DNA of 64,000 nt from Aliiroseovarius sp. PrR006 (lineage in GTDB: Bacteria > Pseudomonadota > Alphaproteobacteria > Rhodobacterales > Rhodobacteraceae), in assembly GCF_010500215.1 (NCBI RefSeq), contig NZ_JAAGOY010000007.1:776501-840500 (forward strand), written 5' to 3'. This document shows, piece after piece, positions 1 through 64,000 of the stretch. The first letter of the stretch is position 1; each line of letters begins with the position of its first letter. The position numbers were made by a program, and so were the translations under genes. The notes under the pieces are model-generated. The model was not told where the DNA came from, made no database searches, and saw only the letters and a program-made list of their open reading frames with translations.

Positions 1-777
1 GTCAACCTGCCTGCTGTCGAGACGGAAGCCGGTTCTGCTGGCACCCCGCTTCCCTTATCCGTTGAATATTTCGGCAACCTCGGCACATCGGAAACGCTGG
101 ACTTCAGCTTTACGCCTACCGTTCCAGGTACCGGATCTTCAAACACCTGGACGATGCAAATCACCGACAGCGCCTCGGGCGGGGCCGTGGTCGGAGAGTA
201 CACGCTGGTCTTTGATGACAGCCGCGCCGATGGCGGCACACTGGCCTCGGTCACGGTCGTATCCGGGGGTGCCTATGATGCCGCTGCGGGTACGCTGGAC
301 CTGACCGTTGCGGGAGGCCCCTTGTCGCTGACCATCGGCGGGATCGGAGACCCCAACGGTCTGACCCAGCTGTCTGACAGCTTTGCTCCGGTGGCCATCA
401 CCAAGAACGGCTCGCCGGTGGGCAACCTGACCGCAGTGCAGATCGACGAACACGGCTTCCTGAAAGCCACCTATGACACCGGGTTTATCCGCACGATCTA
501 TCAAGTGCCGCTGGTGGACGTGTCAAACCCGAATGGCCTGACATCGATCTCGAACCAAGCCTATCAGGTATCGCCAGAAAGCGGATCGTTCTTCATGTGG
601 GACGCTGGTGACGGCCCAACTGGCGAAGTCGTCGGCTTTGCGCGCGAGGGATCGACCACCGATGTCGCGGGCGAGCTGACCAACCTGATCCAAACCCAGC
701 GCGCCTATAGCTCGAATGCGAAGGTGATCCAGACCGTCGACGAGATGCTGCAGGAAACCACCAACATCAAACGCTGA
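1..777 (+). CDS. flgE: Flagellar hook protein FlgE, C-terminal part (5' end outside the window)
   Basis: The frame is open from base 1 to a TGA at 775-777, so 258 residues of the C-terminal half are present. The last 70 residues carry the conserved FlgE C-terminal domain: a hook segment starting SNPNGL, then the axial helix LTNLIQTQRAYSSNAKVIQT and the ending DEMLQETTNIKR. That helix packs in the D0 core of the hook, the universal joint between rod and filament. The gene is followed 24 bases later by flgK, and flgK-flgL-flgI continue on the same strand, so it is the upstream part of a flagellar operon. The N-terminal D0 domain cannot be judged here. Confidence 0.93.
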   Translation, partial: VNLPAVETEAGSAGTPLPLSVEYFGNLGTSETLDFSFTPTVPGTGSSNTWTMQITDSASGGAVVGEYTLVFDDSRADGGTLASVTVVSGGAYDAAAGTLDLTVAGGPLSLTIGGIGDPNGLTQLSDSFAPVAITKNGSPVGNLTAVQIDEHGFLKATYDTGFIRTIYQVPLVDVSNPNGLTSISNQAYQVSPESGSFFMWDAGDGPTGEVVGFAREGSTTDVAGELTNLIQTQRAYSSNAKVIQTVDEMLQETTNIKR

Positions 778-801
778 TCCGGCATTGTGAAGTAGCATCC
801 C

Positions 802-2259
802 ATGACCCTCAACAGCGCCCTTTACAACGCATTGACCGGCCTCAGCGCCAACGCGCGCTCGGCCCATGTCGTCTCGTCCAACGTCGCCAACGCGACGACG
901 GAAGGATATGGCGTGCGGTCGCTCAGCCTGTCATCGCGCACGCTGGGCGGCGCGCCATCAGGCGTTGTGATCGAGGGTGTCACCCGCCATGTGGACGAGC
1001 GCCTTTTGGGCGACCGCCGCCTTTCGGACGCCGCGCTGGGGCACGGAAGCGCGCGGTCGAGTTTTCTGGAAGGGTTGGAAAAGGCGATAGGCACCCCAGA
1101 TCAGCCAGGTTCGCTCACCGGTCGAATGGCGCAATTCGAGGCCGCCCTGATCGAAGCCGCCGCCCGTCCCGACAGTGAAGCGACCCTGAATGCCAGCCTG
1201 AACGCAGCCCGCAACGTCGTGTCACACCTGAAAGCCACGTCCGATCACATACAGAACGCGCGTCTGTCTGCAGATCAGGCGATTGCGCAAGAGGTCGATC
1301 AGCTTAATCAGGGCCTGAAGGACGTACAGGACCTGAACACCAAGATTCAGGCCGCAATCGTGCGCGGCGCGGATCCCTCGGGGCTGATGGACCAGCGGCA
1401 GCAGGCCATCGACGCACTGTCTTCGATCATCCCGATTAAACAGGTTCCGCGCGATGGGGGGCAGGTCGCCCTGATTTCAAGTGGCGGAGCCATTCTGCTG
1501 GATGGACGCGCGGCTGAGCTTGGGTTCTCGCCCGTCAACACAATCGTCCCCGAGATGACGCTGGGCAGTGGTGCCTTGTCTGGGCTGACCATTAACGGCC
1601 GGCCGATTGACACCACAACCGACCGCAACGCGATCTCGGGCGGTTCACTGGCGGCTCATTTTCAGATCCGCGACGATCTGGCGGTGACCGCACAGGAACA
1701 GCTTGATGCCTTTGCCCGCGATTTTGTTGAACGATTTCAGGATCCAGCTCTTGACGCGACACGTGCGCCGGGAGCCCCAGGCCTGTTTACAGATGCCGGG
1801 GCGGCATTCGATCCGGCAGATGAGGTTGCCCTCAGCAGCCGATTATCCCTGAACGCCGCTGTGGATCCAACACAAGGCGGCGCGGTTTGGCGGCTGCGTG
1901 ACGGACTTGGCGCCGCGGTGCCGGGCAATGTCGGCAACGCCACGCTTCTTGGCCAGCTGGTCGACGCGTTGGACGCTCCGAAAGTTGCCTCTTCAGGTGG
2001 ATTCTCGGGCGCGGCGCGATCCTCGGCGGGCTTGGCGTCAGATTTACTGAACACAGTCGCCGCGAATCTTGAGCACAGCGAGGCACAGCTCAGCTTTGAC
2101 CTCGCTCAGAATGACAGCCTGAGAGAGATGGAGCTGGCGCAAGGCGTGGATACCGATGCCGAAATGCAAAAGCTAATGATCATCGAACAGGCCTTCGCCG
2201 CCAACGCTCAGGTGGTCACTGCCGCCGATGAAATGCTGCAACTTCTGTTAGGTATGTAG
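802..2259 (+). CDS. flgK: Flagellar hook-filament junction protein FlgK (HAP1)
   Basis: A 485-residue protein, somewhat shorter than enterobacterial FlgK (about 547). The N-terminus has the flagellar rod/hook signature (LYNALTGLSANARSAHVVSSN, broken here as residues 6-26) and the C-terminus the paired axial helix ending EQAFAANAQVVTAADEMLQ, as in all hook-associated axial proteins. The missing length is in the variable central domain. FlgK caps the hook and joins it to FlgL and the flagellin filament. ATG at 802 has only a weak Shine-Dalgarno sequence, which fits translational coupling to flgE upstream. flgL starts 10 bases after its stop. Confidence 0.95.
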   Translation: MTLNSALYNALTGLSANARSAHVVSSNVANATTEGYGVRSLSLSSRTLGGAPSGVVIEGVTRHVDERLLGDRRLSDAALGHGSARSSFLEGLEKAIGTPDQPGSLTGRMAQFEAALIEAAARPDSEATLNASLNAARNVVSHLKATSDHIQNARLSADQAIAQEVDQLNQGLKDVQDLNTKIQAAIVRGADPSGLMDQRQQAIDALSSIIPIKQVPRDGGQVALISSGGAILLDGRAAELGFSPVNTIVPEMTLGSGALSGLTINGRPIDTTTDRNAISGGSLAAHFQIRDDLAVTAQEQLDAFARDFVERFQDPALDATRAPGAPGLFTDAGAAFDPADEVALSSRLSLNAAVDPTQGGAVWRLRDGLGAAVPGNVGNATLLGQLVDALDAPKVASSGGFSGAARSSAGLASDLLNTVAANLEHSEAQLSFDLAQNDSLREMELAQGVDTDAEMQKLMIIEQAFAANAQVVTAADEMLQLLLGM

Positions 2260-2269
2260 GGGGCACGGG

Positions 2270-3280
2270 ATGAGCATCTCCACTTTTGGCGACCTGGCCA
2301 GCACATTCTTGACCCGGCGACACAGCACGCAATTGCGGCAAGAGATGACGCGGCTCAGCACCGAGCTGTCTACCGGGCGCAAAACCGATCTGGGGGCGAA
2401 CACGACGGGCGGCTACGGTGCAATCGCTGGGCTTGAACACAGCCTCAAGCTGATGTCCTCACATGCGCAAGCCACGAACGAGGCGCGGCTGATGGCGGAG
2501 ACCACGCAGGTCGCACTCACCACGATTCACACACAGGCGCAGGACCTCTCAACCGGGTTGATCGCGGCGCGCAGCGCAAACAACGTGACCATGCTGCAAA
2601 CGACCGCGCTGGACGCGGAACAGAAGTTTGCCTCGATCATTTCAAAGCTGAACGCAGGTGCAGGGGGGCGGTCGCTTTTCGCAGGGGCTGCAACCGATGG
2701 TCCCGCCCTTGCTGACGCCGACACGATCATCACCGAACTGATGACCGCCATCTCGGGCGAAGTTACGGCCGCGGGTGTTTCGTCTGCCATCGACGACTGG
2801 TTCAACACGCCCGGCGGCGGATTTGATACGCTGGGCTATCAGGGGGCGGACGAAAGCTATGGCCCCATTCGGTTGGGCAATGGCGAAACTGCCACCCTGC
2901 CCGTCCGCGCCAATGACCCCGAGATACGCACCCTTCTGGCTGCCGTCGCCAAAACAGTAGTGCTGGCTGAAGGCGCGCTTTCCGGTGATCTGGACCAACA
3001 GAAATCCCTGGCCGAAATGTCGTCAAACGCCCTTCTCAGCGCGGTCGATGACACCACGATGCTGCAAGCGCGGGTCGGCGCCGTGGAGGCGCGGATCGAA
3101 AATGCGGTGGCGCATAACACAGCCGAACAGCATTCGTTGGAGCTGTCCTATAATGAACTGACCGCCGCAGACCCCTTCGATACTGCCGCACGGCTGGAAG
3201 AGCTCTATAGCCAGCTCGAGGCGCTCTACACCACCACCGCGCATCTCTCGAAACTCAGCTTCACGGATTACATGCGATGA
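2270..3280 (+). CDS. flgL: Flagellar hook-filament junction protein FlgL (HAP3)
   Basis: A 336-residue flagellin-like protein. The N-terminal helix has the FlgL pattern (TRRHSTQLRQEMTRLSTELSTG, residues 14-35) and the C-terminal part is a long amphipathic helix ending in AARLEELYSQLEALYTTTAHL (residues about 307-327), with a flagellin-type coiled-coil periodicity. FlgL is the second junction protein and contacts the first flagellin subunits. AGGGGG lies 6 bases before ATG 2270. The stop codon overlaps the flgI start (ATGA), so the two are translationally coupled. Flagellin itself is not in this window; a FlgL rather than flagellin call rests on the position between flgK and flgI. Confidence 0.92.
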   Translation: MSISTFGDLASTFLTRRHSTQLRQEMTRLSTELSTGRKTDLGANTTGGYGAIAGLEHSLKLMSSHAQATNEARLMAETTQVALTTIHTQAQDLSTGLIAARSANNVTMLQTTALDAEQKFASIISKLNAGAGGRSLFAGAATDGPALADADTIITELMTAISGEVTAAGVSSAIDDWFNTPGGGFDTLGYQGADESYGPIRLGNGETATLPVRANDPEIRTLLAAVAKTVVLAEGALSGDLDQQKSLAEMSSNALLSAVDDTTMLQARVGAVEARIENAVAHNTAEQHSLELSYNELTAADPFDTAARLEELYSQLEALYTTTAHLSKLSFTDYMR

Positions 3281-4380
3281 AACACCTGTTTGCCTGCCTG
3301 ATTGCGCTTTTTGCCCTAACCGCCGCCGCCCATGCGAACTCGATCCGCATCAAGGATCTGGTGGAATTCGACGGCGTGCGCGGCAACGACCTTGTCGGCT
3401 ACGGGCTGGTTGTCGGACTGAATGGCACGGGCGACGGTATCCGCAACGCGCCTTTCACCGAAGACATCATGTCGAATATTCTGGAACGGCTGGGTGTGAA
3501 CATCACCGGCGAACAGTTCCGCCCCAAGAATGTCGCTGCGGTGTTCGTCACGGCATCGCTTCCACCGTTCGCACGTTCTGGGTCTCGGATCGACGTGACG
3601 GTATCGGCAATTGGGGACGCGAAAAGTCTGCTGGGCGGCACATTGATCATGACCCCGCTGAATGCCGCAGATGGCGAGATCTATGCCGTCGGACAGGGAA
3701 CCGTGATCGCGGGTGGAGCAACCGCCGAAGGCGATGGGGCCAAAGTTACCCGGGGCGTGCCCACCAGCGGCGTGATCCCCAGCGGCGCGCGCGTTGAGCA
3801 AGAAATTGACTTTGATTTCACCAAGCTGAAATCCATCCGGCTGGCCCTGCGCACACCTGATTTCACCACCGCCGAACGGATCGAGCGGGCCATTAACGGA
3901 AAGTATGGCCGTGTCGTGTCGCGCATGCTGGACAGCGGCACTGTTGTGGTCGACATCACTGCAACGCGTGCGATCTCTCCCGCGCATGCGTTGGGCACCA
4001 TAGAAAACATCGGGGTCGAACCGGAAAGGCGCGCCAAGGTGGTGGTCGATCAGCGGTCAGGAACCATCGTAATGGGAGAAGATGTACGGATCAGCCGGGT
4101 AGCTGTGTCGCAAGGCAACCTTACCTTGCGCATTCAAGAGCAGCCCATCGTGGTGCAGCCCAACCCGTTCTCGGACGGCGAGGCCATCGTGGTGCCGCGC
4201 ACCAATGCCGCGATCGAGGAAGAGCCGGGCATCGGACTGGCCGAGGTTAGTGGAGGGGCGTCTCTGTCCGAACTCGTCGCAGGGCTAAACGCGTTAGGCG
4301 TGGCGCCGCGCGACATGATCGATATCTTGAAAAGCATCAAGGCCGCCGGGGCGCTTCATGCCGAGTTCATCGTGCGCTAG
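3277..4380 (+). CDS. flgI: Flagellar P-ring protein FlgI
   Basis: A 367-residue protein close to the usual 365. It starts with a Sec signal peptide (KHLFACLIALFALTAAAHA, cleavage after about residue 20) and continues with the FlgI signature SIRIKDLVEFDGVRGNDLVG and GYGLVVGLNGTGDG. The C-terminal part has the conserved PRDMIDILKSIKAAGALHAE. FlgI polymerises in the periplasm around the rod at the peptidoglycan layer. The start ATG overlaps the flgL stop. This is the last gene of the operon: the next gene runs the other way and ends 9 bases later. Confidence 0.97.
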   Translation: MKHLFACLIALFALTAAAHANSIRIKDLVEFDGVRGNDLVGYGLVVGLNGTGDGIRNAPFTEDIMSNILERLGVNITGEQFRPKNVAAVFVTASLPPFARSGSRIDVTVSAIGDAKSLLGGTLIMTPLNAADGEIYAVGQGTVIAGGATAEGDGAKVTRGVPTSGVIPSGARVEQEIDFDFTKLKSIRLALRTPDFTTAERIERAINGKYGRVVSRMLDSGTVVVDITATRAISPAHALGTIENIGVEPERRAKVVVDQRSGTIVMGEDVRISRVAVSQGNLTLRIQEQPIVVQPNPFSDGEAIVVPRTNAAIEEEPGIGLAEVSGGASLSELVAGLNALGVAPRDMIDILKSIKAAGALHAEFIVR

Positions 4381-4389
4381 CGCCTTTCA

Positions 4390-5517
4390 TCAGGCGCGGC
4401 GCACCACAACCGACCCGACCGAGTAGCCTGCGCCGAAGGAACAGATCACGCCGGTATCTCCCAGTGCCAAGTCATCCGAGTATTTCGAGAAGGCAATGAT
4501 CGATCCGGCGGACGAGGTGTTGGCGTAGTCCTGCAGGATATTGGGCTGCTCGTCGGCCTCAGGCGTCCGGCCAAGCACCTTCTTTCCGATGAAGTCATTC
4601 ATGGATTTGTTGGCCTGATGCAGCCACAGCCGTTTCAAATCATCCTGCCCAACACCGATGTCCGCGATGTGTCCCAGAATGTGTTTCGACACGATCGGCA
4701 ACACCTCTTTGAACACTTTGCGGCCGTTCTGCATGAATTGCATGTCGCGCCGGTCGGGCAGATCCGCGGTCTCTTCCCGAGTGCGGCGCAGGAAGCCGTT
4801 GTTGTTGCGGATGTTATTCGAGAATTGCGTCAGACAGCGGGTTGATAGGATCTCGAAATACCCGCCTTGGGCGTCTTCCTTACGCTCGATCAGCGTCGCT
4901 GTGGCCACGTCCCCGAAGATGAAGTGGCAATCGCGGTCGCGCCATTCCAAATGGGCCGAGCAGATCTCGGGGTTGACCACCAATGCGCGTTTAACCGACC
5001 CAGAACGGATCATGTCGGCCGCGGCCTGAATACCGAAGGTCGCCGAGGAGCACGCCACGTTCATATCAAACGCAAACCCGCCCGCGCCCAGCGCCTGTTG
5101 GATTTCAATCGCGATCGCCGGATAGGCACGTTCGTGGTTCGAGGCAGCGCAGATCACCAAATCTACATCCGCCGCGTCACACCCCGCCTGCGCCAAGGCT
5201 TTGCGGCAGGCATCCACACCCATTTCGGTCATGATCCCCGGCTCATCATCGGCACGCTCGCGCAGGGTTGGATGCATCACATCAGGGTCAAGAACCCCAG
5301 TTTTATCCATGACGTACCGTTGATGAATACCCGAGGCCGAAACGATGAATTCCTCGGACGAAAGGCCCATCTCGGCCACGTCGCCCGCCGCGATGCCATC
5401 TGCATTCGCTGCATTGAACTTCTCGGCATAGGCGTTGAACGCCTTCACCAGTTCTGCGTTCGTGATGATCTGTTCGGGCGTGAAAACGCCGGTGCCGGAA
5501 ATGACGGGCTGATGCAT
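4390..5517 (-). CDS. Beta-ketoacyl-ACP synthase III family protein (long FabH-like form)
   Basis: A 375-residue thiolase-fold condensing enzyme. The active-site cysteine is Cys156 (NVACSSATF), with His300 (LWLHQAN) and Asn333 (YANTSSAGS) completing the Cys-His-Asn triad of the KAS III family. It is longer than classical FabH (about 320 residues); the extra length is at the N-terminus before residue 60. Long FabH-like proteins of this type start chains from medium-chain acyl-CoA in some bacteria, so the primer may not be acetyl-CoA. A strong GAAGGAG precedes ATG 5517. It ends against flgI in a convergent arrangement and shares a strand with rluA and rarD, so its function is not obvious from context. 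Confidence 0.85.
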   Translation of the reverse strand: MHQPVISGTGVFTPEQIITNAELVKAFNAYAEKFNAANADGIAAGDVAEMGLSSEEFIVSASGIHQRYVMDKTGVLDPDVMHPTLRERADDEPGIMTEMGVDACRKALAQAGCDAADVDLVICAASNHERAYPAIAIEIQQALGAGGFAFDMNVACSSATFGIQAAADMIRSGSVKRALVVNPEICSAHLEWRDRDCHFIFGDVATATLIERKEDAQGGYFEILSTRCLTQFSNNIRNNNGFLRRTREETADLPDRRDMQFMQNGRKVFKEVLPIVSKHILGHIADIGVGQDDLKRLWLHQANKSMNDFIGKKVLGRTPEADEQPNILQDYANTSSAGSIIAFSKYSDDLALGDTGVICSFGAGYSVGSVVVRRA

Positions 5518-5596
5518 TGGGGCCTCCTTCGCAGGTCGTGCCAGTCAATCAGGAAGCGCGCCGGGCGGCAAGACTTCCTGCCCCAAGGTCAAGCCG

Positions 5597-6244
5597 TCAG
5601 AACGGGCATTTCGCCTTGATGGTGATCCCTTTTCCGCCGTCCGGGTGGCGCAAGCGCAGGCTTTCGGCATGCAGCATCAAGCGCGGGGCATTCAACGCCT
5701 CGCCGGTTGCATAGAACGGATCGCCCAGAATGGGATGGCCCAGTTCCAACATATGCACGCGCAGCTGGTGACTGCGGCCTGTCTGCGGAAACAGCCGCAT
5801 CCGGGTCGCGTTTTCCTCGTAACGCAGGACTTTCCAGTCGGTCACGGCAGGTTTGCCGTTCTCAAAATCCACATGCTGCTTGGGGCGGTTGGGCCAGTCA
5901 ACGATCAAGGGCAGATCGACGGTGCCTTCGCGTTCCTCAACCCGTCCAAAGACACGCGCCAGATAGGTTTTCTTGGTCTGCCGCTTCTCGAACTGAAGCC
6001 CCAGATGGCGCTGCGCATGGGGTGTCAACGCGAATACCATCACGCCCGAGGTATCGCGATCCAACCGATGCACCAGAAGCGCCTCGGGAAAGACGGCCTG
6101 AACTCGCGCAATCAGGCAGTCAGCCAAATGCTCGCCCTTGCCCGGCACTGACAACAGACCCGAGGGCTTGTCCACGAATAGAAGCTCGTGATCGTGGTGC
6201 AGGATAACCAGCGGATCCTGAGGCGGGTTGTATTCAGACGACAT
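5597..6244 (-). CDS. rluA: Dual-specificity rRNA/tRNA pseudouridine synthase RluA
   Basis: About 215 residues from ATG 6244, near the 219 of E. coli RluA. The N-terminus (SSEYNPPQDPLVILHHD, then DKPSGLLSVPGKG) follows E. coli RluA closely, and the catalytic aspartate is in HRLDRDTSG. The C-terminal half has GRSHQLRVHM and GHPILGDPFYA, the RluA family fold. It lacks the S4 domain found in RluC and RluD. It should make pseudouridine at 23S rRNA position 746 and tRNA position 32. A start 30 bases upstream (6274) is possible, but the homology begins at MSSEYN. It lies 36 bases after rarD, likely in the same transcript. Confidence 0.88.
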   Translation of the reverse strand: MSSEYNPPQDPLVILHHDHELLFVDKPSGLLSVPGKGEHLADCLIARVQAVFPEALLVHRLDRDTSGVMVFALTPHAQRHLGLQFEKRQTKKTYLARVFGRVEEREGTVDLPLIVDWPNRPKQHVDFENGKPAVTDWKVLRYEENATRMRLFPQTGRSHQLRVHMLELGHPILGDPFYATGEALNAPRLMLHAESLRLRHPDGGKGITIKAKCPF

Positions 6245-6280
6245 GCGTGCGGGATAGCGGCTGCGCCCCAGCACCGCAAG

Positions 6281-7183
6281 TCAACGCTTGCGCCGCATCT
6301 GCCGAAACAGCGCGGTGGTGTAGACGATCAGCGCCAGCCAGATCAGCGGGAACGCGATCAGCTTGGCGCCTCCAAACGGCTCGCGGAAGATAAAGACCGC
6401 CACAAGGAAGATCATCGTCGGTGCGATGTATTGCAGGATGCCAATGGTCGATAGGCGCAGCAGTTTCGCACCGTTGGCATAGACCATCAGCGGCACGGCA
6501 GTGACCAGTCCGCAACCCATCAACAGCAGCGTGTCGCCGGTCGAGGTGAACAGATGCCCCTGCCCGGTGGCCCCAAGCCAGATAACATAGGCCAACGCAG
6601 GTGGCGTCAGGATCAGAACCTCAAGAAGGAAACCCTGATTGGGACCGATAGGGAGTGATTTTTTGAAATAGGCGTAGAACCCCCAAGTCAACATCAGGCC
6701 CAGCGCAACCATGGGCAGCCGACCCGCATCCACGGTCAGGACGATCACAGCCAAAGCCGCCAGAAACACCGCCACCCACTGCGCGCGCGACAGACGCTCG
6801 CCCAACAGGACAGCCCCCATCACGATCGAAAAAAGCGGGTTGATGTAATAGCCCAGCGCGGCCTCGACCGTCTGCTCGGCACCAATCGCCCAGATATAAA
6901 TGCCCCAATTGACCGAAATCAGCGTTGCCGTCACCAAGGCCAGCAGCAGGCTGCGACGGTCGGTTAGAACGGCTTTAATGTCACGCGTGCGCCCCATGGC
7001 GATCAGCACCGCGCCGGCAACGGGCACGGACCAGATCACGCGATGCGCCAGCACCTCGGTCGCGGGCATGTGGATCAGAAGCTTCAGGTAGAGCGGCAGG
7101 AATCCCCACAGCACATAGGCGGTGATCGCAAAGGCAAGCCCTTGCGGCGTATCCACATTTTCCGGTTTTGATGTCACTGCCAT
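6281..7183 (-). CDS. rarD: RarD-type EamA/DMT transporter
   Basis: A 300-residue membrane protein with about ten hydrophobic segments and two EamA halves. The N-terminal part (YVLWGFLPLYLKLL, then HRVIWSVP near residue 50) and the GYYINPLFSIVMGAVLLGE segment near residue 130 are typical of the RarD subfamily of drug/metabolite exporters. The substrate is unknown; chloramphenicol sensitivity gave the family its name. GAGGAG sits 6 bases before ATG 7183. It is followed directly by rluA on the same strand. Confidence 0.88.
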   Translation of the reverse strand: MAVTSKPENVDTPQGLAFAITAYVLWGFLPLYLKLLIHMPATEVLAHRVIWSVPVAGAVLIAMGRTRDIKAVLTDRRSLLLALVTATLISVNWGIYIWAIGAEQTVEAALGYYINPLFSIVMGAVLLGERLSRAQWVAVFLAALAVIVLTVDAGRLPMVALGLMLTWGFYAYFKKSLPIGPNQGFLLEVLILTPPALAYVIWLGATGQGHLFTSTGDTLLLMGCGLVTAVPLMVYANGAKLLRLSTIGILQYIAPTMIFLVAVFIFREPFGGAKLIAFPLIWLALIVYTTALFRQMRRKR

Positions 7184-7274
7184 ATCGCGCTCCTCACCCA
7201 GCCTTTATGCAGGCCGGATGAGAGGTTGGATAGCGTGAATGTCGTGACGCGATGTATCACGTTTCGTGATGGCA

Positions 7275-9722
7275 TCAGACCTTGGCGCGCTCACCTTTCG
7301 GGTCGTACATCGGCTTCAAGGATGCTTCGGCTTTCACGCGGGTGCCCGCCACGTCGATCTCGTAGCTCGACGCTAGTACATCCGCAGCCGTTTCGCCCTT
7401 ACACGGCACGTAACCCATGCCCATCGCGGCCCCCAGATGGTGCCCGTAGGACCCCGAGCTGAGGAAGCCCACGATCTCGCCATCACGAATGACGGGTTCG
7501 TTGTGATAGAGTAGTGGCTCGGGATCGGTCAGCTTGAACTGGACCATGCGGTTTTCCAGCCCGCTTTCCTTCTTGGCCAGCACGGCGTCGCGCCCGACGA
7601 AATCCGGTTTATCGGTCTTCACCGCAAAGCCAAGCCCGGCTTCCAGCACGTGATCTTCACAGGTGATGTCGTGGCCGAAGTGGCGAAAGCCCTTTTCGAT
7701 CCGGCAGCTGTCCATCATATGCATTCCGCACAGCTTCAGCCCCATGTCCTGCCCGGCTTCATGCAGTGTCTCAAAGACATGCCCCGTCATATCGGCAGAT
7801 GCATAGATCTCCCACCCAAGTTCGCCGACATAGGTTACGCGGTGGGCGCGGGCTAGGCCCATGCCAATCTCGATTTCCTGCGCGGTGCCGAAGGGGTTGG
7901 TGGCGTTGGTGAAGTCGTTCGGGCTGACTTTTTCCAGCAATTTCCGTGCGTTCGGCCCCATCACGGCCAAGACACCTTCGCCCGCGGTCACATCGGTGAT
8001 CACAACGCTGAAGTCGCCCACATGGCGCTGCATCCATGTCTGGTCGGCCAGACGCGTGGCAGCGGGGGTGACGACCAGATAGGCGGTCTCGGTCAGGCGG
8101 GTGACGGTCACGTCGGCCTCGATCCCGCCGCGACGGTTCAGGAATTGGGTATAGACGATCTTGCCATTCGGCACCGAGTAATCGCCGCCGCCGACATAGT
8201 TCATAAACGCTTCGGCATCCGGGCCTTCGACACGGATTTTGCCGAAGGAGGACATGTCATACATGCCCACATTCTCGCGGATGGCCTTGTGTTCGGCTGC
8301 CGAGTTTTCGAACCAGTTCGGACGGCCCCACGTGTATTCGTACTCGGGTTTCTGACCTTCATTGGCAAACCAGTTGGCGCGCTCCCAACCTGCGAGTTCG
8401 CCAAAGACTGCGCCCTGTTCCTTCAGGTGATGATGGAATGGGGTCCGGCGGACGCCACGTGCGGTGGCTTTCTGGCGGAACGGGAAGTGGTCGGCATAGA
8501 GCAGGCCCAACGTCTCTTTCGAGCGCTCAAACAGGTAGTGCTTGTTGCCCTGGAACGGCTGCATCCGGCTGATGTCGACGTCGCCTAGATCGAAGGGTTT
8601 GTCGCCGTCCTCCATCCACTGCGCCAGCGCCATGCCCGCGCCACCCGCCGACTGAATGCCGATCGAGTTGAAGCCCGCCGCGACCCAGACATTGTCCATC
8701 TCGGGCGCGAGGCCAAGGTGATAGGCGTCGTCCGGCGTGAAGCTTTCCGGGCCGTTGAAGAAGGTGTGGATGCCAGCCTCGGCCAGCATGGGCATACGAT
8801 TACAGGCGTTTTCCAAGATCGGCTCAAAATGGTCGAAATCCTCGGGCAGCTGGTCGAACTCGAACGTGTCGGCAATGCCGTTCATGCCCCACGGCTTGGC
8901 GTTGGGTTCAAACGCGCCCAGCAGCATCTTGCCCGCGTCTTCCTTGTAATAGGCGCATTCGTCCGGCACGCGCAGCACCGGCATTTGTGTCAGGTTCGGA
9001 ATGGCTTCGGTCACGATATAGAAGTGCTCACACGCGTGAAGGGGCACGTTGACGCCTGCCATGCGACCTACCTCGTGGCCCCACATACCCGCGCAGTTCA
9101 CGATCATGTCGCAGGCGATGTGGCCTTGTTCTTTCCCGTCGTCCGAGGCCCAATCGACACCCGTCACCTTTCGCCCGTCGCGCTGGATGCCTGTGACTTT
9201 GGTGCGCTCTTTGACGATCGCACCCTTTTGGCGCGCACCCTTGGCCAAAGCCAGCGCGATGTTGGCCGGGTCGCCTTGCCCGTCTTTCGGCAGCCAGACG
9301 CCGCCGACAACACCGTCGATGTTCAGGTGTTCATAACGCGACAGCGCTTCTTCGGCGGTGATTTCTTCCACGTCCACGCCAAAGGCGCGGGCCATGGCGG
9401 CCTGACGGGCCAGTTCTTCCATCCGCTCAGTGGTCAGCGCCACGCTGATCGAACCCACACGTTTGAAGCCGGTGGCGACACCCGTTTCAGCCTCAAGATC
9501 GCCATAGAGCTCCTGCGAGTATTTCGCCAGCTTCGTCATGTTCGCCGTCGCGCGCAGCTGGGCAATCAGACCGGCGGCATGCCATGTGGTGCCGGATGTC
9601 AGCTGCTTGCGTTCAAGCAGCACCACATCTTTCCAGCCAAGCTTGGTCAGGTGATAAGCGACAGAGCAGCCGATAACGCCGCCACCGATAATGACAACGC
9701 GGGCTTGTATGGGCAGGGACAT
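7275..9722 (-). CDS. FAD-dependent dimethylglycine/sarcosine dehydrogenase-type enzyme with GcvT domain (paralogue 1)
   Basis: An 815-residue two-domain enzyme from ATG 9722, chosen because AAGGAG lies 7 bases upstream; an extra 18 residues upstream are not conserved. Residues 1-420 form a D-amino-acid-oxidase-like FAD domain with the dinucleotide motif VVIIGGGVIG (9-18). The segment SGTTWHAAG contains His48, at the place where FAD is covalently bound to histidine in mammalian dimethylglycine dehydrogenase. Residues about 430-815 are GcvT and GcvT-C domains that transfer the methyl carbon to tetrahydrofolate. It should oxidatively demethylate an N-methylated glycine. A paralogue of the same length lies upstream in the operon. 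The exact substrate cannot be read from sequence. Confidence 0.85.
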   Translation of the reverse strand: MSLPIQARVVIIGGGVIGCSVAYHLTKLGWKDVVLLERKQLTSGTTWHAAGLIAQLRATANMTKLAKYSQELYGDLEAETGVATGFKRVGSISVALTTERMEELARQAAMARAFGVDVEEITAEEALSRYEHLNIDGVVGGVWLPKDGQGDPANIALALAKGARQKGAIVKERTKVTGIQRDGRKVTGVDWASDDGKEQGHIACDMIVNCAGMWGHEVGRMAGVNVPLHACEHFYIVTEAIPNLTQMPVLRVPDECAYYKEDAGKMLLGAFEPNAKPWGMNGIADTFEFDQLPEDFDHFEPILENACNRMPMLAEAGIHTFFNGPESFTPDDAYHLGLAPEMDNVWVAAGFNSIGIQSAGGAGMALAQWMEDGDKPFDLGDVDISRMQPFQGNKHYLFERSKETLGLLYADHFPFRQKATARGVRRTPFHHHLKEQGAVFGELAGWERANWFANEGQKPEYEYTWGRPNWFENSAAEHKAIRENVGMYDMSSFGKIRVEGPDAEAFMNYVGGGDYSVPNGKIVYTQFLNRRGGIEADVTVTRLTETAYLVVTPAATRLADQTWMQRHVGDFSVVITDVTAGEGVLAVMGPNARKLLEKVSPNDFTNATNPFGTAQEIEIGMGLARAHRVTYVGELGWEIYASADMTGHVFETLHEAGQDMGLKLCGMHMMDSCRIEKGFRHFGHDITCEDHVLEAGLGFAVKTDKPDFVGRDAVLAKKESGLENRMVQFKLTDPEPLLYHNEPVIRDGEIVGFLSSGSYGHHLGAAMGMGYVPCKGETAADVLASSYEIDVAGTRVKAEASLKPMYDPKGERAKV

Positions 9723-9806
9723 GACATCACTCCTTGATGGATTCGGGTCGAAACTTGCACGCGGCGCGGCGACCAAACATCTTGTTTCCGCCAGAATTGA
9801 CGGAAA

Positions 9807-10775
9807 TTAGCTATTATAGGCGGGCAAGTTTCCGGTCTTGCGCAGCGACATGGGAGTCACGCCGAAATGGCGACGGAACAGCGACGAGAACCCGTTGGGA
9901 AAACCACAGGCCAGCCCGACGTCGCGCACGCTCATCGCGGTTTTCATAAGTAGGGTATTGGCGTGATTGAGGCGCAGCTCACGATAATAGGCGTTGGGTG
10001 TGGTGTGGAAATGCGCGCGGAAATGGCGCTCCAGCGAACGTTCGGAGATCCCCAGCAGCGCGACCAATTCCGAGATGCGCAGAGGCTCTTCCAGATTGGC
10101 CTGCATCAACTCTACACATTGGTCCAGTGCGCGGTTCCCGGTCAAAGAAAGCTCTTTCCCACCAAAGGGCTGCAGGGTCGAGAATGTGCGGATTTTCTCG
10201 TGCAGCATGATGTCCGCCACCGTTGCGACCGAGGCCGCGGACAGGTGGCTGCCCAACAGCGCCAGCACAAGATCATGGGTCGATCCCATCCCGGCGGAGG
10301 TGATGATCCGTCCATCATCAGCCACCAGCGCATAAGACCCGACGCCGGGCGTGCCGCGTTCGTTCAGAACGGCGCGGTTTTCCCAGTGGGTGGTGTGGCT
10401 CATCGTTTGCTCGCCCGTTTCGGCGATGTGGCGGCTGGCGGCTTCGGAGAGCAGGATTACGCGGGCGCCGGCCCATTGATAAGCCTTGATTTCCTTTTGC
10501 AGCGACAGCTCTTTCGCGTCCGGGTCAGAATTGCCCAGCACGAAGACGTAGTGCGCCGACGGCCTTGCGCGGAAGGGCTGTGTGGCCACGTCGATCCCCG
10601 CGCGGCAACGGATATCTCCGCCATGGCGTGACAGGTTTTGCCAGCGAAACACCTCGCGCGCGGTGACGCGGTTGGCGATGCGCAGAAGTTCAAGAATGGC
10701 GGACAATTCGGTCAAGACGAAACCGTCTGACATCAGGATGTCGACCTGAACGGGATGTTGGATCATGTCCTTCAT
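9807..10775 (-). CDS. GlxA-family (DJ-1/PfpI plus AraC HTH) transcriptional regulator
   Basis: A 322-residue protein. Residues about 10-180 have the DJ-1/PfpI-like ligand-binding fold seen in GlxA, GbdR and CdhR-type regulators. Residues about 215-315 are an AraC double helix-turn-helix (ISELVALLGISERSLERHFR, then MSVRDVGLACGFPNGFSSLFRRHFG). Relatives often control carnitine, glycine betaine or other quaternary-amine catabolism, which fits its place between two dimethylglycine-dehydrogenase-like genes on the same strand. GGAAGGAA precedes ATG 10775. It probably activates the cluster in response to a methylated amine; that is inference. Confidence 0.87.
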   Translation of the reverse strand: MKDMIQHPVQVDILMSDGFVLTELSAILELLRIANRVTAREVFRWQNLSRHGGDIRCRAGIDVATQPFRARPSAHYVFVLGNSDPDAKELSLQKEIKAYQWAGARVILLSEAASRHIAETGEQTMSHTTHWENRAVLNERGTPGVGSYALVADDGRIITSAGMGSTHDLVLALLGSHLSAASVATVADIMLHEKIRTFSTLQPFGGKELSLTGNRALDQCVELMQANLEEPLRISELVALLGISERSLERHFRAHFHTTPNAYYRELRLNHANTLLMKTAMSVRDVGLACGFPNGFSSLFRRHFGVTPMSLRKTGNLPAYNS

Positions 10776-10799
10776 CGTCTGTTCCTTCCCTGTTGGTGG

Positions 10800-10825
10800 C
10801 CCCGCGCATCTTGGCGCGCGCGGGG
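10800..10825 (-). terminator. GC-rich hairpin between dehydrogenase paralogue 2 and the GlxA regulator
   Basis: CCCCGCGC at 10800-10807 pairs with GCGCGGGG at 10818-10825. In the direction of the operon (minus strand) no T-run follows, so it would be an attenuating or mRNA-stabilising hairpin rather than a full terminator. A T-run follows only in the plus direction. Confidence 0.45.
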
Positions 10826-10840
10826 CGGTTTTTCATGCGA

Positions 10841-13288
10841 TCAGGCGCGCAAACGCTCGTTTGCCGGATCCCACAGCGGTTGATCTTCCTGCACCACGGC
10901 TTTGAACTTCTCGCCGTAGATTTCGACCTCAAGCTCGGTGCCGGGGGTGGCCAGTTCGGTGCGGACCATGCCCAGCGCGATCGACTTGTTCACGCGATGG
11001 CCCCACCCGCCCGAGGTGGTTTCGCCGACGATTTCGTCGCCCGACCAGATGCAGGACATATAGGGCGCGTCTGCGTCGCCAGCCTCGACCGTCAGGGTAA
11101 CGAAGGATTTCTTCACGCCCTGCTGCATCTCGTTCTGGATTGCGGCCTTGCCCGGGAAGTCCTGTGGCTTGTCCAGCTTGACGAAACGGCCAAGCCCGCC
11201 TTCCAGCAGCGAGTAATCCGTCGACAGATCGCCCTTCCACGCGCGATAGCCTTTTTCCAGACGCAGGCTGTTCAGGGCATACATGCCGAACGGCTTGGCG
11301 CCACCAGCGACGATCGCGTCATAGATCGCGGGCATGTCTTCGTTCAGCGCGTGGACCTCCCAGCCCAGTTCGCCTGCGAAGGACACGCGCACCAGATGCG
11401 CGGGTTTGCCAGCGACGGTCGCCGCCTGATGGGTCAGCCAACCGAGGCTTAGGTCCGCATCCGACATGCCAGCCAGCAGATCGCGCGACTTCGGTCCGGT
11501 TACGATCAGCGTGTCGCGGGTGGTGGTGAAATCCTCGACCGAGACAGTCGCGGGCATCGCTTGCACCAGAATGTCGCGGTCATGCCACTGCGCGGTGGCA
11601 GCGGTGATCATGACAAAATCATCTTCGCCCAGACGCATGCACGACATCTCGGTCAGGATGCGGCCGCGATTGTCGGCTATGTAGACCAGATTGATGCGAC
11701 CGATCTTTGGCAGGCCACCGGTGACCAGACCACGCAGTGCCTCGGCGGCACCCTCGCCCTTCACGACAAAGCGCGAGAAGCCCGGCAGGTCCAGAACGCC
11801 TACGCCATCCCGCACCGCTTCGCATTCTTCCTTGATGCGTTGCTCCCACGGGCCAGAGCGGCCCCAAGTGTGCGTGCCTTCTTCCGAGGTATCGTCGCCG
11901 TCTTGCGCAAACCAGTTGGCACGTTCCCAACCGTTATAGGCCCCCATGACGCCGCCAGCAGCAATCACGCGATCATGCACGGGTGACAGTTTCTTGTCGC
12001 GCGCGGCGGGCCATTCGTGGTGGGGGAAGTGCATGGCGTATTCGTTGCCATAGACCTCCATCCCTTTCTGGTCGCAATATTCCTGATCGGTGTAGTCGGT
12101 GTAGCGGCGCGGATCGACCGCCCACATATCCCACTCGGTCGCGCCATCGACGATCCATTCCGCCATGACCTTCCCAGCGCCACCACCTTGGGCGATGCCG
12201 AAGGTGAAGACACATGCCTCGAACGCGTTTTCGACGCCGGGCATCGGACCCATTAGGGGCAGACCGTCAGGGGCATAGGGGATCGGGCCGTTGATCACGC
12301 TGGACACACCCGAGGTCTCCATCAGTGGTACGCGGGCCATGGCGTCGACGACGATATCCTCGATCCGGTCCAGATCTTCCTGCCACAGCTGGAAGCTGAA
12401 ATCGTCGGGCATCTTGTCTTCATCGCCGATCCAGTGGGCCTTACAGTTCGGCTCGTACGGGCCAAGGTTATAGCCGTGCTTTTCCTGACGCAGGTAATAA
12501 GACACGTCCACGTCGCGGATCAGGGGCAGCTTGCCGCCGTGCTCTTTGGACCACGCTTCGATCTCGGGGATCTGTTCGGTCAGCAGATACTGGTGCTCCA
12601 TCACCATCATCGGCACGGTGCGGCCACCATAAGGCTTGAACCACTCACCGACACGCTGGGCATAATAACCGGCGGCGTTCACCACATAGTCACATTCGAT
12701 ATCGCCCTTCTCGGTGTGCACGATCCACGTCTTGTCTTCCTTCTGGGTGACGCCTGTCGCCGGGGTGAAACGCAGGATTTTCTGCCCCAGATCGCGCGCG
12801 CCTTTGGCCATCGCTTGGGTGACCTGAGCCGGATCGATGTCACCGTCCGACGGATCCCACAGCACACCGGCCAGATCATGCGTTTCAAGGAACGGATAAC
12901 GTTCTTTCGCTTGTTCGGGCGTCCACATCTCCATCTCGATGCCCTGATACCGGCCCATCGAGCACGCGCGTTCAAATTCCTGCATCCGCTCTTCGGTGTG
13001 GGCCAGACGGATCGAGCCGGTCTGATGGTAGTTCATTGGATAGTCGACCTCTTCGCCCAGACGCGAATACAGCTCGGTCGAATAGCGCTGCATATTCATG
13101 ATCGCCCAGCTGGTCGAGAACGTCGGCACGTTGCCCGCCGCGTGCCAGGTGGACCCTGCCGTCAGCTCGTTCTTTTCAAGCAGCACACAATCGGTCCAGC
13201 CCTTCAGGCCAAGGTGATACAGCGTCGAGGCGCCGACAACACCGCCGCCGATGATAACGACGCGTGCTTTGGTGGGAAAATCAGACAT
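10841..13288 (-). CDS. FAD-dependent dimethylglycine dehydrogenase-type enzyme with GcvT domain (paralogue 2)
   Basis: An 815-residue protein with the same architecture and length as the neighbour at 7275-9722, but clearly diverged in sequence. The FAD motif VVIIGGGVVG is at residues 10-19 and AGSTWHAAG contains His49, the candidate covalent FAD site. GcvT domains fill the second half (WERANWFAQDGDD near residue 455, GELGWEVHALN near 650). It should demethylate N,N-dimethylglycine or a related compound and pass the one-carbon unit to tetrahydrofolate. GGAG lies 6 bases before ATG 13288, and the GFA gene ends 23 bases upstream, so they are likely one transcript. Confidence 0.87.
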   Translation of the reverse strand: MSDFPTKARVVIIGGGVVGASTLYHLGLKGWTDCVLLEKNELTAGSTWHAAGNVPTFSTSWAIMNMQRYSTELYSRLGEEVDYPMNYHQTGSIRLAHTEERMQEFERACSMGRYQGIEMEMWTPEQAKERYPFLETHDLAGVLWDPSDGDIDPAQVTQAMAKGARDLGQKILRFTPATGVTQKEDKTWIVHTEKGDIECDYVVNAAGYYAQRVGEWFKPYGGRTVPMMVMEHQYLLTEQIPEIEAWSKEHGGKLPLIRDVDVSYYLRQEKHGYNLGPYEPNCKAHWIGDEDKMPDDFSFQLWQEDLDRIEDIVVDAMARVPLMETSGVSSVINGPIPYAPDGLPLMGPMPGVENAFEACVFTFGIAQGGGAGKVMAEWIVDGATEWDMWAVDPRRYTDYTDQEYCDQKGMEVYGNEYAMHFPHHEWPAARDKKLSPVHDRVIAAGGVMGAYNGWERANWFAQDGDDTSEEGTHTWGRSGPWEQRIKEECEAVRDGVGVLDLPGFSRFVVKGEGAAEALRGLVTGGLPKIGRINLVYIADNRGRILTEMSCMRLGEDDFVMITAATAQWHDRDILVQAMPATVSVEDFTTTRDTLIVTGPKSRDLLAGMSDADLSLGWLTHQAATVAGKPAHLVRVSFAGELGWEVHALNEDMPAIYDAIVAGGAKPFGMYALNSLRLEKGYRAWKGDLSTDYSLLEGGLGRFVKLDKPQDFPGKAAIQNEMQQGVKKSFVTLTVEAGDADAPYMSCIWSGDEIVGETTSGGWGHRVNKSIALGMVRTELATPGTELEVEIYGEKFKAVVQEDQPLWDPANERLRA

Positions 13289-13311
13289 TAAGGTCTCCGT
13301 CTTTCTTGGTG

Positions 13312-13689
13312 TTACTGCGCGCTTTGCGGCAGGCCATCGGCAATTTCGTAATAGTCGCCCTTGTCAGCGACAAAGATGTGCTTTTCCAAGGTCAGCCCAG
13401 TGGGGCCATCGACCGCGCCCAATGCAAAACTGATCGTATCCTCGTCATGGGCTTTCCAGAATAGGAAGGACCCGCAGGTCGGGCACGACCCGCGCTTGGC
13501 CGTGTCGCTGGCCGCGTACCACGACACGTCGCCTGTGATGGTCAGTTCGGCTTCCGGTACGAAGGCCGAGGACCAGATGCCGCCCGATTGCTTGCGGCAT
13601 TGGCTGCAATGGCACATCGAGGCACCTTCCGGCGTCGCGTCGGTCGAAAACGTGATGGCTCCGCACAGGCAGTTTCCTTTGATCATCAT
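13312..13689 (-). CDS. GFA (glutathione-dependent formaldehyde-activating/CENP-V) family protein
   Basis: A 125-residue zinc protein. It has the GFA cysteine pattern: GNCLCGAITF near the N-terminus, MCHCSQCRKQSGG (residues about 26-38), and a third site SCPTCGSFLFW near residue 70. Founding members were reported to help formaldehyde condense with glutathione. Here it sits between the XRE regulator and two demethylating dehydrogenases whose leakage product is formaldehyde, so a protective role is plausible. Many GFA-fold proteins have other or unknown activity. ATG 13689 has a GGGGG upstream; the alternative ATG is one codon later. Confidence 0.83.
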   Translation of the reverse strand: MMIKGNCLCGAITFSTDATPEGASMCHCSQCRKQSGGIWSSAFVPEAELTITGDVSWYAASDTAKRGSCPTCGSFLFWKAHDEDTISFALGAVDGPTGLTLEKHIFVADKGDYYEIADGLPQSAQ

Positions 13690-13696
13690 CGCCCCC

Positions 13697-14275
13697 TTAA
13701 TAGACCGGCGGCGCGATCACCCAGATCGCAACGGCCGGTTCGTCATAGGGGTTCGCCCAGTCATAGGTTTCGTGCTTGATGCGGAAACTGTCGCCAGTTT
13801 GGACCGTGAAGCTGCGCCCGCCGATGGTTAGGTCCAGCTTGCCGGACACTATATAGCCGACCTCTTGCGTGGGACGGCTAGCAGGGGTTTGCATCTTTGA
13901 ATGTGGCTCGAAGGTCGAGTGCACCATCTCGAAATCGTCGGTCAGGTCGGGGGACAAAAGCTCCTCGATCAGCCCTTCGTGGCCCGCACCCATTGGGCGG
14001 CGATTGCCCGCCCGCACGATCCGCCCCTGCTCGCCCGCGGGCGAGGATTTGTGCGCGAAGAGAAGCGACATGGGCACGCCTAGCGCTTCGGCGATCGCGC
14101 GCAGGTCGGAAATCGAGGGTTCGGATTTGTCACGCTCGACTTGGCTGAGCCACCCGATGGACCGGCCCAAGGCGTCCGCCAGATCCGAGATCGTCATGCC
14201 ACGCGATTTGCGCAAGGCCCGCAGATCAGCCCCCAGACTTGTCCGGTGCAGGTTCTGTGGATCGCTGTGTAGCAT
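13697..14275 (-). CDS. XRE-family regulator with C-terminal cupin domain
   Basis: A 192-residue protein with an N-terminal XRE helix-turn-helix (residues about 14-70: LGADLRALRKSRGMTISDLA, then GWLSQVERDKSEPSISDL). The C-terminal cupin domain covers residues about 110-190 (EVGYIVSGKLDLTIGG, TVQTGDSFRI). Such proteins sense small molecules through the cupin and often repress nearby catabolic genes. It is the first gene of the minus-strand run that includes the GFA and dehydrogenase genes, 7 bases before GFA. GGAGG lies 4 bases before ATG 14275, and a perfect palindrome 23 bases upstream is a good candidate for its own operator. Confidence 0.9.
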   Translation of the reverse strand: MLHSDPQNLHRTSLGADLRALRKSRGMTISDLADALGRSIGWLSQVERDKSEPSISDLRAIAEALGVPMSLLFAHKSSPAGEQGRIVRAGNRRPMGAGHEGLIEELLSPDLTDDFEMVHSTFEPHSKMQTPASRPTQEVGYIVSGKLDLTIGGRSFTVQTGDSFRIKHETYDWANPYDEPAVAIWVIAPPVY

Positions 14276-14297
14276 GTGACCTCCGCATGAATGTTAT

Positions 14298-14312
14298 CGT
14301 GAAATTTTCACG
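14298..14312. promoter_or_regulatory. 15-bp perfect palindrome ahead of the XRE-cupin regulator
   Basis: CGTGAAA and TTTCACG flank a single central T. The site lies 23 bases upstream of the regulator start and next to a run of seven T. Its symmetry and position fit an autoregulatory operator for the XRE protein. No protein binding can be shown from sequence. Confidence 0.55.
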
Positions 14313-14429
14313 CTTTTTTTCATGCTGGGGCAAAATAGTGATTCGTGGCAAGCCTGATTACGACGAGGAAATGTCGTGTTCAGGCCGCCAAACGGGTCAG
14401 CCAGAGATGTTTTGCAGTGATCGCACGGT

Positions 14430-14882
14430 CTAACGCGCGAAGGTGTCCGACAGGATTTTCGCCAACGCGTCAGCGTCATCTTGCGTGAATGCGGCGGGCT
14501 GGTCGCTATCGATATCCAGCACCGCAATCAGCACGCCATCGGCGTTCCAGACCGGCAACACGACTTCGGATCGCGTCGAAGATGCACAGGCGATGTGCCC
14601 GGGAAAGGCGTCGACATCAGCGACCAACTGCACCTCGCCGGTGCGCGCCGCCGCACCACACACCCCGCGCGAAAACGGGATTTGCAGACATCCATGCCCG
14701 CCCTGATAGGGTCCGATCTTCAGCATCTCGGGTTCCGTCACGCGATAGAAACCTGTCCAGTCGAACCGATCATCGGCGTGATGCAGCTCACACGTGACAG
14801 TGGCCATCAGGGCGACCTCGTCGGTCTCTCCTTCCGTCAAGGATGCGATGATCTGGGCGGTCTCGGCGTAGTTGATCTTCAT
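14430..14882 (-). CDS. msrC: Free methionine-(R)-sulfoxide reductase (GAF domain, fRMsr)
   Basis: A 150-residue single GAF-domain protein. Three cysteines, Cys65, Cys75 and Cys99, have the same spacing (10 and 24) as the catalytic and resolving cysteines 84, 94 and 118 of E. coli MsrC, in the segments HGCLQIPFSRGVCG and PGHIACASS. It should reduce free methionine-(R)-sulfoxide with thioredoxin as reductant. ATG 14882 is preferred because GGAAG lies 5 bases upstream; a TTG four codons earlier is possible. It stands downstream of the thiolase gene on the same strand, with a strong hairpin terminator between them. Confidence 0.9.
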   Translation of the reverse strand: MKINYAETAQIIASLTEGETDEVALMATVTCELHHADDRFDWTGFYRVTEPEMLKIGPYQGGHGCLQIPFSRGVCGAAARTGEVQLVADVDAFPGHIACASSTRSEVVLPVWNADGVLIAVLDIDSDQPAAFTQDDADALAKILSDTFAR

Positions 14883-14899
14883 ACTGTCTTCCAAATGAA

Positions 14900-14923
14900 A
14901 AGGGCGCGGAAACCCGCGCCCTT
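14900..14923 (-). terminator. Rho-independent terminator of the thiolase gene
   Basis: AAGGGCGCGG pairs perfectly with CCGCGCCCTT around a four-base loop. On the minus strand it is followed by TTCATTT after CCTT, which suits termination of the thiolase transcript just before msrC. Confidence 0.75.
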
Positions 14924-14946
14924 GATCTAGCAGGTCTCAAGTGACC

Positions 14947-16125
14947 TTACACGCGTTCGATCGCGATGGCAGTGCCTTCGCCACCCCCGATGCAGATCGC
15001 AGCCACACCGCGTTTCAGACCACGCTTTTCCAGCGCGTTCAAGAGCGTCACCATGATGCGCGTGCCCGAAGCACCGATCGGGTGACCCAGCGCGCAAGCG
15101 CCGCCATTCACGTTCACGATGTCACGCGACAGGCCCATTTCATGCATGAAGGCCATGGGGACGACGGCGAAGGCCTCGTTAACTTCCCACAGATCCACGT
15201 CGTCTTTGGTCCAGCCCAGACGATCCAGCAGCTTTTGCGCGGCAGGCACGGGGGCTGTGGTGAACAGGTTCGGTTCCTGCGCATGGCTGGCGTGACCCAT
15301 GATGCGCGCGCGGATCTTCAGCCCTGCCGCATTGGCCGCGTCTTCCGAAGCCACAACCAAGGCCGCCGCGCCGTCCGAAATCGACGAGCTGTTGGCGGGC
15401 GTCACCGTGCCATCCTTGCGGAAGGCTGGCTTCAGGGTTGGGATCTTGTCGGGGCGCGCATTGCCGGGCTGTTCATCCTCACCCACGACGACATCGCCCT
15501 TGCGGGTCTTGATGCTGACGGCGGCTATCTCGCCTTCGAACGCACCTGTCTTCTGGGCTTCCAGCGAGTTTGCCAGCGATTTTAGCGCGTATTCGTCCTG
15601 CGCTTCGCGGGTGAACTGGAAGCTTTCGGCGCAATCCTCGGCAAAGGTGCCCATCAGGCGACCCTTGTCATAGGCGTCTTCCAGACCGTCCAGAAACATG
15701 TGGTCCACAACCGCGCCGTGGCCAATCCGGGCACCGCTGCGCATTTTGGGCAGGATGTACGGGGCCTCGGTCATGCTCTCCATGCCGCCAGCAACCATGA
15801 TGTCGGTGCCGCCCAGCGCGACCTGATCATAGGCGATCATCGCGGTCTTCATGCCCGAGCCACACATCTTGTTCAGCGTGGTGGCGGGAACCTCTTTACC
15901 CAGACCGGCAGCAAAGCCTGCCTGACGCGCCGGGGCCTGACCCTGACCCGCGGGCAGAACGCAGCCCATCAGCAGCTCTTCGATCTGGCTGGCGTCCGCG
16001 CCTGCATCTTCCAGTGCCGCCTTGATCGCCGCGCCGCCCAGCTCGGAAGCCGTCACACCCGAAAATGCGCCCTGAAATCCGCCCATGGGGGTGCGCGCCG
16101 CCCCTGCGATAACCACGTTTTTCAT
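14947..16125 (-). CDS. Acetyl-CoA C-acetyltransferase (thiolase)
   Basis: 392 residues from ATG 16125, which has GGAGG 5 bases upstream; the open frame goes further but would overlap the divergent STAS gene. The nucleophile is Cys88 (LNKMCGSGMK). The C-terminal motifs are NEAFAVVP, GGACALGHPIGASGTR (active-site His) and CIGGGEGTA (acid/base Cys). It condenses two acetyl-CoA or cleaves acetoacetyl-CoA. Without a neighbouring phaB or hbd gene, the sequence does not say whether it serves polyhydroxybutyrate synthesis, butyrate or amino-acid degradation. An inverted repeat in the divergent promoter region may regulate it. Confidence 0.92.
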   Translation of the reverse strand: MKNVVIAGAARTPMGGFQGAFSGVTASELGGAAIKAALEDAGADASQIEELLMGCVLPAGQGQAPARQAGFAAGLGKEVPATTLNKMCGSGMKTAMIAYDQVALGGTDIMVAGGMESMTEAPYILPKMRSGARIGHGAVVDHMFLDGLEDAYDKGRLMGTFAEDCAESFQFTREAQDEYALKSLANSLEAQKTGAFEGEIAAVSIKTRKGDVVVGEDEQPGNARPDKIPTLKPAFRKDGTVTPANSSSISDGAAALVVASEDAANAAGLKIRARIMGHASHAQEPNLFTTAPVPAAQKLLDRLGWTKDDVDLWEVNEAFAVVPMAFMHEMGLSRDIVNVNGGACALGHPIGASGTRIMVTLLNALEKRGLKRGVAAICIGGGEGTAIAIERV

Positions 16126-16158
16126 CATAGCCTCCAACCAATGCTTTTCCGGTACTCG

Positions 16159-16174
16159 CTTACCGAATGGTAAG
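16159..16174. promoter_or_regulatory. Inverted repeat in the divergent thiolase/STAS promoter region
   Basis: CTTACC-GAAT-GGTAAG, perfect 6-bp arms, 34 bases upstream of the thiolase start and 51 upstream of the STAS start. Its position between two divergent starts suggests an operator. No matching site was noticed elsewhere. Confidence 0.35.
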
Positions 16175-16224
16175 GATCGCCGTCTAGACTGTAGTTCTAC
16201 TAACCGCGAGGAAGGAGCGACCCT

Positions 16225-16572
16225 GTGCAGCTTACCTATCAAGACGGGCCTGCGGCCCGAGTGATCACCGTAGACAACAGTCGAATTGATGCCGCCATCG
16301 CCATCAAGTTCAAAGATCAGATGCGCGACGTGACGTCGGATGGCCCGCAACGCGTGGTCGTGGACATGGCAAAAGTCGACTTCATCGACTCAAGCGGCCT
16401 TGGCGCGATTGTCGCCGCCATGAAGCAGGTGTCGGACGGGCGCAGCTTTGAGCTGGCAGCACTGTCCAACACCGTTGCAAAGGTTTTTGCCCTGACTCGT
16501 ATGGATACGGTCTTTACCATCCATGACAGCGTGGACGCTGCCCTTGATGGCGGTCTTGCCAACGCAAGCTGA
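16225..16572 (+). CDS. STAS-domain anti-sigma factor antagonist
   Basis: A 115-residue single STAS domain of the SpoIIAA/RsbV type. The phosphorylation loop is DFIDSSGLGAI with Ser57 at the position that is phosphorylated in SpoIIAA. It starts at GTG 16225 with GAAGGAG upstream. The following gene encodes an RsbW-like kinase, so the two form the switch of a partner-switching module. No sigma factor and no PP2C phosphatase gene lies beside them in this window. Confidence 0.9.
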   Translation: MQLTYQDGPAARVITVDNSRIDAAIAIKFKDQMRDVTSDGPQRVVVDMAKVDFIDSSGLGAIVAAMKQVSDGRSFELAALSNTVAKVFALTRMDTVFTIHDSVDAALDGGLANAS

Positions 16573-16601
16573 CACACCCGCGCTAAAGGAGTGCACAGAC
16601 C

Positions 16602-17054
16602 TTGCAGAATGCGGCGACGCAACATTCGGATCAGACCCTGAAGCTGGATTTTCCAAGCGACAACCTCTCTGTGCGGCAGGCCTTGGGGAAGGTGCTTTCC
16701 TTGACCCTGTCCGCAGACGAGAAATCGGTGGTCGAAATTGTTCTGGCTGAGGTTCTGAACAACATTGTCGAACACGCCTATCAGGAAGATCCAACGGGCC
16801 AGATCGACTTGTCTGTCGAACAAAGCGATGCCGGATTGCGCGTTTTGGTACAGGACGAAGGGCGGCCCTTGCCGGAAGATCTGACCAACAAGCCGGTCGA
16901 CTATGATCTAAACTGCGACAGCAGTGATTTTCCAGAGGGGGGATTCGGCTGGCTTTTGGTCCGCGAGTTGACTCAAGAGCTTCAGTACGAGCGGCGCGAC
17001 GGACGGAATATCCTGTCCTTCCGAATCCGAAAACCCGCAGAGGAACAGGCCTGA
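16602..17054 (+). CDS. RsbW/SpoIIAB-like anti-sigma serine kinase
   Basis: A 150-residue HATPase_c protein. It has the N box EVLNNIVEHAY (Glu50, Asn54) and G boxes QDEGRPLPED (about 84-93) and GGFGWLLVREL (about 108-118) of the SpoIIAB/RsbW kinases. It should bind or phosphorylate the STAS protein encoded upstream, and perhaps also a sigma factor or other target. The start is TTG 16602, with AAAGGAG about 10 bases upstream; no in-frame ATG is available near it. Confidence 0.87.
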   Translation: MQNAATQHSDQTLKLDFPSDNLSVRQALGKVLSLTLSADEKSVVEIVLAEVLNNIVEHAYQEDPTGQIDLSVEQSDAGLRVLVQDEGRPLPEDLTNKPVDYDLNCDSSDFPEGGFGWLLVRELTQELQYERRDGRNILSFRIRKPAEEQA

Positions 17055-17107
17055 AACCGGCCTGCACGCGGTATTTTCGGGTCGCTGTGAGAGATAAAGA
17101 AACCCGC

Positions 17108-17125
17108 GTCGGCCACGTGGCCGAC
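17108..17125 (-). terminator. 18-bp perfect palindrome, probable hspQ terminator
   Basis: GTCGGCCAC is followed at once by its complement GTGGCCGAC. As RNA it makes a 7-bp stem with an ACGT loop. On the minus strand, TTTCTTT follows 6 bases later, so it could end the hspQ transcript; it also lies after the anti-sigma gene on the plus strand. Confidence 0.5.
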
Positions 17126-17150
17126 CGCGATCCGCTTCACAAGAATCCGG

Positions 17151-17477
17151 TTAGTTCAACTGAACCTGAAGCGGATACTGACCGTCTTCAAAATCGCCAA
17201 AAAGATCAGGCAGATCAGGATGTTCAATCGGTTCGCCCGAGTGATCTTCAACCAAATTCTGCTCGGACACATATGCCACGTAATAGCTTTGGTCATTCTC
17301 AGCCAGCAGATGATAGAACGGCTGGTCCTTGGACGGACGGCTATCTTCAGGAATGGCATCGTACCACTCATCGGTGTTGGAAAAAATCGCATCCACGTCA
17401 AAAACCACCCCCCGGAAGGGATGCTTCCGGTGGCGTAAAACTTGGCCCAGATGATATTTCGCGTGTGTCTTCAACAT
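17151..17477 (-). CDS. hspQ: Heat shock protein HspQ (YccV-like hemimethylated-DNA-binding fold)
   Basis: A 108-residue protein near the usual 105. It has the family pattern KYHLGQVLRHRKHPFRGVVF, then DPEWY-like NTDEWYDAIPEDSRPSKDQPF (21 residues, cited in part) and YYVAYVSEQNL. HspQ in E. coli slows DnaA and stimulates Lon proteolysis. It is monocistronic here, convergent with the anti-sigma kinase gene, and 217 bases without a gene separate its start from the divergent lipoprotein gene. Confidence 0.9.
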   Translation of the reverse strand: MLKTHAKYHLGQVLRHRKHPFRGVVFDVDAIFSNTDEWYDAIPEDSRPSKDQPFYHLLAENDQSYYVAYVSEQNLVEDHSGEPIEHPDLPDLFGDFEDGQYPLQVQLN

Positions 17478-17694
17478 TGCTCCAACCTTGTCCCATCACT
17501 AACGCCGAACGCCTCTGATTGTCCATGCAATCTGACCGGATTTTTTGGAAACAGTTTGGACATCGTTGGCTCGCCCAGCCCTGTTTTCGCCGGATCAGCG
17601 AAGATGCGCCGCGGGTTCGAAAAAGGCCGATCAGGTGATTCCCACAGCCCCCAAAATCCGTTAGAATGGTGAAAAACATACGAGCAGTAGGCAG

Positions 17695-18270
17695 ATGAAA
17701 AAACTCATTCTCGCGACCATGGTCGTGGCGTTCGTGGCGTCATGTGGCGGTGGCTCCAAGGCTCCGCGCAATCTGGACAATGCGTGCAGTATCGTGCGCC
17801 AGCAGCCCAAGATTTTGCGTGCCATGAAAAAGACCGAACGGAAATGGAATATCCCCGTTCACGTCCAGATGGCGATCGTCTATCAGGAATCGAAATTCGT
17901 GCATGATGCACGCACGCCGGTAAAATACGTGTTGGGTGTGCTACCGATGGGACGCCAAAGCTCGGCCTATGGCTATGCGCAGGCGTTGGACGGCACATGG
18001 AAAGAATACCAGCGGGCCGAAGGTGGCCGCGGTGCCAAGCGGACCAGCATTCAGGACGCGACGGATTTCATGGGCTGGTACATGACCAAAACGAACGAGG
18101 TCACGGGCATCCCGCTACATGATGCGCGCAACCAGTATCTGGCCTATCACGAGGGCCGCACCGGCTATCTGCGTGGCAGCTACAAGTCGAAATCCTGGTT
18201 GGTACGTGTAGCGGACGAGGTCGCAAGCCGGTCGATCATGTATCAAATCCAGCTGGCAAACTGCCGCTAA
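17695..18270 (+). CDS. Transglycosylase SLT-domain lipoprotein
   Basis: A 191-residue predicted lipoprotein. The signal peptide ends in FVASC, giving a lipidated Cys17. The mature part is a soluble-lytic-transglycosylase-like domain: MAIVYQESKF (residues about 59-68) with the likely catalytic Glu66, SSAYGYAQALDGTW (about 93-106) and YLAYHEGRTGY near residue 148. It should cut or bind peptidoglycan at the membrane. It runs convergently towards lolA, with a shared terminator between them. Activity is not certain, since the domain is short. Confidence 0.83.
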   Translation: MKKLILATMVVAFVASCGGGSKAPRNLDNACSIVRQQPKILRAMKKTERKWNIPVHVQMAIVYQESKFVHDARTPVKYVLGVLPMGRQSSAYGYAQALDGTWKEYQRAEGGRGAKRTSIQDATDFMGWYMTKTNEVTGIPLHDARNQYLAYHEGRTGYLRGSYKSKSWLVRVADEVASRSIMYQIQLANCR

Positions 18271-18278
18271 GACAGCGT

Positions 18279-18301
18279 CTGACCCGGCATTCCCGGGTCA
18301 G
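18279..18301. terminator. Bidirectional terminator between the SLT lipoprotein gene and lolA
   Basis: CTGACCCGG and CCGGGTCAG form a perfect 9-bp stem with a 5-base loop. It is followed by ATTTTCCGTTTT on the plus strand, so it terminates the lipoprotein gene. It also lies just past the stop of lolA on the other strand. Confidence 0.85.
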
Positions 18302-18317
18302 ATTTTCCGTTTTGCGC

Positions 18318-18923
18318 TTAGTTGCGCGACCGTTTGTTGATCGCAGCGGTGATCGAAAACAGCGATGCGCGAAGGTCCATACCCTTCTCAAGCCCGCCCA
18401 AAAGAACGGTCGTTTGCGACCCGGCATTGTCCGTGATTACCCACTGGCGCAGCTCGGTCGGGTTTGCGGTGAACTTCAGCTCGATCGTCCCGACCTCGGG
18501 GTTCTCGGGATCTTGCGCCACAACCGTTGTGGCCGTCCCATCATAGTTGTGACCCACCACCATATTGGCCTGACCCAAATTCACATTGCGCGCCAGAATC
18601 AGGTTCAACGGCGTGCGTTTCAGCGGATATTGCTGCGGGCCTGCGTTGGACTTCCCATCAAAGATCGCGACCTGCGATCCGCCCGCCACGACCAGCGCAT
18701 CCATCGGAGGGTTATATTCAAAGCGCGCGCGCCCGGGACGCTTCAGATAGATCGTCCCGGTCGAAATCGTGCCGTCATCATTGATCTGGGTGAACTGCGA
18801 TTTCGCGGTGCTGAGACCGTTCAGATAATTGGAAATCGCGTTCAGGCTGATCTTTTCGGCCTGAGCCGGAAGCGCCGTGGCCATTAGGGCCAATGCGGCG
18901 AAAGTCATACGCAAGGGGGTCAT
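18318..18923 (-). CDS. lolA: Outer-membrane lipoprotein carrier protein LolA
   Basis: A 201-residue periplasmic protein with a Sec signal peptide cut after ATALPAQA (residue about 22). The mature part shows the LolA pattern: a helix LNAISNYLNGLSTAKSQFTQ, then GTIYLKRPGRARFEYNPP and the strand GGSQVAIFD. LolA carries lipoproteins from LolCDE to LolB or the outer membrane. Its neighbourhood beside ftsK is common in alphaproteobacteria. A long stem-loop lies in the leader just upstream of the start. Confidence 0.92.
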   Translation of the reverse strand: MTPLRMTFAALALMATALPAQAEKISLNAISNYLNGLSTAKSQFTQINDDGTISTGTIYLKRPGRARFEYNPPMDALVVAGGSQVAIFDGKSNAGPQQYPLKRTPLNLILARNVNLGQANMVVGHNYDGTATTVVAQDPENPEVGTIELKFTANPTELRQWVITDNAGSQTTVLLGGLEKGMDLRASLFSITAAINKRSRN

Positions 18924-18935
18924 TCATCCTACCTT

Positions 18936-18991
18936 TACTGCTCGGGCGTACTCTATCCCGTTTGATACGAGGATATTAAGCCCGAACAGTA
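18936..18991 (-). promoter_or_regulatory. Long stem-loop in the lolA leader
   Basis: Arms at 18936-18947 and 18980-18991 pair over 12 bp, with a single G-U wobble on the minus strand, around a 32-base loop. It ends 13 bases before the lolA ATG and next to its AGG ribosome site. No T-run follows, so it is more likely a regulatory hairpin or operator than a terminator. Confidence 0.5.
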
Positions 18992-19027
18992 GATGATAGG
19001 CGATAACGCGCCTTTCAAGATGGGCGG

Positions 19028-19375
19028 TTACTCGATAACCGCGGCGGTCACGATCACTTCGACCTTGTGGCCCGGGGTAGCCAGTTCAGCCGAGCCGGTG
19101 GCGCGGGCAGGCGCGTGACCCTTGGGCACCCAAGCGTCCCAGGCCGAATTCATCTCGGCGAAGTCTTTCATGTCGGCCATCCAGATGATCGCCTGCAGCA
19201 TGTGCTTGGTCGAGGATCCTGCTTCGTCCAGCAGCTTTTCGACCTGCTCAAGACATTCGCGGGTCTGCTCGGCCACGCTGTTGCCGGGCGTGCCGACCTG
19301 ACCGGCCAGATAGACGACGCCCTTATGGGTGACGCTTTGGCTCATTCGGTCGGTTGTGTGACGACGTTGAATCAT
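19028..19375 (-). CDS. RidA-family (YjgF) protein
   Basis: A 115-residue RidA-fold protein, with the N-terminal VTHKGVVYLAGQVG, the middle QTRECLEQVEKLLDEAGSS and the C-terminal PARATGSAELATPGHKVEV. The usual catalytic arginine of RidA (in the segment just before PARA in E. coli, RxxxxxxxLP) is matched only by the arginine of PARATG, so imine deaminase activity is likely but not certain. It lies between ftsK and lolA on the same strand. GAGG is 7 bases before ATG 19375. It may act on imine intermediates from PLP enzymes such as the aminotransferase encoded upstream. Confidence 0.85.
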   Translation of the reverse strand: MIQRRHTTDRMSQSVTHKGVVYLAGQVGTPGNSVAEQTRECLEQVEKLLDEAGSSTKHMLQAIIWMADMKDFAEMNSAWDAWVPKGHAPARATGSAELATPGHKVEVIVTAAVIE

Positions 19376-19459
19376 GGGTTTGCCTCAGTTTTATTGTCGT
19401 TGAAGGAACACGCCGCCCCGCACGGGACGACGCAGACCGGATCGTTGTCCGGGTTTGGT

Positions 19460-22384
19460 TTACTGCTGTTCGGGGATCAGAATTTCGCGTTTTCCAACAT
19501 GGTTTGATGCGGAAACAAGACCTTCGTCTTCCATCTGTTCGACCAAACGCGCGGCCTTGTTATAGCCGATGCCCAGTTTGCGCTGGATGTAGGACGTCGA
19601 GCATTTGCGATCCTTGATCACAATTCCCACGGCCTGATCGTACAGCGCATCTTCGCCGTTGGTGTTGCCGCCGGTGTTCAGCCCCAGAACCGCGTCGATA
19701 TTGTCGGCCTTGTCTTCCGACGGGCCATCCGACACGCCGCCCACATATTCGGGTGGACCGAAGCTTTTCAGATAGGTGACGATTTCTTCGACTTCCTCGT
19801 CCGACACGAACGGGCCGTGGACGCGGGTGATCTTGGAGCCGCCCGCCATATACAGCATGTCGCCCATGCCCAGAAGCTGCTCGGCGCCTTGCTCGCCCAG
19901 AATGGTGCGACTGTCGACTTTCGAGGTCACCTGGAACGAAATCCGGGTGGGGAAGTTGGCCTTGATCGTGCCGGTGATCACGTCAACCGACGGGCGCTGC
20001 GTGGCCATGATGATGTGAATGCCGGATGCACGCGCCATCTGGGCCAGACGCTGAATACAGGCCTCGATTTCCTTGCCGGCGACCATCATCAGGTCGGCCA
20101 TTTCATCGACCACGACGACGATGAAGGGCAGTTTTTCGGGGGCGAATTCCTCGGTCTCAAAGATGGGTTCGCCGGTATCGTCGTCAAAGCCCGTCTGAAC
20201 GGTGCGCTCGAACATCTCGCCTTTGGCCAGTGTGTCGGCGACGCGGCTGTTATAGCCTTCGATGTTGCGCACGCCCATTTTGGACATCTTGCGATACCGC
20301 TCTTCCATCTCGCCCACGACCCATTTCAGGGCAACGACCGCCTTTTTCGGGTCGGTCACAACAGGCGATAGCAGGTGCGGGATGCCGTCATAGACGGACA
20401 GTTCCAGCATCTTCGGGTCAATCATGATCATCCGGCAGTCTTCCGGCGTCAGTTTGTAAAGCAATGACATGATCATGGTGTTGATGGCCACGGATTTACC
20501 CGAGCCGGTGGTCCCTGCGATCAGCAAGTGAGGCATCTTGGCAAGGTTCGCCACTACGGGTTCACCGCCGATATCCTTGCCCAGCGCCAGCGGAAGGCGG
20601 TGGTTGCCGTCGCCGAAATCGCGGGTCGAGAGGATCTCGCGGAAGGACACCATTTCTCGGCGCTCGTTTGGCAGTTCGATCCCGATGACCGAGCGGCCGG
20701 GCACGGTCGACACACGGGCCGACAGGGCCGACATTGAACGGGCGATGTCGTCAGCCAGACCGATGACGCGGCTGGCTTTCAGGCCGGGCGCGGGCTCAAG
20801 TTCGTACATGGTGACGACGGGGCCGGGGCGGACCGATACGATTTCGCCCTTCACGCCATAGTCATCCAGAACGGTTTCCAGCATCCGCGCGTTTTCTTCC
20901 AGCGCTTCATCAGACAGAACATGACGCTCGATCGTGGCTGGGTTGGCCAGCAGGTTCAGCGGCGGAAGCTCGTATCCCGGATGGGAATCGTCGAATTTCA
21001 GCGCGGGCTGGGCTTCGGCCTTCGCGCGGGTCGACGGCTGAGTCGGTTTCTTCGGCGGATGCTGCACAACCTTCTTGGCAGGCTGGGTAAAGCCCGAGTG
21101 CTGCGGAGTATAAACGCGGGCCTCGGGTTCTGCGGACGGGGCCATCAGATCCTCGACGATCATGTCGTCATCCTCGGCCAGCTCAGCCATCGGCGCTTCG
21201 ACCATCGGGGCCATATACGGGTCTTCCATCGGCACCGCCATGTCCGGCTCGGCGGGCATCGACGTGTCCAAGATCATCGGATCGGGGCTGCGACGGTGAC
21301 GCGATACGGCACGCTCCAACGGAGGCTCGGCGCGCATTGGGTTGGCAATAGGCATATCACGCGAACGGTTCTTCAAGGCCGAGGCGATCTTGGCGCGAAT
21401 ACGATCTTCACCGCCCAATTCGTCCGGGATCTCGCCCTCAAAAACGGCGGGCTCTACCAGTTCTGGCTCGGGCTCGACATTACGGCGCATCAGGGATGCC
21501 AGCAGGCCCTGCTTTTGCGGCGCGGGGGCGGGTTCGTCGTGAATAACAGCTTCAGGTGCGCCGTGCATTGGCGGTTCTGGGCGCAGCACACGCGCGGTGC
21601 GCAGGGGCGGCGGGGACGAGAATTCTTCCTCGAACAGTTCTTGGTATTCTTCCTGCGCTTGCTGCTGCTCCTTGCGGGCCGCGTACCGGTCCTGCATGTG
21701 GCGTGCCGTGGCGGCTGCGCCAGTGGCCGCACCTTTGGCACCCTTCCCCATCAGGGACACGACGCCCGCATAGGTCATGATGACACCCACGACTAAGAAA
21801 TGGCCGATGCGTTTCAGTTCGACCCGGTCCAGTCCAACGACGAACATGGTCATTGCGATAGCGGCGATAGCGGCGATCACCGACATGGCTTTCAAGCCGG
21901 CGCCGGCGCTGACCGGCAGGGCCGACAGCAGCGCACCCAGCACGGTGTCGCCGAACAGACCGCCCAGACCAAAGGAATGAGTCCAACCCGCGCCCGGCAC
22001 CAAAGTCGATGCATAGACCGAACACAGCGCCACAGCGATCGGCGCGAAAATCAGGCGCCCAACGGCGCGCTCTTCCCCGAAATGGAAGGTCATGCGCAAG
22101 CCCCAGACCACAAGGATCAACGGCAGCGCCCACGACCCAAGGCCCGCAATGACAGACAGGGGCGAGGCGATAAAGGCACCAATCCGGCCTAGCGCGTTCT
22201 GCGCAGGCGTATCGGTCGCCGACATCCAGCCCGGATCTTCGGGCGAATAGCTTCCAAGGATCAGCGCGATCACGATGCCAAGGGCGATCAGTCCGATGCC
22301 CAAAAGTTCTTTGCCGCGTCGTTCCAACACCGCTTGCGTGGTGCTGTCAAAGATCGGATCCCGTTGTTTCGCCTGATACGCCAT
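19460..22384 (-). CDS. ftsK: DNA translocase FtsK
   Basis: A 974-residue division protein. The N-terminal about 200 residues hold four membrane segments that place it at the septum. A Pro/Glu-rich linker (about 230-480) follows. The motor has Walker A GTTGSGKS near residue 620 and Walker [12 protein letters not shown] near 760. The C-terminal gamma winged helix (about 905-970, [20 protein letters not shown]) reads KOPS sites. It segregates chromosome termini and activates XerCD at dif. GAGG lies 4 bases before ATG 22384, only 12 bases from the aminotransferase stop, so the two are probably cotranscribed. Confidence 0.97.
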
Positions 22385-22396
22385 ACCACCTCGTCC

Positions 22397-23578
22397 TTAC
22401 TTGTACAGACCGTCGCGGATCTGGATCAGACCACGCGTCATGTCTTCTTTTGGGGCCACCATTGCGACCCGGATGAACCCCTTGCCGGGGTTTTCTTCAT
22501 TCACGTCCCGCGACAGATACGCGCCGGGCAAAACCCGCACGCCAGTCTCGGTCCACATTTTCATTGCGGCCGCTTCACCGTCCTCGACGGGCAACCATAG
22601 GAAAAAGCCAGCTTCCGGGGGCCTGTACCCCGGAACGCCTGCAAAGATCTCGTCCGCGATGGCGTACTTCTCTTGGTACAGTCGGCGGTTCTCGATCACG
22701 TGGTCTTCGTCGGTCCACGCCCGCTCGGCCACGCGCTGCAGCGGCAGAGGTAAAGGCGCGCCGGCATAGGCGCGCAGCTGGCGCACCCGTTTGATGCTTT
22801 CGGGGCCACCCGCCACAAAGCCAGAGCGTAGGCCCGGCAGGTTCGAGCGCTTCGACAGCGAATGGAAAATCGTCACGCGTTCCGGATCTGCACCGCCTTC
22901 GCGCGCAACCTCAAGCGCGCCGGGGGGCGGCGTGTCGCGATAGATCTCAGAGTAACACTCATCCGCGAAAATCTTGAAATCATACTTCTCGGCCAGCGCG
23001 ATCAGGTTCGCCCAGTAGTCGCGATCCGCCACGGCGCCTTGCGGGTTAGTGGGGGAACAGATGAAAGCGACCTCGGTCCGGTTCAGGATCTCGGGCGGAA
23101 GTTTCGAATAGTCGGGCAGGAAGTTGTTATCTGGCGTCGCGGGCAGAAACACGGGTTCCGCACCGACGGTCACGGCGGCAACGGCGTAGACCTGATAAAA
23201 CGGGTTCGGGATCAAAACGACAGGCTTTTCGCCGCGCGACGTCTGTTCGGGGCAGAGCGCGATCAACGCATTGAACAGACCTTCGCGGGTGCCGTTCAGC
23301 GCCATGATTTGATCGTTGGGGACATCCACGCCATAGCGCCGATCCAGCCAGCCGGAAATCGCATCCAGCAGCTCGGGCGCACCGTCATTGGGTGGATATT
23401 TTGCAAATCCATCAACGGCTTGGGCCAGAATTTCAGGAACCCAGCTGGGGAAAGGATGCTTGGGCTCGCCAATGGTCATATGCATGACTTCACCCCCCGG
23501 CGCATGAGCGTCGAGAAGGGTCCGCAAACGCGGGAATGCATACTCGGGCAAGCCGGAATACCGCTCGGGAAACGTCAT
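22397..23578 (-). CDS. PLP-dependent aminotransferase, class I/II
   Basis: A 393-residue fold-type I aminotransferase. PLP is expected to form a Schiff base with the lysine of FHSLSKRSNLPGLRSGF (near residue 238), and the arginine of that segment (RSGF) binds the substrate carboxylate. ICSPTNPQGAV near residue 180 and FADECYSEIY near residue 213 are the other PLP-contact motifs. Related proteins are annotated as succinyldiaminopimelate or LL-diaminopimelate aminotransferase; the sequence alone does not fix the substrate. It lies directly upstream of ftsK. Confidence 0.88.
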   Translation of the reverse strand: MTFPERYSGLPEYAFPRLRTLLDAHAPGGEVMHMTIGEPKHPFPSWVPEILAQAVDGFAKYPPNDGAPELLDAISGWLDRRYGVDVPNDQIMALNGTREGLFNALIALCPEQTSRGEKPVVLIPNPFYQVYAVAAVTVGAEPVFLPATPDNNFLPDYSKLPPEILNRTEVAFICSPTNPQGAVADRDYWANLIALAEKYDFKIFADECYSEIYRDTPPPGALEVAREGGADPERVTIFHSLSKRSNLPGLRSGFVAGGPESIKRVRQLRAYAGAPLPLPLQRVAERAWTDEDHVIENRRLYQEKYAIADEIFAGVPGYRPPEAGFFLWLPVEDGEAAAMKMWTETGVRVLPGAYLSRDVNEENPGKGFIRVAMVAPKEDMTRGLIQIRDGLYK

Positions 23579-23708
23579 TGGAACGTCTTTATACTGCCTC
23601 AGTTTTCGGGATCATGTCGCCCCGTTACCGATGACGATAGCCTGCAAATCCCGGCTGGTCCAGAAATTCGCCGTAAAAATCGACGCTTGGAGGGTGCAGT
23701 TGTGGCTT

Positions 23709-25037
23709 TTAGGACAACACGGCTTCGCAGGCAGCGCCAAGGCGCAGCAGACGTTCTTCGCCCATCGGTGCGCCCAGAAGCATGATCCCGGTCGAGGGCA
23801 GGCCTGTTGGCAGGCTCAGCCCACAGAGGCCCAGCAGGTTACCAATCCGCGTGTTGCGCAGCGCCCAGAGGTTTTCTTCGACGTAATAGTCATGGTCCGA
23901 CATCAGCCGATCCACATTGGGCGGCATAATGGCCGAGGTCGGCAGGACCACCGCGTCATACCCGGCGATTTCCGACAGGAATTCGGCGCGGATTTCGTCA
24001 AGCCGCTGCCACGCCGCAACAAAATCTATGCCCGAGAAACTCGCCCCCGCCATGAACCGCTCGCGGATTTCGTCGAACATCAACTCGGGCTGGGCGTCGA
24101 TTTCGGCGCGCCACGTGGCGTAGGCCTCGGTGGTGAACAGAACGCCAGACATGGCCAGCGCCTCGTCCACGATCGGAAGGTGCAGACGTTTGACCGTCGC
24201 GCCGCCGTCCATGATGCGGCCCAACGCGCTGTCGAATCCTGCCAGCGGTTCGTCCCGGCAGCCCTCGAACCCGTTTTCCAGCACCAGAAGGCGGGTGCCC
24301 TTCAAGGATGCCCCGCGCAGATCGGCGGGTGCGCCGCCTTCTAGCGTGGCCAGCATTAGGGCCGCGTCTTCGACGGTGCGGCACAGGGGGCCGACCGTGT
24401 CAAAGCTGTCCACCAAGGGCACCACGCCTTTCAGCGACACCCGGCCCGAGGTTGTCTTCAACCCCACAAGATCATTCCACGCGGACGGGATCCGTACCGA
24501 TCCCCCCGTGTCCGAGCCGATCCCACACGGAGCCAATCCAAACGCCACCGAGGTCGCCGCCCCGGACGAGCTTCCGCCCGACACGGCGTCATGGTCGTTT
24601 ACACAAGGGCTGGTCGCGGTGATGGGGTTCAAGCCAAGGCCCGAAAAGGCAAGCTCGCTCATATGCGTCTTGCCCAGACAAATCATCCCGGCTGCGGTGG
24701 CGTTGCGCAGAACCTCGGCGTCTTGATCCGGAACGCGGTCTTTTAGCAATGCCGAACCGGCTTCGGTCGCCGTGCCAGCTGTGTCGAACAAGTCTTTCCA
24801 GCTGATTGGCACACCGTCAAGAAGACCCAAACGTTGCCCAATACGGGCACGCTCGGACGCCGCGCGGGCCTCGGACAGGGCACGTTCTTCGGTCAGTCGG
24901 GCATAGATGCGGTCGCCAAACGGATGCGCCTTGATGGCGTCCAGATAGGTGCGCGTCAGGTCCACCGGATCAATCTCGCCTTTGGCGATGCCCCGGCCCA
25001 GATCGGCCATGCTCATGGTCAGCCACGCGTTGCTCAT
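23709..25037 (-). CDS. Amidase signature family protein
   Basis: 442 residues from ATG 25037, with GGAGG 5 bases upstream. The open frame continues upstream but overlaps the divergent hydroxylase gene. It has the Ser-Ser-Lys catalytic triad: the lysine in ISWKDLFDTAG (near residue 85), and GGSSSGAATSVAFGLAP, then GSDTGGSVRIPSA (about 155-185). These enzymes hydrolyse amide bonds; relatives include GatA and indoleacetamide hydrolase. No gatC or gatB gene is adjacent, so a role in tRNA amidation is unlikely. Confidence 0.88.
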   Translation of the reverse strand: MSNAWLTMSMADLGRGIAKGEIDPVDLTRTYLDAIKAHPFGDRIYARLTEERALSEARAASERARIGQRLGLLDGVPISWKDLFDTAGTATEAGSALLKDRVPDQDAEVLRNATAAGMICLGKTHMSELAFSGLGLNPITATSPCVNDHDAVSGGSSSGAATSVAFGLAPCGIGSDTGGSVRIPSAWNDLVGLKTTSGRVSLKGVVPLVDSFDTVGPLCRTVEDAALMLATLEGGAPADLRGASLKGTRLLVLENGFEGCRDEPLAGFDSALGRIMDGGATVKRLHLPIVDEALAMSGVLFTTEAYATWRAEIDAQPELMFDEIRERFMAGASFSGIDFVAAWQRLDEIRAEFLSEIAGYDAVVLPTSAIMPPNVDRLMSDHDYYVEENLWALRNTRIGNLLGLCGLSLPTGLPSTGIMLLGAPMGEERLLRLGAACEAVLS

Positions 25038-25122
25038 CCCAGCCTCCGTTTTTCGTGTTCGATGGACGGTAACGACAGGACGACGCATGGACAATCCCAA
25101 ACAGCGGGGGCAGAAAGAGGGT

Positions 25123-26349
25123 ATGAAACATGATGCCGATATCCTGATCGTGGGCGGAGGCCTGAACGGCCCGGCCCTTGCGCTGGCCTTAGGGGACACT
25201 GGGTTCAAGGTGACCATGATAGACGCGTTGCCGAAGGGCGCACGCGGGGGCGATGACTTTGACGGGCGCGGTTATGCGCTGGCCTTGGCGTCGCAACGGT
25301 TGCTGGTTGCCCTTGGCGTCTGGCCGCAAGTCTCGGAACACGCGCAGCCGCTTCTGGACATCCGCATTTCCGATGGCCGCCCCGGCGAAGGCCCCGGCCC
25401 GTTCGTGTTGGAATTTGACCACGCCGAGATCGACGAAGGCCCGATGGGGTATATGGTCGAGGATCGCTTCCTGTCCCGCGCCTTCTTGGACGCGGTCGAG
25501 GCGCACCCAAATGTCACTCTGATTGATCAGGATACGGTGGTGGATCAGACCATCGAACCGGCCTCGGTCACGTTAGAGCTGGCCTCAGGCAAAACTCTGA
25601 CCGGTCGCATGGTCGTGGGTTGCGACGGGCGCAGATCCGGCACCGGCGAACGCGCGGGCATCAAACGGCACGGGCATGATTACGGGCAGACCTCGTTGGT
25701 TTGCGCAATTGATCACGAGTTACCGCATAATGGTGTGGCGCATCAGTTCTTCATGCCCGCTGGCCCCTTGGCGATCCTGCCGCTTCCGGGCAACCAATGC
25801 TCGATCGTCTGGACCGAAACCCATGACGAGGCCGCGCGGATTCACGCGCTGGACGACGAAGGCTATCTGGAAGAACTTCGCCCGCGCTTTGGCTCGTTCC
25901 TGGGTGAGATCAGCCTGGCAGGCAAGCGCTTCACCTATCCGCTGAACCTGACGGTGGCGAACAGCTTCATCGCTGATCGGCTGGCCTTGGTGGGCGACGC
26001 GGCACACGGAATGCACCCGATTGCAGGACAAGGTCTGAATGCTGGTCTGAAAGACGTGGCTGCGCTGGCCGAGGTTCTGACACTTGCCCGTCGTCGCGGT
26101 GAAGACATCGGCCGCCTTGATGTGCTGGAGCGCTATCAACAGTGGCGCCGCTGGGACGTGTCGCAGATGGTGATGATGACCGAGGCGACCAACCGTCTGT
26201 TCTCGAACGACAATCCGATCCTGCGCGTCGCCCGCGACATCGGGCTGGGGGCGGTGAACGCCATGCCCGGTCTGCGCCGCAACTTCATCCGCGAGGCCGC
26301 TGGCCTGACCGGCGACCTGCCGCGCCTTTTGCAGGGCCGCCAGATCTGA
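25123..26349 (+). CDS. UbiH/UbiF/Coq6-family FAD-dependent hydroxylase
   Basis: 408 residues from ATG 25123; an alternative ATG at 25087 with AGGA upstream would add 12 residues. The FAD-binding N-terminus is DILIVGGGLNGPALALALG. The signature GDAAHGMHPIAGQGLNAG near residue 290 is that of ubiquinone-biosynthesis hydroxylases. It should hydroxylate the benzene ring of a ubiquinone precursor, at a position the sequence cannot settle. It is divergent from the amidase gene and 62 bases before the sulfatase gene. Confidence 0.87.
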   Translation: MKHDADILIVGGGLNGPALALALGDTGFKVTMIDALPKGARGGDDFDGRGYALALASQRLLVALGVWPQVSEHAQPLLDIRISDGRPGEGPGPFVLEFDHAEIDEGPMGYMVEDRFLSRAFLDAVEAHPNVTLIDQDTVVDQTIEPASVTLELASGKTLTGRMVVGCDGRRSGTGERAGIKRHGHDYGQTSLVCAIDHELPHNGVAHQFFMPAGPLAILPLPGNQCSIVWTETHDEAARIHALDDEGYLEELRPRFGSFLGEISLAGKRFTYPLNLTVANSFIADRLALVGDAAHGMHPIAGQGLNAGLKDVAALAEVLTLARRRGEDIGRLDVLERYQQWRRWDVSQMVMMTEATNRLFSNDNPILRVARDIGLGAVNAMPGLRRNFIREAAGLTGDLPRLLQGRQI

Positions 26350-26411
26350 TCGGCCATTGCTGATCGGCCTCCCCTGCCCTACCGTGCCGTAAACGTCATG
26401 GGAGGACAGGC

Positions 26412-28046
26412 ATGAACATTCTTTTCATCATGTATGATCAGCTGCGGTTTGATTACCTCAGCTGTGCCGGTCACCCGACGCTGAAGACTCCTAACTTCGA
26501 CCGTGTGGCGGCGCGTGGGGTGCGCTTTACCAACTGCTATGTGCAATCGCCGATCTGTGGCGCCAGCCGGATGAGCACCTACACCGGGCGCTATGCCTCG
26601 TCCCACGGGGCGCAGTGGAACGGCTTCCCCCTGCGCGTGGGCGAGCACACCATGGGCGATCACTTACGCGAGGCCGGGATGGATTGCTGGCTTCTGGGCA
26701 AGACCCACATGAAGGTCGATGCCGAAGGGATGAAACGCCTTGGCATTGCGCCTGACAGCGTGATCGGTGCACGTCAGGCCGAATGCGGCTTCGACGTTTG
26801 GGTTCGTGACGACGGTCTGTGGGCCGAGGGTCCGGATGGGTTCTATGATGAAAAACACTCGCCCTATAATGCCTACCTGAAATCAAAGGGTTACGAGGCC
26901 GAGAACCCGTGGTCGGTCAATGCCAATGCAGGCGTCGAGGATGGCGATATCGCCAGCGGCTGGATGTTCGACAATGCCGACAAACCCGCCAATATCCGCG
27001 AGGAAGACAGCGAAACCGCGTGGCTGACATCGGAAACCCTGCGTTTCATGGATCAGGCCAAGGGGCCGTGGTGTGCGCATGTTAGCTATATCAAGCCGCA
27101 CTGGCCCTATATCGTGCCCGCCCCCTATCACGACATGTTCGGGCCAGAAGATGTGCCGCCTGCCGTACGTTCGGACGCGGAACGCGAAGACGCGCAGCCC
27201 GTGTTCAACGCCTTCATGCAGAACAAAATCGCCGCCGCCTTCCAGCAGGACGAAGTCCGCCGCAAGGTAATCCCCGCCTATATGGGGCTGATCAAGCAGT
27301 GCGACGATCATCTGGGGCGCATTTTGGATCATCTTGACGCCACCGGGCAGGCGGATGACACGATGATCGTGCTGACCTCGGACCACGGGGATTATCTGGG
27401 CGATCACTGGCTGGGTGAGAAGGATTTGTTCCACGAACCGTCCGTCAAAGTGCCGCTGATCATCGCCGATCCGCGCCCGGCGGCGGACACGACCCGCGGC
27501 ACCACCTGTGACGCGCTGGTCGAAGCGATCGACCTTGCCCCCACCTTTGTCGAAGTCGCAGGCGGCAACGTAGCCGATCACATCCTTGAAGGTCACAGCC
27601 TGATGCCATGGCTGCGCGGCGAGACGCCGGATTGGCGCCAGTATGCGATCAGCGAATACGACTATTCGTCCACCCCCGTCTGCGAAAAGCTGGGCGTCAG
27701 TCCCCGAGACGCTCGGCTGTTTATGGTCTTCGATGGGCGTTATAAGCTGATGCATGCCGAAGGCGGCTTGCGCCCGATGCTGTTTGACCTGGACAACGAC
27801 CCGGACGAGCTGAACGATCTGGCGCGTGGCAATACGCATCAGGACCAGATCGCCCACCTGTACGATATGCTCGGCCAATGGGGCCGCCGGATGAGCCAGC
27901 GCGTCACCAAGTCTGACGCCCAGATCGAGGCCGGGCGTGGCCGGTCGATGCGCCGTGGCATCCTGCCCTTCCTGAAAGACGGGTCTGAAGTGCCGGACGA
28001 GCTGACAGCTGCCTATCGCGGCCCTGCGCCAAAGGGTTCTGTCTAG
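26412..28046 (+). CDS. Sulfatase/phosphonate monoester hydrolase-family protein
   Basis: A 544-residue alkaline-phosphatase-superfamily hydrolase. Metal ligands are expected in the N-terminal MYDQLRFDYLSCAG and in LTSDHGDYLGDH near residue 320. Cys49 in CGASRMSTYTGR fits the C-x-(P/A)-x-R signature whose cysteine is converted to formylglycine. The absence of a signal peptide and its overall pattern resemble bacterial phosphonate monoester hydrolases and choline-sulfatase-like enzymes. Phosphonate or sulfate-ester substrates cannot be separated from sequence. GGAGGACAGG precedes ATG 26412; a bidirectional terminator follows. No formylglycine-generating enzyme gene is in the window. Confidence 0.85.
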   Translation: MNILFIMYDQLRFDYLSCAGHPTLKTPNFDRVAARGVRFTNCYVQSPICGASRMSTYTGRYASSHGAQWNGFPLRVGEHTMGDHLREAGMDCWLLGKTHMKVDAEGMKRLGIAPDSVIGARQAECGFDVWVRDDGLWAEGPDGFYDEKHSPYNAYLKSKGYEAENPWSVNANAGVEDGDIASGWMFDNADKPANIREEDSETAWLTSETLRFMDQAKGPWCAHVSYIKPHWPYIVPAPYHDMFGPEDVPPAVRSDAEREDAQPVFNAFMQNKIAAAFQQDEVRRKVIPAYMGLIKQCDDHLGRILDHLDATGQADDTMIVLTSDHGDYLGDHWLGEKDLFHEPSVKVPLIIADPRPAADTTRGTTCDALVEAIDLAPTFVEVAGGNVADHILEGHSLMPWLRGETPDWRQYAISEYDYSSTPVCEKLGVSPRDARLFMVFDGRYKLMHAEGGLRPMLFDLDNDPDELNDLARGNTHQDQIAHLYDMLGQWGRRMSQRVTKSDAQIEAGRGRSMRRGILPFLKDGSEVPDELTAAYRGPAPKGSV

Positions 28047-28052
28047 GCACAA

Positions 28053-28085
28053 AAACCGGCCAGACGACACGCGCCCGGCCGGTTT
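28053..28085. terminator. Bidirectional terminator between sulfatase and TadG-like genes
   Basis: AAACCGGCC and GGCCGGTTT form a perfect 9-bp stem around a 15-base loop. CTTT follows on the plus strand and TTGTG on the minus strand. It lies between two convergent genes. Confidence 0.8.
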
Positions 28086-28100
28086 CTTTAAAGCATGTTC

Positions 28101-29444
28101 TTAGTAAGCCAGACGGAAGTATTCGGCTTCGAAGATGTTGGTCATGCCCGAGCCACAAAAGCCCATATCCATGTTCGAGGTGCCGCTGATTTCACCCCCG
28201 GCGACAATCGACGCACCTTCAACACCATTTGCGTTTGCTGAAAACACAATGTCTCCTTTTGCAAGCAACTGGCTGCCATAGATGCTCAGATCAGAGGAGA
28301 ACTCCATACCGCCCATTGTTATCAACACAGACCCACCGTCGGCGGCACAACCATCATCTTTACCCAACGTCAGGCTCGCGCTCGAGGTTATGGACTTGGT
28401 GTCGGTAAGGGTGGTTGCGATGATTGCATCTTCAATCTTCAATGCCTGACCAAACTTCACCTTACAATCGGTCACGATAACCACATTATTAATAGCCGTC
28501 GGCTCATCAATCGTCAGAACGCCGTTGGCATGGCATCCAGCCAAGTGAACCCGACCCGGTGTCAGATCTGCCATAGTGATTCCTTTACCGCTTTTCGGGG
28601 TGATCGACACGGTTGGTTTCAACGGATCAATGTAATCTGGCAAGTGTTCGGGATCACGATCTTTCAAGCCCTGAATGATCGCGGGAATCTTGGCTACAAT
28701 GCGCAGGCGATAAGGCCCCGGGCGTATCGCGGCTGCAATACCGTCGTTGGATACCCACCCTGACGTGGGCATATCCAAATTCTCACTATCCGGCATGGAC
28801 ACGATGGTGCCAGCCTCGAACTCGTTGTTGTTGTTCAAAGACACATGGCTATTCGAGTGGATGCAGAATCCGTTTGTGAACGCATTGTTCGACTGAATAT
28901 CGACGGGTTCGTTTGATACGAACCCTTCACGGAAACACGTGGGGCGGTAGGTGACGAACACCGATTGGACCGACATATCATAGTCCACATAGCCCAGAAT
29001 GCGCAGAACAAAAGTCGACACCGGGTTCGACTTCGAGTTCAGGCGCGTCGAATACACATGCACCGCCGATTTCGAGTTCGCACTGGGCGTAAACGTCTCG
29101 GTCGTTGCGTCATATTTGCCGAAGGTGATGTCCGATGACTCGATAACTTTGCCATAGACCGAATTCGGCATACTTGCCTCGACCAACGCCAAAGCCTGTG
29201 TCTTCGCCGTCGCGGGATCACTTTCGAAATCACGCCGATACAGCGCCGCGTGGGCGGTCATGTCAGCCGAGACCTGCAACTGCGTGCGCGCAGTCATCAG
29301 TTTGTGCATGTCGATCGCCAGGCCTCCGACCAGAACGATCGCAGCGAAAAGGAACAATCCGAAAATCGTGATGGCTCCGTTTTCGTTTTTTCTGAAGTGC
29401 CGGATACGGCTGAAGAAGAACGAGGTGTGGGTCATGGCGGTCAC
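28101..29444 (-). CDS. TadG-like pilus-assembly/secreted protein
   Basis: A 447-residue protein. After a short basic stretch, residues about 22-50 (NGAITIFGLFLFAAIVLVGG) form the TadE/TadG-type membrane anchor with a Flp-like 'ENGA' before it. The rest is extracytoplasmic, with several cysteines and Asn/Ser-rich repeats (SNNAFTNG, LNNNNEFEAG), but I recognise no von Willebrand domain in it. GTG 29444 follows the TadE stop by one base; an ATG lies three codons later. TadG-like proteins are minor parts of Flp/Tad pili. Codon and base use are AT-richer than the flanks, as with its partner. Confidence 0.75.
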   Translation of the reverse strand: MTAMTHTSFFFSRIRHFRKNENGAITIFGLFLFAAIVLVGGLAIDMHKLMTARTQLQVSADMTAHAALYRRDFESDPATAKTQALALVEASMPNSVYGKVIESSDITFGKYDATTETFTPSANSKSAVHVYSTRLNSKSNPVSTFVLRILGYVDYDMSVQSVFVTYRPTCFREGFVSNEPVDIQSNNAFTNGFCIHSNSHVSLNNNNEFEAGTIVSMPDSENLDMPTSGWVSNDGIAAAIRPGPYRLRIVAKIPAIIQGLKDRDPEHLPDYIDPLKPTVSITPKSGKGITMADLTPGRVHLAGCHANGVLTIDEPTAINNVVIVTDCKVKFGQALKIEDAIIATTLTDTKSITSSASLTLGKDDGCAADGGSVLITMGGMEFSSDLSIYGSQLLAKGDIVFSANANGVEGASIVAGGEISGTSNMDMGFCGSGMTNIFEAEYFRLAY

Positions 29445-29445
29445 A

Positions 29446-29865
29446 TTAATACTCTACAAAATGTTGAGACTGAGCAGTGATCGAGAAGCCTGTAAGGAGG
29501 TTAAACTTACCGTTGAAGATCAGATCCGATATCGGAACAGACGCGGTTGTGGTGATCACCCTTGTCGTCGGGTTAACGGTGGTCTTGACAGTCCCGTTGC
29601 TGGCAAAGCCCGAAATCCGTTCTTCGACATAGGCCTGAGTGTTGACCGCAGCGGCCGCAAGATCGTCCACTGGTCCGATACGTCCCACCGATAAAGCGCG
29701 GTTCGCATCCTGAATAACGCGCATCATGATCGATTGTTTATAGAACACGAAGGACGCATTGACGATCAGAATGAAAATCATGAACAGCGCGGGCAACCAC
29801 AGAACCGTTTCCACGGTTGCTGTTCCGTCTTCATTCATAATTTTGTTTTTGGTCCGTTTATTCAT
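29446..29865 (-). CDS. TadE-family pilus pseudopilin-like protein
   Basis: A 139-residue protein of TadE type. The N-terminus has NEDGTATVETVLWLPALFMI (residues about 11-30), with the Glu residue five after a Gly typical of prepilin-like TadE signals, followed by a membrane helix to about residue 40. TadE and TadF are minor pseudopilins of Flp/Tad pili. It precedes the TadG-like gene by one base, so they form a small operon. No tadA, tadB, tadC, cpaB or flp gene lies in this window, so the machinery, if used, is encoded elsewhere. Confidence 0.8.
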   Translation of the reverse strand: MNKRTKNKIMNEDGTATVETVLWLPALFMIFILIVNASFVFYKQSIMMRVIQDANRALSVGRIGPVDDLAAAAVNTQAYVEERISGFASNGTVKTTVNPTTRVITTTASVPISDLIFNGKFNLLTGFSITAQSQHFVEY

Positions 29866-30370
29866 CTCACCTGCTCAAGATTAAGAAAACTCGATACGCC
29901 TTAAACCCTAACGGGCAACTTTGCCGGTAAGAAGGAAAAAAGGGCCGGGATTGTGTGCAAAATGTGGCAATTCACCCCATCACCTATACTTTTGGGCAGG
30001 TTGTTGTGTCGCGCCCGCCACAAAGAAGAAAATCACCGGCCAATCGATGCCACATTTACGCCCATCAAATGAACGGATACGAATCGCTTCAATACCTTGA
30101 TTTAGGTGGGAATTTCCACGTCAGCAATCAATCAGAATCCAACAAAGTCCTCAACTTCAAACGCCGTTCTGCTCGGTTGACTGCAGAGCTGATTGGACAG
30201 CATTGATCGGGAACTGGGATGAGTATTGCCAGCTCCCGCTCTTCGCTTGTTGAAGGTATTCCACAATTACTTTCCGCACAAAATCACCCGCCGTGTGTGG
30301 TTAGGAGTGTAGCGAAATGGGGTCATCTGGGTGGGATGTCTTTTATTTTCAGTGTCTTAACTGAGAATAA
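29866..30370. other. 505-base gene-free stretch between the TadE gene and tRNA-Leu
   Basis: It is AT-richer than the surroundings. Open frames here (for example 29955-30206) have no ribosome site and no recognisable protein signal. I saw no transposase fragments, no repeat of the tRNA 3' end, and no convincing hairpin terminator. Confidence 0.6.
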
Positions 30371-30457
30371 TGGTGCCCAGAAGAGGACTCGAACCTCCAC
30401 GTCCATACGGACACTAGCACCTGAAGCTAGCGCGTCTACCAATTCCGCCATCTGGGC
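30371..30457 (-). tRNA. tRNA-Leu (anticodon CAG)
   Basis: Read on the minus strand from 30457, GCCCAGA pairs with TCTGGGC at the other end to make the acceptor stem. A discriminator A follows, then an encoded CCA at 30371-30373. The anticodon stem-loop is CTAGC-TTCAGGT-GCTAG with CAG at 30421-30423. A long variable arm (GTCCGTATGGAC) and the GGTTCGAGTCC T-loop are present, as expected for a class II leucine tRNA. Confidence 0.96.
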
Positions 30458-30596
30458 ACGGGTTGGTGAGGGGGATTTAGTGTGACCGGCTGGGAGTGTC
30501 AACAACATTTCTGCGCTTTTCTGCGAATCCGTTTGCGCCTTGCTCAAACGCGCTTTGAAAGCTATTCAAAAGCCAAGGAATTCAAGGAGAGCTTCC

Positions 30597-31583
30597 ATGT
30601 CCAAGCTGGTCACGATTTATGGCGGTTCGGGTTTTGTCGGGCGCTATATCGCCCGCCGCATGGCCAAGCAGGGGTGGCGCGTCCGCGTTGCCGTGCGCCG
30701 TCCGAACGAAGCGCTGTTCGTAAAACCCTATGGTGCCGTCGGTCAGGTCGAGCCGATCCTGTGCAACATCCGCGATGACAATTCGGTCCGTGCGGCGATG
30801 CAAGGTGCGGATGCAGTTGTGAACTGCGTGGGTGTTCTGAACTCGATCGGGAAGAACAGCTTTGATGCGGTACACCATGACGGCGCAGGCCGCGTGGCAC
30901 GTATTGCGTCCGAGGAAGGCGTGGCCCAGTTGGTTCAGATCTCGGCCATTGGCGCGAATGCAGACAGCGACAGCGAATACGCCCGCACCAAGGCGCAAGG
31001 CGAAGCAGACGTTCAGGCCGCCTTCCCCGGCGCCGTGATCCTGCGCCCCTCGGTCATTTTCGGAACCGACGACCAGTTCTTCAATCGCTTCGCCAACATG
31101 ACCCGCTTCGGGCCGATCCTGCCGATCACCGGTGGCAACACCAAGTTCCAGCCGGTTCACGTCGACGACGTAGCCAAAGCGGCCGAGATGGCCGTTCTGG
31201 GTCAGGTCGAGGCCGGCATTTACGAGCTGGGCGGCCCCGATGTGGAAACCCTGCGCGAGTCGATTGACCGGATGCTGAAAGTGACTCAGCGCCGTCGTCT
31301 GGTTCTGAACCTGCCCTTCGGCATCGCGCGCATTCAGGCCGGTATCTTTGACATGATCCAGTGGATCTCGGGCGGGCTGATTGCAGCGCCGCTGACCCGC
31401 GATCAGGTGATCAACCTTGCCAATGACAACGTGGTTGCCGAGGGCGCCAAGGGCTTTGCTGATCTGGGCATCACCCCGCGCGCGATGGCCGCGATCCTGC
31501 CGGACTACCTGTGGCGCTTCCGCGCGGGCGGGCAATATGCCGCCATCCAGAGCTCAGCCAAAAACCTGCGCACCGACGGCTGA
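30597..31583 (+). CDS. NDUFA9-like atypical SDR (complex I NAD(P)-binding protein)
   Basis: 328 residues from ATG 30597, with AAGGAGA 6 bases upstream; the longer open frame has no better start. The dinucleotide motif is TIYGGSGFVGRYIARRMA at residues 5-22. It matches mitochondrial NDUFA9-like proteins of the atypical SDR group, including ILRPSVIFGTDDQFFNR near residue 155 and QPVHVDDVA near 185. Its mitochondrial relative binds NADPH in complex I; in bacteria its role is less clear, possibly quinone synthesis or complex I. A terminator follows. Confidence 0.85.
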   Translation: MSKLVTIYGGSGFVGRYIARRMAKQGWRVRVAVRRPNEALFVKPYGAVGQVEPILCNIRDDNSVRAAMQGADAVVNCVGVLNSIGKNSFDAVHHDGAGRVARIASEEGVAQLVQISAIGANADSDSEYARTKAQGEADVQAAFPGAVILRPSVIFGTDDQFFNRFANMTRFGPILPITGGNTKFQPVHVDDVAKAAEMAVLGQVEAGIYELGGPDVETLRESIDRMLKVTQRRRLVLNLPFGIARIQAGIFDMIQWISGGLIAAPLTRDQVINLANDNVVAEGAKGFADLGITPRAMAAILPDYLWRFRAGGQYAAIQSSAKNLRTDG

Positions 31584-31608
31584 GCCGACGGATCATCCGT
31601 TAGAAAAG

Positions 31609-31632
31609 GGCGCGGTCTTCCGCGCCTTTTTT
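31609..31632. terminator. Terminator between the NDUFA9-like gene and uppP
   Basis: GGCGCGG-TCTT-CCGCGCC followed by six T on the plus strand. Downstream on the minus strand, CCCTTTT follows the stem, so it may also end uppP transcription. Confidence 0.85.
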
Positions 31633-31634
31633 CG

Positions 31635-32438
31635 TTAGAGATAGGCAATTCCCAGCAGCACCACACCCAGCGCGATGCGGTAGATCACGTAAGGCGTGAA
31701 ACTGACCGAGCGCAGCAGCCGCATCATCAGGCTCAGCGCCAGAAGCGCGGCGACGAAGGAAAACACCGCGGCGATCGCACCATCTTTCGCAATCTGTGCA
31801 TCCGCGGTGGCCGCAACTTCGGCCCCCAGCAAAACGCCCGAGGCAATGATCGTCGGGATCGACATCAGCATCGCCAGCTTCGCGCCGTCCGACCGCTCAT
31901 ACCCCAACGCTCGCGCACCCGAGATCGTGGCGCCTGACCGCGACGTGCCGGGGATCAAGGCCAGCGCTTGCCATAGCCCCATGATGACAGCGTCCCGCAG
32001 GCCCCAATCATCCGCGCGTTTCTGCACGCTCCCCTTCTGGTCGACCCAATACAGCACCAAGCCAAACAGGATCATCGTCCAGGCGATAACCTTGATCGAC
32101 CGCATCTGGTCGCTAAGACCCGTCATCTTGAAGATCACGCCAAGGATCACGGCGGGAATGGTGGCAATCAGCAAAAGAAACGCCAGCTTCGCACCCGGCG
32201 TGTCGATCCGCCCTATCAACATCCGCGGGATACCGGCCAAACCGATCTGCACATCGCGCCAGAAATACAGCATCACCGCGCCCAGCGTGCCAACATGCAC
32301 CGCCACATCAATCGCTAGACCCTGATCCGGCAACCCGGTCAGATGGGGCACCAGAACCAGATGACCCGAGGACGAAACCGGCAAAAACTCGGTGATTCCC
32401 TGTATGATGGCGACCAGAAGAATGTGGGCAAGCGACAT
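31635..32438 (-). CDS. uppP: Undecaprenyl-diphosphatase UppP (BacA)
   Basis: A 267-residue membrane protein, close to the usual 273, with about eight hydrophobic segments. The catalytic motifs of the BacA family are EFLPVSSSGHLVL at residues 17-29 and IPGTSRSGATI near residue 162. It dephosphorylates undecaprenyl diphosphate on the outer face of the inner membrane so the lipid carrier for cell wall precursors can be reused. It is divergent from gltD and alone on its strand. Confidence 0.95.
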   Translation of the reverse strand: MSLAHILLVAIIQGITEFLPVSSSGHLVLVPHLTGLPDQGLAIDVAVHVGTLGAVMLYFWRDVQIGLAGIPRMLIGRIDTPGAKLAFLLLIATIPAVILGVIFKMTGLSDQMRSIKVIAWTMILFGLVLYWVDQKGSVQKRADDWGLRDAVIMGLWQALALIPGTSRSGATISGARALGYERSDGAKLAMLMSIPTIIASGVLLGAEVAATADAQIAKDGAIAAVFSFVAALLALSLMMRLLRSVSFTPYVIYRIALGVVLLGIAYL

Positions 32439-32504
32439 GCGCGGTTCCTTGGAAATAAGCTCATCGGCAAGCTAAAGCAGCGGTCCGGAAAGGGAAGAGG
32501 CTTT

Positions 32505-32532
32505 ATAGGTATGCTGTACTGACCTATTTTTT
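32505..32532 (+). terminator. Terminator-like hairpin upstream of gltD
   Basis: ATAGGT and ACCTAT form a perfect 6-bp stem around an 11-base loop, followed by a run of T (32527-32532). There is no plus-strand gene upstream of it, because uppP runs the other way. It would end a short leader or small RNA made from the uppP-gltD region. Confidence 0.5.
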
Positions 32533-32563
32533 GGCGATGCGGCGCGAATTTCCCTCATTCCGG

Positions 32564-32583
32564 CCTAAATTTTTGCATTTAGG
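32564..32583. promoter_or_regulatory. Perfect inverted repeat upstream of the presumed gltD promoter
   Basis: CCTAAAT-TTTTGC-ATTTAGG has perfect 7-bp arms and ends 10 bases before a TTGACT that could serve as a -35 box (32593-32598). I see no convincing -10 box at the right spacing. The position suggests an activator or repressor site for gltDB. Confidence 0.45.
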
Positions 32584-32628
32584 TAAGCACTATTGACTTT
32601 TCATTTCTAACGAGTCCCCTTACAAGCC

Positions 32629-32662
32629 AGACTCCAAGCCAAGAGTCTGCCCGAAAACGGGC
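32629..32662 (+). promoter_or_regulatory. Tandem hairpins in the gltD 5' leader
   Basis: AGACTC and GAGTCT (32629-32648) and then GCCCG-AAAA-CGGGC (32649-32662) form two adjacent stems just before the GAGGGAGAG ribosome site of gltD. Together they could fold the leader and influence translation. No known riboswitch pattern is recognised. Confidence 0.45.
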
Positions 32663-32681
32663 CAGCCGAGGGAGAGCCAGG

Positions 32682-34115
32682 ATGGCAAAGCAGCCTATGT
32701 TGAAATTCGTGTCGGTCGACCGGGATATGCCCGAAAAGCGCACCGCCGAAACCCGTAAAGAAGACTTCAACGAGATCTACGCCGAGTTCGCCGCGCAGAA
32801 GGCCGCCGAACAGGCCAGCCGCTGCAGCCAGTGCGGTGTACCCTATTGTCAGTCGCATTGCCCGCTGCACAACAACATCCCCGATTGGCTGCGCATGACC
32901 GCCACTGGTCGCCTGAAGGAAGCCTATGCCCTTAGCCAGGCCACCAACACCTTCCCCGAGATCTGTGGCCGCATCTGCCCGCAGGACCGTCTGTGCGAAG
33001 GCAACTGCGTGATCGAACAGTCGGGCCACGGCACCGTCACCATCGGCGCGGTCGAGAAATACATCACCGACACAGCGTGGGAAAACGGCTGGGTCGAAGA
33101 CATCACCCCGGTTGCAGACCGCTCGGAAAAAGTCGCCATCATCGGCGCGGGCCCTGGTGGTTTGGCCGCTGCTGACGTGCTGGTACGCGCTGGCGTAAAA
33201 GTCACCATCTATGACCGCAATGACCGCGCGGGCGGGCTGCTGACCTACGGCATCCCCGGCTTCAAGCTTGAAAAAGACGTGGTCATGCGCCGCGTGAAAC
33301 TGCTGGAAGATGCGGGCGTCGAGTTCGTTCTGAACTGCAATGTCGGCGAAGACATCACCTTCCAAGACATCCGTGCACAAAATGACGCGGTCCTGTTGGC
33401 CACCGGCGTCTACAAAGGCCGTGACCTGTCGGGTCCGGGCGCAGGTGCCAATGGCATCGTGGCGGCTCTGGATTATCTAACCTGCTCGAACAAGCTGAGC
33501 TTTGGCGACACCGTGCCGGAATTCGAAAGCGGCGAGCTGAACGCCGAGGGAAAGAACGTCGTGGTTATCGGCGGTGGTGACACCGCGATGGACTGTGTGC
33601 GTACCGCGATCCGTCAGGGTGCCAAGTCGGTGAAATGTCTCTATCGCCGCGACCGCGCCAACATGCCCGGCTCGCAGCGTGAAACGCAGAACGCCGAGGA
33701 AGAAGGCGTGGAATTCGTGTGGCTGTCGGCCCCGAAAGGCTTCTCGGGCGATCCCGTCAATGGCGTGATCGTGCAGAAGATGCGCCTTGGCGCACCGGAT
33801 GCTTCGGGTCGTCGCAGCCCGGAAGTAATCGAAGGCTCGGATTATACAGAAGACGCCGATCTGGTCATCAAGGCACTGGGTTTCGAGCCCGAAGACCTGC
33901 CGACCCTGTGGGGCGAACAGGATCTGCCCGTGACCCGCTGGGGCACCGTGAAGGCCTCGTTCGGCACCCACAAGACCGACCTGGACGGTGTCTGGGCCGT
34001 AGGTGACATCGTGCGCGGTGCATCGCTGGTGGTCTGGGCCATCCGTGACGGTCGCGAAGCAGGCGCCAACATTCTGGACAGCCTGAACGCAACCGCCGCA
34101 GTCGCAGCAGAATAA
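32682..34115 (+). CDS. gltD: Glutamate synthase (NADPH) small subunit
   Basis: A 477-residue flavoprotein. The N-terminal domain has the two cysteine clusters that bind 4Fe-4S centres: CSQCGVPYCQSHCP near residue 47 and CGRICPQDRLCEGNC near residue 94. The FAD site is IIGAGPGGLAAADV near residue 153 and the NADPH site VVIGGGDTAMDC near residue 293. It passes electrons from NADPH to the large subunit to make two glutamates from glutamine and 2-oxoglutarate. Its gene comes first, 59 bases before gltB. Confidence 0.97.
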   Translation: MAKQPMLKFVSVDRDMPEKRTAETRKEDFNEIYAEFAAQKAAEQASRCSQCGVPYCQSHCPLHNNIPDWLRMTATGRLKEAYALSQATNTFPEICGRICPQDRLCEGNCVIEQSGHGTVTIGAVEKYITDTAWENGWVEDITPVADRSEKVAIIGAGPGGLAAADVLVRAGVKVTIYDRNDRAGGLLTYGIPGFKLEKDVVMRRVKLLEDAGVEFVLNCNVGEDITFQDIRAQNDAVLLATGVYKGRDLSGPGAGANGIVAALDYLTCSNKLSFGDTVPEFESGELNAEGKNVVVIGGGDTAMDCVRTAIRQGAKSVKCLYRRDRANMPGSQRETQNAEEEGVEFVWLSAPKGFSGDPVNGVIVQKMRLGAPDASGRRSPEVIEGSDYTEDADLVIKALGFEPEDLPTLWGEQDLPVTRWGTVKASFGTHKTDLDGVWAVGDIVRGASLVVWAIRDGREAGANILDSLNATAAVAAE

Positions 34116-34174
34116 TCCCCATTCAAGGGCATGCCGGGCCACATGGCCCGCGCCCATCCGCAAGGAGAACCGAA

Positions 34175-38713
<4,539 letters not shown>

Positions 38714-38734
38714 CCTCTGTCTGGAAAGAACATG

Positions 38735-38764
38735 AAAGACGCCTGCCTTGCGGGCGTCTTTTTC
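38735..38764 (+). terminator. Terminator of the gltDB operon
   Basis: AAAGACGCC pairs with GGCGTCTTT and the stem is followed by TTT, 22 bases after the gltB stop. Confidence 0.9.
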
Positions 38765-38822
38765 GTTGCTGGGCCTCTGTTCCAGACGTTGACCCCCTAC
38801 CCCCCTTGTGGGAACATCCGGC

Positions 38823-39569
38823 GTGGCAAAGAGCAAGACAACAAAGAAAACCAGCGCCAAAAAGGCGCCTAAGGCGAAGACAGGCACGTCCAAACCCCGC
38901 AAGTGGTCCAAACCGCTCCGCTGGTTGCGTCGTGTAGCCTTGGCTGTCGTGATTCTTGTTGGCCTGACCGTTACCTCTTGCACAGTGATCAATCCGCTTA
39001 CGACGCCCTATATCGTCGCGGAAAAGATGCGGCTGGGGGATGTGGACCGGCAATGGGTCGATCTGGACGAGGTCGCCCCGGTCATGGCGCGGTCCGTCGT
39101 GGCCGCCGAAGACGCGAATTTCTGTCAGCATTGGGGGTTCGACATGGGCGCGATTCGTGCCGCGATCGAGGATGGCGGAAATCGCGGGGCGTCCACTTTG
39201 ACCCAACAGGTCGTGAAAAACACCTTCCTGTGGCATGGGCGGTCGTGGCTGCGTAAAGCACTTGAAGCCGGGCTGACCCCCGCAGTCGAACTGGTCTGGA
39301 CCAAGCGCCGGATTGTCGAGGTCTATCTGAACATCGCCGAATTCGACGAAGGCGTCTTCGGTGTCGAGGCCGCCGCCCGCCACTATTTCGGCGTCGGGCC
39401 CGAGGAACTGACCGCCACGCAGGCCGCCCGACTGGCCGCCCTGCTGCCCAATCCCAAGGAACGCTCGGCCTCGCGTCCGTCGCCCTTCGTGCGCAAACGA
39501 GCGCAATCTATCGCGGACGGAGCGGCCACGATCCGCGCGGATGGCCGCGCGGAGTGCTTCGAGGATTGA
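38823..39569 (+). CDS. mtgA: Monofunctional biosynthetic peptidoglycan transglycosylase MtgA
   Basis: About 248 residues from GTG 38823; a GTG 15 bases upstream is an equal alternative, as neither has a strong ribosome site. A basic Lys-rich tail (1-45) is followed by one membrane anchor ([14 protein letters not shown] region, about 45-60). The periplasmic GT51 domain has [14 protein letters not shown] (catalytic Glu of the EDxxFxxHxG motif, here with CQ in place of the usual residues), [12 protein letters not shown] and [14 protein letters not shown]. It polymerises lipid II into glycan strands. Confidence 0.92.
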
Positions 39570-39623
39570 TCCCGTGACGCGTTCGGGGCAATACGGGGCA
39601 TACTCCAAGACCAGAAGTTACAC

Positions 39624-40289
39624 ATGAACCGCCTTTTTCACGTTCCCCTGTCCCCGTTCTGCCGCAAAGTGCGGCTGTCCCTTGCCGAAAAGAAGGTCGA
39701 GGTCGAGCTTGTCGAAGAACGCTATTGGGAGCGGAACCCCGAGTTTCTGCGCCGCAACCCGGCGGGCAAAGTGCCTATCCTGAAAATAGATGGGCGACTT
39801 CTGACTGAAAGCGCGGCGATCTGCGAGTATCTAGAAGAGAAATTCCCCGACCCCGCGCTTCTGCCCCGCGATCCCGAAAACCGTTACGAGGTCCGTCGGC
39901 TGGTCAGCTGGTTTGACGATAAGTTCCATAACGAAGTGACCTCGAATCTGCTGTATGAGCGGGTGAACAAGAAGGTCATGGGCACCGGATACCCCGAAAG
40001 CAAGAACGTGAAAGCGGGGGCCAAGGCGATCAAGTACCATCTGGATTACATGGGTTGGCTGTTGGATCAGCGCCGCTGGCTGGCGGGCAACGAATTGTCG
40101 CTGGCGGATTTTGCCGCCGCCGCGCATCTGTCGTCGCTGGACTACATTAGTGACGTGGACTGGAACCGGAACGAGAATGTGCGCGATTGGTATGCCAAGA
40201 TCAAATCTCGACCGGCATTCAGGTCGATTCTGGCCGACCAGATCCCCGGCTTTCCCCAGCCCGCGCATTACGCGGATCTGGACTTTTGA
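39624..40289 (+). CDS. Glutathione S-transferase family protein (possible FzlA-like)
   Basis: A 221-residue GST fold: a thioredoxin-like N-terminal domain with [15 protein letters not shown] (Cys13) and the cis-proline segment AGKVPIL near residue 50, then an all-helical C-terminal domain from about 90. FzlA, the GST-related division protein of alphaproteobacteria, has a similar start; whether this is its orthologue cannot be decided here. Its stop overlaps a possible TTG start of queG. Confidence 0.83.
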
Positions 40290-41392
40290 GCCGCAATCCG
40301 CCGCAGGGGGGCCGTCTGCCCCCCGATCCGGGTAAACCCGGCTCTCCCCCCGAGGATATTTCTGACAAGAAAAACGAAATTGTTGCACAGGCGCAGGCCG
40401 AGGGCTTTGCCTTGGCGCGTGTCTGTCGGCCCGATGCAGTGCCCGACATCGCTGCACGGCTTGAACAATTCGTGGCCGAAGGACGGCATGGGGACATGGC
40501 GTGGATGGGCGAACGGATGAACTGGCGCGGCAACCCGGCGGCCCTGTGGCCTGAAGCGCGGTCGGTGATAATGCTGGCCGAACCCTATTCACCGGATCAT
40601 GACCCAATGGAGGTCATTGGGCGCCCGGATCGCGCGGCAATCAGCGTCTATGCGCAGAACAAAGACTATCATGACATCGTGAAGAAGCGGCTAAAGCGCG
40701 TGGGGCGCTGGATGATCGAGCGCTTCGGGGGCGAGATCAAAGTCTTCGTCGACACCGCCCCGGTGATGGAGAAGCCCCTTGGCGCGGCGTCAGGTCTGGG
40801 CTGGCAGGGCAAACACACCAATCTTTTGTCACGCGAGCTGGGAAATTGGTTCTTTCTGGGGGCGATCTTCACAACATTGGAGCTGCCTGCGGACGCGCCG
40901 GGGCGCGAAAATTGCGGGTCCTGCACCGCCTGTCTGGACGCCTGCCCAACCGATGCGTTCCCCGCCCCGTTCCAGCTGGATGCGCGGCGCTGCATTTCCT
41001 ATCTGACCATCGAGCATAAAGGTCCGGTCGACGAGGAGCTGCGCGCGAAGCTGGGCAACCGAATTTATGGTTGCGACGACTGCCTTGCCGCCTGCCCTTG
41101 GAACAAGTTCGCCGCTGAGGCGCAGGAAATCCGCTATGCCGCGCGTGAGGATCTAGTGGCTCCGAAACTGGCCGAGCTGATGGGGCTGGATGACGCCGCG
41201 TTCCGCGCGAAGTTCTCGGGCAGTCCGATCAAGCGGATTGGGCGGGATCGGTTCCTGCGCAACGTGCTTTACGCCGTGGGGAACTCGAATGATCCCACGT
41301 TTTTGCCAGCGTTAGAGCAGCATCTGCGCGACCCGGACCCTGTGGTGGCAGATGCCGCGCACTGGGCCGAAGCGCGACTTCTAACGATCTAA
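40286..41392 (+). CDS. queG: Epoxyqueuosine reductase QueG
   Basis: Up to 368 residues from TTG 40286, 11 fewer than E. coli. The conserved protein starts only near [12 protein letters not shown] (residue about 35). Cluster-binding motifs are [16 protein letters not shown] (near residue 210) and [11 protein letters not shown] (near residue 258). It reduces epoxyqueuosine in tRNA to queuosine using cobalamin and Fe-S clusters. The in-frame stretch between the GST stop and residue 35 contains two hairpins and a repeated intergenic motif, and offers no ATG. The real start may be TTG 40286, CTG, or an ATT such as 40358. Confidence 0.88.
40306..40378 (+). repeat. Composite intergenic element, copy 1 (two hairpins plus GAGGATATTT motif)
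   Basis: It starts with the stem GGGGGGC-CGTCT-GCCCCCC (40306-40324), continues with CCGGG-TAAA-CCCGG (40328-40341), and ends in CGAGGATATTT with GACAAGAAAAA two bases later (40351-40374). The second copy of the last part is at 55548-55572 on the minus strand. Elements of this shape recur between genes in Roseobacter-group genomes, to my knowledge. Confidence 0.6.
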
Positions 41393-41817
41393 TTGTCGGG
41401 CGTCGCAGCCGGTACGACCATGCGATAAGCCCCCACAGCCGCGTTGATGCCAGACGAGGCGTGCGACGCTGAATAAGGCCCAATAATCGACGCGCCGATC
41501 AGATAAGTCACTGTCATGTCTTGTCCTGGTGCGGGCAGGCTTTTGACGCTGGCAACAACCCCCTTCGCCTCGAACGCATACGAGATTTTCTCGCCCAGCA
41601 CCTCGCTGGCTTTGGTGTCTAGGGCAGGGTCGAAGCGGATCACAATGGTCAGCAGGCCCCCATCTTCGGCGGTCCGCTCGACCAGCGCGCGCTTGGTGAT
41701 GCCCAAGGGACGAATCGTCGGATCTTTGGTCACCCAATACCACGTCAGGGCCACTGCGGTGGGCAGCACCACGACGACAATGATCGCGATCAGGATTTTG
41801 AGATTTCTGGACAGCAA
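41389..41817 (-). CDS. Hypothetical membrane-anchored protein
   Basis: 142 residues from TTG 41817 (AAAGGGGGCGGGCGTT upstream). One N-terminal membrane segment, [20 protein letters not shown] (residues about 8-27), is followed by a periplasmic domain of about 110 residues with no motif I recognise. It overlaps the queG 3' end by 4 bases in a convergent arrangement and precedes ilvE on the same strand. I cannot assign a function. Confidence 0.6.
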
Positions 41818-41881
41818 AACGCCCGCCCCCTTTGAATGGCATCAGCCTAGGGGACGGGCGTTCAAAAAGCGTTAAGCGGCG

Positions 41882-42748
41882 TTAGCTGCGGACCAGCTTT
41901 TCATAGCTTTCCGCGATGTCGCGAGTCAGCGCGCCCACTTCGAACGTGTAGTCGCCGATCTGCCCAACTGGAGTGACCTCGGCCGCTGAACCGGTCAGCC
42001 AGCACTGTTCGAAATCAGCCAGTTCCTCGGGCATGATGTGACGTTCATGCACGGTGATGCCTTTTTCCTTCAGCATACCGATGACCGTCTGACGGGTCAG
42101 ACCGTTCAGGATCGCGTCCGGGAGCGGCGTGTGAACTTCGCCGTCCTTCACGAAGAAGACGTTGGCGCCGGTCGCTTCGGCCACATACCCACGGTAATCC
42201 ATGAACAGCGCATCCGAGCAGCCTTTGGCCTCGGCAGCGTGCTTGGACATGGTGCAGATCATGTAAAGACCAGCGGCCTTCGCGGCGGTCGGGATGGTCT
42301 CGGGCGACGGACGCTTCCACTTGGCGATATCCAGCTTGGCGCCCTTCATCTTGGCGTCACCGTAGTAGTCGCCCCAGGCCCACGCAGCCACAGCCATACG
42401 CACCGGGTTCTTGGCAGAACTGACACCCATGTCTTCACCCGCACCGCGCCATGCAACAACACGCACATAGGCATTGGTCAGGCCGTTCGCCTCAACCACA
42501 GCCTGCTTGGCGGCTTCGATTTCATCCACCGAATAGGGGATGGGCATGTCCATCATCTCGCCCGATTTCAGCAGGCGTTCCGAGTGCTTGCGGCTGAGGA
42601 AGATCTTGCCGTCATACAGGCGCTCGCCTTCAAAAACCGACGAGGCATAGTGCAGCGCGTGGGTCAGAATGTGGACGTTCGCATCGCGCCAATCGACCAA
42701 TTGGCCGTCCATCCAGATCTTGCCGTCGCGATCATCATATCCGCTCAT
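41882..42748 (-). CDS. ilvE: Branched-chain amino acid aminotransferase
   Basis: 288 residues from ATG 42748, with AAAGGA 8 bases upstream. It is a class IV PLP aminotransferase with the N-terminal HALHYASSVFEGERLYDGKI and the C-terminal EATGANVFFVKDGEVHTP, typical of the D-amino-acid/branched-chain group. It interconverts leucine, isoleucine and valine with their 2-oxo acids and glutamate. It is divergent from the MarR gene. Confidence 0.92.
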   Translation of the reverse strand: MSGYDDRDGKIWMDGQLVDWRDANVHILTHALHYASSVFEGERLYDGKIFLSRKHSERLLKSGEMMDMPIPYSVDEIEAAKQAVVEANGLTNAYVRVVAWRGAGEDMGVSSAKNPVRMAVAAWAWGDYYGDAKMKGAKLDIAKWKRPSPETIPTAAKAAGLYMICTMSKHAAEAKGCSDALFMDYRGYVAEATGANVFFVKDGEVHTPLPDAILNGLTRQTVIGMLKEKGITVHERHIMPEELADFEQCWLTGSAAEVTPVGQIGDYTFEVGALTRDIAESYEKLVRS

Positions 42749-42805
42749 GTTTCCGTCCTTTCCAGTTTTGTGCCACGGGACCGCCCCGCAGTGTTTTTGC
42801 AATTG

Positions 42806-42848
42806 TTGCGCAATATTGGTCCGCTTCGGACATAATATTTCGCGAAAT
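42806..42848. promoter_or_regulatory. Two palindromes in the ilvE/MarR divergent region
   Basis: TTGCGCAA at 42806-42813 and ATTTCGCGAAAT at 42837-42848 are perfect palindromes. TTGC-type half sites are common for MarR proteins, so the first is a candidate operator for the adjacent MarR gene. GTCCG-CTT-CGGAC (42819-42831) lies between them. Confidence 0.35.
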
Positions 42849-42935
42849 CCGCAAATCGCTAACAATTGATTCTTGGAAAGTCAACAACACTGACATAAAA
42901 CTGGAAACTGTAACATGATTTGTGATGAGGACGTC

Positions 42936-43442
42936 ATGAGTGAACGGCAGTCCCCCGGCGGGCAAAGCCTTCTGTTTCTTACGGACGAGCAGCTGCGCAA
43001 GGGCATCGAGGCGATGTTCTTTGCCTATCGCGGCTTTACGGCGGATCCCGATCGCATCCTGAATAAGTATGGTTATGGCCGCGCCCACCACCGCGCGCTG
43101 CACTTTATCAGCCGCGCGCCGGGCACGACAGTGAACAATCTGCTGTCCATTCTGGGTGTCACCAAGCAATCGCTGAACCGCGTGCTGCGGACGTTGATCG
43201 AAGACGAGCTGGTCGAAAGCCGCGTTGGCACTCGCGACAAGCGCGAGCGGCACCTTTTTCTGACGGACAACGGCACCGCGCTGGAACAAGAGCTGTCAGA
43301 CGCCCAGCGCGAGCGGATGCGTCAGGCCTATCGTGAAGCCGGACCCGAGGCCGTACAGGGTTTCCGCACCGTGCTTGAGGCCATGATGGACAATGACATG
43401 CAGCGCCATTTCACCCGGATGAAGGAAGGCAGACATGACTGA
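42936..43442 (+). CDS. petP: MarR-family regulator, PetP-like
   Basis: 168 residues from ATG 42936, chosen because GAGG lies 5 bases upstream; an ATG at 42915 has none. The winged helix has GRAHHRALHFISRAPGTT, then SILGVTKQSLNRVLRTLIED (residues about 45-95) and the wing ESRVGTRDKRERHLFLTD. The gene overlaps the response-regulator gene by 8 bases, as petP and petR do in Rhodobacter capsulatus, where they lie by the petABC operon and are needed for growth. The name is a homology inference. Confidence 0.82.
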   Translation: MSERQSPGGQSLLFLTDEQLRKGIEAMFFAYRGFTADPDRILNKYGYGRAHHRALHFISRAPGTTVNNLLSILGVTKQSLNRVLRTLIEDELVESRVGTRDKRERHLFLTDNGTALEQELSDAQRERMRQAYREAGPEAVQGFRTVLEAMMDNDMQRHFTRMKEGRHD

Positions 43443-44136
43443 CGCGCCCGAAGCACATCTGCTGATCATCGACGACGACGAACGCATTCGCGGACTGCTT
43501 CAGAAGTTCTTGGTGCGTAATGGCTTCTGGGTCAGCGCTGCACGCGACGCCGCCCACGCCCGCCGCCTGCTGGCTGGGCTGGATTTCGACCTGATCGTCA
43601 CTGACGTCATGATGCCGGGCGAGGACGGGATCAGCCTGACCCGCTCCCTGCGCGAGACGCTGACCACGCCGATCCTGCTTCTGACCGCCAAGGGCGAGGC
43701 CGAGGACCGGATCAAAGGGCTTGAGGCAGGAGCTGATGACTATTTGGCGAAACCATTTGAGCCAAAAGAGCTGCTGCTGCGGATCAACGCCATCCTGCGG
43801 CGCATGCCAGCCGCCACCGAAGACGCGAGCCCGAAATCGCTGACATTGGGTGACAAAACCTATGACATAGAGCGGGGCGAGCTGTGGTGCGGTGAGGAAT
43901 TGGTGCGCCTGACAGCGACCGAGAACCAGCTGATGAAGATCTTCTCGGCCACGCCTTCCGAGCCGGTTAGCCGGGCGTCCTTGGTCGAGCAACTGGGCCG
44001 CGATCAGGGGCAGGCGCAGGAACGTGCTGTGGATGTGCAGATCACCCGTCTGCGCCGCAAGTTGGAAGCCGATCCGAAGCAGCCGCGCTACCTGCAAACT
44101 GTACGCGGGGCGGGGTACATGCTGGCGCCCGACTAA
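43435..44136 (+). CDS. petR: OmpR-family response regulator, PetR-like
   Basis: A 233-residue regulator. Its receiver domain has Asp57 (IVTDVMMPGEDG) as phosphoacceptor, an acidic pocket DDD at 13-15 and Lys106 (YLAKPFEP). The C-terminal winged helix is OmpR-like (residues about 135-230, ERAVDVQITRLRRKLEADPK). It is an orphan: no histidine kinase gene is nearby. It resembles PetR of Rhodobacter capsulatus, a regulator whose loss blocks respiratory growth. Its start overlaps the MarR gene by 8 bases. Confidence 0.87.
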   Translation: MTDAPEAHLLIIDDDERIRGLLQKFLVRNGFWVSAARDAAHARRLLAGLDFDLIVTDVMMPGEDGISLTRSLRETLTTPILLLTAKGEAEDRIKGLEAGADDYLAKPFEPKELLLRINAILRRMPAATEDASPKSLTLGDKTYDIERGELWCGEELVRLTATENQLMKIFSATPSEPVSRASLVEQLGRDQGQAQERAVDVQITRLRRKLEADPKQPRYLQTVRGAGYMLAPD

Positions 44137-44142
44137 ATCCGC

Positions 44143-44674
44143 CTAGTCGAACAAATCTGCGCATTCTGACGGCATGTCTTCGGGCCAGTTTTGCACCAAA
44201 TAGGTAGGGGTAGAGACTGAAACGACGCGCGGCGCGGTGTCTTGCCCGGTCTCAACCTCGCCTTTTCCGGTCAACAGGTTCAGATCACAACTGCCGATAT
44301 CGTCAAGGTCCAACGTGTCGTACCAACGATAGGTATAGCCGGCGATCCGCATCGCGCCACGACAGCGTATGAATCTGCTCCCACCTATTCCGGCCAATGG
44401 CGCTGTTGTGGGACATCACCTGAAGCGAGCCATGTGGCGTGACAGTCAGCGACGGTTGCTGCCCTATCCCGCCGACCCAGACGACATCCTGCACCCAGTG
44501 GGTTTCGCCGCTGCCCAGTTTCAACAGAAGGTCCGCATCTCCGCTTTGTCCGAAATCCATCAAGGCGGCGTGATCTTCGACCCCATCCCCTGTGAAATCA
44601 CCGCTGATCTGCATGGAAAACCCCTCTGCCCACGCCGGGGATGCGACCAATAGAAACGGGATGATCCAGCGCAT
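44143..44674 (-). pseudogene. Frameshifted gene for a secreted protein of unknown function
   Basis: From ATG 44674 (GAGG upstream) one frame gives a signal peptide (FLLVASPAWA) and an FG-GAP-like start (SGDFTGDGVEDHAALMDFG), then becomes nonsensical after HTLSWRD near 44350. A second frame, joined at MRIAGYTYRWYDTLDLDD near 44351, runs to 44143 with sensible composition (SCDLNLLTGKG, ending PSECADLFD). One reading frame covers each half of what looks like a single protein of about 170 residues. It needs a one-base deletion or a two-base insertion to restore. A sequencing error is possible. Confidence 0.7.
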
Positions 44675-44720
44675 CGGAACCTCTCTTGTTGTTGGGTCAC
44701 TATTGCCCTAGCGTCGCGCC

Positions 44721-45656
44721 ATGACAACGCTGCTTTATACCCATCCGGTCAGCTTCGACCACATCACCCCGCCCGGCCACCCCGAGCAGGTGGCGCGTCT
44801 GGAAGCCATCGAAACCGCCCTCTCCGCCCCCCACTTTCAGTCTCTAATCCGGCCCGAACCGCCCGTTGCGTCACTGGACCACGTACGCCTTGGCCATTCC
44901 CGTGCTTATTTCGAGCGGATCGAAAACGCGCAACCTGTGGAGGGCTGGGCGCAGCTGGATGGCGACACCTTCATGGCCCCCGGATCGTTTGAAGCCGCCC
45001 TGCGCGCAATCGGCGGCAACATCGACGCCGTGAACCGCGTGATGGCGGGCGAAGCGCAAAACGCCTTCATCGCCTGCCGCCCCCCCGGCCACCACGCCGA
45101 GAAAGCCACCCCGATGGGGTTCTGCCTGTTTTCCACCGTCGCGATTGCCGCCATTCACGCGGCCAACGCGCATGGGCTGGATCGCATCGCTGTGCTGGAT
45201 TTCGACGTCCATCACGGCAATGGCACGCAAGACGTTTTGTGGCACGAAAGCCGGGTGCGGTTCGTCTCGTCCCACCAGATGCCGCTTTATCCCGGCTCGG
45301 GTGGCATCCACCAAAAAGGTGCCTTTGGGCAGGTGCTGAACCTCCCCTTGAAAAGCGGCACCGGTGGGGAAGAAATGCGCGACGTGTGGGAGCGCGTGTT
45401 GAGTGACGAGATCGAGCCCTATAACCCCCAACTTGTGCTGGTTTCCGCCGGGTTTGATGCCCATCGGCGTGATCCTCTGGCCAATCTGCACTGGGAAACC
45501 GAAGATTTCGCATGGCTGGCGCATCGCATCTGCGATCTGGCGGATAAATGCTGCGATGGGCGGGTGGTATCGTCGCTTGAGGGCGGCTATGATCTGGAAG
45601 CCCTCGGCGACAGCGTCGGGGCCTATATCAACGTGATGATGGAGCGTGGCGCATGA
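44721..45656 (+). CDS. Histone-deacetylase-family amidohydrolase (acetylpolyamine amidohydrolase-like)
   Basis: A 311-residue zinc hydrolase. The catalytic histidines are in RPPGHHAEKA (near residue 115-124). Zinc ligands come from LDFDVHHGNGTQD (near residue 160) and from SAGFDAHRRD (near residue 245). SLEGGYDLEAL near residue 284 completes the site. It should remove acetyl groups from lysine or small polyamines. It is the first gene of an apparent operon with xseB (4-base ATGA overlap), ispA and dxs. Confidence 0.9.
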   Translation: MTTLLYTHPVSFDHITPPGHPEQVARLEAIETALSAPHFQSLIRPEPPVASLDHVRLGHSRAYFERIENAQPVEGWAQLDGDTFMAPGSFEAALRAIGGNIDAVNRVMAGEAQNAFIACRPPGHHAEKATPMGFCLFSTVAIAAIHAANAHGLDRIAVLDFDVHHGNGTQDVLWHESRVRFVSSHQMPLYPGSGGIHQKGAFGQVLNLPLKSGTGGEEMRDVWERVLSDEIEPYNPQLVLVSAGFDAHRRDPLANLHWETEDFAWLAHRICDLADKCCDGRVVSSLEGGYDLEALGDSVGAYINVMMERGA

Positions 45657-45895
45657 GCGACAGACCGGTAAGCGAAATGTCCTTTGAAGAGGCCATGCGG
45701 GAACTTGAAACCGTCGTGGGCCAGCTGGAACGCGGTGACGTGGCGCTTGAGGATTCGATCAAGCTGTATGAACGCGGAGCCGAGCTGAAGGCGCGCTGCG
45801 AAACCAAGTTGAAAGAGGCCGAAGAAAAGGTCGCTGCCATCACGCTGGATCAGAACGGCACCCCCACGGGGACAGCCCCGGCCGAAGGGCTGTAA
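45653..45895 (+). CDS. xseB: Exodeoxyribonuclease VII small subunit
   Basis: 80 residues, the usual length, with the family pattern MSFEEAMRELETVVGQLERG and LEDSIKLYERGAELKARCE. XseB partners XseA to degrade single-stranded DNA. The start overlaps the HDAC-like stop and ispA begins at the base after its stop. The large subunit gene is elsewhere. Confidence 0.93.
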   Translation: MSDRPVSEMSFEEAMRELETVVGQLERGDVALEDSIKLYERGAELKARCETKLKEAEEKVAAITLDQNGTPTGTAPAEGL

Positions 45896-46750
45896 ATGTT
45901 CAAGACCCGTCTGGACGACACGGCGCGCGCCGCGCGGGCGCATCTGCACGCAGCGATTTCCGATAAAGGCGCCTTGGCCGAACCCATGCGCTATGCCACC
46001 GCGGGCGGCAAAGGGCTGCGCGCCTTTCTGGTAATGGAAGGTGCACGCCTTCACGGTGTGGCCGAGGCCCGCGCGTTGTGGCCTGCCGCCGCGATCGAAG
46101 CAATCCACGCCTATTCGCTGGTCCATGATGACATGCCTTGCATGGATGACGACGACCTGCGCCGTGGTCTGCCGACTGTGCATAAGAAATGGGACGACGC
46201 GACCGCCGTTCTGGTGGGAGATGCCCTGCAAACACTCGCGTTCGAGCTGCTGACCCATGAAGACGTGAGCGACGCACGCGTGCCTCTGGTCCGCTCCATG
46301 GCGGTTGCAGCTGGGCAGCTGGGCATGGTGCATGGGCAAGCGCTGGATATCGCTGCCGAAACCGCCGAAACCCCGCTGAATTTGGACCAGATTACCGAGC
46401 TTCAGGCAGGAAAGACCGGCGCTTTGATCCGCTGGTCTGGCGAAGCAGGTGCCGTGCTGGCCGGGGCAGATATCGCCCCGATGCGAGACTATTCCAGCGC
46501 ACTTGGGCTGGCCTTCCAGATTGCCGATGACATTCTGGACGTCGAAGGCGACGCCGCCGCCGTCGGTAAAGCCGTGGGCAAGGATGCCGATGCAGGCAAA
46601 GCCACCTTCGTTTCTCTTTTGGGGCTGGAAGCGGCAAAGACCCGCGCAAAAGAGCTTGTAAATCAAGCTTGTGACGCACTTTCCCCCTATGGTGAGGACG
46701 CCGATACCTTGCGAGAGGCCGCCCGCTTCGTTATCCAGCGTGACAGGTAG
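45896..46750 (+). CDS. ispA: Polyprenyl (farnesyl) diphosphate synthase
   Basis: A 284-residue trans-prenyltransferase. The first aspartate-rich motif is HDDMPCMDDDDLRRG at residues 77-91, and the second is FQIADDILDVEGD near residue 213. It condenses dimethylallyl diphosphate with isopentenyl diphosphate, giving geranyl and farnesyl diphosphate. It starts immediately after xseB and is followed 24 bases later by dxs, which supplies the pathway, so the order is functional. Confidence 0.93.
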   Translation: MFKTRLDDTARAARAHLHAAISDKGALAEPMRYATAGGKGLRAFLVMEGARLHGVAEARALWPAAAIEAIHAYSLVHDDMPCMDDDDLRRGLPTVHKKWDDATAVLVGDALQTLAFELLTHEDVSDARVPLVRSMAVAAGQLGMVHGQALDIAAETAETPLNLDQITELQAGKTGALIRWSGEAGAVLAGADIAPMRDYSSALGLAFQIADDILDVEGDAAAVGKAVGKDADAGKATFVSLLGLEAAKTRAKELVNQACDALSPYGEDADTLREAARFVIQRDR

Positions 46751-46774
46751 CCCCTAAAGCCAACCGAGATTTAC

Positions 46775-48703
46775 ATGGCCGATCGACCCGAGACCCCCCT
46801 TCTGGACCGCGTAGCAGTCCCCGCCGACATGAAAACCCTGTCGGACCGCGAGCTTGAGCAGCTGGCGCATGAAGTCCGGGCCGAGACGATCTCGGCGGTG
46901 TCGGAGACCGGCGGGCATTTGGGTGCTGGTCTGGGTGTTGTTGAACTGACCGTGGCGCTGCACGCGGTCTTTGACGCGCCGAAGGACCGGATCGTCTGGG
47001 ACGTGGGCCACCAATGTTATCCGCATAAGATCCTGACCGGACGCCGCGATCGTATCCGCACCTTGCGTTGTGAAGGGGGCCTGTCTGGCTTCACCAAACG
47101 CTCGGAAAGCCCGTTTGATCCGTTTGGCGCGGGACATAGCTCGACCTCGATTTCCGCAGCACTTGGCTTCTCGGTTGCCCGCGATCTGGGCGGCGCGCCC
47201 GAGCACGGGATTGGCGACGCGGTGGCCGTAATCGGTGACGGATCCATGTCAGCCGGCATGGCGTTCGAGGCGATGAACAACGCAGGCCACCTGAACCGCC
47301 GCCTGTTCGTCATTCTGAACGACAACGACATGTCGATTGCGCCGCCTGTTGGCGCGCTGTCCAGCTATCTCAGCCGCCTTTACGCCGAAGAACCGTTTCA
47401 AGAGCTGAAAGCCGCCGCCAAAGGCGCGGTCAGCCTGCTGCCCGAACCCTTCCAGGAAGGTGCGCGCCGCGCTAAGGAAATGGTGAAATCCATGACCGTC
47501 GGCGGCACCCTGTTTGAAGAGCTTGGTTTCTCTTATGTCGGCCCCATCGACGGGCATGACATGGACAGCCTTCTGTCCGTCCTGCGCACCGTCCACGACC
47601 GCGCCACCGGCCCGATGCTGATCCACGTGATCACCAAAAAGGGCAAAGGCTATGCACCTGCCGAGGCTGCCCGCGACCGCGGTCACGCCACCGCGAAATT
47701 CGACGTGGCCAGCGGCAAGCAGCACAAGGCTCCGTCGAACGCGCCCAGCTATACCTCGGTCTTCGGGAAAGAGCTGGTGCGGCTCGCGACCGAAGACGAC
47801 AAGGTTTGCGCCGTCACCGCCGCGATGCCGGATGGGACTGGGCTGAACCTGATGGCAGAACGCTATCCCTCGCGCTGTTTTGACGTCGGCATTGCAGAGC
47901 AACACGGCGTCACCTTCACCGCCGCGCTGGCCGCTGGCGGCATGAAGCCCTTCTGCGCGATGTATTCGACCTTCCTGCAACGTGGCTACGACCAAGTCGT
48001 GCATGACGTGGCCGTGCAACGCCTGCCCGTCCGCTTCGCCATCGACCGCGCCGGTCTGGTCGGCGCCGATGGTGCGACCCATGCAGGGTCCTTCGACATT
48101 GCCTTTTTGGCCAACCTGCCCGACATCGTCCTGATGGCCGCCGCGGACGAAGCCGAGTTGATGCACATGATCGCCACCGCGCACTCGATCAACGACCGCC
48201 CTTCGGCCTTCCGCTATCCGCGCGGCGAAGGTGTCGGCGTTGAACTGCCCGAAAAGGGCGAAGTGCTGGAAATCGGCAAAGGCCGCATGATCCGCGAAGG
48301 CTCGCGTGTGGCCATCCTGTCTTTCGGCACGCGTTTGGCCGAAGCTGAATCCGCAGCCGAGGCGCTGTCTGCTCGCGGCATCACCCCCACTGTCGCCGAC
48401 GCCCGGTTCGCCAAACCCTTGGATCGCGATTTGATCCTGTCACTGGCGGAAAATCACGAAGCCCTGATCACCATCGAAGAAGGTGCCGTTGGCGGGTTCG
48501 GAAGCCATGTGGCTCAGCTGCTGGCCGAGGAAGGCGTGTTCGACACCGGTCTCAAATTCCGCTCGATGGTGCTGCCGGACACATTCATCGACCACGCATC
48601 ACCCGCCAAGATGTACGAGGAAGCGAAGCTGTCCGCCAAGGACATCGAAGCCAAGGTACTGGATGTTCTGGGTGTCGCGCAAATCGGTGAAAAGCGGGCC
48701 TAA
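46775..48703 (+). CDS. dxs: 1-deoxy-D-xylulose-5-phosphate synthase
   Basis: A 642-residue thiamine-diphosphate enzyme. The diphosphate-binding motif is [18 protein letters not shown] (near residues 154-171), and the pyrimidine domain holds [20 protein letters not shown] near residue 370. It makes the first intermediate of the MEP isoprenoid pathway from pyruvate and glyceraldehyde 3-phosphate. It is the last gene of the HDAC-like/xseB/ispA operon. Its stop overlaps that of the convergent epimerase-like gene by 4 bases. Confidence 0.97.
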
Positions 48704-49533
48704 CTCTCGGCTTTTAGCAGCGCTTGCAGCCCGTCCTGATAGGTCGGGTAGCGCAGCTTGACCCCCAGCTCTTCCTTGATCCGGTCGTTCCGCACCCGTT
48801 TGGATTCTGCATAGAAACTACGCGCCATTGGGGTCATCTCGGCGGTTTCAAAATCCTCGGCGGGGGGGATGGGCAGGTTCAGAAGCTCGGCGGCATGGGC
48901 CAGAACGTCCTCGGGTGGGGCGGCGTTGTCGTCGCAGACATTATAGATCCGCCCCGGATTGGGCTGTGCGATCGAGGCTGCTAGCACCTGCGCGATATCT
49001 GCGACATGGATGCGGGAAAAGACCTGATCGTTCTTGATGATCCGCCGCGCGGTGCCTTTACGCACCTTGGCAAACGGCCCGCGTCCGGGGCCATAGATCC
49101 CGGCCAAGCGGAAGATGTGCAGCGGCAACCCAGCCTCTTCGGCCAGTGCCTGCCAATCGGCTTCAGCCTGAACACGCCACTTGCCCCTGCGGGTCGACGG
49201 CGCAAGAGGTGTGTCTTCGTCCACCCATCCGCCCTGATGGTCACCATAGACCCCGGTGGTCGACAGGTAGCCAACCCACTCTAACTGCGGGGCGAGGGCT
49301 GCGATTTCGTCTCTAACCTTCCGCAAAACGGGGTCTCCATCCCCGTCCGGCCCGGCGGAAATCAGAAGATGCGTCGCCTGTGAAAGCGGCTCCGATATCT
49401 CCGCGCCCGGCCATTGGATCACATCCGGCCCCGCTTCGCGCGAGGTGCCGATCACGGTGAAGTCGCCGGGCAATTCTGCGGCCAGTGCACGCGCTGAATA
49501 GCCATATCCGAATACAAACAGTGTCTTTTTCAT
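48700..49533 (-). CDS. NAD(P)-binding SDR (YeeZ/epimerase-like) protein
   Basis: 277 residues from ATG 49533; the open frame upstream to 49779 overlaps ade and is not conserved. It is an extended SDR with the start [15 protein letters not shown] (residues 2-16) in place of the usual GxxGxxG, and the [17 protein letters not shown] segment near residue 95, with [12 protein letters not shown]-like [16 protein letters not shown] near residue 138. Relatives are annotated as NAD-dependent epimerases or YeeZ. Substrate unknown. It ends in the dxs stop. Confidence 0.78.
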
Positions 49534-49630
49534 GCGCGCAGTATCGCCGCCAGCGCGCGATTTGAAAGCGCAAAATCGCCGGGCCCGGATAGGGGGTTGC
49601 GCTAACAGAGGATTTCGGAACAATTGATCC

Positions 49631-51433
49631 ATGGAAAGACCAATTCTTAAATCATGGCCCGAAAGTGCGGCGCGATTGATCGCTGTCGCCGCCGGGCGCG
49701 ACGCAGCAGACACAGTGATCCAAGGCGGCCGCGTGGTGAATGTCCACACGCGCGAGGTGCTGGATTGGCAGGTCGCCATCGCAGATGGGCGCTTTGCCTA
49801 TGTCGGGCCGGATGCCAGCCATTGCATTGGGCCAGACACCGACATCATCGACGCGGGCGGGCAGTACCTGATCCCCGGTCTGTGCGATGGGCATATGCAT
49901 ATCGAAAGCGGCATGCTGACGCCCGCTGAATTCGCCCGCGCGGTCATTCCGCACGGCAGCACCACAATGTTCGTAGACCCGCATGAGATCGCGAACGTGC
50001 TGGGGCTGGAAGGTGTGCGCTTGATGCATGACGAGGCTCTGATCCAGCCCGTGAACATCTACACGCAGATGCCCTCCTGCGCGCCTTCTGCGCCGGGGCT
50101 TGAGACGACAGGCTTCGAAATCACGCCCGAGGACGTGGCCGAGGCGATGACTTGGCCCGGCATCATCGGGCTGGGCGAGATGATGAACTTCCCCGGTGTG
50201 ATCAACTCGGACCCCAAGATGCTGGCAGAAATGGCCGCGACCCAGAACGCGGGCAAAACCATCGGCGGGCACTATGCCAGCCCTGATCTTGGCCCGAATT
50301 TCCACGCCTATGCGGCGGGCGGGCCGGCCGATGATCACGAGGGCACCTGCGAGGCCGATGCGATCGCGCGTGTCCGTCAGGGGATGCGGTCGATGATGCG
50401 GCTAGGGTCCGCGTGGTTTGACGTGGAAAAGCAGATCACCGCCGTAACCGAAAAGGGTCTGGACCCGCGCAACTTCATCATCTGCACCGATGATTGCCAT
50501 TCCGGCACGCTGGTCGAGGAAGGCCACGTGAACCGCGCCCTGCGCTATGCGATCAGCTATGGCTGTGACCCGCTGATCGCGCTGCAAATGGCGACGATCA
50601 ACACGGCGACGCATTTTGGGTTAGAGCGTGAGTTAGGCTCTATTACACCGGGAAGACGCGCTGATGTGATCCTGACCGATGATTTGGCCACTCTGCCGAT
50701 CAACCGCGTCTTTGCCCGTGGTGTCAGCGTTGCCGAGGGCGGCAAGATCACCGTGGATTGCCCGCATCTGGACTGGCCCGCGCATGCGAAGGCCACCATG
50801 CATATGGGCAAGACCATTGTGCCCGAGGATTTCATCGTGAAAGCGCCTGAAGGGGCGAATTCAGTCACTGCCAAAGTCATCGGGATTGTGGAGAATCAGG
50901 CACCCACAAAGTCTCTAACTCGGGATCTTTCTGTGTCTGACGGCATCGTACAAACCGACGAAGCACAAGACGTTGCGCAGGTGGCTTTGGTGGAACGACA
51001 CAAAGGCACCGGCGGCGTGGTGAACGGGTTCGTGAACGGTTTTGGCTACAAAGGTCAAATGGCGATGGCGTCCACCGTGGCGCATGACAGCCACCATATG
51101 ATCGTGGTCGGCACCTCGCATGACGACATGGCGCTGGCCGCCAATCGTCTGGCCGAGGTCGGCGGCGGTATGTGTGTCTATCAAGGCGGAAAAGAGCTCG
51201 CGTTGGTCGAGCTTCCCGTCGCGGGCCTGATGTCCGACGCCCCCGCAACCGAGGTTGCTGAGAAGGCCAAAAGCATCATTGACGCGATGGAGACCTGCGG
51301 CTGCACCTTGAATAATGCCTCGATCCAACACAGCTTCTTGGCCTTGGTTGTCATCCCCGAGTTACGGATCTCTGATCTGGGATTGGTGGATGTAACGAAA
51401 TTCGAACTGACCGATTTGTTGAAGGAAAATTAA
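49631..51433 (+). CDS. ade: Adenine deaminase
   Basis: A 600-residue amidohydrolase (E. coli AdeC 588). The first metal motif is DGHMHIESGMLTPAEFAR near residue 87, followed by HGSTTMFVDPHEIANVLG, GHYASPDL and ICTDDCHSGTLVE near residue 285. It deaminates adenine to hypoxanthine. Its stop TAA shares its last base with the ATG of amn, so the two are translationally coupled. Together they turn AMP into adenine plus ribose 5-phosphate and then hypoxanthine. Confidence 0.93.
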   Translation: MERPILKSWPESAARLIAVAAGRDAADTVIQGGRVVNVHTREVLDWQVAIADGRFAYVGPDASHCIGPDTDIIDAGGQYLIPGLCDGHMHIESGMLTPAEFARAVIPHGSTTMFVDPHEIANVLGLEGVRLMHDEALIQPVNIYTQMPSCAPSAPGLETTGFEITPEDVAEAMTWPGIIGLGEMMNFPGVINSDPKMLAEMAATQNAGKTIGGHYASPDLGPNFHAYAAGGPADDHEGTCEADAIARVRQGMRSMMRLGSAWFDVEKQITAVTEKGLDPRNFIICTDDCHSGTLVEEGHVNRALRYAISYGCDPLIALQMATINTATHFGLERELGSITPGRRADVILTDDLATLPINRVFARGVSVAEGGKITVDCPHLDWPAHAKATMHMGKTIVPEDFIVKAPEGANSVTAKVIGIVENQAPTKSLTRDLSVSDGIVQTDEAQDVAQVALVERHKGTGGVVNGFVNGFGYKGQMAMASTVAHDSHHMIVVGTSHDDMALAANRLAEVGGGMCVYQGGKELALVELPVAGLMSDAPATEVAEKAKSIIDAMETCGCTLNNASIQHSFLALVVIPELRISDLGLVDVTKFELTDLLKEN

Positions 51434-52917
51434 TGACCCCCAGCGCACCCTCTATCCCCGTGGTCAGCCCCGGTGGCGGCGCCTATCAGGTGTTTACCGA
51501 CCCCAAGGCGGCAGTGGACGAGTTGAAATCGCTTTATGAAAAGGCCTGCACCTTTCTGTGCGAAACGTTCGAGCAGAACGCCAGCGGTGCCCAGCCGCCC
51601 AGCCGCTTTCGCGCCTTTTACCCCGAGATCCGCCTGACCACGACCAGCCACGCACAAAAGGACAGCCGGCTGAGCTTCGGCCACGTGTCCGCCCCCGGCA
51701 CCTATGCCAGCACCATCACGCGCCCGGACCTGTTTGCGAACTATCTGGAACAGCAGATCGCGCTGCTGATGCAGAACCACGGCGTTCCAGTTCAGATTGG
51801 GTACTCGACGACACCGATCCCCGTGCATTTCGCGGTGTCGCGCAATCCGAACATCACCGTCCCGCAGGAAGGCGCGATGACCTATCCGCTGCGCGATGTC
51901 TTTGATGTGCCGGATCTGTCGACCACGAATGATGACATTGTAAATGGCGTGGCCGAGCTGGATGACAGCGGCGCGGCCCCCCTCGCCCCGTTTACCGCGC
52001 AACGCGTGGACTATTCCTTGGCGCGCCTGTCGCATTACACCGCGACCATGCCCGAGGATTTCCAGAACCACGTGCTGTTCACCAACTACCAATTCTATGT
52101 CGAAGAATTCGAGGCTTACGCCCGCCAGATGCTGGCCGATCCGGACAGCGGGTATGAGGCCTTTGTCGGTCCGGGGCATCACCGGATTACGAAAGCAGAC
52201 GAAGATCTGCCGACCCCGGCGAAACTACCGCAAATGCCCAGCTATCACCTGACGCGCGCGGATGGGTCGGGTATCACGTTGGTCAACATCGGCGTTGGGC
52301 CGTCAAATGCGAAGACCGCAACGGACCACATCGCTGTCTTGCGCCCCCATGCGTGGCTGATGGTTGGCCACTGCGCGGGCCTGCGTAATAGCCAACGTCT
52401 TGGCGACTTCGTGCTGGCCCATGCCTATCTGCGCGAAGACAAGGTGCTGGATGACGATCTGCCGATCTGGGTGCCGATCCCACCGCTGGCGGAAATCCAG
52501 ATTGCATTGGAAAAGGCCGTGGCACAGATCACCGAATATGAAGGCTATGATCTGAAGCGCATCATGCGAACCGGCACCGTTGCGACGCTTGATAACCGCA
52601 ACTGGGAACTGCGCGACCAGCGCGGGCCGGTTCAACGCCTGTCCCAATCCCGCGCCATCGCGCTGGACATGGAAAGTGCCACCATCGCCGCGAACGGTTT
52701 CCGCTTTCGTGTGCCCTATGGAACGCTTCTATGTGTGTCCGACAAACCGCTGCACGGAGAGCTGAAATTGCCCGGCATGGCGTCCGATTTCTACAAGACG
52801 CAGGTGGCGCGCCATTTGCAGATCGGGATCCACGCGATGGAGACCCTACGCGACATGCCGATCGAACGCATCCACAGCCGGAAACTGCGCAGCTTCGAAG
52901 AAACCGCATTCCTGTAA
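51433..52917 (+). CDS. amn: AMP nucleosidase
   Basis: A 494-residue protein (E. coli 484). Its C-terminal half is the nucleoside-phosphorylase-like catalytic domain with VNIGVGPSNAKTATDHIAVL (near residue 283), MVGHCAGLRNSQ and ALDMESATIAANGFRFRVPY near residue 412. The N-terminal half is the regulatory domain. It cleaves AMP to adenine and ribose 5-phosphate. AAGGAAAATTA precedes the ATG. The next gene, HU, has its own promoter. Confidence 0.95.
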   Translation: MTPSAPSIPVVSPGGGAYQVFTDPKAAVDELKSLYEKACTFLCETFEQNASGAQPPSRFRAFYPEIRLTTTSHAQKDSRLSFGHVSAPGTYASTITRPDLFANYLEQQIALLMQNHGVPVQIGYSTTPIPVHFAVSRNPNITVPQEGAMTYPLRDVFDVPDLSTTNDDIVNGVAELDDSGAAPLAPFTAQRVDYSLARLSHYTATMPEDFQNHVLFTNYQFYVEEFEAYARQMLADPDSGYEAFVGPGHHRITKADEDLPTPAKLPQMPSYHLTRADGSGITLVNIGVGPSNAKTATDHIAVLRPHAWLMVGHCAGLRNSQRLGDFVLAHAYLREDKVLDDDLPIWVPIPPLAEIQIALEKAVAQITEYEGYDLKRIMRTGTVATLDNRNWELRDQRGPVQRLSQSRAIALDMESATIAANGFRFRVPYGTLLCVSDKPLHGELKLPGMASDFYKTQVARHLQIGIHAMETLRDMPIERIHSRKLRSFEETAFL

Positions 52918-52972
52918 ATCAGGGACAATCAGCCTGATGATGGTGAATTCAAACCTGCCCTTGGGGAAGGCA

Positions 52973-53056
52973 CGCTATTTTTTGGCGAAAAAGCGCTATT
53001 TCCTAGGAAAATAGGGGTAACTAACGATTGTGTCGCCCTGCTACATACAGTTAAAT
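52973..53056 (+). promoter_or_regulatory. HU promoter region with direct repeats and a palindrome
   Basis: CGCTATTT occurs at 52973-52980 and 52994-53001, 21 bases apart (two helical turns). The second copy runs into a near-perfect palindrome, CTATTTCCTAGGAAAATAG (52996-53014). A possible promoter is TTGTGT (53028-53033), 17 bases, TTAAAT (53051-53056). No regulator for these sites is known to me. Confidence 0.4.
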
Positions 53057-53103
53057 GCCCGCAATGAAGCCCAAGAAATGGGCAATTGTGAGGAGTGTTA
53101 TAC

Positions 53104-53391
53104 ATGTCGAAACCGATGACCAAGACCCAGCTGGTGGCCGCTCTGGCTGAAGAAATGGGTTCGGACAAGAAGTCCGCAGCTGGTGCCCTGGAAGGTATCA
53201 TCAACATCATCACCCGCGAAGTTTCGGGCGGTGGCGCTGTGACCCTGCCCGGCGTTGGCAAAATCTATTGCCGTGAGCGTCCGGCACGTATGGTGCGCAA
53301 CCCCGCCACCGGCGAGCAGATCCAGAAAGAAGCCGACAAGGTCGTCAAGATGACCATCGCCAAAGCGCTGAAAGACAGCGTAAACGGCTGA
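53104..53391 (+). CDS. hup: DNA-binding protein HU
   Basis: 95 residues from ATG 53104 (GAGGAG 9 bases upstream). It is a histone-like protein with the helical N-terminus MTKTQLVAALAEEMGSDKKS and the beta-arm GVGKIYCRERPARMVRNPATG (cited in part). HU dimers bend DNA and compact the chromosome. The gene is monocistronic with its own promoter and terminator, as HU genes often are. Confidence 0.95.
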   Translation: MSKPMTKTQLVAALAEEMGSDKKSAAGALEGIINIITREVSGGGAVTLPGVGKIYCRERPARMVRNPATGEQIQKEADKVVKMTIAKALKDSVNG

Positions 53392-53430
53392 TCTGGTCAC
53401 AAGGGGCCTTGCCCCGCTGCCAGAATTCGG

Positions 53431-53458
53431 AAAGGGTCGCCAGATTGGCGGCCCTTTT
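53431..53458 (+). terminator. Terminator of the HU gene
   Basis: AAAGGGTCGCC pairs with GGCGGCCCTTT (one G-T wobble) around a five-base loop, followed by TTTT at 53455-53458. Confidence 0.8.
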
Positions 53459-53472
53459 CATTTGGAGGTGAC

Positions 53473-54348
53473 ATGGACCTGCGCGCAATCTTCATGGGGC
53501 TGGCCTTTGCCCTGATGTGGAGCTCGGCCTTCACCTCGGCCCGGATCATCGTCGCGGATGCGCCGCCGCTCTATTCGTTGTCTCTCCGGTTCCTGATTTC
53601 AGGGCTTCTGGGCGTGATCATCGCGCGCGCCTTGGGGCAAAGCTGGCGTCTGACCCGGAACCAGTGGCGAGCTGTGATCATCTTCGGATTTTGCCAAAAT
53701 GCGCTGTATTTGGGTCTAAATTTCGTCGCCATGCAGTGGGTCGAGGCAGGTCTGGCTTCGATCATCGCGTCGACCATGCCGCTGATGGTGGCCTTCGCGG
53801 GCTGGAGCCTGTTGGGTGACCGCCTGCGTCCGATGGCCGTCACAGGATTGTTTGCAGGCGTCGTCGGCGTGACGCTGATCATGGGCTCGCGCCTATCTGG
53901 CGGCGTCGACATCACCGGCGTCATCCTGTGCTTCGTCGCCGCCGCCGCGTTGACCGCGGCCACCTTGTCGGTCCGCACAGCGTCCTCGGGCGGCAATCTG
54001 ATGATGATCGTCGGGCTGCAAATGTTCGTAGGCTCCGGCGCGCTATTTGTCGCCGCCCTGTTTTTGGAAAGCCCGGCCTTCACCCCCAGCCTGCGCCTTG
54101 GCATGGCCTTTACCTACACCGTGCTGGTGCCCGGGCTGATCGCCACGTGGATCTGGTTCGCCCTGGTCGGGCGCATCGGCGCGGTCAAAGCGGCCACGTT
54201 CCACTTTCTGAACCCGTTTTTCGGCGTCGCCATCGCGTGGCTCTTGCTGGGCGAAGCGCTAAGCGTCGTGGATTTCATCGGCGTCGCGATAATTACGATC
54301 GGCATCCTTGCGGTGCAGCTTTCGAAACAAAATCCCACAGCAACGTGA
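53473..54348 (+). CDS. EamA-family DMT transporter
   Basis: A 291-residue membrane protein with ten predicted hydrophobic segments and two EamA repeats. The first half starts ALMWSSAFTSARIIV and ends at about residue 135, and the second has FLNPFFGVAIAWLLLGE near residue 245. It probably exports metabolites; substrate unknown. GGAGG lies 6 bases before ATG 53473, close to the HU terminator. Confidence 0.85.
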   Translation: MDLRAIFMGLAFALMWSSAFTSARIIVADAPPLYSLSLRFLISGLLGVIIARALGQSWRLTRNQWRAVIIFGFCQNALYLGLNFVAMQWVEAGLASIIASTMPLMVAFAGWSLLGDRLRPMAVTGLFAGVVGVTLIMGSRLSGGVDITGVILCFVAAAALTAATLSVRTASSGGNLMMIVGLQMFVGSGALFVAALFLESPAFTPSLRLGMAFTYTVLVPGLIATWIWFALVGRIGAVKAATFHFLNPFFGVAIAWLLLGEALSVVDFIGVAIITIGILAVQLSKQNPTAT

Positions 54349-54405
54349 AGGCGCTTGCCCGCTTCGTGAGATGACTTTCGCTGCGATTTCCAACACATTC
54401 CAAGC

Positions 54406-55119
54406 ATGGAACTTGTCTTTGGATACCTTGCCGGGCTTCTGACCCTGATCAACCCCTGCGTCCTGCCGGTGCTGCCCATCGTGCTGGCCACCGCATTGCA
54501 AGCCAGCCGGTTTGGCCCCTTGGCCGTTGCCGCGGGCATGAGCCTATCCTTCGTGACGCTGGGCCTGCTGGTCACCGTACTGGGCTATACGATCGGCCTG
54601 ACCGAGGACATGGTCGCGCAGGCAGGCGCCATCTTGATGGTCGGCTTTGGCCTGATTCTGATGACCCCGGTCCTGTCCGAACGGTTCGCCACAGCCACAG
54701 CCGGATTCTCGGCTCAGGCCGACAACTCGCTTGATGATGTGAACCGCAGCGGCCTATCCGGCCAATTCCTTGGCGGCATGTTGCTTGGCGCGGTCTGGAG
54801 CCCCTGCATCGGCCCCACGTTGGGCGGCGCGATCTCACTGGCATCACAAGGCAAATCGATCCCGTGGGCAGCAGCCATCATGGTGACCTTCGCACTGGGC
54901 GTGTCTACGATCATCATCGTTCTGGGCTATGGCGCACGGTCCGCGATCATGCGCAGACAGGCACTAATGCGGCGAATTGCGCAGAAATCCCGCCCGATCA
55001 TGGGCGCGATCTTTGTCGCGGTCGGCACCGCCATCCTGTTCCGCTTTCACCACACACTCGAAGCCTGGGCAGTTCAAATCCTGCCCGCATGGCTCAACGA
55101 TTTCTCTGTATCCCTCTGA
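54406..55119 (+). CDS. CcdA-like cytochrome c biogenesis/thiol transporter protein
   Basis: A 237-residue membrane protein with about six helices. Two conserved cysteines stand in helix 1 (LTLINPCVLPVLPIV, Cys18) and in the fourth helix (AVWSPCIGPTLGG, near residue 134), the pair that carries reducing power across the membrane in CcdA and the DsbD beta domain. It likely feeds the thioredoxin encoded 14 bases downstream. Neither c-type cytochrome assembly genes nor dsbD parts are adjacent. Confidence 0.87.
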   Translation: MELVFGYLAGLLTLINPCVLPVLPIVLATALQASRFGPLAVAAGMSLSFVTLGLLVTVLGYTIGLTEDMVAQAGAILMVGFGLILMTPVLSERFATATAGFSAQADNSLDDVNRSGLSGQFLGGMLLGAVWSPCIGPTLGGAISLASQGKSIPWAAAIMVTFALGVSTIIIVLGYGARSAIMRRQALMRRIAQKSRPIMGAIFVAVGTAILFRFHHTLEAWAVQILPAWLNDFSVSL

Positions 55120-55133
55120 AAAAGGAGACCATC

Positions 55134-55544
55134 ATGAACCGCCGAGATTTCCTGTCCCTCACCGCCGCCGTATCGCTTGTGCCCGCCTTGGCCCGAGCGG
55201 GTGCGATGGACTATAGCCGAGGCGTTGTCGAACAGGCGCTGGCGAATGGCGAAACCGTGTTTCTGGACTTCAAAGCCAGCTGGTGCTCGACCTGCGCAGC
55301 GCAAGGACGCGTGATCAACGCCCTGAAGGCCGAAAATCCCGCTTATGACGAGAACATTACCTTCATCAATGTCGACTGGGACAAGTATGGAAAGTCGAAA
55401 CTGTCCCGATCCCTGCGCATCCCGCGCCGCTCGACATTGGTGGTCCTGAAAGGCGAAGACGAGCTGGGCCGCCTCGTAGCAGGCACGTCGAAAGCCGACA
55501 TCAAAGCGCTGATGGACACAGCGCTGTCGGCCGCGACCGCCTAA
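55134..55544 (+). CDS. Tat-exported thioredoxin-family protein
   Basis: 136 residues from ATG 55134, with AAAGGAG 6 bases upstream. The N-terminus is a twin-arginine signal (NRRDFLSLTAAVSLVPALA), so it is exported folded. The mature protein is a thioredoxin fold with CSTC (Cys51, Cys54) in FKASWCSTCAAQ. A helix and cis-proline (IPRRSTLVVLKG) follow. It probably receives electrons from the CcdA-like protein encoded just upstream and acts in the periplasm. Confidence 0.85.
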   Translation: MNRRDFLSLTAAVSLVPALARAGAMDYSRGVVEQALANGETVFLDFKASWCSTCAAQGRVINALKAENPAYDENITFINVDWDKYGKSKLSRSLRIPRRSTLVVLKGEDELGRLVAGTSKADIKALMDTALSAATA

Positions 55545-55547
55545 CGA

Positions 55548-55606
55548 CTTTTTCTTGTCCCAAATATCCTCGCCGAAGGCATTGAATCTGCCGCGCATCA
55601 GCGCGG
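55548..55606 (-). repeat. Composite intergenic element, copy 2
   Basis: On the minus strand, CGAGGATATTT is followed two bases later by GACAAGAAAAA (55548-55572), the same as at 40351-40374. A stem CCGCGC-ATCA-GCGCGG lies next to it (55591-55606). It fills the gap between the thioredoxin gene and the aroC stop. Confidence 0.6.
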
Positions 55607-55658
55607 CCACCCCCAACCCAGAGGGATCATCGAAGATGCGCCTGATGGGGCGGGAGCC

Positions 55659-56765
55659 TTAACCGATCTGACCGCGCGGGCCTTCACCAATCTGCGCGCG
55701 GTGCAGCATCAGGTGATCAAGGATCACGCAGGCGGCCATCGCCTCGCCCACCGGAACCGCACGGATGCCGACGCAGGGGTCGTGACGGCCCTTGGTGATC
55801 ACCTCGATCGGCTCGCCCGATTTGGTGATCGACTTGCGTGGCGTCAGGATCGAGCTGGTCGGTTTCACCGCAAACCGCACAACAATATCCTGCCCGGTCG
55901 AGATGCCGCCCAGAATACCACCCGCGTGGTTCGACGCATAAACCGGCCCGTCCGGACCCATCGAGATTTCGTCCGCATTCGTCGTGCCGCGCAGACCGGC
56001 AGCGGCCATGCCCTCGCCAATCTCGACGCCTTTCACGGCGTTGATCGACATCATCGCAGCGGCTAAATCAGTGTCTAACTTGGCATAAACCGGCGCGCCC
56101 AGCCCGACGGGGGCGCCACGCACCACGACCTCGACCGCGGCGCCGACGCTGTCATTTTCTTTTACGCGCAGGAATTGCAGATAGTCTTCCCATTCCTGCA
56201 CCGCGCTAGCATCCGGCAGCCAGAAGGCGTTGTTGTCGATAGCATCCCAATCGAATTTCGAGCGATCCAGATGTTTCTCGCCCATCTGGGTCATGTAGCC
56301 TTTGATTTCCAGCCCCGGCACCAGCGCCTTCAGCGCCTCGCGGGCAACGCCACCAGCGGCCACACGCGCAGCCGTTTCGCGGGCCGACGACCGGCCTCCG
56401 CCACGCGGATCGCGGATCCCGTATTTCTGCCAATAAGTGATGTCAGCGTGACCCGGACGGAAGGTCTTTTCGATCTCGCCATAGTCTTTCGAGCGCTGAT
56501 CCGTATTCTCGATCATCAGCTGGATGGGCGTGCCGGTGGTCTGTCCTTCATAGACACCCGACAGGATGCGCACCTGATCGGGCTCATTCCGGGCAGTGGT
56601 GTTCTTGTTCTGACCGGGACGGCGCTTGTCCAGCCAGACCTGCAGCATCTCGGCCTCAAGCGGCACGCCGGGGGGGCACCCGTCGACTGTCGCGCCCAAG
56701 GCAGGCCCGTGGCTTTCACCCCACGTGGTGACACGGAAAATATGACCAAAGCTGTTCATCGACAT
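55659..56765 (-). CDS. aroC: Chorismate synthase
   Basis: A 368-residue enzyme, near the usual 361. It has the three chorismate synthase signatures: [18 protein letters not shown] (residues 17-34), [20 protein letters not shown] (near residue 122) and [19 protein letters not shown] (near residue 330). It removes phosphate from 5-enolpyruvylshikimate 3-phosphate using reduced FMN, giving chorismate. AAGGAG lies 7 bases before ATG 56765; a second ATG is two codons later. Confidence 0.97.
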
Positions 56766-56831
56766 GGGCGCGCTCCTTCATTCCCAAGCGTGATAGCGAA
56801 GGGGGAAACGAAAGGGAAGCGCCCCAAGGGC

Positions 56832-57797
56832 CTAGCTTTCGCTTTGTTGCGGCCTGCGATGTTTCGGCTTCGGCGATGGGCCAGCATCGTAGCGCGGGTT
56901 CGGGTTGCGCAGGATGGGGTTGCGGACCGACACGGACGGGCGGCTTTCCCGCCAGACAATGAACACGCCCGAGGCAATGATCACCGCCGCACCGACGCCC
57001 ACCCACATGTCAGGTAGTTCGTCAAAGAACAGCGCGCCGAAGGCGGTCGCCCACAGGATCTGACTGTATTGCGTGGGCGCAACCACGGCAGCTGGCGCGA
57101 CGCGGTAGGCGGCAATGATCATCATCTGCGCAAACACGGACATGACGCCCACACTGGCGGACAGGCCAAGATCCACGATCTGCATTGGCACATAGACGAA
57201 GGGCAGGATCAGCCCCATCGCAAGGATCGACGACAGCATCGGGTAGAGGATCATCACGGCGGTGCGCTCCTCGCCCCCGATCTTGCGCATGATGATCGAG
57301 CCAAGTGCCGAGCAGAAGGCGGCGATCAACGCGCAGATATGGCCGAAGGTGATTTCGGTCACACCGGGGCGTAGAACGATCAGAACGCCGATCAGACCGA
57401 CGATCACCGCCGCCCAACGCTGACCGCGCACGGGTTCTCCCAGCAGCCACGCCGACATGGCCGTGATCAGCAGCGGTGTGGCGAAGAGCAAGGCATAGAC
57501 CTCGGCCAGCGGCAGCACGGTGAAGGCGTAGAAGGCCGTCGACATGGCGATCACTGTGGTCGTTGACCGGATTAGGATCAGCCACGGGTGATGCGGGCGG
57601 AAATTGTCCACCTGACGATCCGCCAGCATCATGATCGACATCGGCACGAAGGCAAACAGCATCGCGAAAAAGATGATCTGGAACACGGCAAATTGCATGC
57701 CCAGCAGCTTGATCACCGCGTCATGGGTGGCAAACAGCCCAAAGGCAGCAAATGCGAAACCAAGCCCGCGCAGAGGGGATGAAGATGTGTCCGACAT
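56832..57797 (-). CDS. EamA-family DMT transporter
   Basis: 321 residues from ATG 57797, which has GGAG 6 bases upstream; a TTG four codons earlier is less likely. Ten hydrophobic segments form two EamA repeats, with ATHDAVIKLLG in the first helix and QYSQILWATAFGALFFDE near residue 245. The C-terminus is basic and polar. Substrate unknown. It lies 66 bases upstream of aroC on the same strand. Confidence 0.85.
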   Translation of the reverse strand: MSDTSSSPLRGLGFAFAAFGLFATHDAVIKLLGMQFAVFQIIFFAMLFAFVPMSIMMLADRQVDNFRPHHPWLILIRSTTTVIAMSTAFYAFTVLPLAEVYALLFATPLLITAMSAWLLGEPVRGQRWAAVIVGLIGVLIVLRPGVTEITFGHICALIAAFCSALGSIIMRKIGGEERTAVMILYPMLSSILAMGLILPFVYVPMQIVDLGLSASVGVMSVFAQMMIIAAYRVAPAAVVAPTQYSQILWATAFGALFFDELPDMWVGVGAAVIIASGVFIVWRESRPSVSVRNPILRNPNPRYDAGPSPKPKHRRPQQSES

Positions 57798-58040
57798 GGA
57801 CCGCTCCAATGCTGAAGATGTTATCGCTCACATTGCTGATTGTTGCGCGTGGGTCAAGGGCATGTCCGCTATGCGTTCGCGCGTGCATTCGATCGTGTCA
57901 TTGCTGGCCCTACGAATTCGCAAATCAGGCCTTAGGTCAAATAGGGTTTCTTTTCATGGGGTTGCGCGGGAAGTACTCTATTGCAGCAGAACCTACGGTC
58001 AAATCTGCTTGCCAAGCCTCTGCGCATTGTGCACGAACGG

Positions 58041-58134
58041 GGCACCTCGGGGTGCTGTGATCCCACAGCTGAGATGCGCACACGCGCGGACCCGTAGAAC
58101 CTGAACCGGCTCACACCGGCGGAGGGAAGGTGGT
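58041..58134 (+). promoter_or_regulatory. TPP riboswitch (THI element)
   Basis: It has the conserved core of the thiamine pyrophosphate riboswitch: a P1 stem CACCT (58043-58047) with AGGTG (58128-58132), the GCTGAGAT turn at 58068-58075, CCCGTAGAACCTGAACC (58091-58107) and GGCGGAGGGAAGG (58118-58130). The thiamine transporter operon follows. CCCCCAT (58152-58158) could pair with the thiB ribosome site ATGGAGG (58172-58178), which would couple TPP binding to translation. Confidence 0.93.
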
Positions 58135-58183
58135 TTGGACATCCCCAAATGCCCCCATCCGTTCGGCGCATATGGAGGACCCA

Positions 58184-59173
58184 ATGAAGACAGCCCTTTC
58201 ATTTGTCGCAGGACTTGCACTGACCACGACCGCAGCCGTTGCTGCGGATAAACCCGTGCTGCAAGTTTATGCTCCTGACTATTTCGCATCCGAGTGGGGG
58301 CCCGGCCCCTCCATCGAGGCGGGTTTTGAAGCCCAGTGCGGTTGCGATCTGGAATTCGTCACCGGCGATGTCATGCCCCGCCTTATGCTAGAAGGTGAAC
58401 GTACCGAAGCGGACGTCGTGATCGGCTTGAACACCGACGTGACCGCCCGCGCCCGTGCCTCGGGCCTGTTTGCCCCGCACGGTCTGGATGTCAGCGGCCT
58501 GACCCTGCCCGTCGATTGGACCGACGACGTATTCGTGCCGTTCGACTACAGCTACACCGCCTTCATCTATGACAACACCAAGATCACCGACGCGCCGACC
58601 AGCTTTGACGCGCTTCTGGCGATGCCCGACGACACCAAGATCGTCATTCAGGATCCGCGTAGCTCAATCTCGGGTCTGGCGCTGCTTCTGTGGGTGAAAT
58701 CGGTCTATGGCGACAAGGCGGACGAGGCTTGGGCCAAGCTGAACCCGAAGATCCTGACCGTCACCAAAGGCTGGTCCGAGGCTTACGGCATGTTCACCGA
58801 TGGCGAAGCCGACATGGTGCTGTCCTACGTCACCTCGCCCGCCTACCACATCATCGCGGAAGAGGACATGACCAAGTCCGCCGCGATCTTCGACGAAGGC
58901 CACTACCTGTTCGTCGACCTCGTGGGCAAAATCGCGAACACCGACCAGCCCGAACTGGCTGACGCCTTCATGGCATACGTGCTGAGCGAAGAGTTCCAGT
59001 CGGGCATCGCGACCACCAACTGGTCGTTCCCGTCGAAACTGGCGACTGAGAAGCTGCCGGAAGGCTTCCAGAACTTGCCCGTGCCCGCAAAAGCACTGGT
59101 GTTCTCGGAAGAAGAGGCCGAAGCAATCCGCAAGCCGGCTCTGGATGAATGGCTCGCAGCCGCGTCCAAATAA
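58184..59173 (+). CDS. thiB: Thiamine-binding periplasmic protein ThiB
   Basis: 329 residues from ATG 58184, with GGAGG 5 bases upstream; an ATG four codons earlier is possible. The signal peptide ends after TTTAAVAA (about residue 20). The mature protein is a type 2 periplasmic solute-binding protein with GADVVIGLNTDV-like EADVVIGLNTDVTARA near residue 80 and YSYTAFIYDNTKI near residue 125. It delivers thiamine or its phosphates to ThiPQ. The TPP riboswitch supports this call. The gene overlaps thiP by 25 bases. Confidence 0.93.
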   Translation: MKTALSFVAGLALTTTAAVAADKPVLQVYAPDYFASEWGPGPSIEAGFEAQCGCDLEFVTGDVMPRLMLEGERTEADVVIGLNTDVTARARASGLFAPHGLDVSGLTLPVDWTDDVFVPFDYSYTAFIYDNTKITDAPTSFDALLAMPDDTKIVIQDPRSSISGLALLLWVKSVYGDKADEAWAKLNPKILTVTKGWSEAYGMFTDGEADMVLSYVTSPAYHIIAEEDMTKSAAIFDEGHYLFVDLVGKIANTDQPELADAFMAYVLSEEFQSGIATTNWSFPSKLATEKLPEGFQNLPVPAKALVFSEEEAEAIRKPALDEWLAAASK

Positions 59174-60708
59174 GCTCTACCACCATCCTTGGCGTTCTGG
59201 CGCTTGGGGTGGTGGTCTGCCTGACCCTTGGCACGTTGATCGCAGTTGCGATGCGGGCCGAGGGTGCGGGCAGGCTTGGCCCGGCCGATTGGGCCGCCAT
59301 TCGCTTTACCCTGTGGCAGGCCGCCGCGTCGGCCACGCTTAGCATCCTTCTGGCGATCCCTGTGGCCCGCGCGCTGGCACGGCGCAGCTTCCCGGGTCGT
59401 TCCGTGTTGATCACCCTTCTGGGTGCCCCGTTCATTCTGCCGGTGATCGTCGCCATTCTGGGTCTGATCGCCGTATTTGGCCGCACCGGGCTGATCTCGC
59501 AGCTTCTGGGCCTGTTCGGGATCGAGCCAATATCCGTCTACGGCTATCACGGCGTCATCCTCGCCCATGTGTTCTTTAACCTGCCGCTCGCAACCCGCCT
59601 GATCCTGCAAGGCTGGCTGGCCATCCCATCGGAACGTTTCCGACTTGCCGCATCCCTTGGCATGGGACCATCCGACATTGCCCGCACCTTGGAACGCCCC
59701 ATGCTGCGCGAGGTCGTGCCGGGCGCGTTCCTTGTCATCTTCCTGATCTGCCTGACATCCTTCGCCGTCGCGCTGGCCCTTGGCGGCGGACCAAAAGCCA
59801 CCACCGTAGAGCTCGCCATCTATGAAGCATTCCGTTTCGATTTCGACCTTGGCCGCGCCTCGCTGCTAGCGCTGGTGCAGTTTGGCTTGGGCGCGGCGCT
59901 GGCTCTGATCGCTTTGCGCGTCGCTATGCCGTCCGACATGGGCGCAGGTCTGGACCGCGCCGTGACACGCTGGGATGACCGCCCTGCGCTGTTGGGGCAG
60001 GACATCGCCGCCATCACGCTCGCCACGCTGTTCTTGCTTCTGCCGCTGTGCATGGTCGTTCTCGATGGCTTCCCGCGCCTTTTGCACCTGCCCGAGGTCG
60101 TCTTTGGCGCGGCCCTGCGGTCTGTCATCGTTGCGCTTGTCTCCGCTGCGCTGACGCTGGCCCTGTCGCTCCCCATCGCAGCACTTGCCGTGCGCCATAA
60201 CTCGCGCGTGGTCGAGGCGTTGGGCTATTTGACCATCGCCGCCTCGCCGCTAGTGATCGGCACAGGGCTGTTCATCATCACCTTTCCCTTCGTTAAGCCC
60301 TCGGACCTTGCGCTGCCCATCACCGCCGTGGTGAACGCGGCGCTGAGTCTGCCCTTTACCCTGCGCGCGCTGGTGCCTGCCTTGGCCACTGTGGAACGTG
60401 ACTTCGGCCCGCTGGCAGACGGGCTGGGCATGACCGGCTGGACGCGTCTACGCCACCTGTGGCTTCCCCGCCTGCGCCGCCCAATGGGGTTCGCACTGGG
60501 GCTGGCCGCTGCGCTGTCGATGGGAGATCTTGGCGTCATTGCGCTGTTTGCCGACGGCGACAACGCCACCCTGCCCTTGCAGCTGTTCCGCCTGATGGCC
60601 GCCTATCGGATGGAGGACGCCGCCGCCGCCGCGCTGCTACTGCTGACCCTCTCGCTGGGCCTGTTCTGGCTGTTTGATAAAGGAGGTCGCGTGAATGCTG
60701 ACCGTTGA
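59149..60708 (+). CDS. thiP: Thiamine ABC transporter permease ThiP
   Basis: A 519-residue double-length permease with about twelve helices. Each half carries an EAA-type loop: SERFRLAASLGMGPSDIART near residue 163 and ERDFGPLADGLGMTGWTRLR near residue 416, that contact the ATPase. ATG 59149 lies inside the thiB coding sequence, and thiQ starts within its last codons. It is in the same operon as ThiB and ThiQ. Confidence 0.95.
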   Translation: MARSRVQISSTTILGVLALGVVVCLTLGTLIAVAMRAEGAGRLGPADWAAIRFTLWQAAASATLSILLAIPVARALARRSFPGRSVLITLLGAPFILPVIVAILGLIAVFGRTGLISQLLGLFGIEPISVYGYHGVILAHVFFNLPLATRLILQGWLAIPSERFRLAASLGMGPSDIARTLERPMLREVVPGAFLVIFLICLTSFAVALALGGGPKATTVELAIYEAFRFDFDLGRASLLALVQFGLGAALALIALRVAMPSDMGAGLDRAVTRWDDRPALLGQDIAAITLATLFLLLPLCMVVLDGFPRLLHLPEVVFGAALRSVIVALVSAALTLALSLPIAALAVRHNSRVVEALGYLTIAASPLVIGTGLFIITFPFVKPSDLALPITAVVNAALSLPFTLRALVPALATVERDFGPLADGLGMTGWTRLRHLWLPRLRRPMGFALGLAAALSMGDLGVIALFADGDNATLPLQLFRLMAAYRMEDAAAAALLLLTLSLGLFWLFDKGGRVNADR

Positions 60709-61387
60709 CCAACTGCGTATCGAAATGGGCGATTTCAGCCTTGCTGGCGACCTGACGATCCCCCAAGGCGCACGCGTCGCCGTGCTTGGCCCCTCGGGCG
60801 CAGGAAAATCCACGCTTCTGGCGGCCATCGCAGGGTTCCAACCGTTGGATGCTGGACAGATCCTCTGGGACGCCCAGCCCATGCCCAAAGATCCCGCTGC
60901 GCGCCCGATCAGCATGGTGTTTCAGGACAACAACCTGTTCCCCCACCTCACTGTCGCACAGAACGTCGGCCTTGGCCTGCGCCCGAACCTGCGCCTGTCG
61001 GACGAGGATCACACCCGCGTCGCCCACGCCCTGACGCGCGTGGGTCTGGAGGGTATGGGAGACCGCAAGCCCGCCCAGCTGTCCGGTGGCCAAATCGCCC
61101 GTGTGGCGCTGGCCCGCGTGCTACTGCGCGACCGCCCGGTGCTGCTGCTGGACGAACCTTTCGGCGCGCTTGGCCCCGCGCTGAAAGCCGAAATGCTGGC
61201 GCTGGTCCGGGAATTGCTGGACGAGACCAGTGCCACCCTTCTGATGGTCAGCCACGACCCCGAAGACGCCCGTGTACTCTGCGATCAGGTGGTGCTGGTG
61301 GCGGATGGAACGACCCATGCGCCCGTCGCGACGGATGAAATGTTCGCAAACCCGCCGGAGGTGATGCGGGAATATTTGGGCGCGTGA
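60695..61387 (+). CDS. thiQ: Thiamine ABC transporter ATP-binding protein ThiQ
   Basis: 230 residues (E. coli 232). Walker A is GPSGAGKST (residues 32-40), the Q-loop is near Gln77, the signature is LSGGQIARVALAR (129-141) and Walker B LLLLDEP (149-155), with the switch His in MVSHDPED near residue 187. AAAGGAGG lies 8 bases before ATG 60695, which overlaps the thiP stop by 14 bases. It drives thiamine import. A decayed copy of its 3' end lies 1.1 kb downstream. Confidence 0.95.
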   Translation: MLTVDQLRIEMGDFSLAGDLTIPQGARVAVLGPSGAGKSTLLAAIAGFQPLDAGQILWDAQPMPKDPAARPISMVFQDNNLFPHLTVAQNVGLGLRPNLRLSDEDHTRVAHALTRVGLEGMGDRKPAQLSGGQIARVALARVLLRDRPVLLLDEPFGALGPALKAEMLALVRELLDETSATLLMVSHDPEDARVLCDQVVLVADGTTHAPVATDEMFANPPEVMREYLGA

Positions 61388-61414
61388 TCTAAAGTCCACG
61401 CCATCCAACGACGC

Positions 61415-61939
61415 CTAGGGAAACTCACGCACATACATATCGGTGTCTGAAGACGAGAGCTCTGGGTTCAACTCAAATCCCGCTTTCTGCAGAACACGCG
61501 CAGATGCTTGGTTTTGCCGATCAACACCGCCAGCCAGACGCGCCGGTCTGTCTTGCTCGACGACAGAACACAGACCGACCAGCATCTCCGAGGCATACCC
61601 CTGCCCCCACGCATGTTGCGCAAACAAATAGCCAATATGCAGCACGGTTTGATCTGGATCGCTTGCCCCCTCTGCAAGGATCAACAGCCCCAGAAGGTCC
61701 GACGTCCGCAGGTCCTCTACAAGATGCACCTCGCTTTCTGCCGATCTGGCATCAATCCAGTCCGAGATAGAGGCCTTGCCACCCTCTAACTGAAGGGGCG
61801 GTGGCAAATGCTCGAGAACCTTTGGGGTTAGAAGTCCACTTAGCTCAGCTTCCAGCGATGCGCGCATCGCCGGATCTGCAAGCACGTCATGCCAGCTGAA
61901 AACCGAAAGGCGTTGTGTTGTGAAGCGGTACCTGGGCAT
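61415..61939 (-). CDS. GNAT-family N-acetyltransferase
   Basis: 174 residues from ATG 61939, with AGGAG 5 bases upstream. It has the GNAT fold: FTTQRLSVFSWHD near the N-terminus, the acetyl-CoA loop HIGYLFAQHAWGQGYASEML (residues about 101-120) and the C-terminal NQASARVLQKAGFE near 148. Relatives of this type acetylate ribosomal proteins or small molecules; the substrate cannot be set here. Confidence 0.82.
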   Translation of the reverse strand: MPRYRFTTQRLSVFSWHDVLADPAMRASLEAELSGLLTPKVLEHLPPPLQLEGGKASISDWIDARSAESEVHLVEDLRTSDLLGLLILAEGASDPDQTVLHIGYLFAQHAWGQGYASEMLVGLCSVVEQDRPARLAGGVDRQNQASARVLQKAGFELNPELSSSDTDMYVREFP

Positions 61940-62103
61940 CAAGGCTCCTAGATCAATGGATACGAGCAACGTTATCAGGTGCGGAAGCGTCAATCCAATC
62001 CCAGCCAAAGTCTGCAAACCCGCGCATTTTGAGAGAATCCCCCGTTTGTGGTATCCTCCGCCCCTTCAGGGCCTTTGGCCCGCTCACATATTTGGAGGGA
62101 GTT

Positions 62104-62391
62104 ATGTTTGCACGTGTTACTGAATATAAAATGAAATCGGGTTCCCGCGACGCCGCAACCGAGAAACTAAACGCGATGAAGTCTCAGATCATGGCGATGC
62201 CCGGTATGCTGCAATTCGTCAATGTGATGAACGAGGACGGAACAGGCTATGTCGTCGCACTTGTCGAAAGCGAAGAGGTATCCAACGCCAATGCAGAAGC
62301 CGTCGCCGCCGCATGGGCGCAGTTTTCGGATCTCCTTGAGGCTACCCCGTCGCCCAACGGATATGACGTGATCGCCAACTGGACAAATTGA
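62104..62391 (+). CDS. Small ABM-like (antibiotic biosynthesis monooxygenase-fold) protein
   Basis: 95 residues from ATG 62104, with GGAGGGAG just upstream. The sequence has a beta-alpha-beta pattern (FARVTEYKMKSGSRDAATEK, then MPGMLQFVNVMNEDGTGYVV) typical of dimeric alpha-beta barrel domains. The active-site chemistry is unknown. GGGCC-TTT-GGCCC (62069-62081) lies upstream and a clear terminator follows. It may be a stand-alone stress or metabolic protein. Confidence 0.7.
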   Translation: MFARVTEYKMKSGSRDAATEKLNAMKSQIMAMPGMLQFVNVMNEDGTGYVVALVESEEVSNANAEAVAAAWAQFSDLLEATPSPNGYDVIANWTN

Positions 62392-62441
62392 GTTAAGCGC
62401 ATGAGGGCATGGGGATATTCCTCTCTTTGCCTCGATACAAG

Positions 62442-62467
62442 AAGGGCGCCCACGGGTGCCCTTTTTT
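62442..62467 (+). terminator. Terminator of the ABM-like gene
   Basis: AAGGGCGCC pairs with GGTGCCCTT (one G-T) around a four-base loop and is followed by TTTT. Confidence 0.85.
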
Positions 62468-62499
62468 GTGTCATCACACCCCATGCCAAGACAGGTACG

Positions 62500-62635
62500 C
62501 CTTCACAACGCGGCACACGCCCGCGCGCTCTGCGATTAGGTGGTTCTGGTGGCGGATGGGCTGGCTCAGGCCCCCGCACGATGGAGGGATGTTTGCGAAC
62601 CCGCCAGAGGTATTTGGGGGGATGAAGGAAAGGTC
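62500..62635 (+). pseudogene. Decayed 3' end of a thiQ-like ABC transporter gene
   Basis: In one frame the translation matches the end of ThiQ: LHNAAHARALCD, a TAG where ThiQ has Gln, then VVLVADGLAQAPA. After a frameshift, MFANPPEV appears in another frame (62590-62613). ThiQ reads DARVLCDQVVLVADG and later MFANPPEVMREYLG. The nucleotides are similar but not identical to thiQ, so it is a diverged remnant of thiQ or a paralogue, with a stop codon and a shift. No upstream part of such a gene is seen. Confidence 0.75.
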
Positions 62636-62690
62636 GCTAAGAGCCCTTTTCGGCGTTCAGCAATGCTGGAATCGATAACGTCTGCGAAGA

Positions 62691-63245
62691 CTATGGGCGG
62701 GCACACTCATTCGTTACGAGGCTCATTGCTTGAGCAAATCCATCGACTCGAATCTTGACACGAATTTGGCCTTTCCGACCTGCAAAAACAATTCGTTCAC
62801 TCGGTTGCTTTGCTTGCGAAACTTTCAACAGTTCCGAGATTATCCTCTTGTCGGCATTTGGTGGTGGCCAAGCACTCACCCCGTCAGAGCGCATACGATA
62901 ATTTCGGCCAGCAACTTCTATGTAAATCGCGGAAGACTTCCGCATTCGCTTGTCCGAGTAAATCGATACTTGAGGGTCCCTTATTCCACGAAACCTCGTC
63001 ACTGCTAGGAAGTAGTTTTGATCGGTCTCTGGATCATGCAATATCCTTGTTGCAGCCCAGCAGGTCTTTGGTTTGGGTTTGACTTCAACGAAAACCGACC
63101 ATTTTTTGAATGTTTTAATAGCCTCGGCTGCTGTGGCGGGGGCTGCTGCAAATGCTACCAGAAAAGCGAGCAGAACTTTGATGCGGCAGAGCTTTGCTGA
63201 AGATACTGGGTTATTCTTGCGGGATGCATTGGCTTGAGGCGTCAT
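62691..63245 (-). CDS. IalB-family (invasion associated locus B) periplasmic protein
   Basis: A 184-residue protein with a Sec signal (VLLAFLVAFAAAPATAA, cut after residue about 40). The mature part has the IalB layout: KWSVFVEVKPKPKTCWAA at the start, SAWPPPNADKRIISELLK near residue 130, and a late GFAQAMSLVTNEC. Members carry a conserved Cys pair, here in KTCWA and in TNEC. Function outside Bartonella is unclear. The gene is AT-richer than its neighbours and its ATG 63245 has only a weak ribosome site. Confidence 0.75.
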   Translation of the reverse strand: MTPQANASRKNNPVSSAKLCRIKVLLAFLVAFAAAPATAAEAIKTFKKWSVFVEVKPKPKTCWAATRILHDPETDQNYFLAVTRFRGIRDPQVSIYSDKRMRKSSAIYIEVAGRNYRMRSDGVSAWPPPNADKRIISELLKVSQAKQPSERIVFAGRKGQIRVKIRVDGFAQAMSLVTNECARP

Positions 63246-63349
63246 GCTCTCATTCTACGCCCAGATACTGGGTTAGCGCAAATTCAGGCAAATGGGTACC
63301 GGATCGTCCCGCAGAGCGGATATTTCTCGGCCCTAAACTGACCACAAAA

Positions 63350-63371
63350 AAGGGCGCCCTGCGGCGCCCTT
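63350..63371 (-). terminator. Terminator of petC
   Basis: AAGGGCGCC and GGCGCCCTT form a perfect 9-bp stem with a four-base loop. On the minus strand the stem is followed by about seven T. It ends the petC transcript 24 bases past its stop. Confidence 0.9.
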
Positions 63372-63394
63372 CTCTATTCCATCAAACCCAACGC

Positions 63395-64000
63395 TTACGC
63401 GTCGAATTTCTTGCCCTTGTGCGGCGCCCAAAGCTTCTTGTTGGTCAGGTACAGAAGCGAGGTCAGCAGGACCAGCATCAAGACCGAGATAAAGCCAGCT
63501 TGTTTGCGGGCCATCATCTTGGGTTCAGCAGTCCACATCAGGAAGGCAGACACATCTTCGGCCAGGTGATGAGCCGAGTTGTTGTGGCCGTCGTCATACT
63601 CGACCGAGCCATCTTCCAACTGCGGAGGCATCGAAGTCCAGCCACCCGGGAACACGTCGTTGCCGTTCAGGTACTGGCCAGCAACTTCCTGCTCTTTGCC
63701 GTTAAAGCTGGTCAGGAAGGCTGCGATGTATTCAGCGCCACCCATACCTTTAACCAGCTGGTTGATGCCGGTGCCAGCAGGACCGTGGAAGCCAGCGCGG
63801 GCTTTGGCCATCAGCGACAGGTCGGGACCCATGCCTTCACCCGATACGGTCGGGAAGAAGTCAGCCGGCACGCGGGCGCGGTCGTCATCCAGTTCCGGAT
63901 CGTAGATGGTGAAGTTTTCGGCTGCATAAGCGCGTACTTCGTCCTCGGTGTACTCGGGGCCACCTTTGTCCGACAGGGTACGCAGCGGGACGTAGCGCAG
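63395..64000 (-). CDS. petC: Cytochrome c1 PetC, C-terminal part (5' end outside the window)
   Basis: The frame is open from base 64000 to the stop at 63395, so about 201 C-terminal residues are visible. They include [40 protein letters not shown] with a likely axial Met in the EGMGPDL region, and the tail anchor [15 protein letters not shown] before [15 protein letters not shown]. Cytochrome c1 carries heme c in the bc1 complex and passes electrons to cytochrome c. The CXXCH heme site lies beyond the window edge. petA and petB would lie further upstream. Confidence 0.93.

Follow-up and report, generated by a model that had tools for sequence, protein, structure and literature searches.

A linked pair of FAD/GcvT enzymes in Aliiroseovarius, predicted to demethylate dimethylglycine and sarcosine in succession

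Two large flavoenzymes, called here DH2 and DH1 and encoded in a five-gene run of Aliiroseovarius (Roseobacter group), are probably consecutive tetrahydrofolate (THF)-dependent, covalently flavinylated N-demethylases that would convert dimethylglycine to sarcosine and sarcosine to glycine. We place the probability of this reading at roughly 0.6. The sequence shows domains, key residues, linkage, genomic partners and a conserved palindrome, while substrates, step order, ETF coupling in this species and operator function are predicted. Glycine betaine serves widely in the sea as an osmolyte and a nutrient. How roseobacters remove its first methyl group was solved only in 2025, and the dimethylglycine and sarcosine steps are still termed 'predicted' there (PMC12478193). 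The present genome holds six candidate FAD/GcvT enzymes for these steps.

Results

In the window, a stretch of 64,000 nucleotides, the run and its upstream neighbourhood, all on the minus strand, are as follows:

7275 to 9722, minus strand: DH1, FAD/GcvT N-demethylase predicted to take sarcosine to glycine as the last step; 815 residues; DAO, FAO_M, GCV_T, GCV_T_C
9807 to 10775, minus strand: GlxA/GbdR-like AraC-family regulator, inside the operon; 322 residues; HTH_18
10841 to 13288, minus strand: DH2, FAD/GcvT N-demethylase predicted to take dimethylglycine to sarcosine; 815 residues; DAO, FAO_M, GCV_T, GCV_T_C
13312 to 13689, minus strand: small protein of the CENP-V/GFA family; 125 residues; PF04828, 77.5 bits
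13697 to 14275, minus strand: XRE-cupin regulator, heading the run; 192 residues; HTH_31, HTH_3, Cupin_2
14298 to 14312, minus strand: palindrome CGTGAAA-N-TTTCACG, candidate XRE operator; 22 nt to the XRE start codon
14352 to 14385, minus strand: interrupted inverted repeat GCCTGA-N2-ACGAC-N8-GTCGT-N2-TCAGGC, a further operator or stem candidate; largely conserved in six aligned sequences
14430 to 14882, minus strand: GAF protein (free methionine-R-sulfoxide reductase type), lying 154 nt upstream of the run

The gene coordinates agree with the order, limits and strand that the original prediction had given for the five genes, which are separated, from XRE-cupin to DH1, by 7, 23, 65 and 84 nt. 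The longest reading frame of DH1 begins at an upstream TTG and would encode 833 residues, but the ATG that yields 815 was taken as the start because AAGGAG directly precedes it. The run also lacks soxBDAG genes and a betaine transporter, again as claimed, and SoxA-type and MttB genes lie elsewhere in the genome. Promoter-like sites were as frequent as expected (2 found, 2.2 expected), and 9 terminator-like sites were found with 6.7 expected. The GAF protein matches a methionine-R-sulfoxide reductase (3mmh), YebR (1vhm) and YKL069W (1f5m); its best match, 5hl6, is annotated merely as a putative GAF sensor.

Both 815-residue proteins carry DAO, FAO_M, GCV_T and GCV_T_C in one chain (Pfam), the domain set of dimethylglycine dehydrogenase (DMGDH) and dimethylglycine oxidase (DMGO), and solved relatives span most of each chain. 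We take His91 of human DMGDH to be the TWHAAG histidine and Asp552 of DMGO to be the folate-site residue. His91 is the covalent-FAD histidine of the human enzyme, and His225/Tyr259 are the catalytic dyad (PMC5082570). In the alignment, the FAD, dyad and folate positions are occupied by His48, His233, Tyr258 and Asp537 in DH1 and by His49, His232, Tyr265 and Glu547 in DH2. Every one of the 29 rows has His and Tyr at the two dyad positions (DMGO His225/Tyr259). At the folate site both enzymes carry an acidic residue, Asp in DH1 and, in common with the mammalian proteins, Glu in DH2 (3gsi has Ala at this position). With a candidate FAD histidine in each, DH1 and DH2 are predicted to be covalently flavinylated, and since neither has lost the catalytic or folate-site residues, both would be expected to transfer the methylene to THF.

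Two features first offered as clues say little about substrate. The TWHAAG histidine is present in both enzymes as claimed, but every one of the genome's six FAD/GcvT fusions carries the motif, which therefore does not single out DH1 and DH2. The equal length likewise failed as a signal, the six paralogues running from 804 to 834 residues as called (gene-caller starts, that of the 804-residue protein being unsure). What did hold is that DH1 and DH2 are distinct paralogues: they are 34% identical and fall in opposite halves of a quick tree, one that carried long-branch warnings. The residues that could be placed do not permit a choice of substrate from sequence alone.

Among 120 sampled genera, DH2 was found in 71, DH1 (at least 60% identity) in 75, both in 69 and DH1 without DH2 in 6; these counts exclude a second match in genome G086 (43% identity), matches at 43–51% and a second piece in genome G078. 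DH2 lies upstream of DH1 on one strand of a shared contig, within 3.6 kb, in 63 of the 69 genomes with both genes, with gaps of 5 to 3565 nt (under 200 nt in 19). Of the remainder, two are cut by contig ends and four have the genes truly apart. As 63 of the 67 decidable genomes are linked, the linkage is strong and, judged from this distribution, DH2–DH1 is an old linked pair; it is also adjacent on 13 of 15 plasmid records with a 60–80% DH2 match. The four split genomes count against our preferred reading, although an MttB gene adjoins DH2 in two of them and a homocysteine S-methyltransferase gene in one, a setting consistent with DH2 acting second.

Neighbouring genes were surveyed in two sets of loci. 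The near set was drawn from the best 80 of 526 relatives, which are crowded with Ruegeria. Of these 80 loci 77 were counted; the three dropped had no DH1 in the locus, two being short contigs (L033, L062) and one (L092) a full locus with DH2 beside MttB. The 20 diverse loci are a hand-picked subset of the 63 linked genomes in which 15 have gaps below 200 nt; fractions based on them therefore do not estimate frequencies in the family. A gene was scored as near when at least half of the query matched and it lay on the pair's strand (either strand for LysR), no more than 3.5 kb away. In the diverse set the gene caller called none in L124 and L131 and performed poorly in L122, L126 and L135, and tblastn was run on all 20 instead.

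An MttB gene is near the pair in 11 of the 20 diverse loci, and also in S. meliloti. The rhizobial pairs (Rhizobium, Agrobacterium) are accompanied by genes for ETF alpha, ETF beta, ETF-QO, FolD and PurU, and the Paracoccus seriniphilus pair by ETF beta, FolD and PurU; the ETF genes suggest that the enzymes are dehydrogenases. In Neorhizobium, a Rieske gene near the pair has GbcA as its best model (257 bits, below the 670 cut-off), and a carnitine 3-dehydrogenase lies about 6 kb off (889 bits, cut-off 592). The claim of successive demethylation is thus well supported by both linkage and context (ETF, FolD, PurU, MttB, carnitine genes), and its substrates stay predicted.

The genome itself has three PF06253 (MttB) genes. 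Plausible partners encoded in it are an orthologue of the pair-adjoining MttB (70–77% identical), a corrinoid protein resembling MtgC (197.5 bits, short of the 370 cut-off) and an MtgE/BHMT-type protein (603.7 bits, cut-off 338). Two further loci encode GCV_T proteins of about 1000 residues, the size of SoxA, that could take sarcosine, which counts against our reading. In 63 of the 77 near loci (from the best 80 of 526 relatives) a homocysteine S-methyltransferase gene lies no more than 3.5 kb from the pair. None lies between DH2 and DH1 in the window, and the three PF02574 proteins of the genome are only about 24–29% identical to the nine cluster copies printed. In Ruegeria pomeroyi, where SPO3398 is such an enzyme (PMC4809877), glycine betaine use needs MtgC and MtgD, and an mtgC mutant cannot use betaine even with methionine (PMC12478193). 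As SPO3398 should be present in that mutant, the in-cluster enzyme is unlikely to catalyse the first step there.

Again among the 77 near loci from the best 80 of 526 relatives, XRE-cupin is near the pair in 76, an orthologue of the GlxA/GbdR-like regulator in 64, the GFA gene in 67 and the GAF gene in 63; in the diverse loci the first three are found in 6, 0 and 1 of 20 (tblastn). The GlxA-type protein scores 153.4 bits against the GbdR model NF052371 (cut-off 480) and is a relative of GbdR only. The palindrome is kept in all six aligned Aliiroseovarius sequences, perfectly in four and with one end base changed in two, and with up to 3 mismatches allowed it precedes XRE in 66 of 79 loci and occurs in 16 of 1475 control windows. 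The motif, CGTGAAANTTTCACG, was not found again at up to 2 mismatches in the other own-genome stretches scanned; the match in L009 is the same site. Lying 22 bases before the XRE gene, the palindrome looks like a candidate operator, and XRE-cupin probably regulates the run through this site just ahead of its own start codon.

The GFA protein had been proposed to deal with formaldehyde freed by leaky turnover. Its gene accompanies the pair in most near loci, as noted, but the curated model does not place the protein among the GFA enzymes (20.4 bits against TIGR02820, S-(hydroxymethyl)glutathione synthase; cut-off 234.55), its best solved relative being 8ajq, a CENP-V/GFA domain protein. Given also its poor conservation across the diverse loci and the folate-site residues kept in both enzymes, we set the proposal aside as highly improbable.

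Discussion

We suggest that the first methyl group of glycine betaine would be removed by enzymes encoded elsewhere, the MttB-family MtgB with the corrinoid protein MtgC, after which DH2 would oxidise dimethylglycine, giving sarcosine, and DH1 would oxidise the sarcosine to glycine. In each enzyme the His/Tyr dyad and FAD would oxidise an N-methyl group and the GcvT half would hand the methylene to tetrahydrofolate, the electrons probably leaving via ETF.

The order of the two steps may be questioned. Of the six paralogues, DH1 comes closest to A. globiformis DMGO (417.8 bits; DH2, 299.7); it shares the folate-site Asp of that enzyme, occurs without DH2 in the six genera noted above and lies about 7 kb from sox genes on P. 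denitrificans plasmid 1, all of which would suit DH1 taking dimethylglycine and DH2 sarcosine, or both taking both. We regard such an arrangement as rather improbable, since mammalian DMGDH is matched better by DH2 (563.9 bits; DH1, 458.6), DH2 sits beside MttB or homocysteine S-methyltransferase in three of the four split genomes, and the published names run the opposite way (PMC4744692).

Paralogue P3 is near-universal, occurring in 111 of the 120 sampled genera. In strain MED193 the 'DMGDH' MED193_19144 is up on phosphatidylcholine (PC) and on phosphate starvation, and further proteins of the route from glycine betaine to glycine are reported as up too (PMC10132767). Placed between phnJ (MED193_17624) and betC (MED193_21676) on the assumption of evenly spaced tags, it interpolates to about 3.371 Mb, inside the P3 orthologue (3,369,541–3,372,030), DH2 being at 2,488,411; a choline-binding protein (weak matches only) and glutamine synthetase (eight matches) were left unused as anchors. 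This result cannot serve as evidence for DH2 and counts against our reading of it, and because it is the sole tagged induced 'DMGDH' found, the substrates of DH2 and DH1 stay predicted. Induction of the 'predicted' dimethylglycine and sarcosine steps is also reported in text without locus tags (PMC12478193), and passages of PMC11306105 say nothing on these genes.

P3 could accordingly be the housekeeping dimethylglycine dehydrogenase, leaving the pair to demethylate another N,N-dimethyl amino acid such as N,N-dimethyl-beta-alanine or N,N-dimethyltaurine. Gene neighbours hint at such substrates: an aminotransferase gene follows the pair in Rhizobium and Agrobacterium (the Rhizobium copy scores 714.8 against the AptA model, cut-off 500), and in P. 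seriniphilus the pair lies near xsc and is preceded by a taurine-type binding protein (165.8, short of the 304.25 cut-off). We nevertheless consider this unlikely, given that genes of the MttB family, for carnitine 3-dehydrogenase and for a GbcA-like Rieske protein are found in the neighbourhood of the pair and that DH2 ranks as the best of the six against mammalian DMGDH, albeit by a small margin (next 542.5 and 541.3 bits). Also doubtful, though broader, is the idea of a general tandem module for N,N-dimethyl amino acids with varied first-step (MttB, Rieske oxygenase, perhaps homocysteine methyltransferase) and finishing (omega-aminotransferase, Xsc) enzymes, in which the roseobacter substrate would be a betaine other than glycine betaine and P3 the true dimethylglycine dehydrogenase. 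Dimethylglycine and sarcosine are the leading substrate pair. With an old linked pair and a near-universal P3, apparently PC-induced in a relative, the assignment of the two steps is narrowed to three genes and can be tested by deletion.

Among known systems, mammalian dimethylglycine dehydrogenase (4p9s, 4pab, 5l46) has a long match to DH2 and shares its domain order, FAD histidine, His/Tyr dyad and folate-site Glu (Asp in DH1); it differs in that two paralogues occur in a single run here. Arthrobacter globiformis dimethylglycine oxidase (1pj5) has its FAD-type His (chain residue 48 by count), His225, Tyr259 and Asp552 positions kept in DH1 but is an oxidase, whereas DH1 and DH2 are suggested to be dehydrogenases. 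The MtgBCDE glycine betaine/methionine system would supply dimethylglycine, and in other marine bacteria the genes for later demethylation steps are often found close to mtgBCD (PMC12478193); an MttB-family gene is likewise near the pair in deeper branches, whereas the MttB and MtgC/MtgE-like genes of this genome lie away from it. The nearest published counterpart is SPO3396–SPO3400 of R. pomeroyi, in which SPO3400 and SPO3396 are named DMG dehydrogenase and sarcosine dehydrogenase of the choline pathway (PMC4744692) and are apparent orthologues of DH2 and DH1. Compared via their tags, the published genes fit the order DH2, MDR, homocysteine S-methyltransferase, AraC, DH1 of roseobacter loci such as L036 and L101. 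The window is without the MDR and homocysteine S-methyltransferase genes but has DH2 upstream of DH1 on the same strand within a few kb, and the cluster is an ordinary member of this published type, its exact substrates being predicted.

The five-gene run and its two predicted demethylases

Gene calls bore out the original prediction of five minus-strand genes in the order XRE-cupin, GFA, DH2, AraC, DH1, and the DAO, FAO_M, GCV_T and GCV_T_C domains are present in DH1 and DH2 alike. The five closest relatives of DH2, all named Aliiroseovarius, are 97–98% identical to it, so this is the most probable genus of the window. A longer, 833-aa reading frame of DH1 opens at an upstream TTG, but we take the ATG at 9722 (815 aa) as its start because AAGGAG precedes that codon. 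The intergenic distances along the run are short (7, 23, 65 and 84 nt), which makes a single transcript plausible.

10841-13288, minus strand: DH2, gene of a predicted FAD/GcvT N-demethylase
7275-9722, minus strand: DH1, gene of a predicted FAD/GcvT N-demethylase
14352-14385: interrupted inverted repeat ahead of the XRE gene, in addition to and longer than the palindrome described below, and in large part conserved within the genus
14430-14882, minus strand: GAF protein, matching free methionine-R-sulfoxide reductases

Alignment to dimethylglycine oxidase (DMGO) 1pj5 confirmed that both enzymes keep the FAD-type histidine, as had been predicted, and also the His225/Tyr259 dyad. The folate-site acid is conserved in both, as Asp in DH1, like DMGO, and as Glu in DH2, like the mammalian enzymes; entry 3gsi has Ala at the position of Asp552, the DMGO residue to which we assign the folate-site role. 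The His225/Tyr259 dyad, and the His91-FAD bond in human dimethylglycine dehydrogenase (DMGDH), are described in the accessible text of PMC5082570. Since each of the genome's six FAD/GcvT fusions has the histidine, the dyad and the acid, these residues, as aligned, indicate chemistry and not substrate.

Six paralogues in one genome

A GCV_T search of the genome gave 11 places: six DMGDH-like fusions, two proteins of SoxA size and one of GcvT size, a 408-aa open frame and one weak match. From its position beside what we take to be an acuI-like gene, the 408-aa frame is presumably DmdA-like. Against mammalian DMGDH, DH2 scored highest (563.9 bits), followed by the further fusions P3 (542.5), P4 (541.3), P5 (483.1) and P6 (465.7) and by DH1 (458.6). 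Against DMGO, DH1 led the six (417.8 bits; remaining five at most 338.5). A quick tree, which carried long-branch warnings, groups DH1 with P6 and puts DH2 in the opposite half, so that on this tree the pair is not the product of a recent duplication.

P5 lies at 9424-11838 of locus L025, next to what we take to be Rieske-like and enolase-superfamily-like genes resembling a proline-betaine (stachydrine) pathway. P6 (L025 17237-19696, with L026) has neighbors that we take to be CoA-ligase-like, aldehyde-dehydrogenase-like and tricarboxylate-type transporter genes, which may belong to a methylated sulfonate pathway.

A conserved pair with variable accessories

Across 120 genera of the family, each represented by a single genome, DH2 was found in 71, DH1 (at least 60% identity) in 75 and both in 69; six genera had DH1 without DH2 and two the reverse. 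DH2 stands upstream of DH1 on one contig and strand in 63 of the 69 genomes, at a gap of 5 to 3565 nt (below 200 nt in 19 of the 63). The remaining six carry the genes on separate contigs. Two of these (G005, G008) have DH2 at a contig end, where linkage cannot be judged, and in four (G044, G053, G089, G109) the contig runs on for 30 kb or more downstream of DH2 and the two genes are genuinely separate. In these four DH1 lies elsewhere, and DH2 is adjoined by MttB in two (L092, L154), by HSMT (homocysteine S-methyltransferase) in one (L156) and by none of the query genes in the last (L155). Among the plasmid matches listed (25 of 181 DH1 records), DH1 directly adjoins DH2 in 13 of the 15 records with DH2 at 60–80%. 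The linkage across genera and plasmids therefore identifies the pair as the conserved core, and the regulators, GFA and other genes as accessories.

Genome G086 holds a second, diverged tandem (G086:C8:157170-161990), in which a DH2-like gene (43% identity) stands immediately ahead of one resembling DH1 (47%) on the same strand; this may be a sister module acting on a different substrate. On P. denitrificans plasmid 1, DH1 (L152 9989-12439) has a divergent XRE gene and no adjoining DH2, and a GlxA regulator and sarcosine oxidase genes lie some 7 kb away (L152 19673-22433).

Accessories were counted if they lay on the strand of the pair and no more than 3.5 kb from it (LysR on either strand). 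Of the nearest 80 loci (the best 80 of 526 relatives), 77 contain both genes, with XRE-cupin in 76, GFA in 67, AraC in 64, GAF, HSMT and LysE in 63 each, MDR in 46 and MttB in none. The 14 near loci without HSMT include seven of Aliiroseovarius (L030, L031, L032, L034, L049, L050, L076); A. subalbicans (L094) has it. In 20 hand-picked diverse loci we found MttB in 11, LysR in 7, XRE in 6, HSMT in 4, LysE and GAF in 2 each, GFA in 1, and AraC and MDR in none; L128, L129 and L132 share the order LysR, DH2, DH1, MttB, aldehyde dehydrogenase, HIBADH-like. The GAF protein, with the in-cluster HSMT and LysE of relatives, hints at a methionine side-link.

The pairs of Rhizobium ruizarguesonis and Agrobacterium vitis are accompanied by folD, purU and genes for an ABC transporter, an aminotransferase, both ETF subunits (beta and alpha), ETF-QO and an XRE or cupin protein. 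That of Paracoccus seriniphilus has cupin genes, ETF beta, folD, purU, xsc nearby and a taurine-type binding protein (model score below cut-off). In Neorhizobium a Rieske gene adjoins (top model GbcA, below cut-off) and carnitine 3-dehydrogenase lies about 6 kb away on the opposite strand; in S. meliloti an MttB-family gene adjoins. The ETF, FolD and PurU partners are consistent with a dehydrogenase passing methyl groups to THF, and the MttB, carnitine and Rieske partners with glycine betaine; omega-aminotransferase and taurine-type partners leave room for other amino acids. In S. meliloti Ak57, DH1 (L153 14445-16776) appears as two frames that overlap; the DH2 and MttB-family genes on either side are intact, and DH1 has no entry in the plasmid gene table.

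A likely operator

The palindrome CGTGAAA-N-TTTCACG, 22 nt upstream of the XRE start codon, is conserved in six Aliiroseovarius sequences and perfect in four. The top upstream match had 0–3 mismatches of 14 in 66 of 79 loci versus 16 of 1475 control windows drawn from the same loci, which are related, so that the ratio is not a probability. Many loci have the motif as CTTGGAANTTTCACG, some 60 nt upstream. The natural reading of this conservation is a candidate XRE operator.

Which paralogue acts on dimethylglycine

P3 is the DMGDH-like fusion at 7844-10348 of L023 (G000:C4:1360847-1363348), presumably with a GcvH-like gene about 5.6 kb away. The accessible part of PMC10132767 reports a 'DMGDH', MED193_19144, as increased both on phosphatidylcholine and during phosphate starvation, with further betaine-to-glycine proteins in its table S4. 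Linear interpolation between phnJ (MED193_17624, at 3,057,875) and betC (MED193_21676, at 3,893,141) places this gene at about 3,371,000, within a fusion (3,369,541-3,372,030) 91% identical to P3; MED193 DH2 is at 2,488,411. The P3 orthologue thus appears to be the phosphatidylcholine-induced 'DMGDH', and as P3 occurs in 111 of the 120 genera, it may chiefly be this enzyme that acts on dimethylglycine, or P3 and DH2 may both do so. We nevertheless favor DH2 followed by DH1 demethylating dimethylglycine to glycine after a betaine first step, at a probability of about 0.62, no higher because the induced MED193 gene appears to map to P3 and not to DH2.

Comparison with known systems

The cluster is real, well placed and mostly known already. 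This analysis adds how strong the DH2-DH1 linkage is and where it breaks, which genes accompany the pair, a likely operator, and conflicting indications as to which paralogue is the dimethylglycine enzyme that is induced. Locus L113 (6650-10631) carries MtgC-like and MtgE/BHMT-like genes together, joined by what we take to be a DUF1638-like gene. This group is similar to the split methionine synthase/betaine system described in PMC12478193, the accessible text of which shows by mutants that betaine use requires MtgC and MtgD, reports induction of the predicted dimethylglycine and sarcosine steps (without locus tags), and places later demethylation genes of other marine bacteria often near mtgBCD; alternative betaine gene sets are proposed in available parts of PMC3160333 and PMC7574528. 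SPO3400 is named dimethylglycine dehydrogenase and SPO3396 sarcosine dehydrogenase in PMC4744692, in whose accessible text we found no experimental test of either. Nor did the literature searched, in its accessible parts for SPO3396-SPO3401 and for roseobacter XRE/cupin together with these enzymes, yield a test of the cluster. As SPO3398 is listed as HSMT in the accessible text of PMC4809877, the locus tags of R. pomeroyi, by which alone it was compared, fit the DH2-MDR-HSMT-AraC-DH1 order of loci such as L036 and L101.
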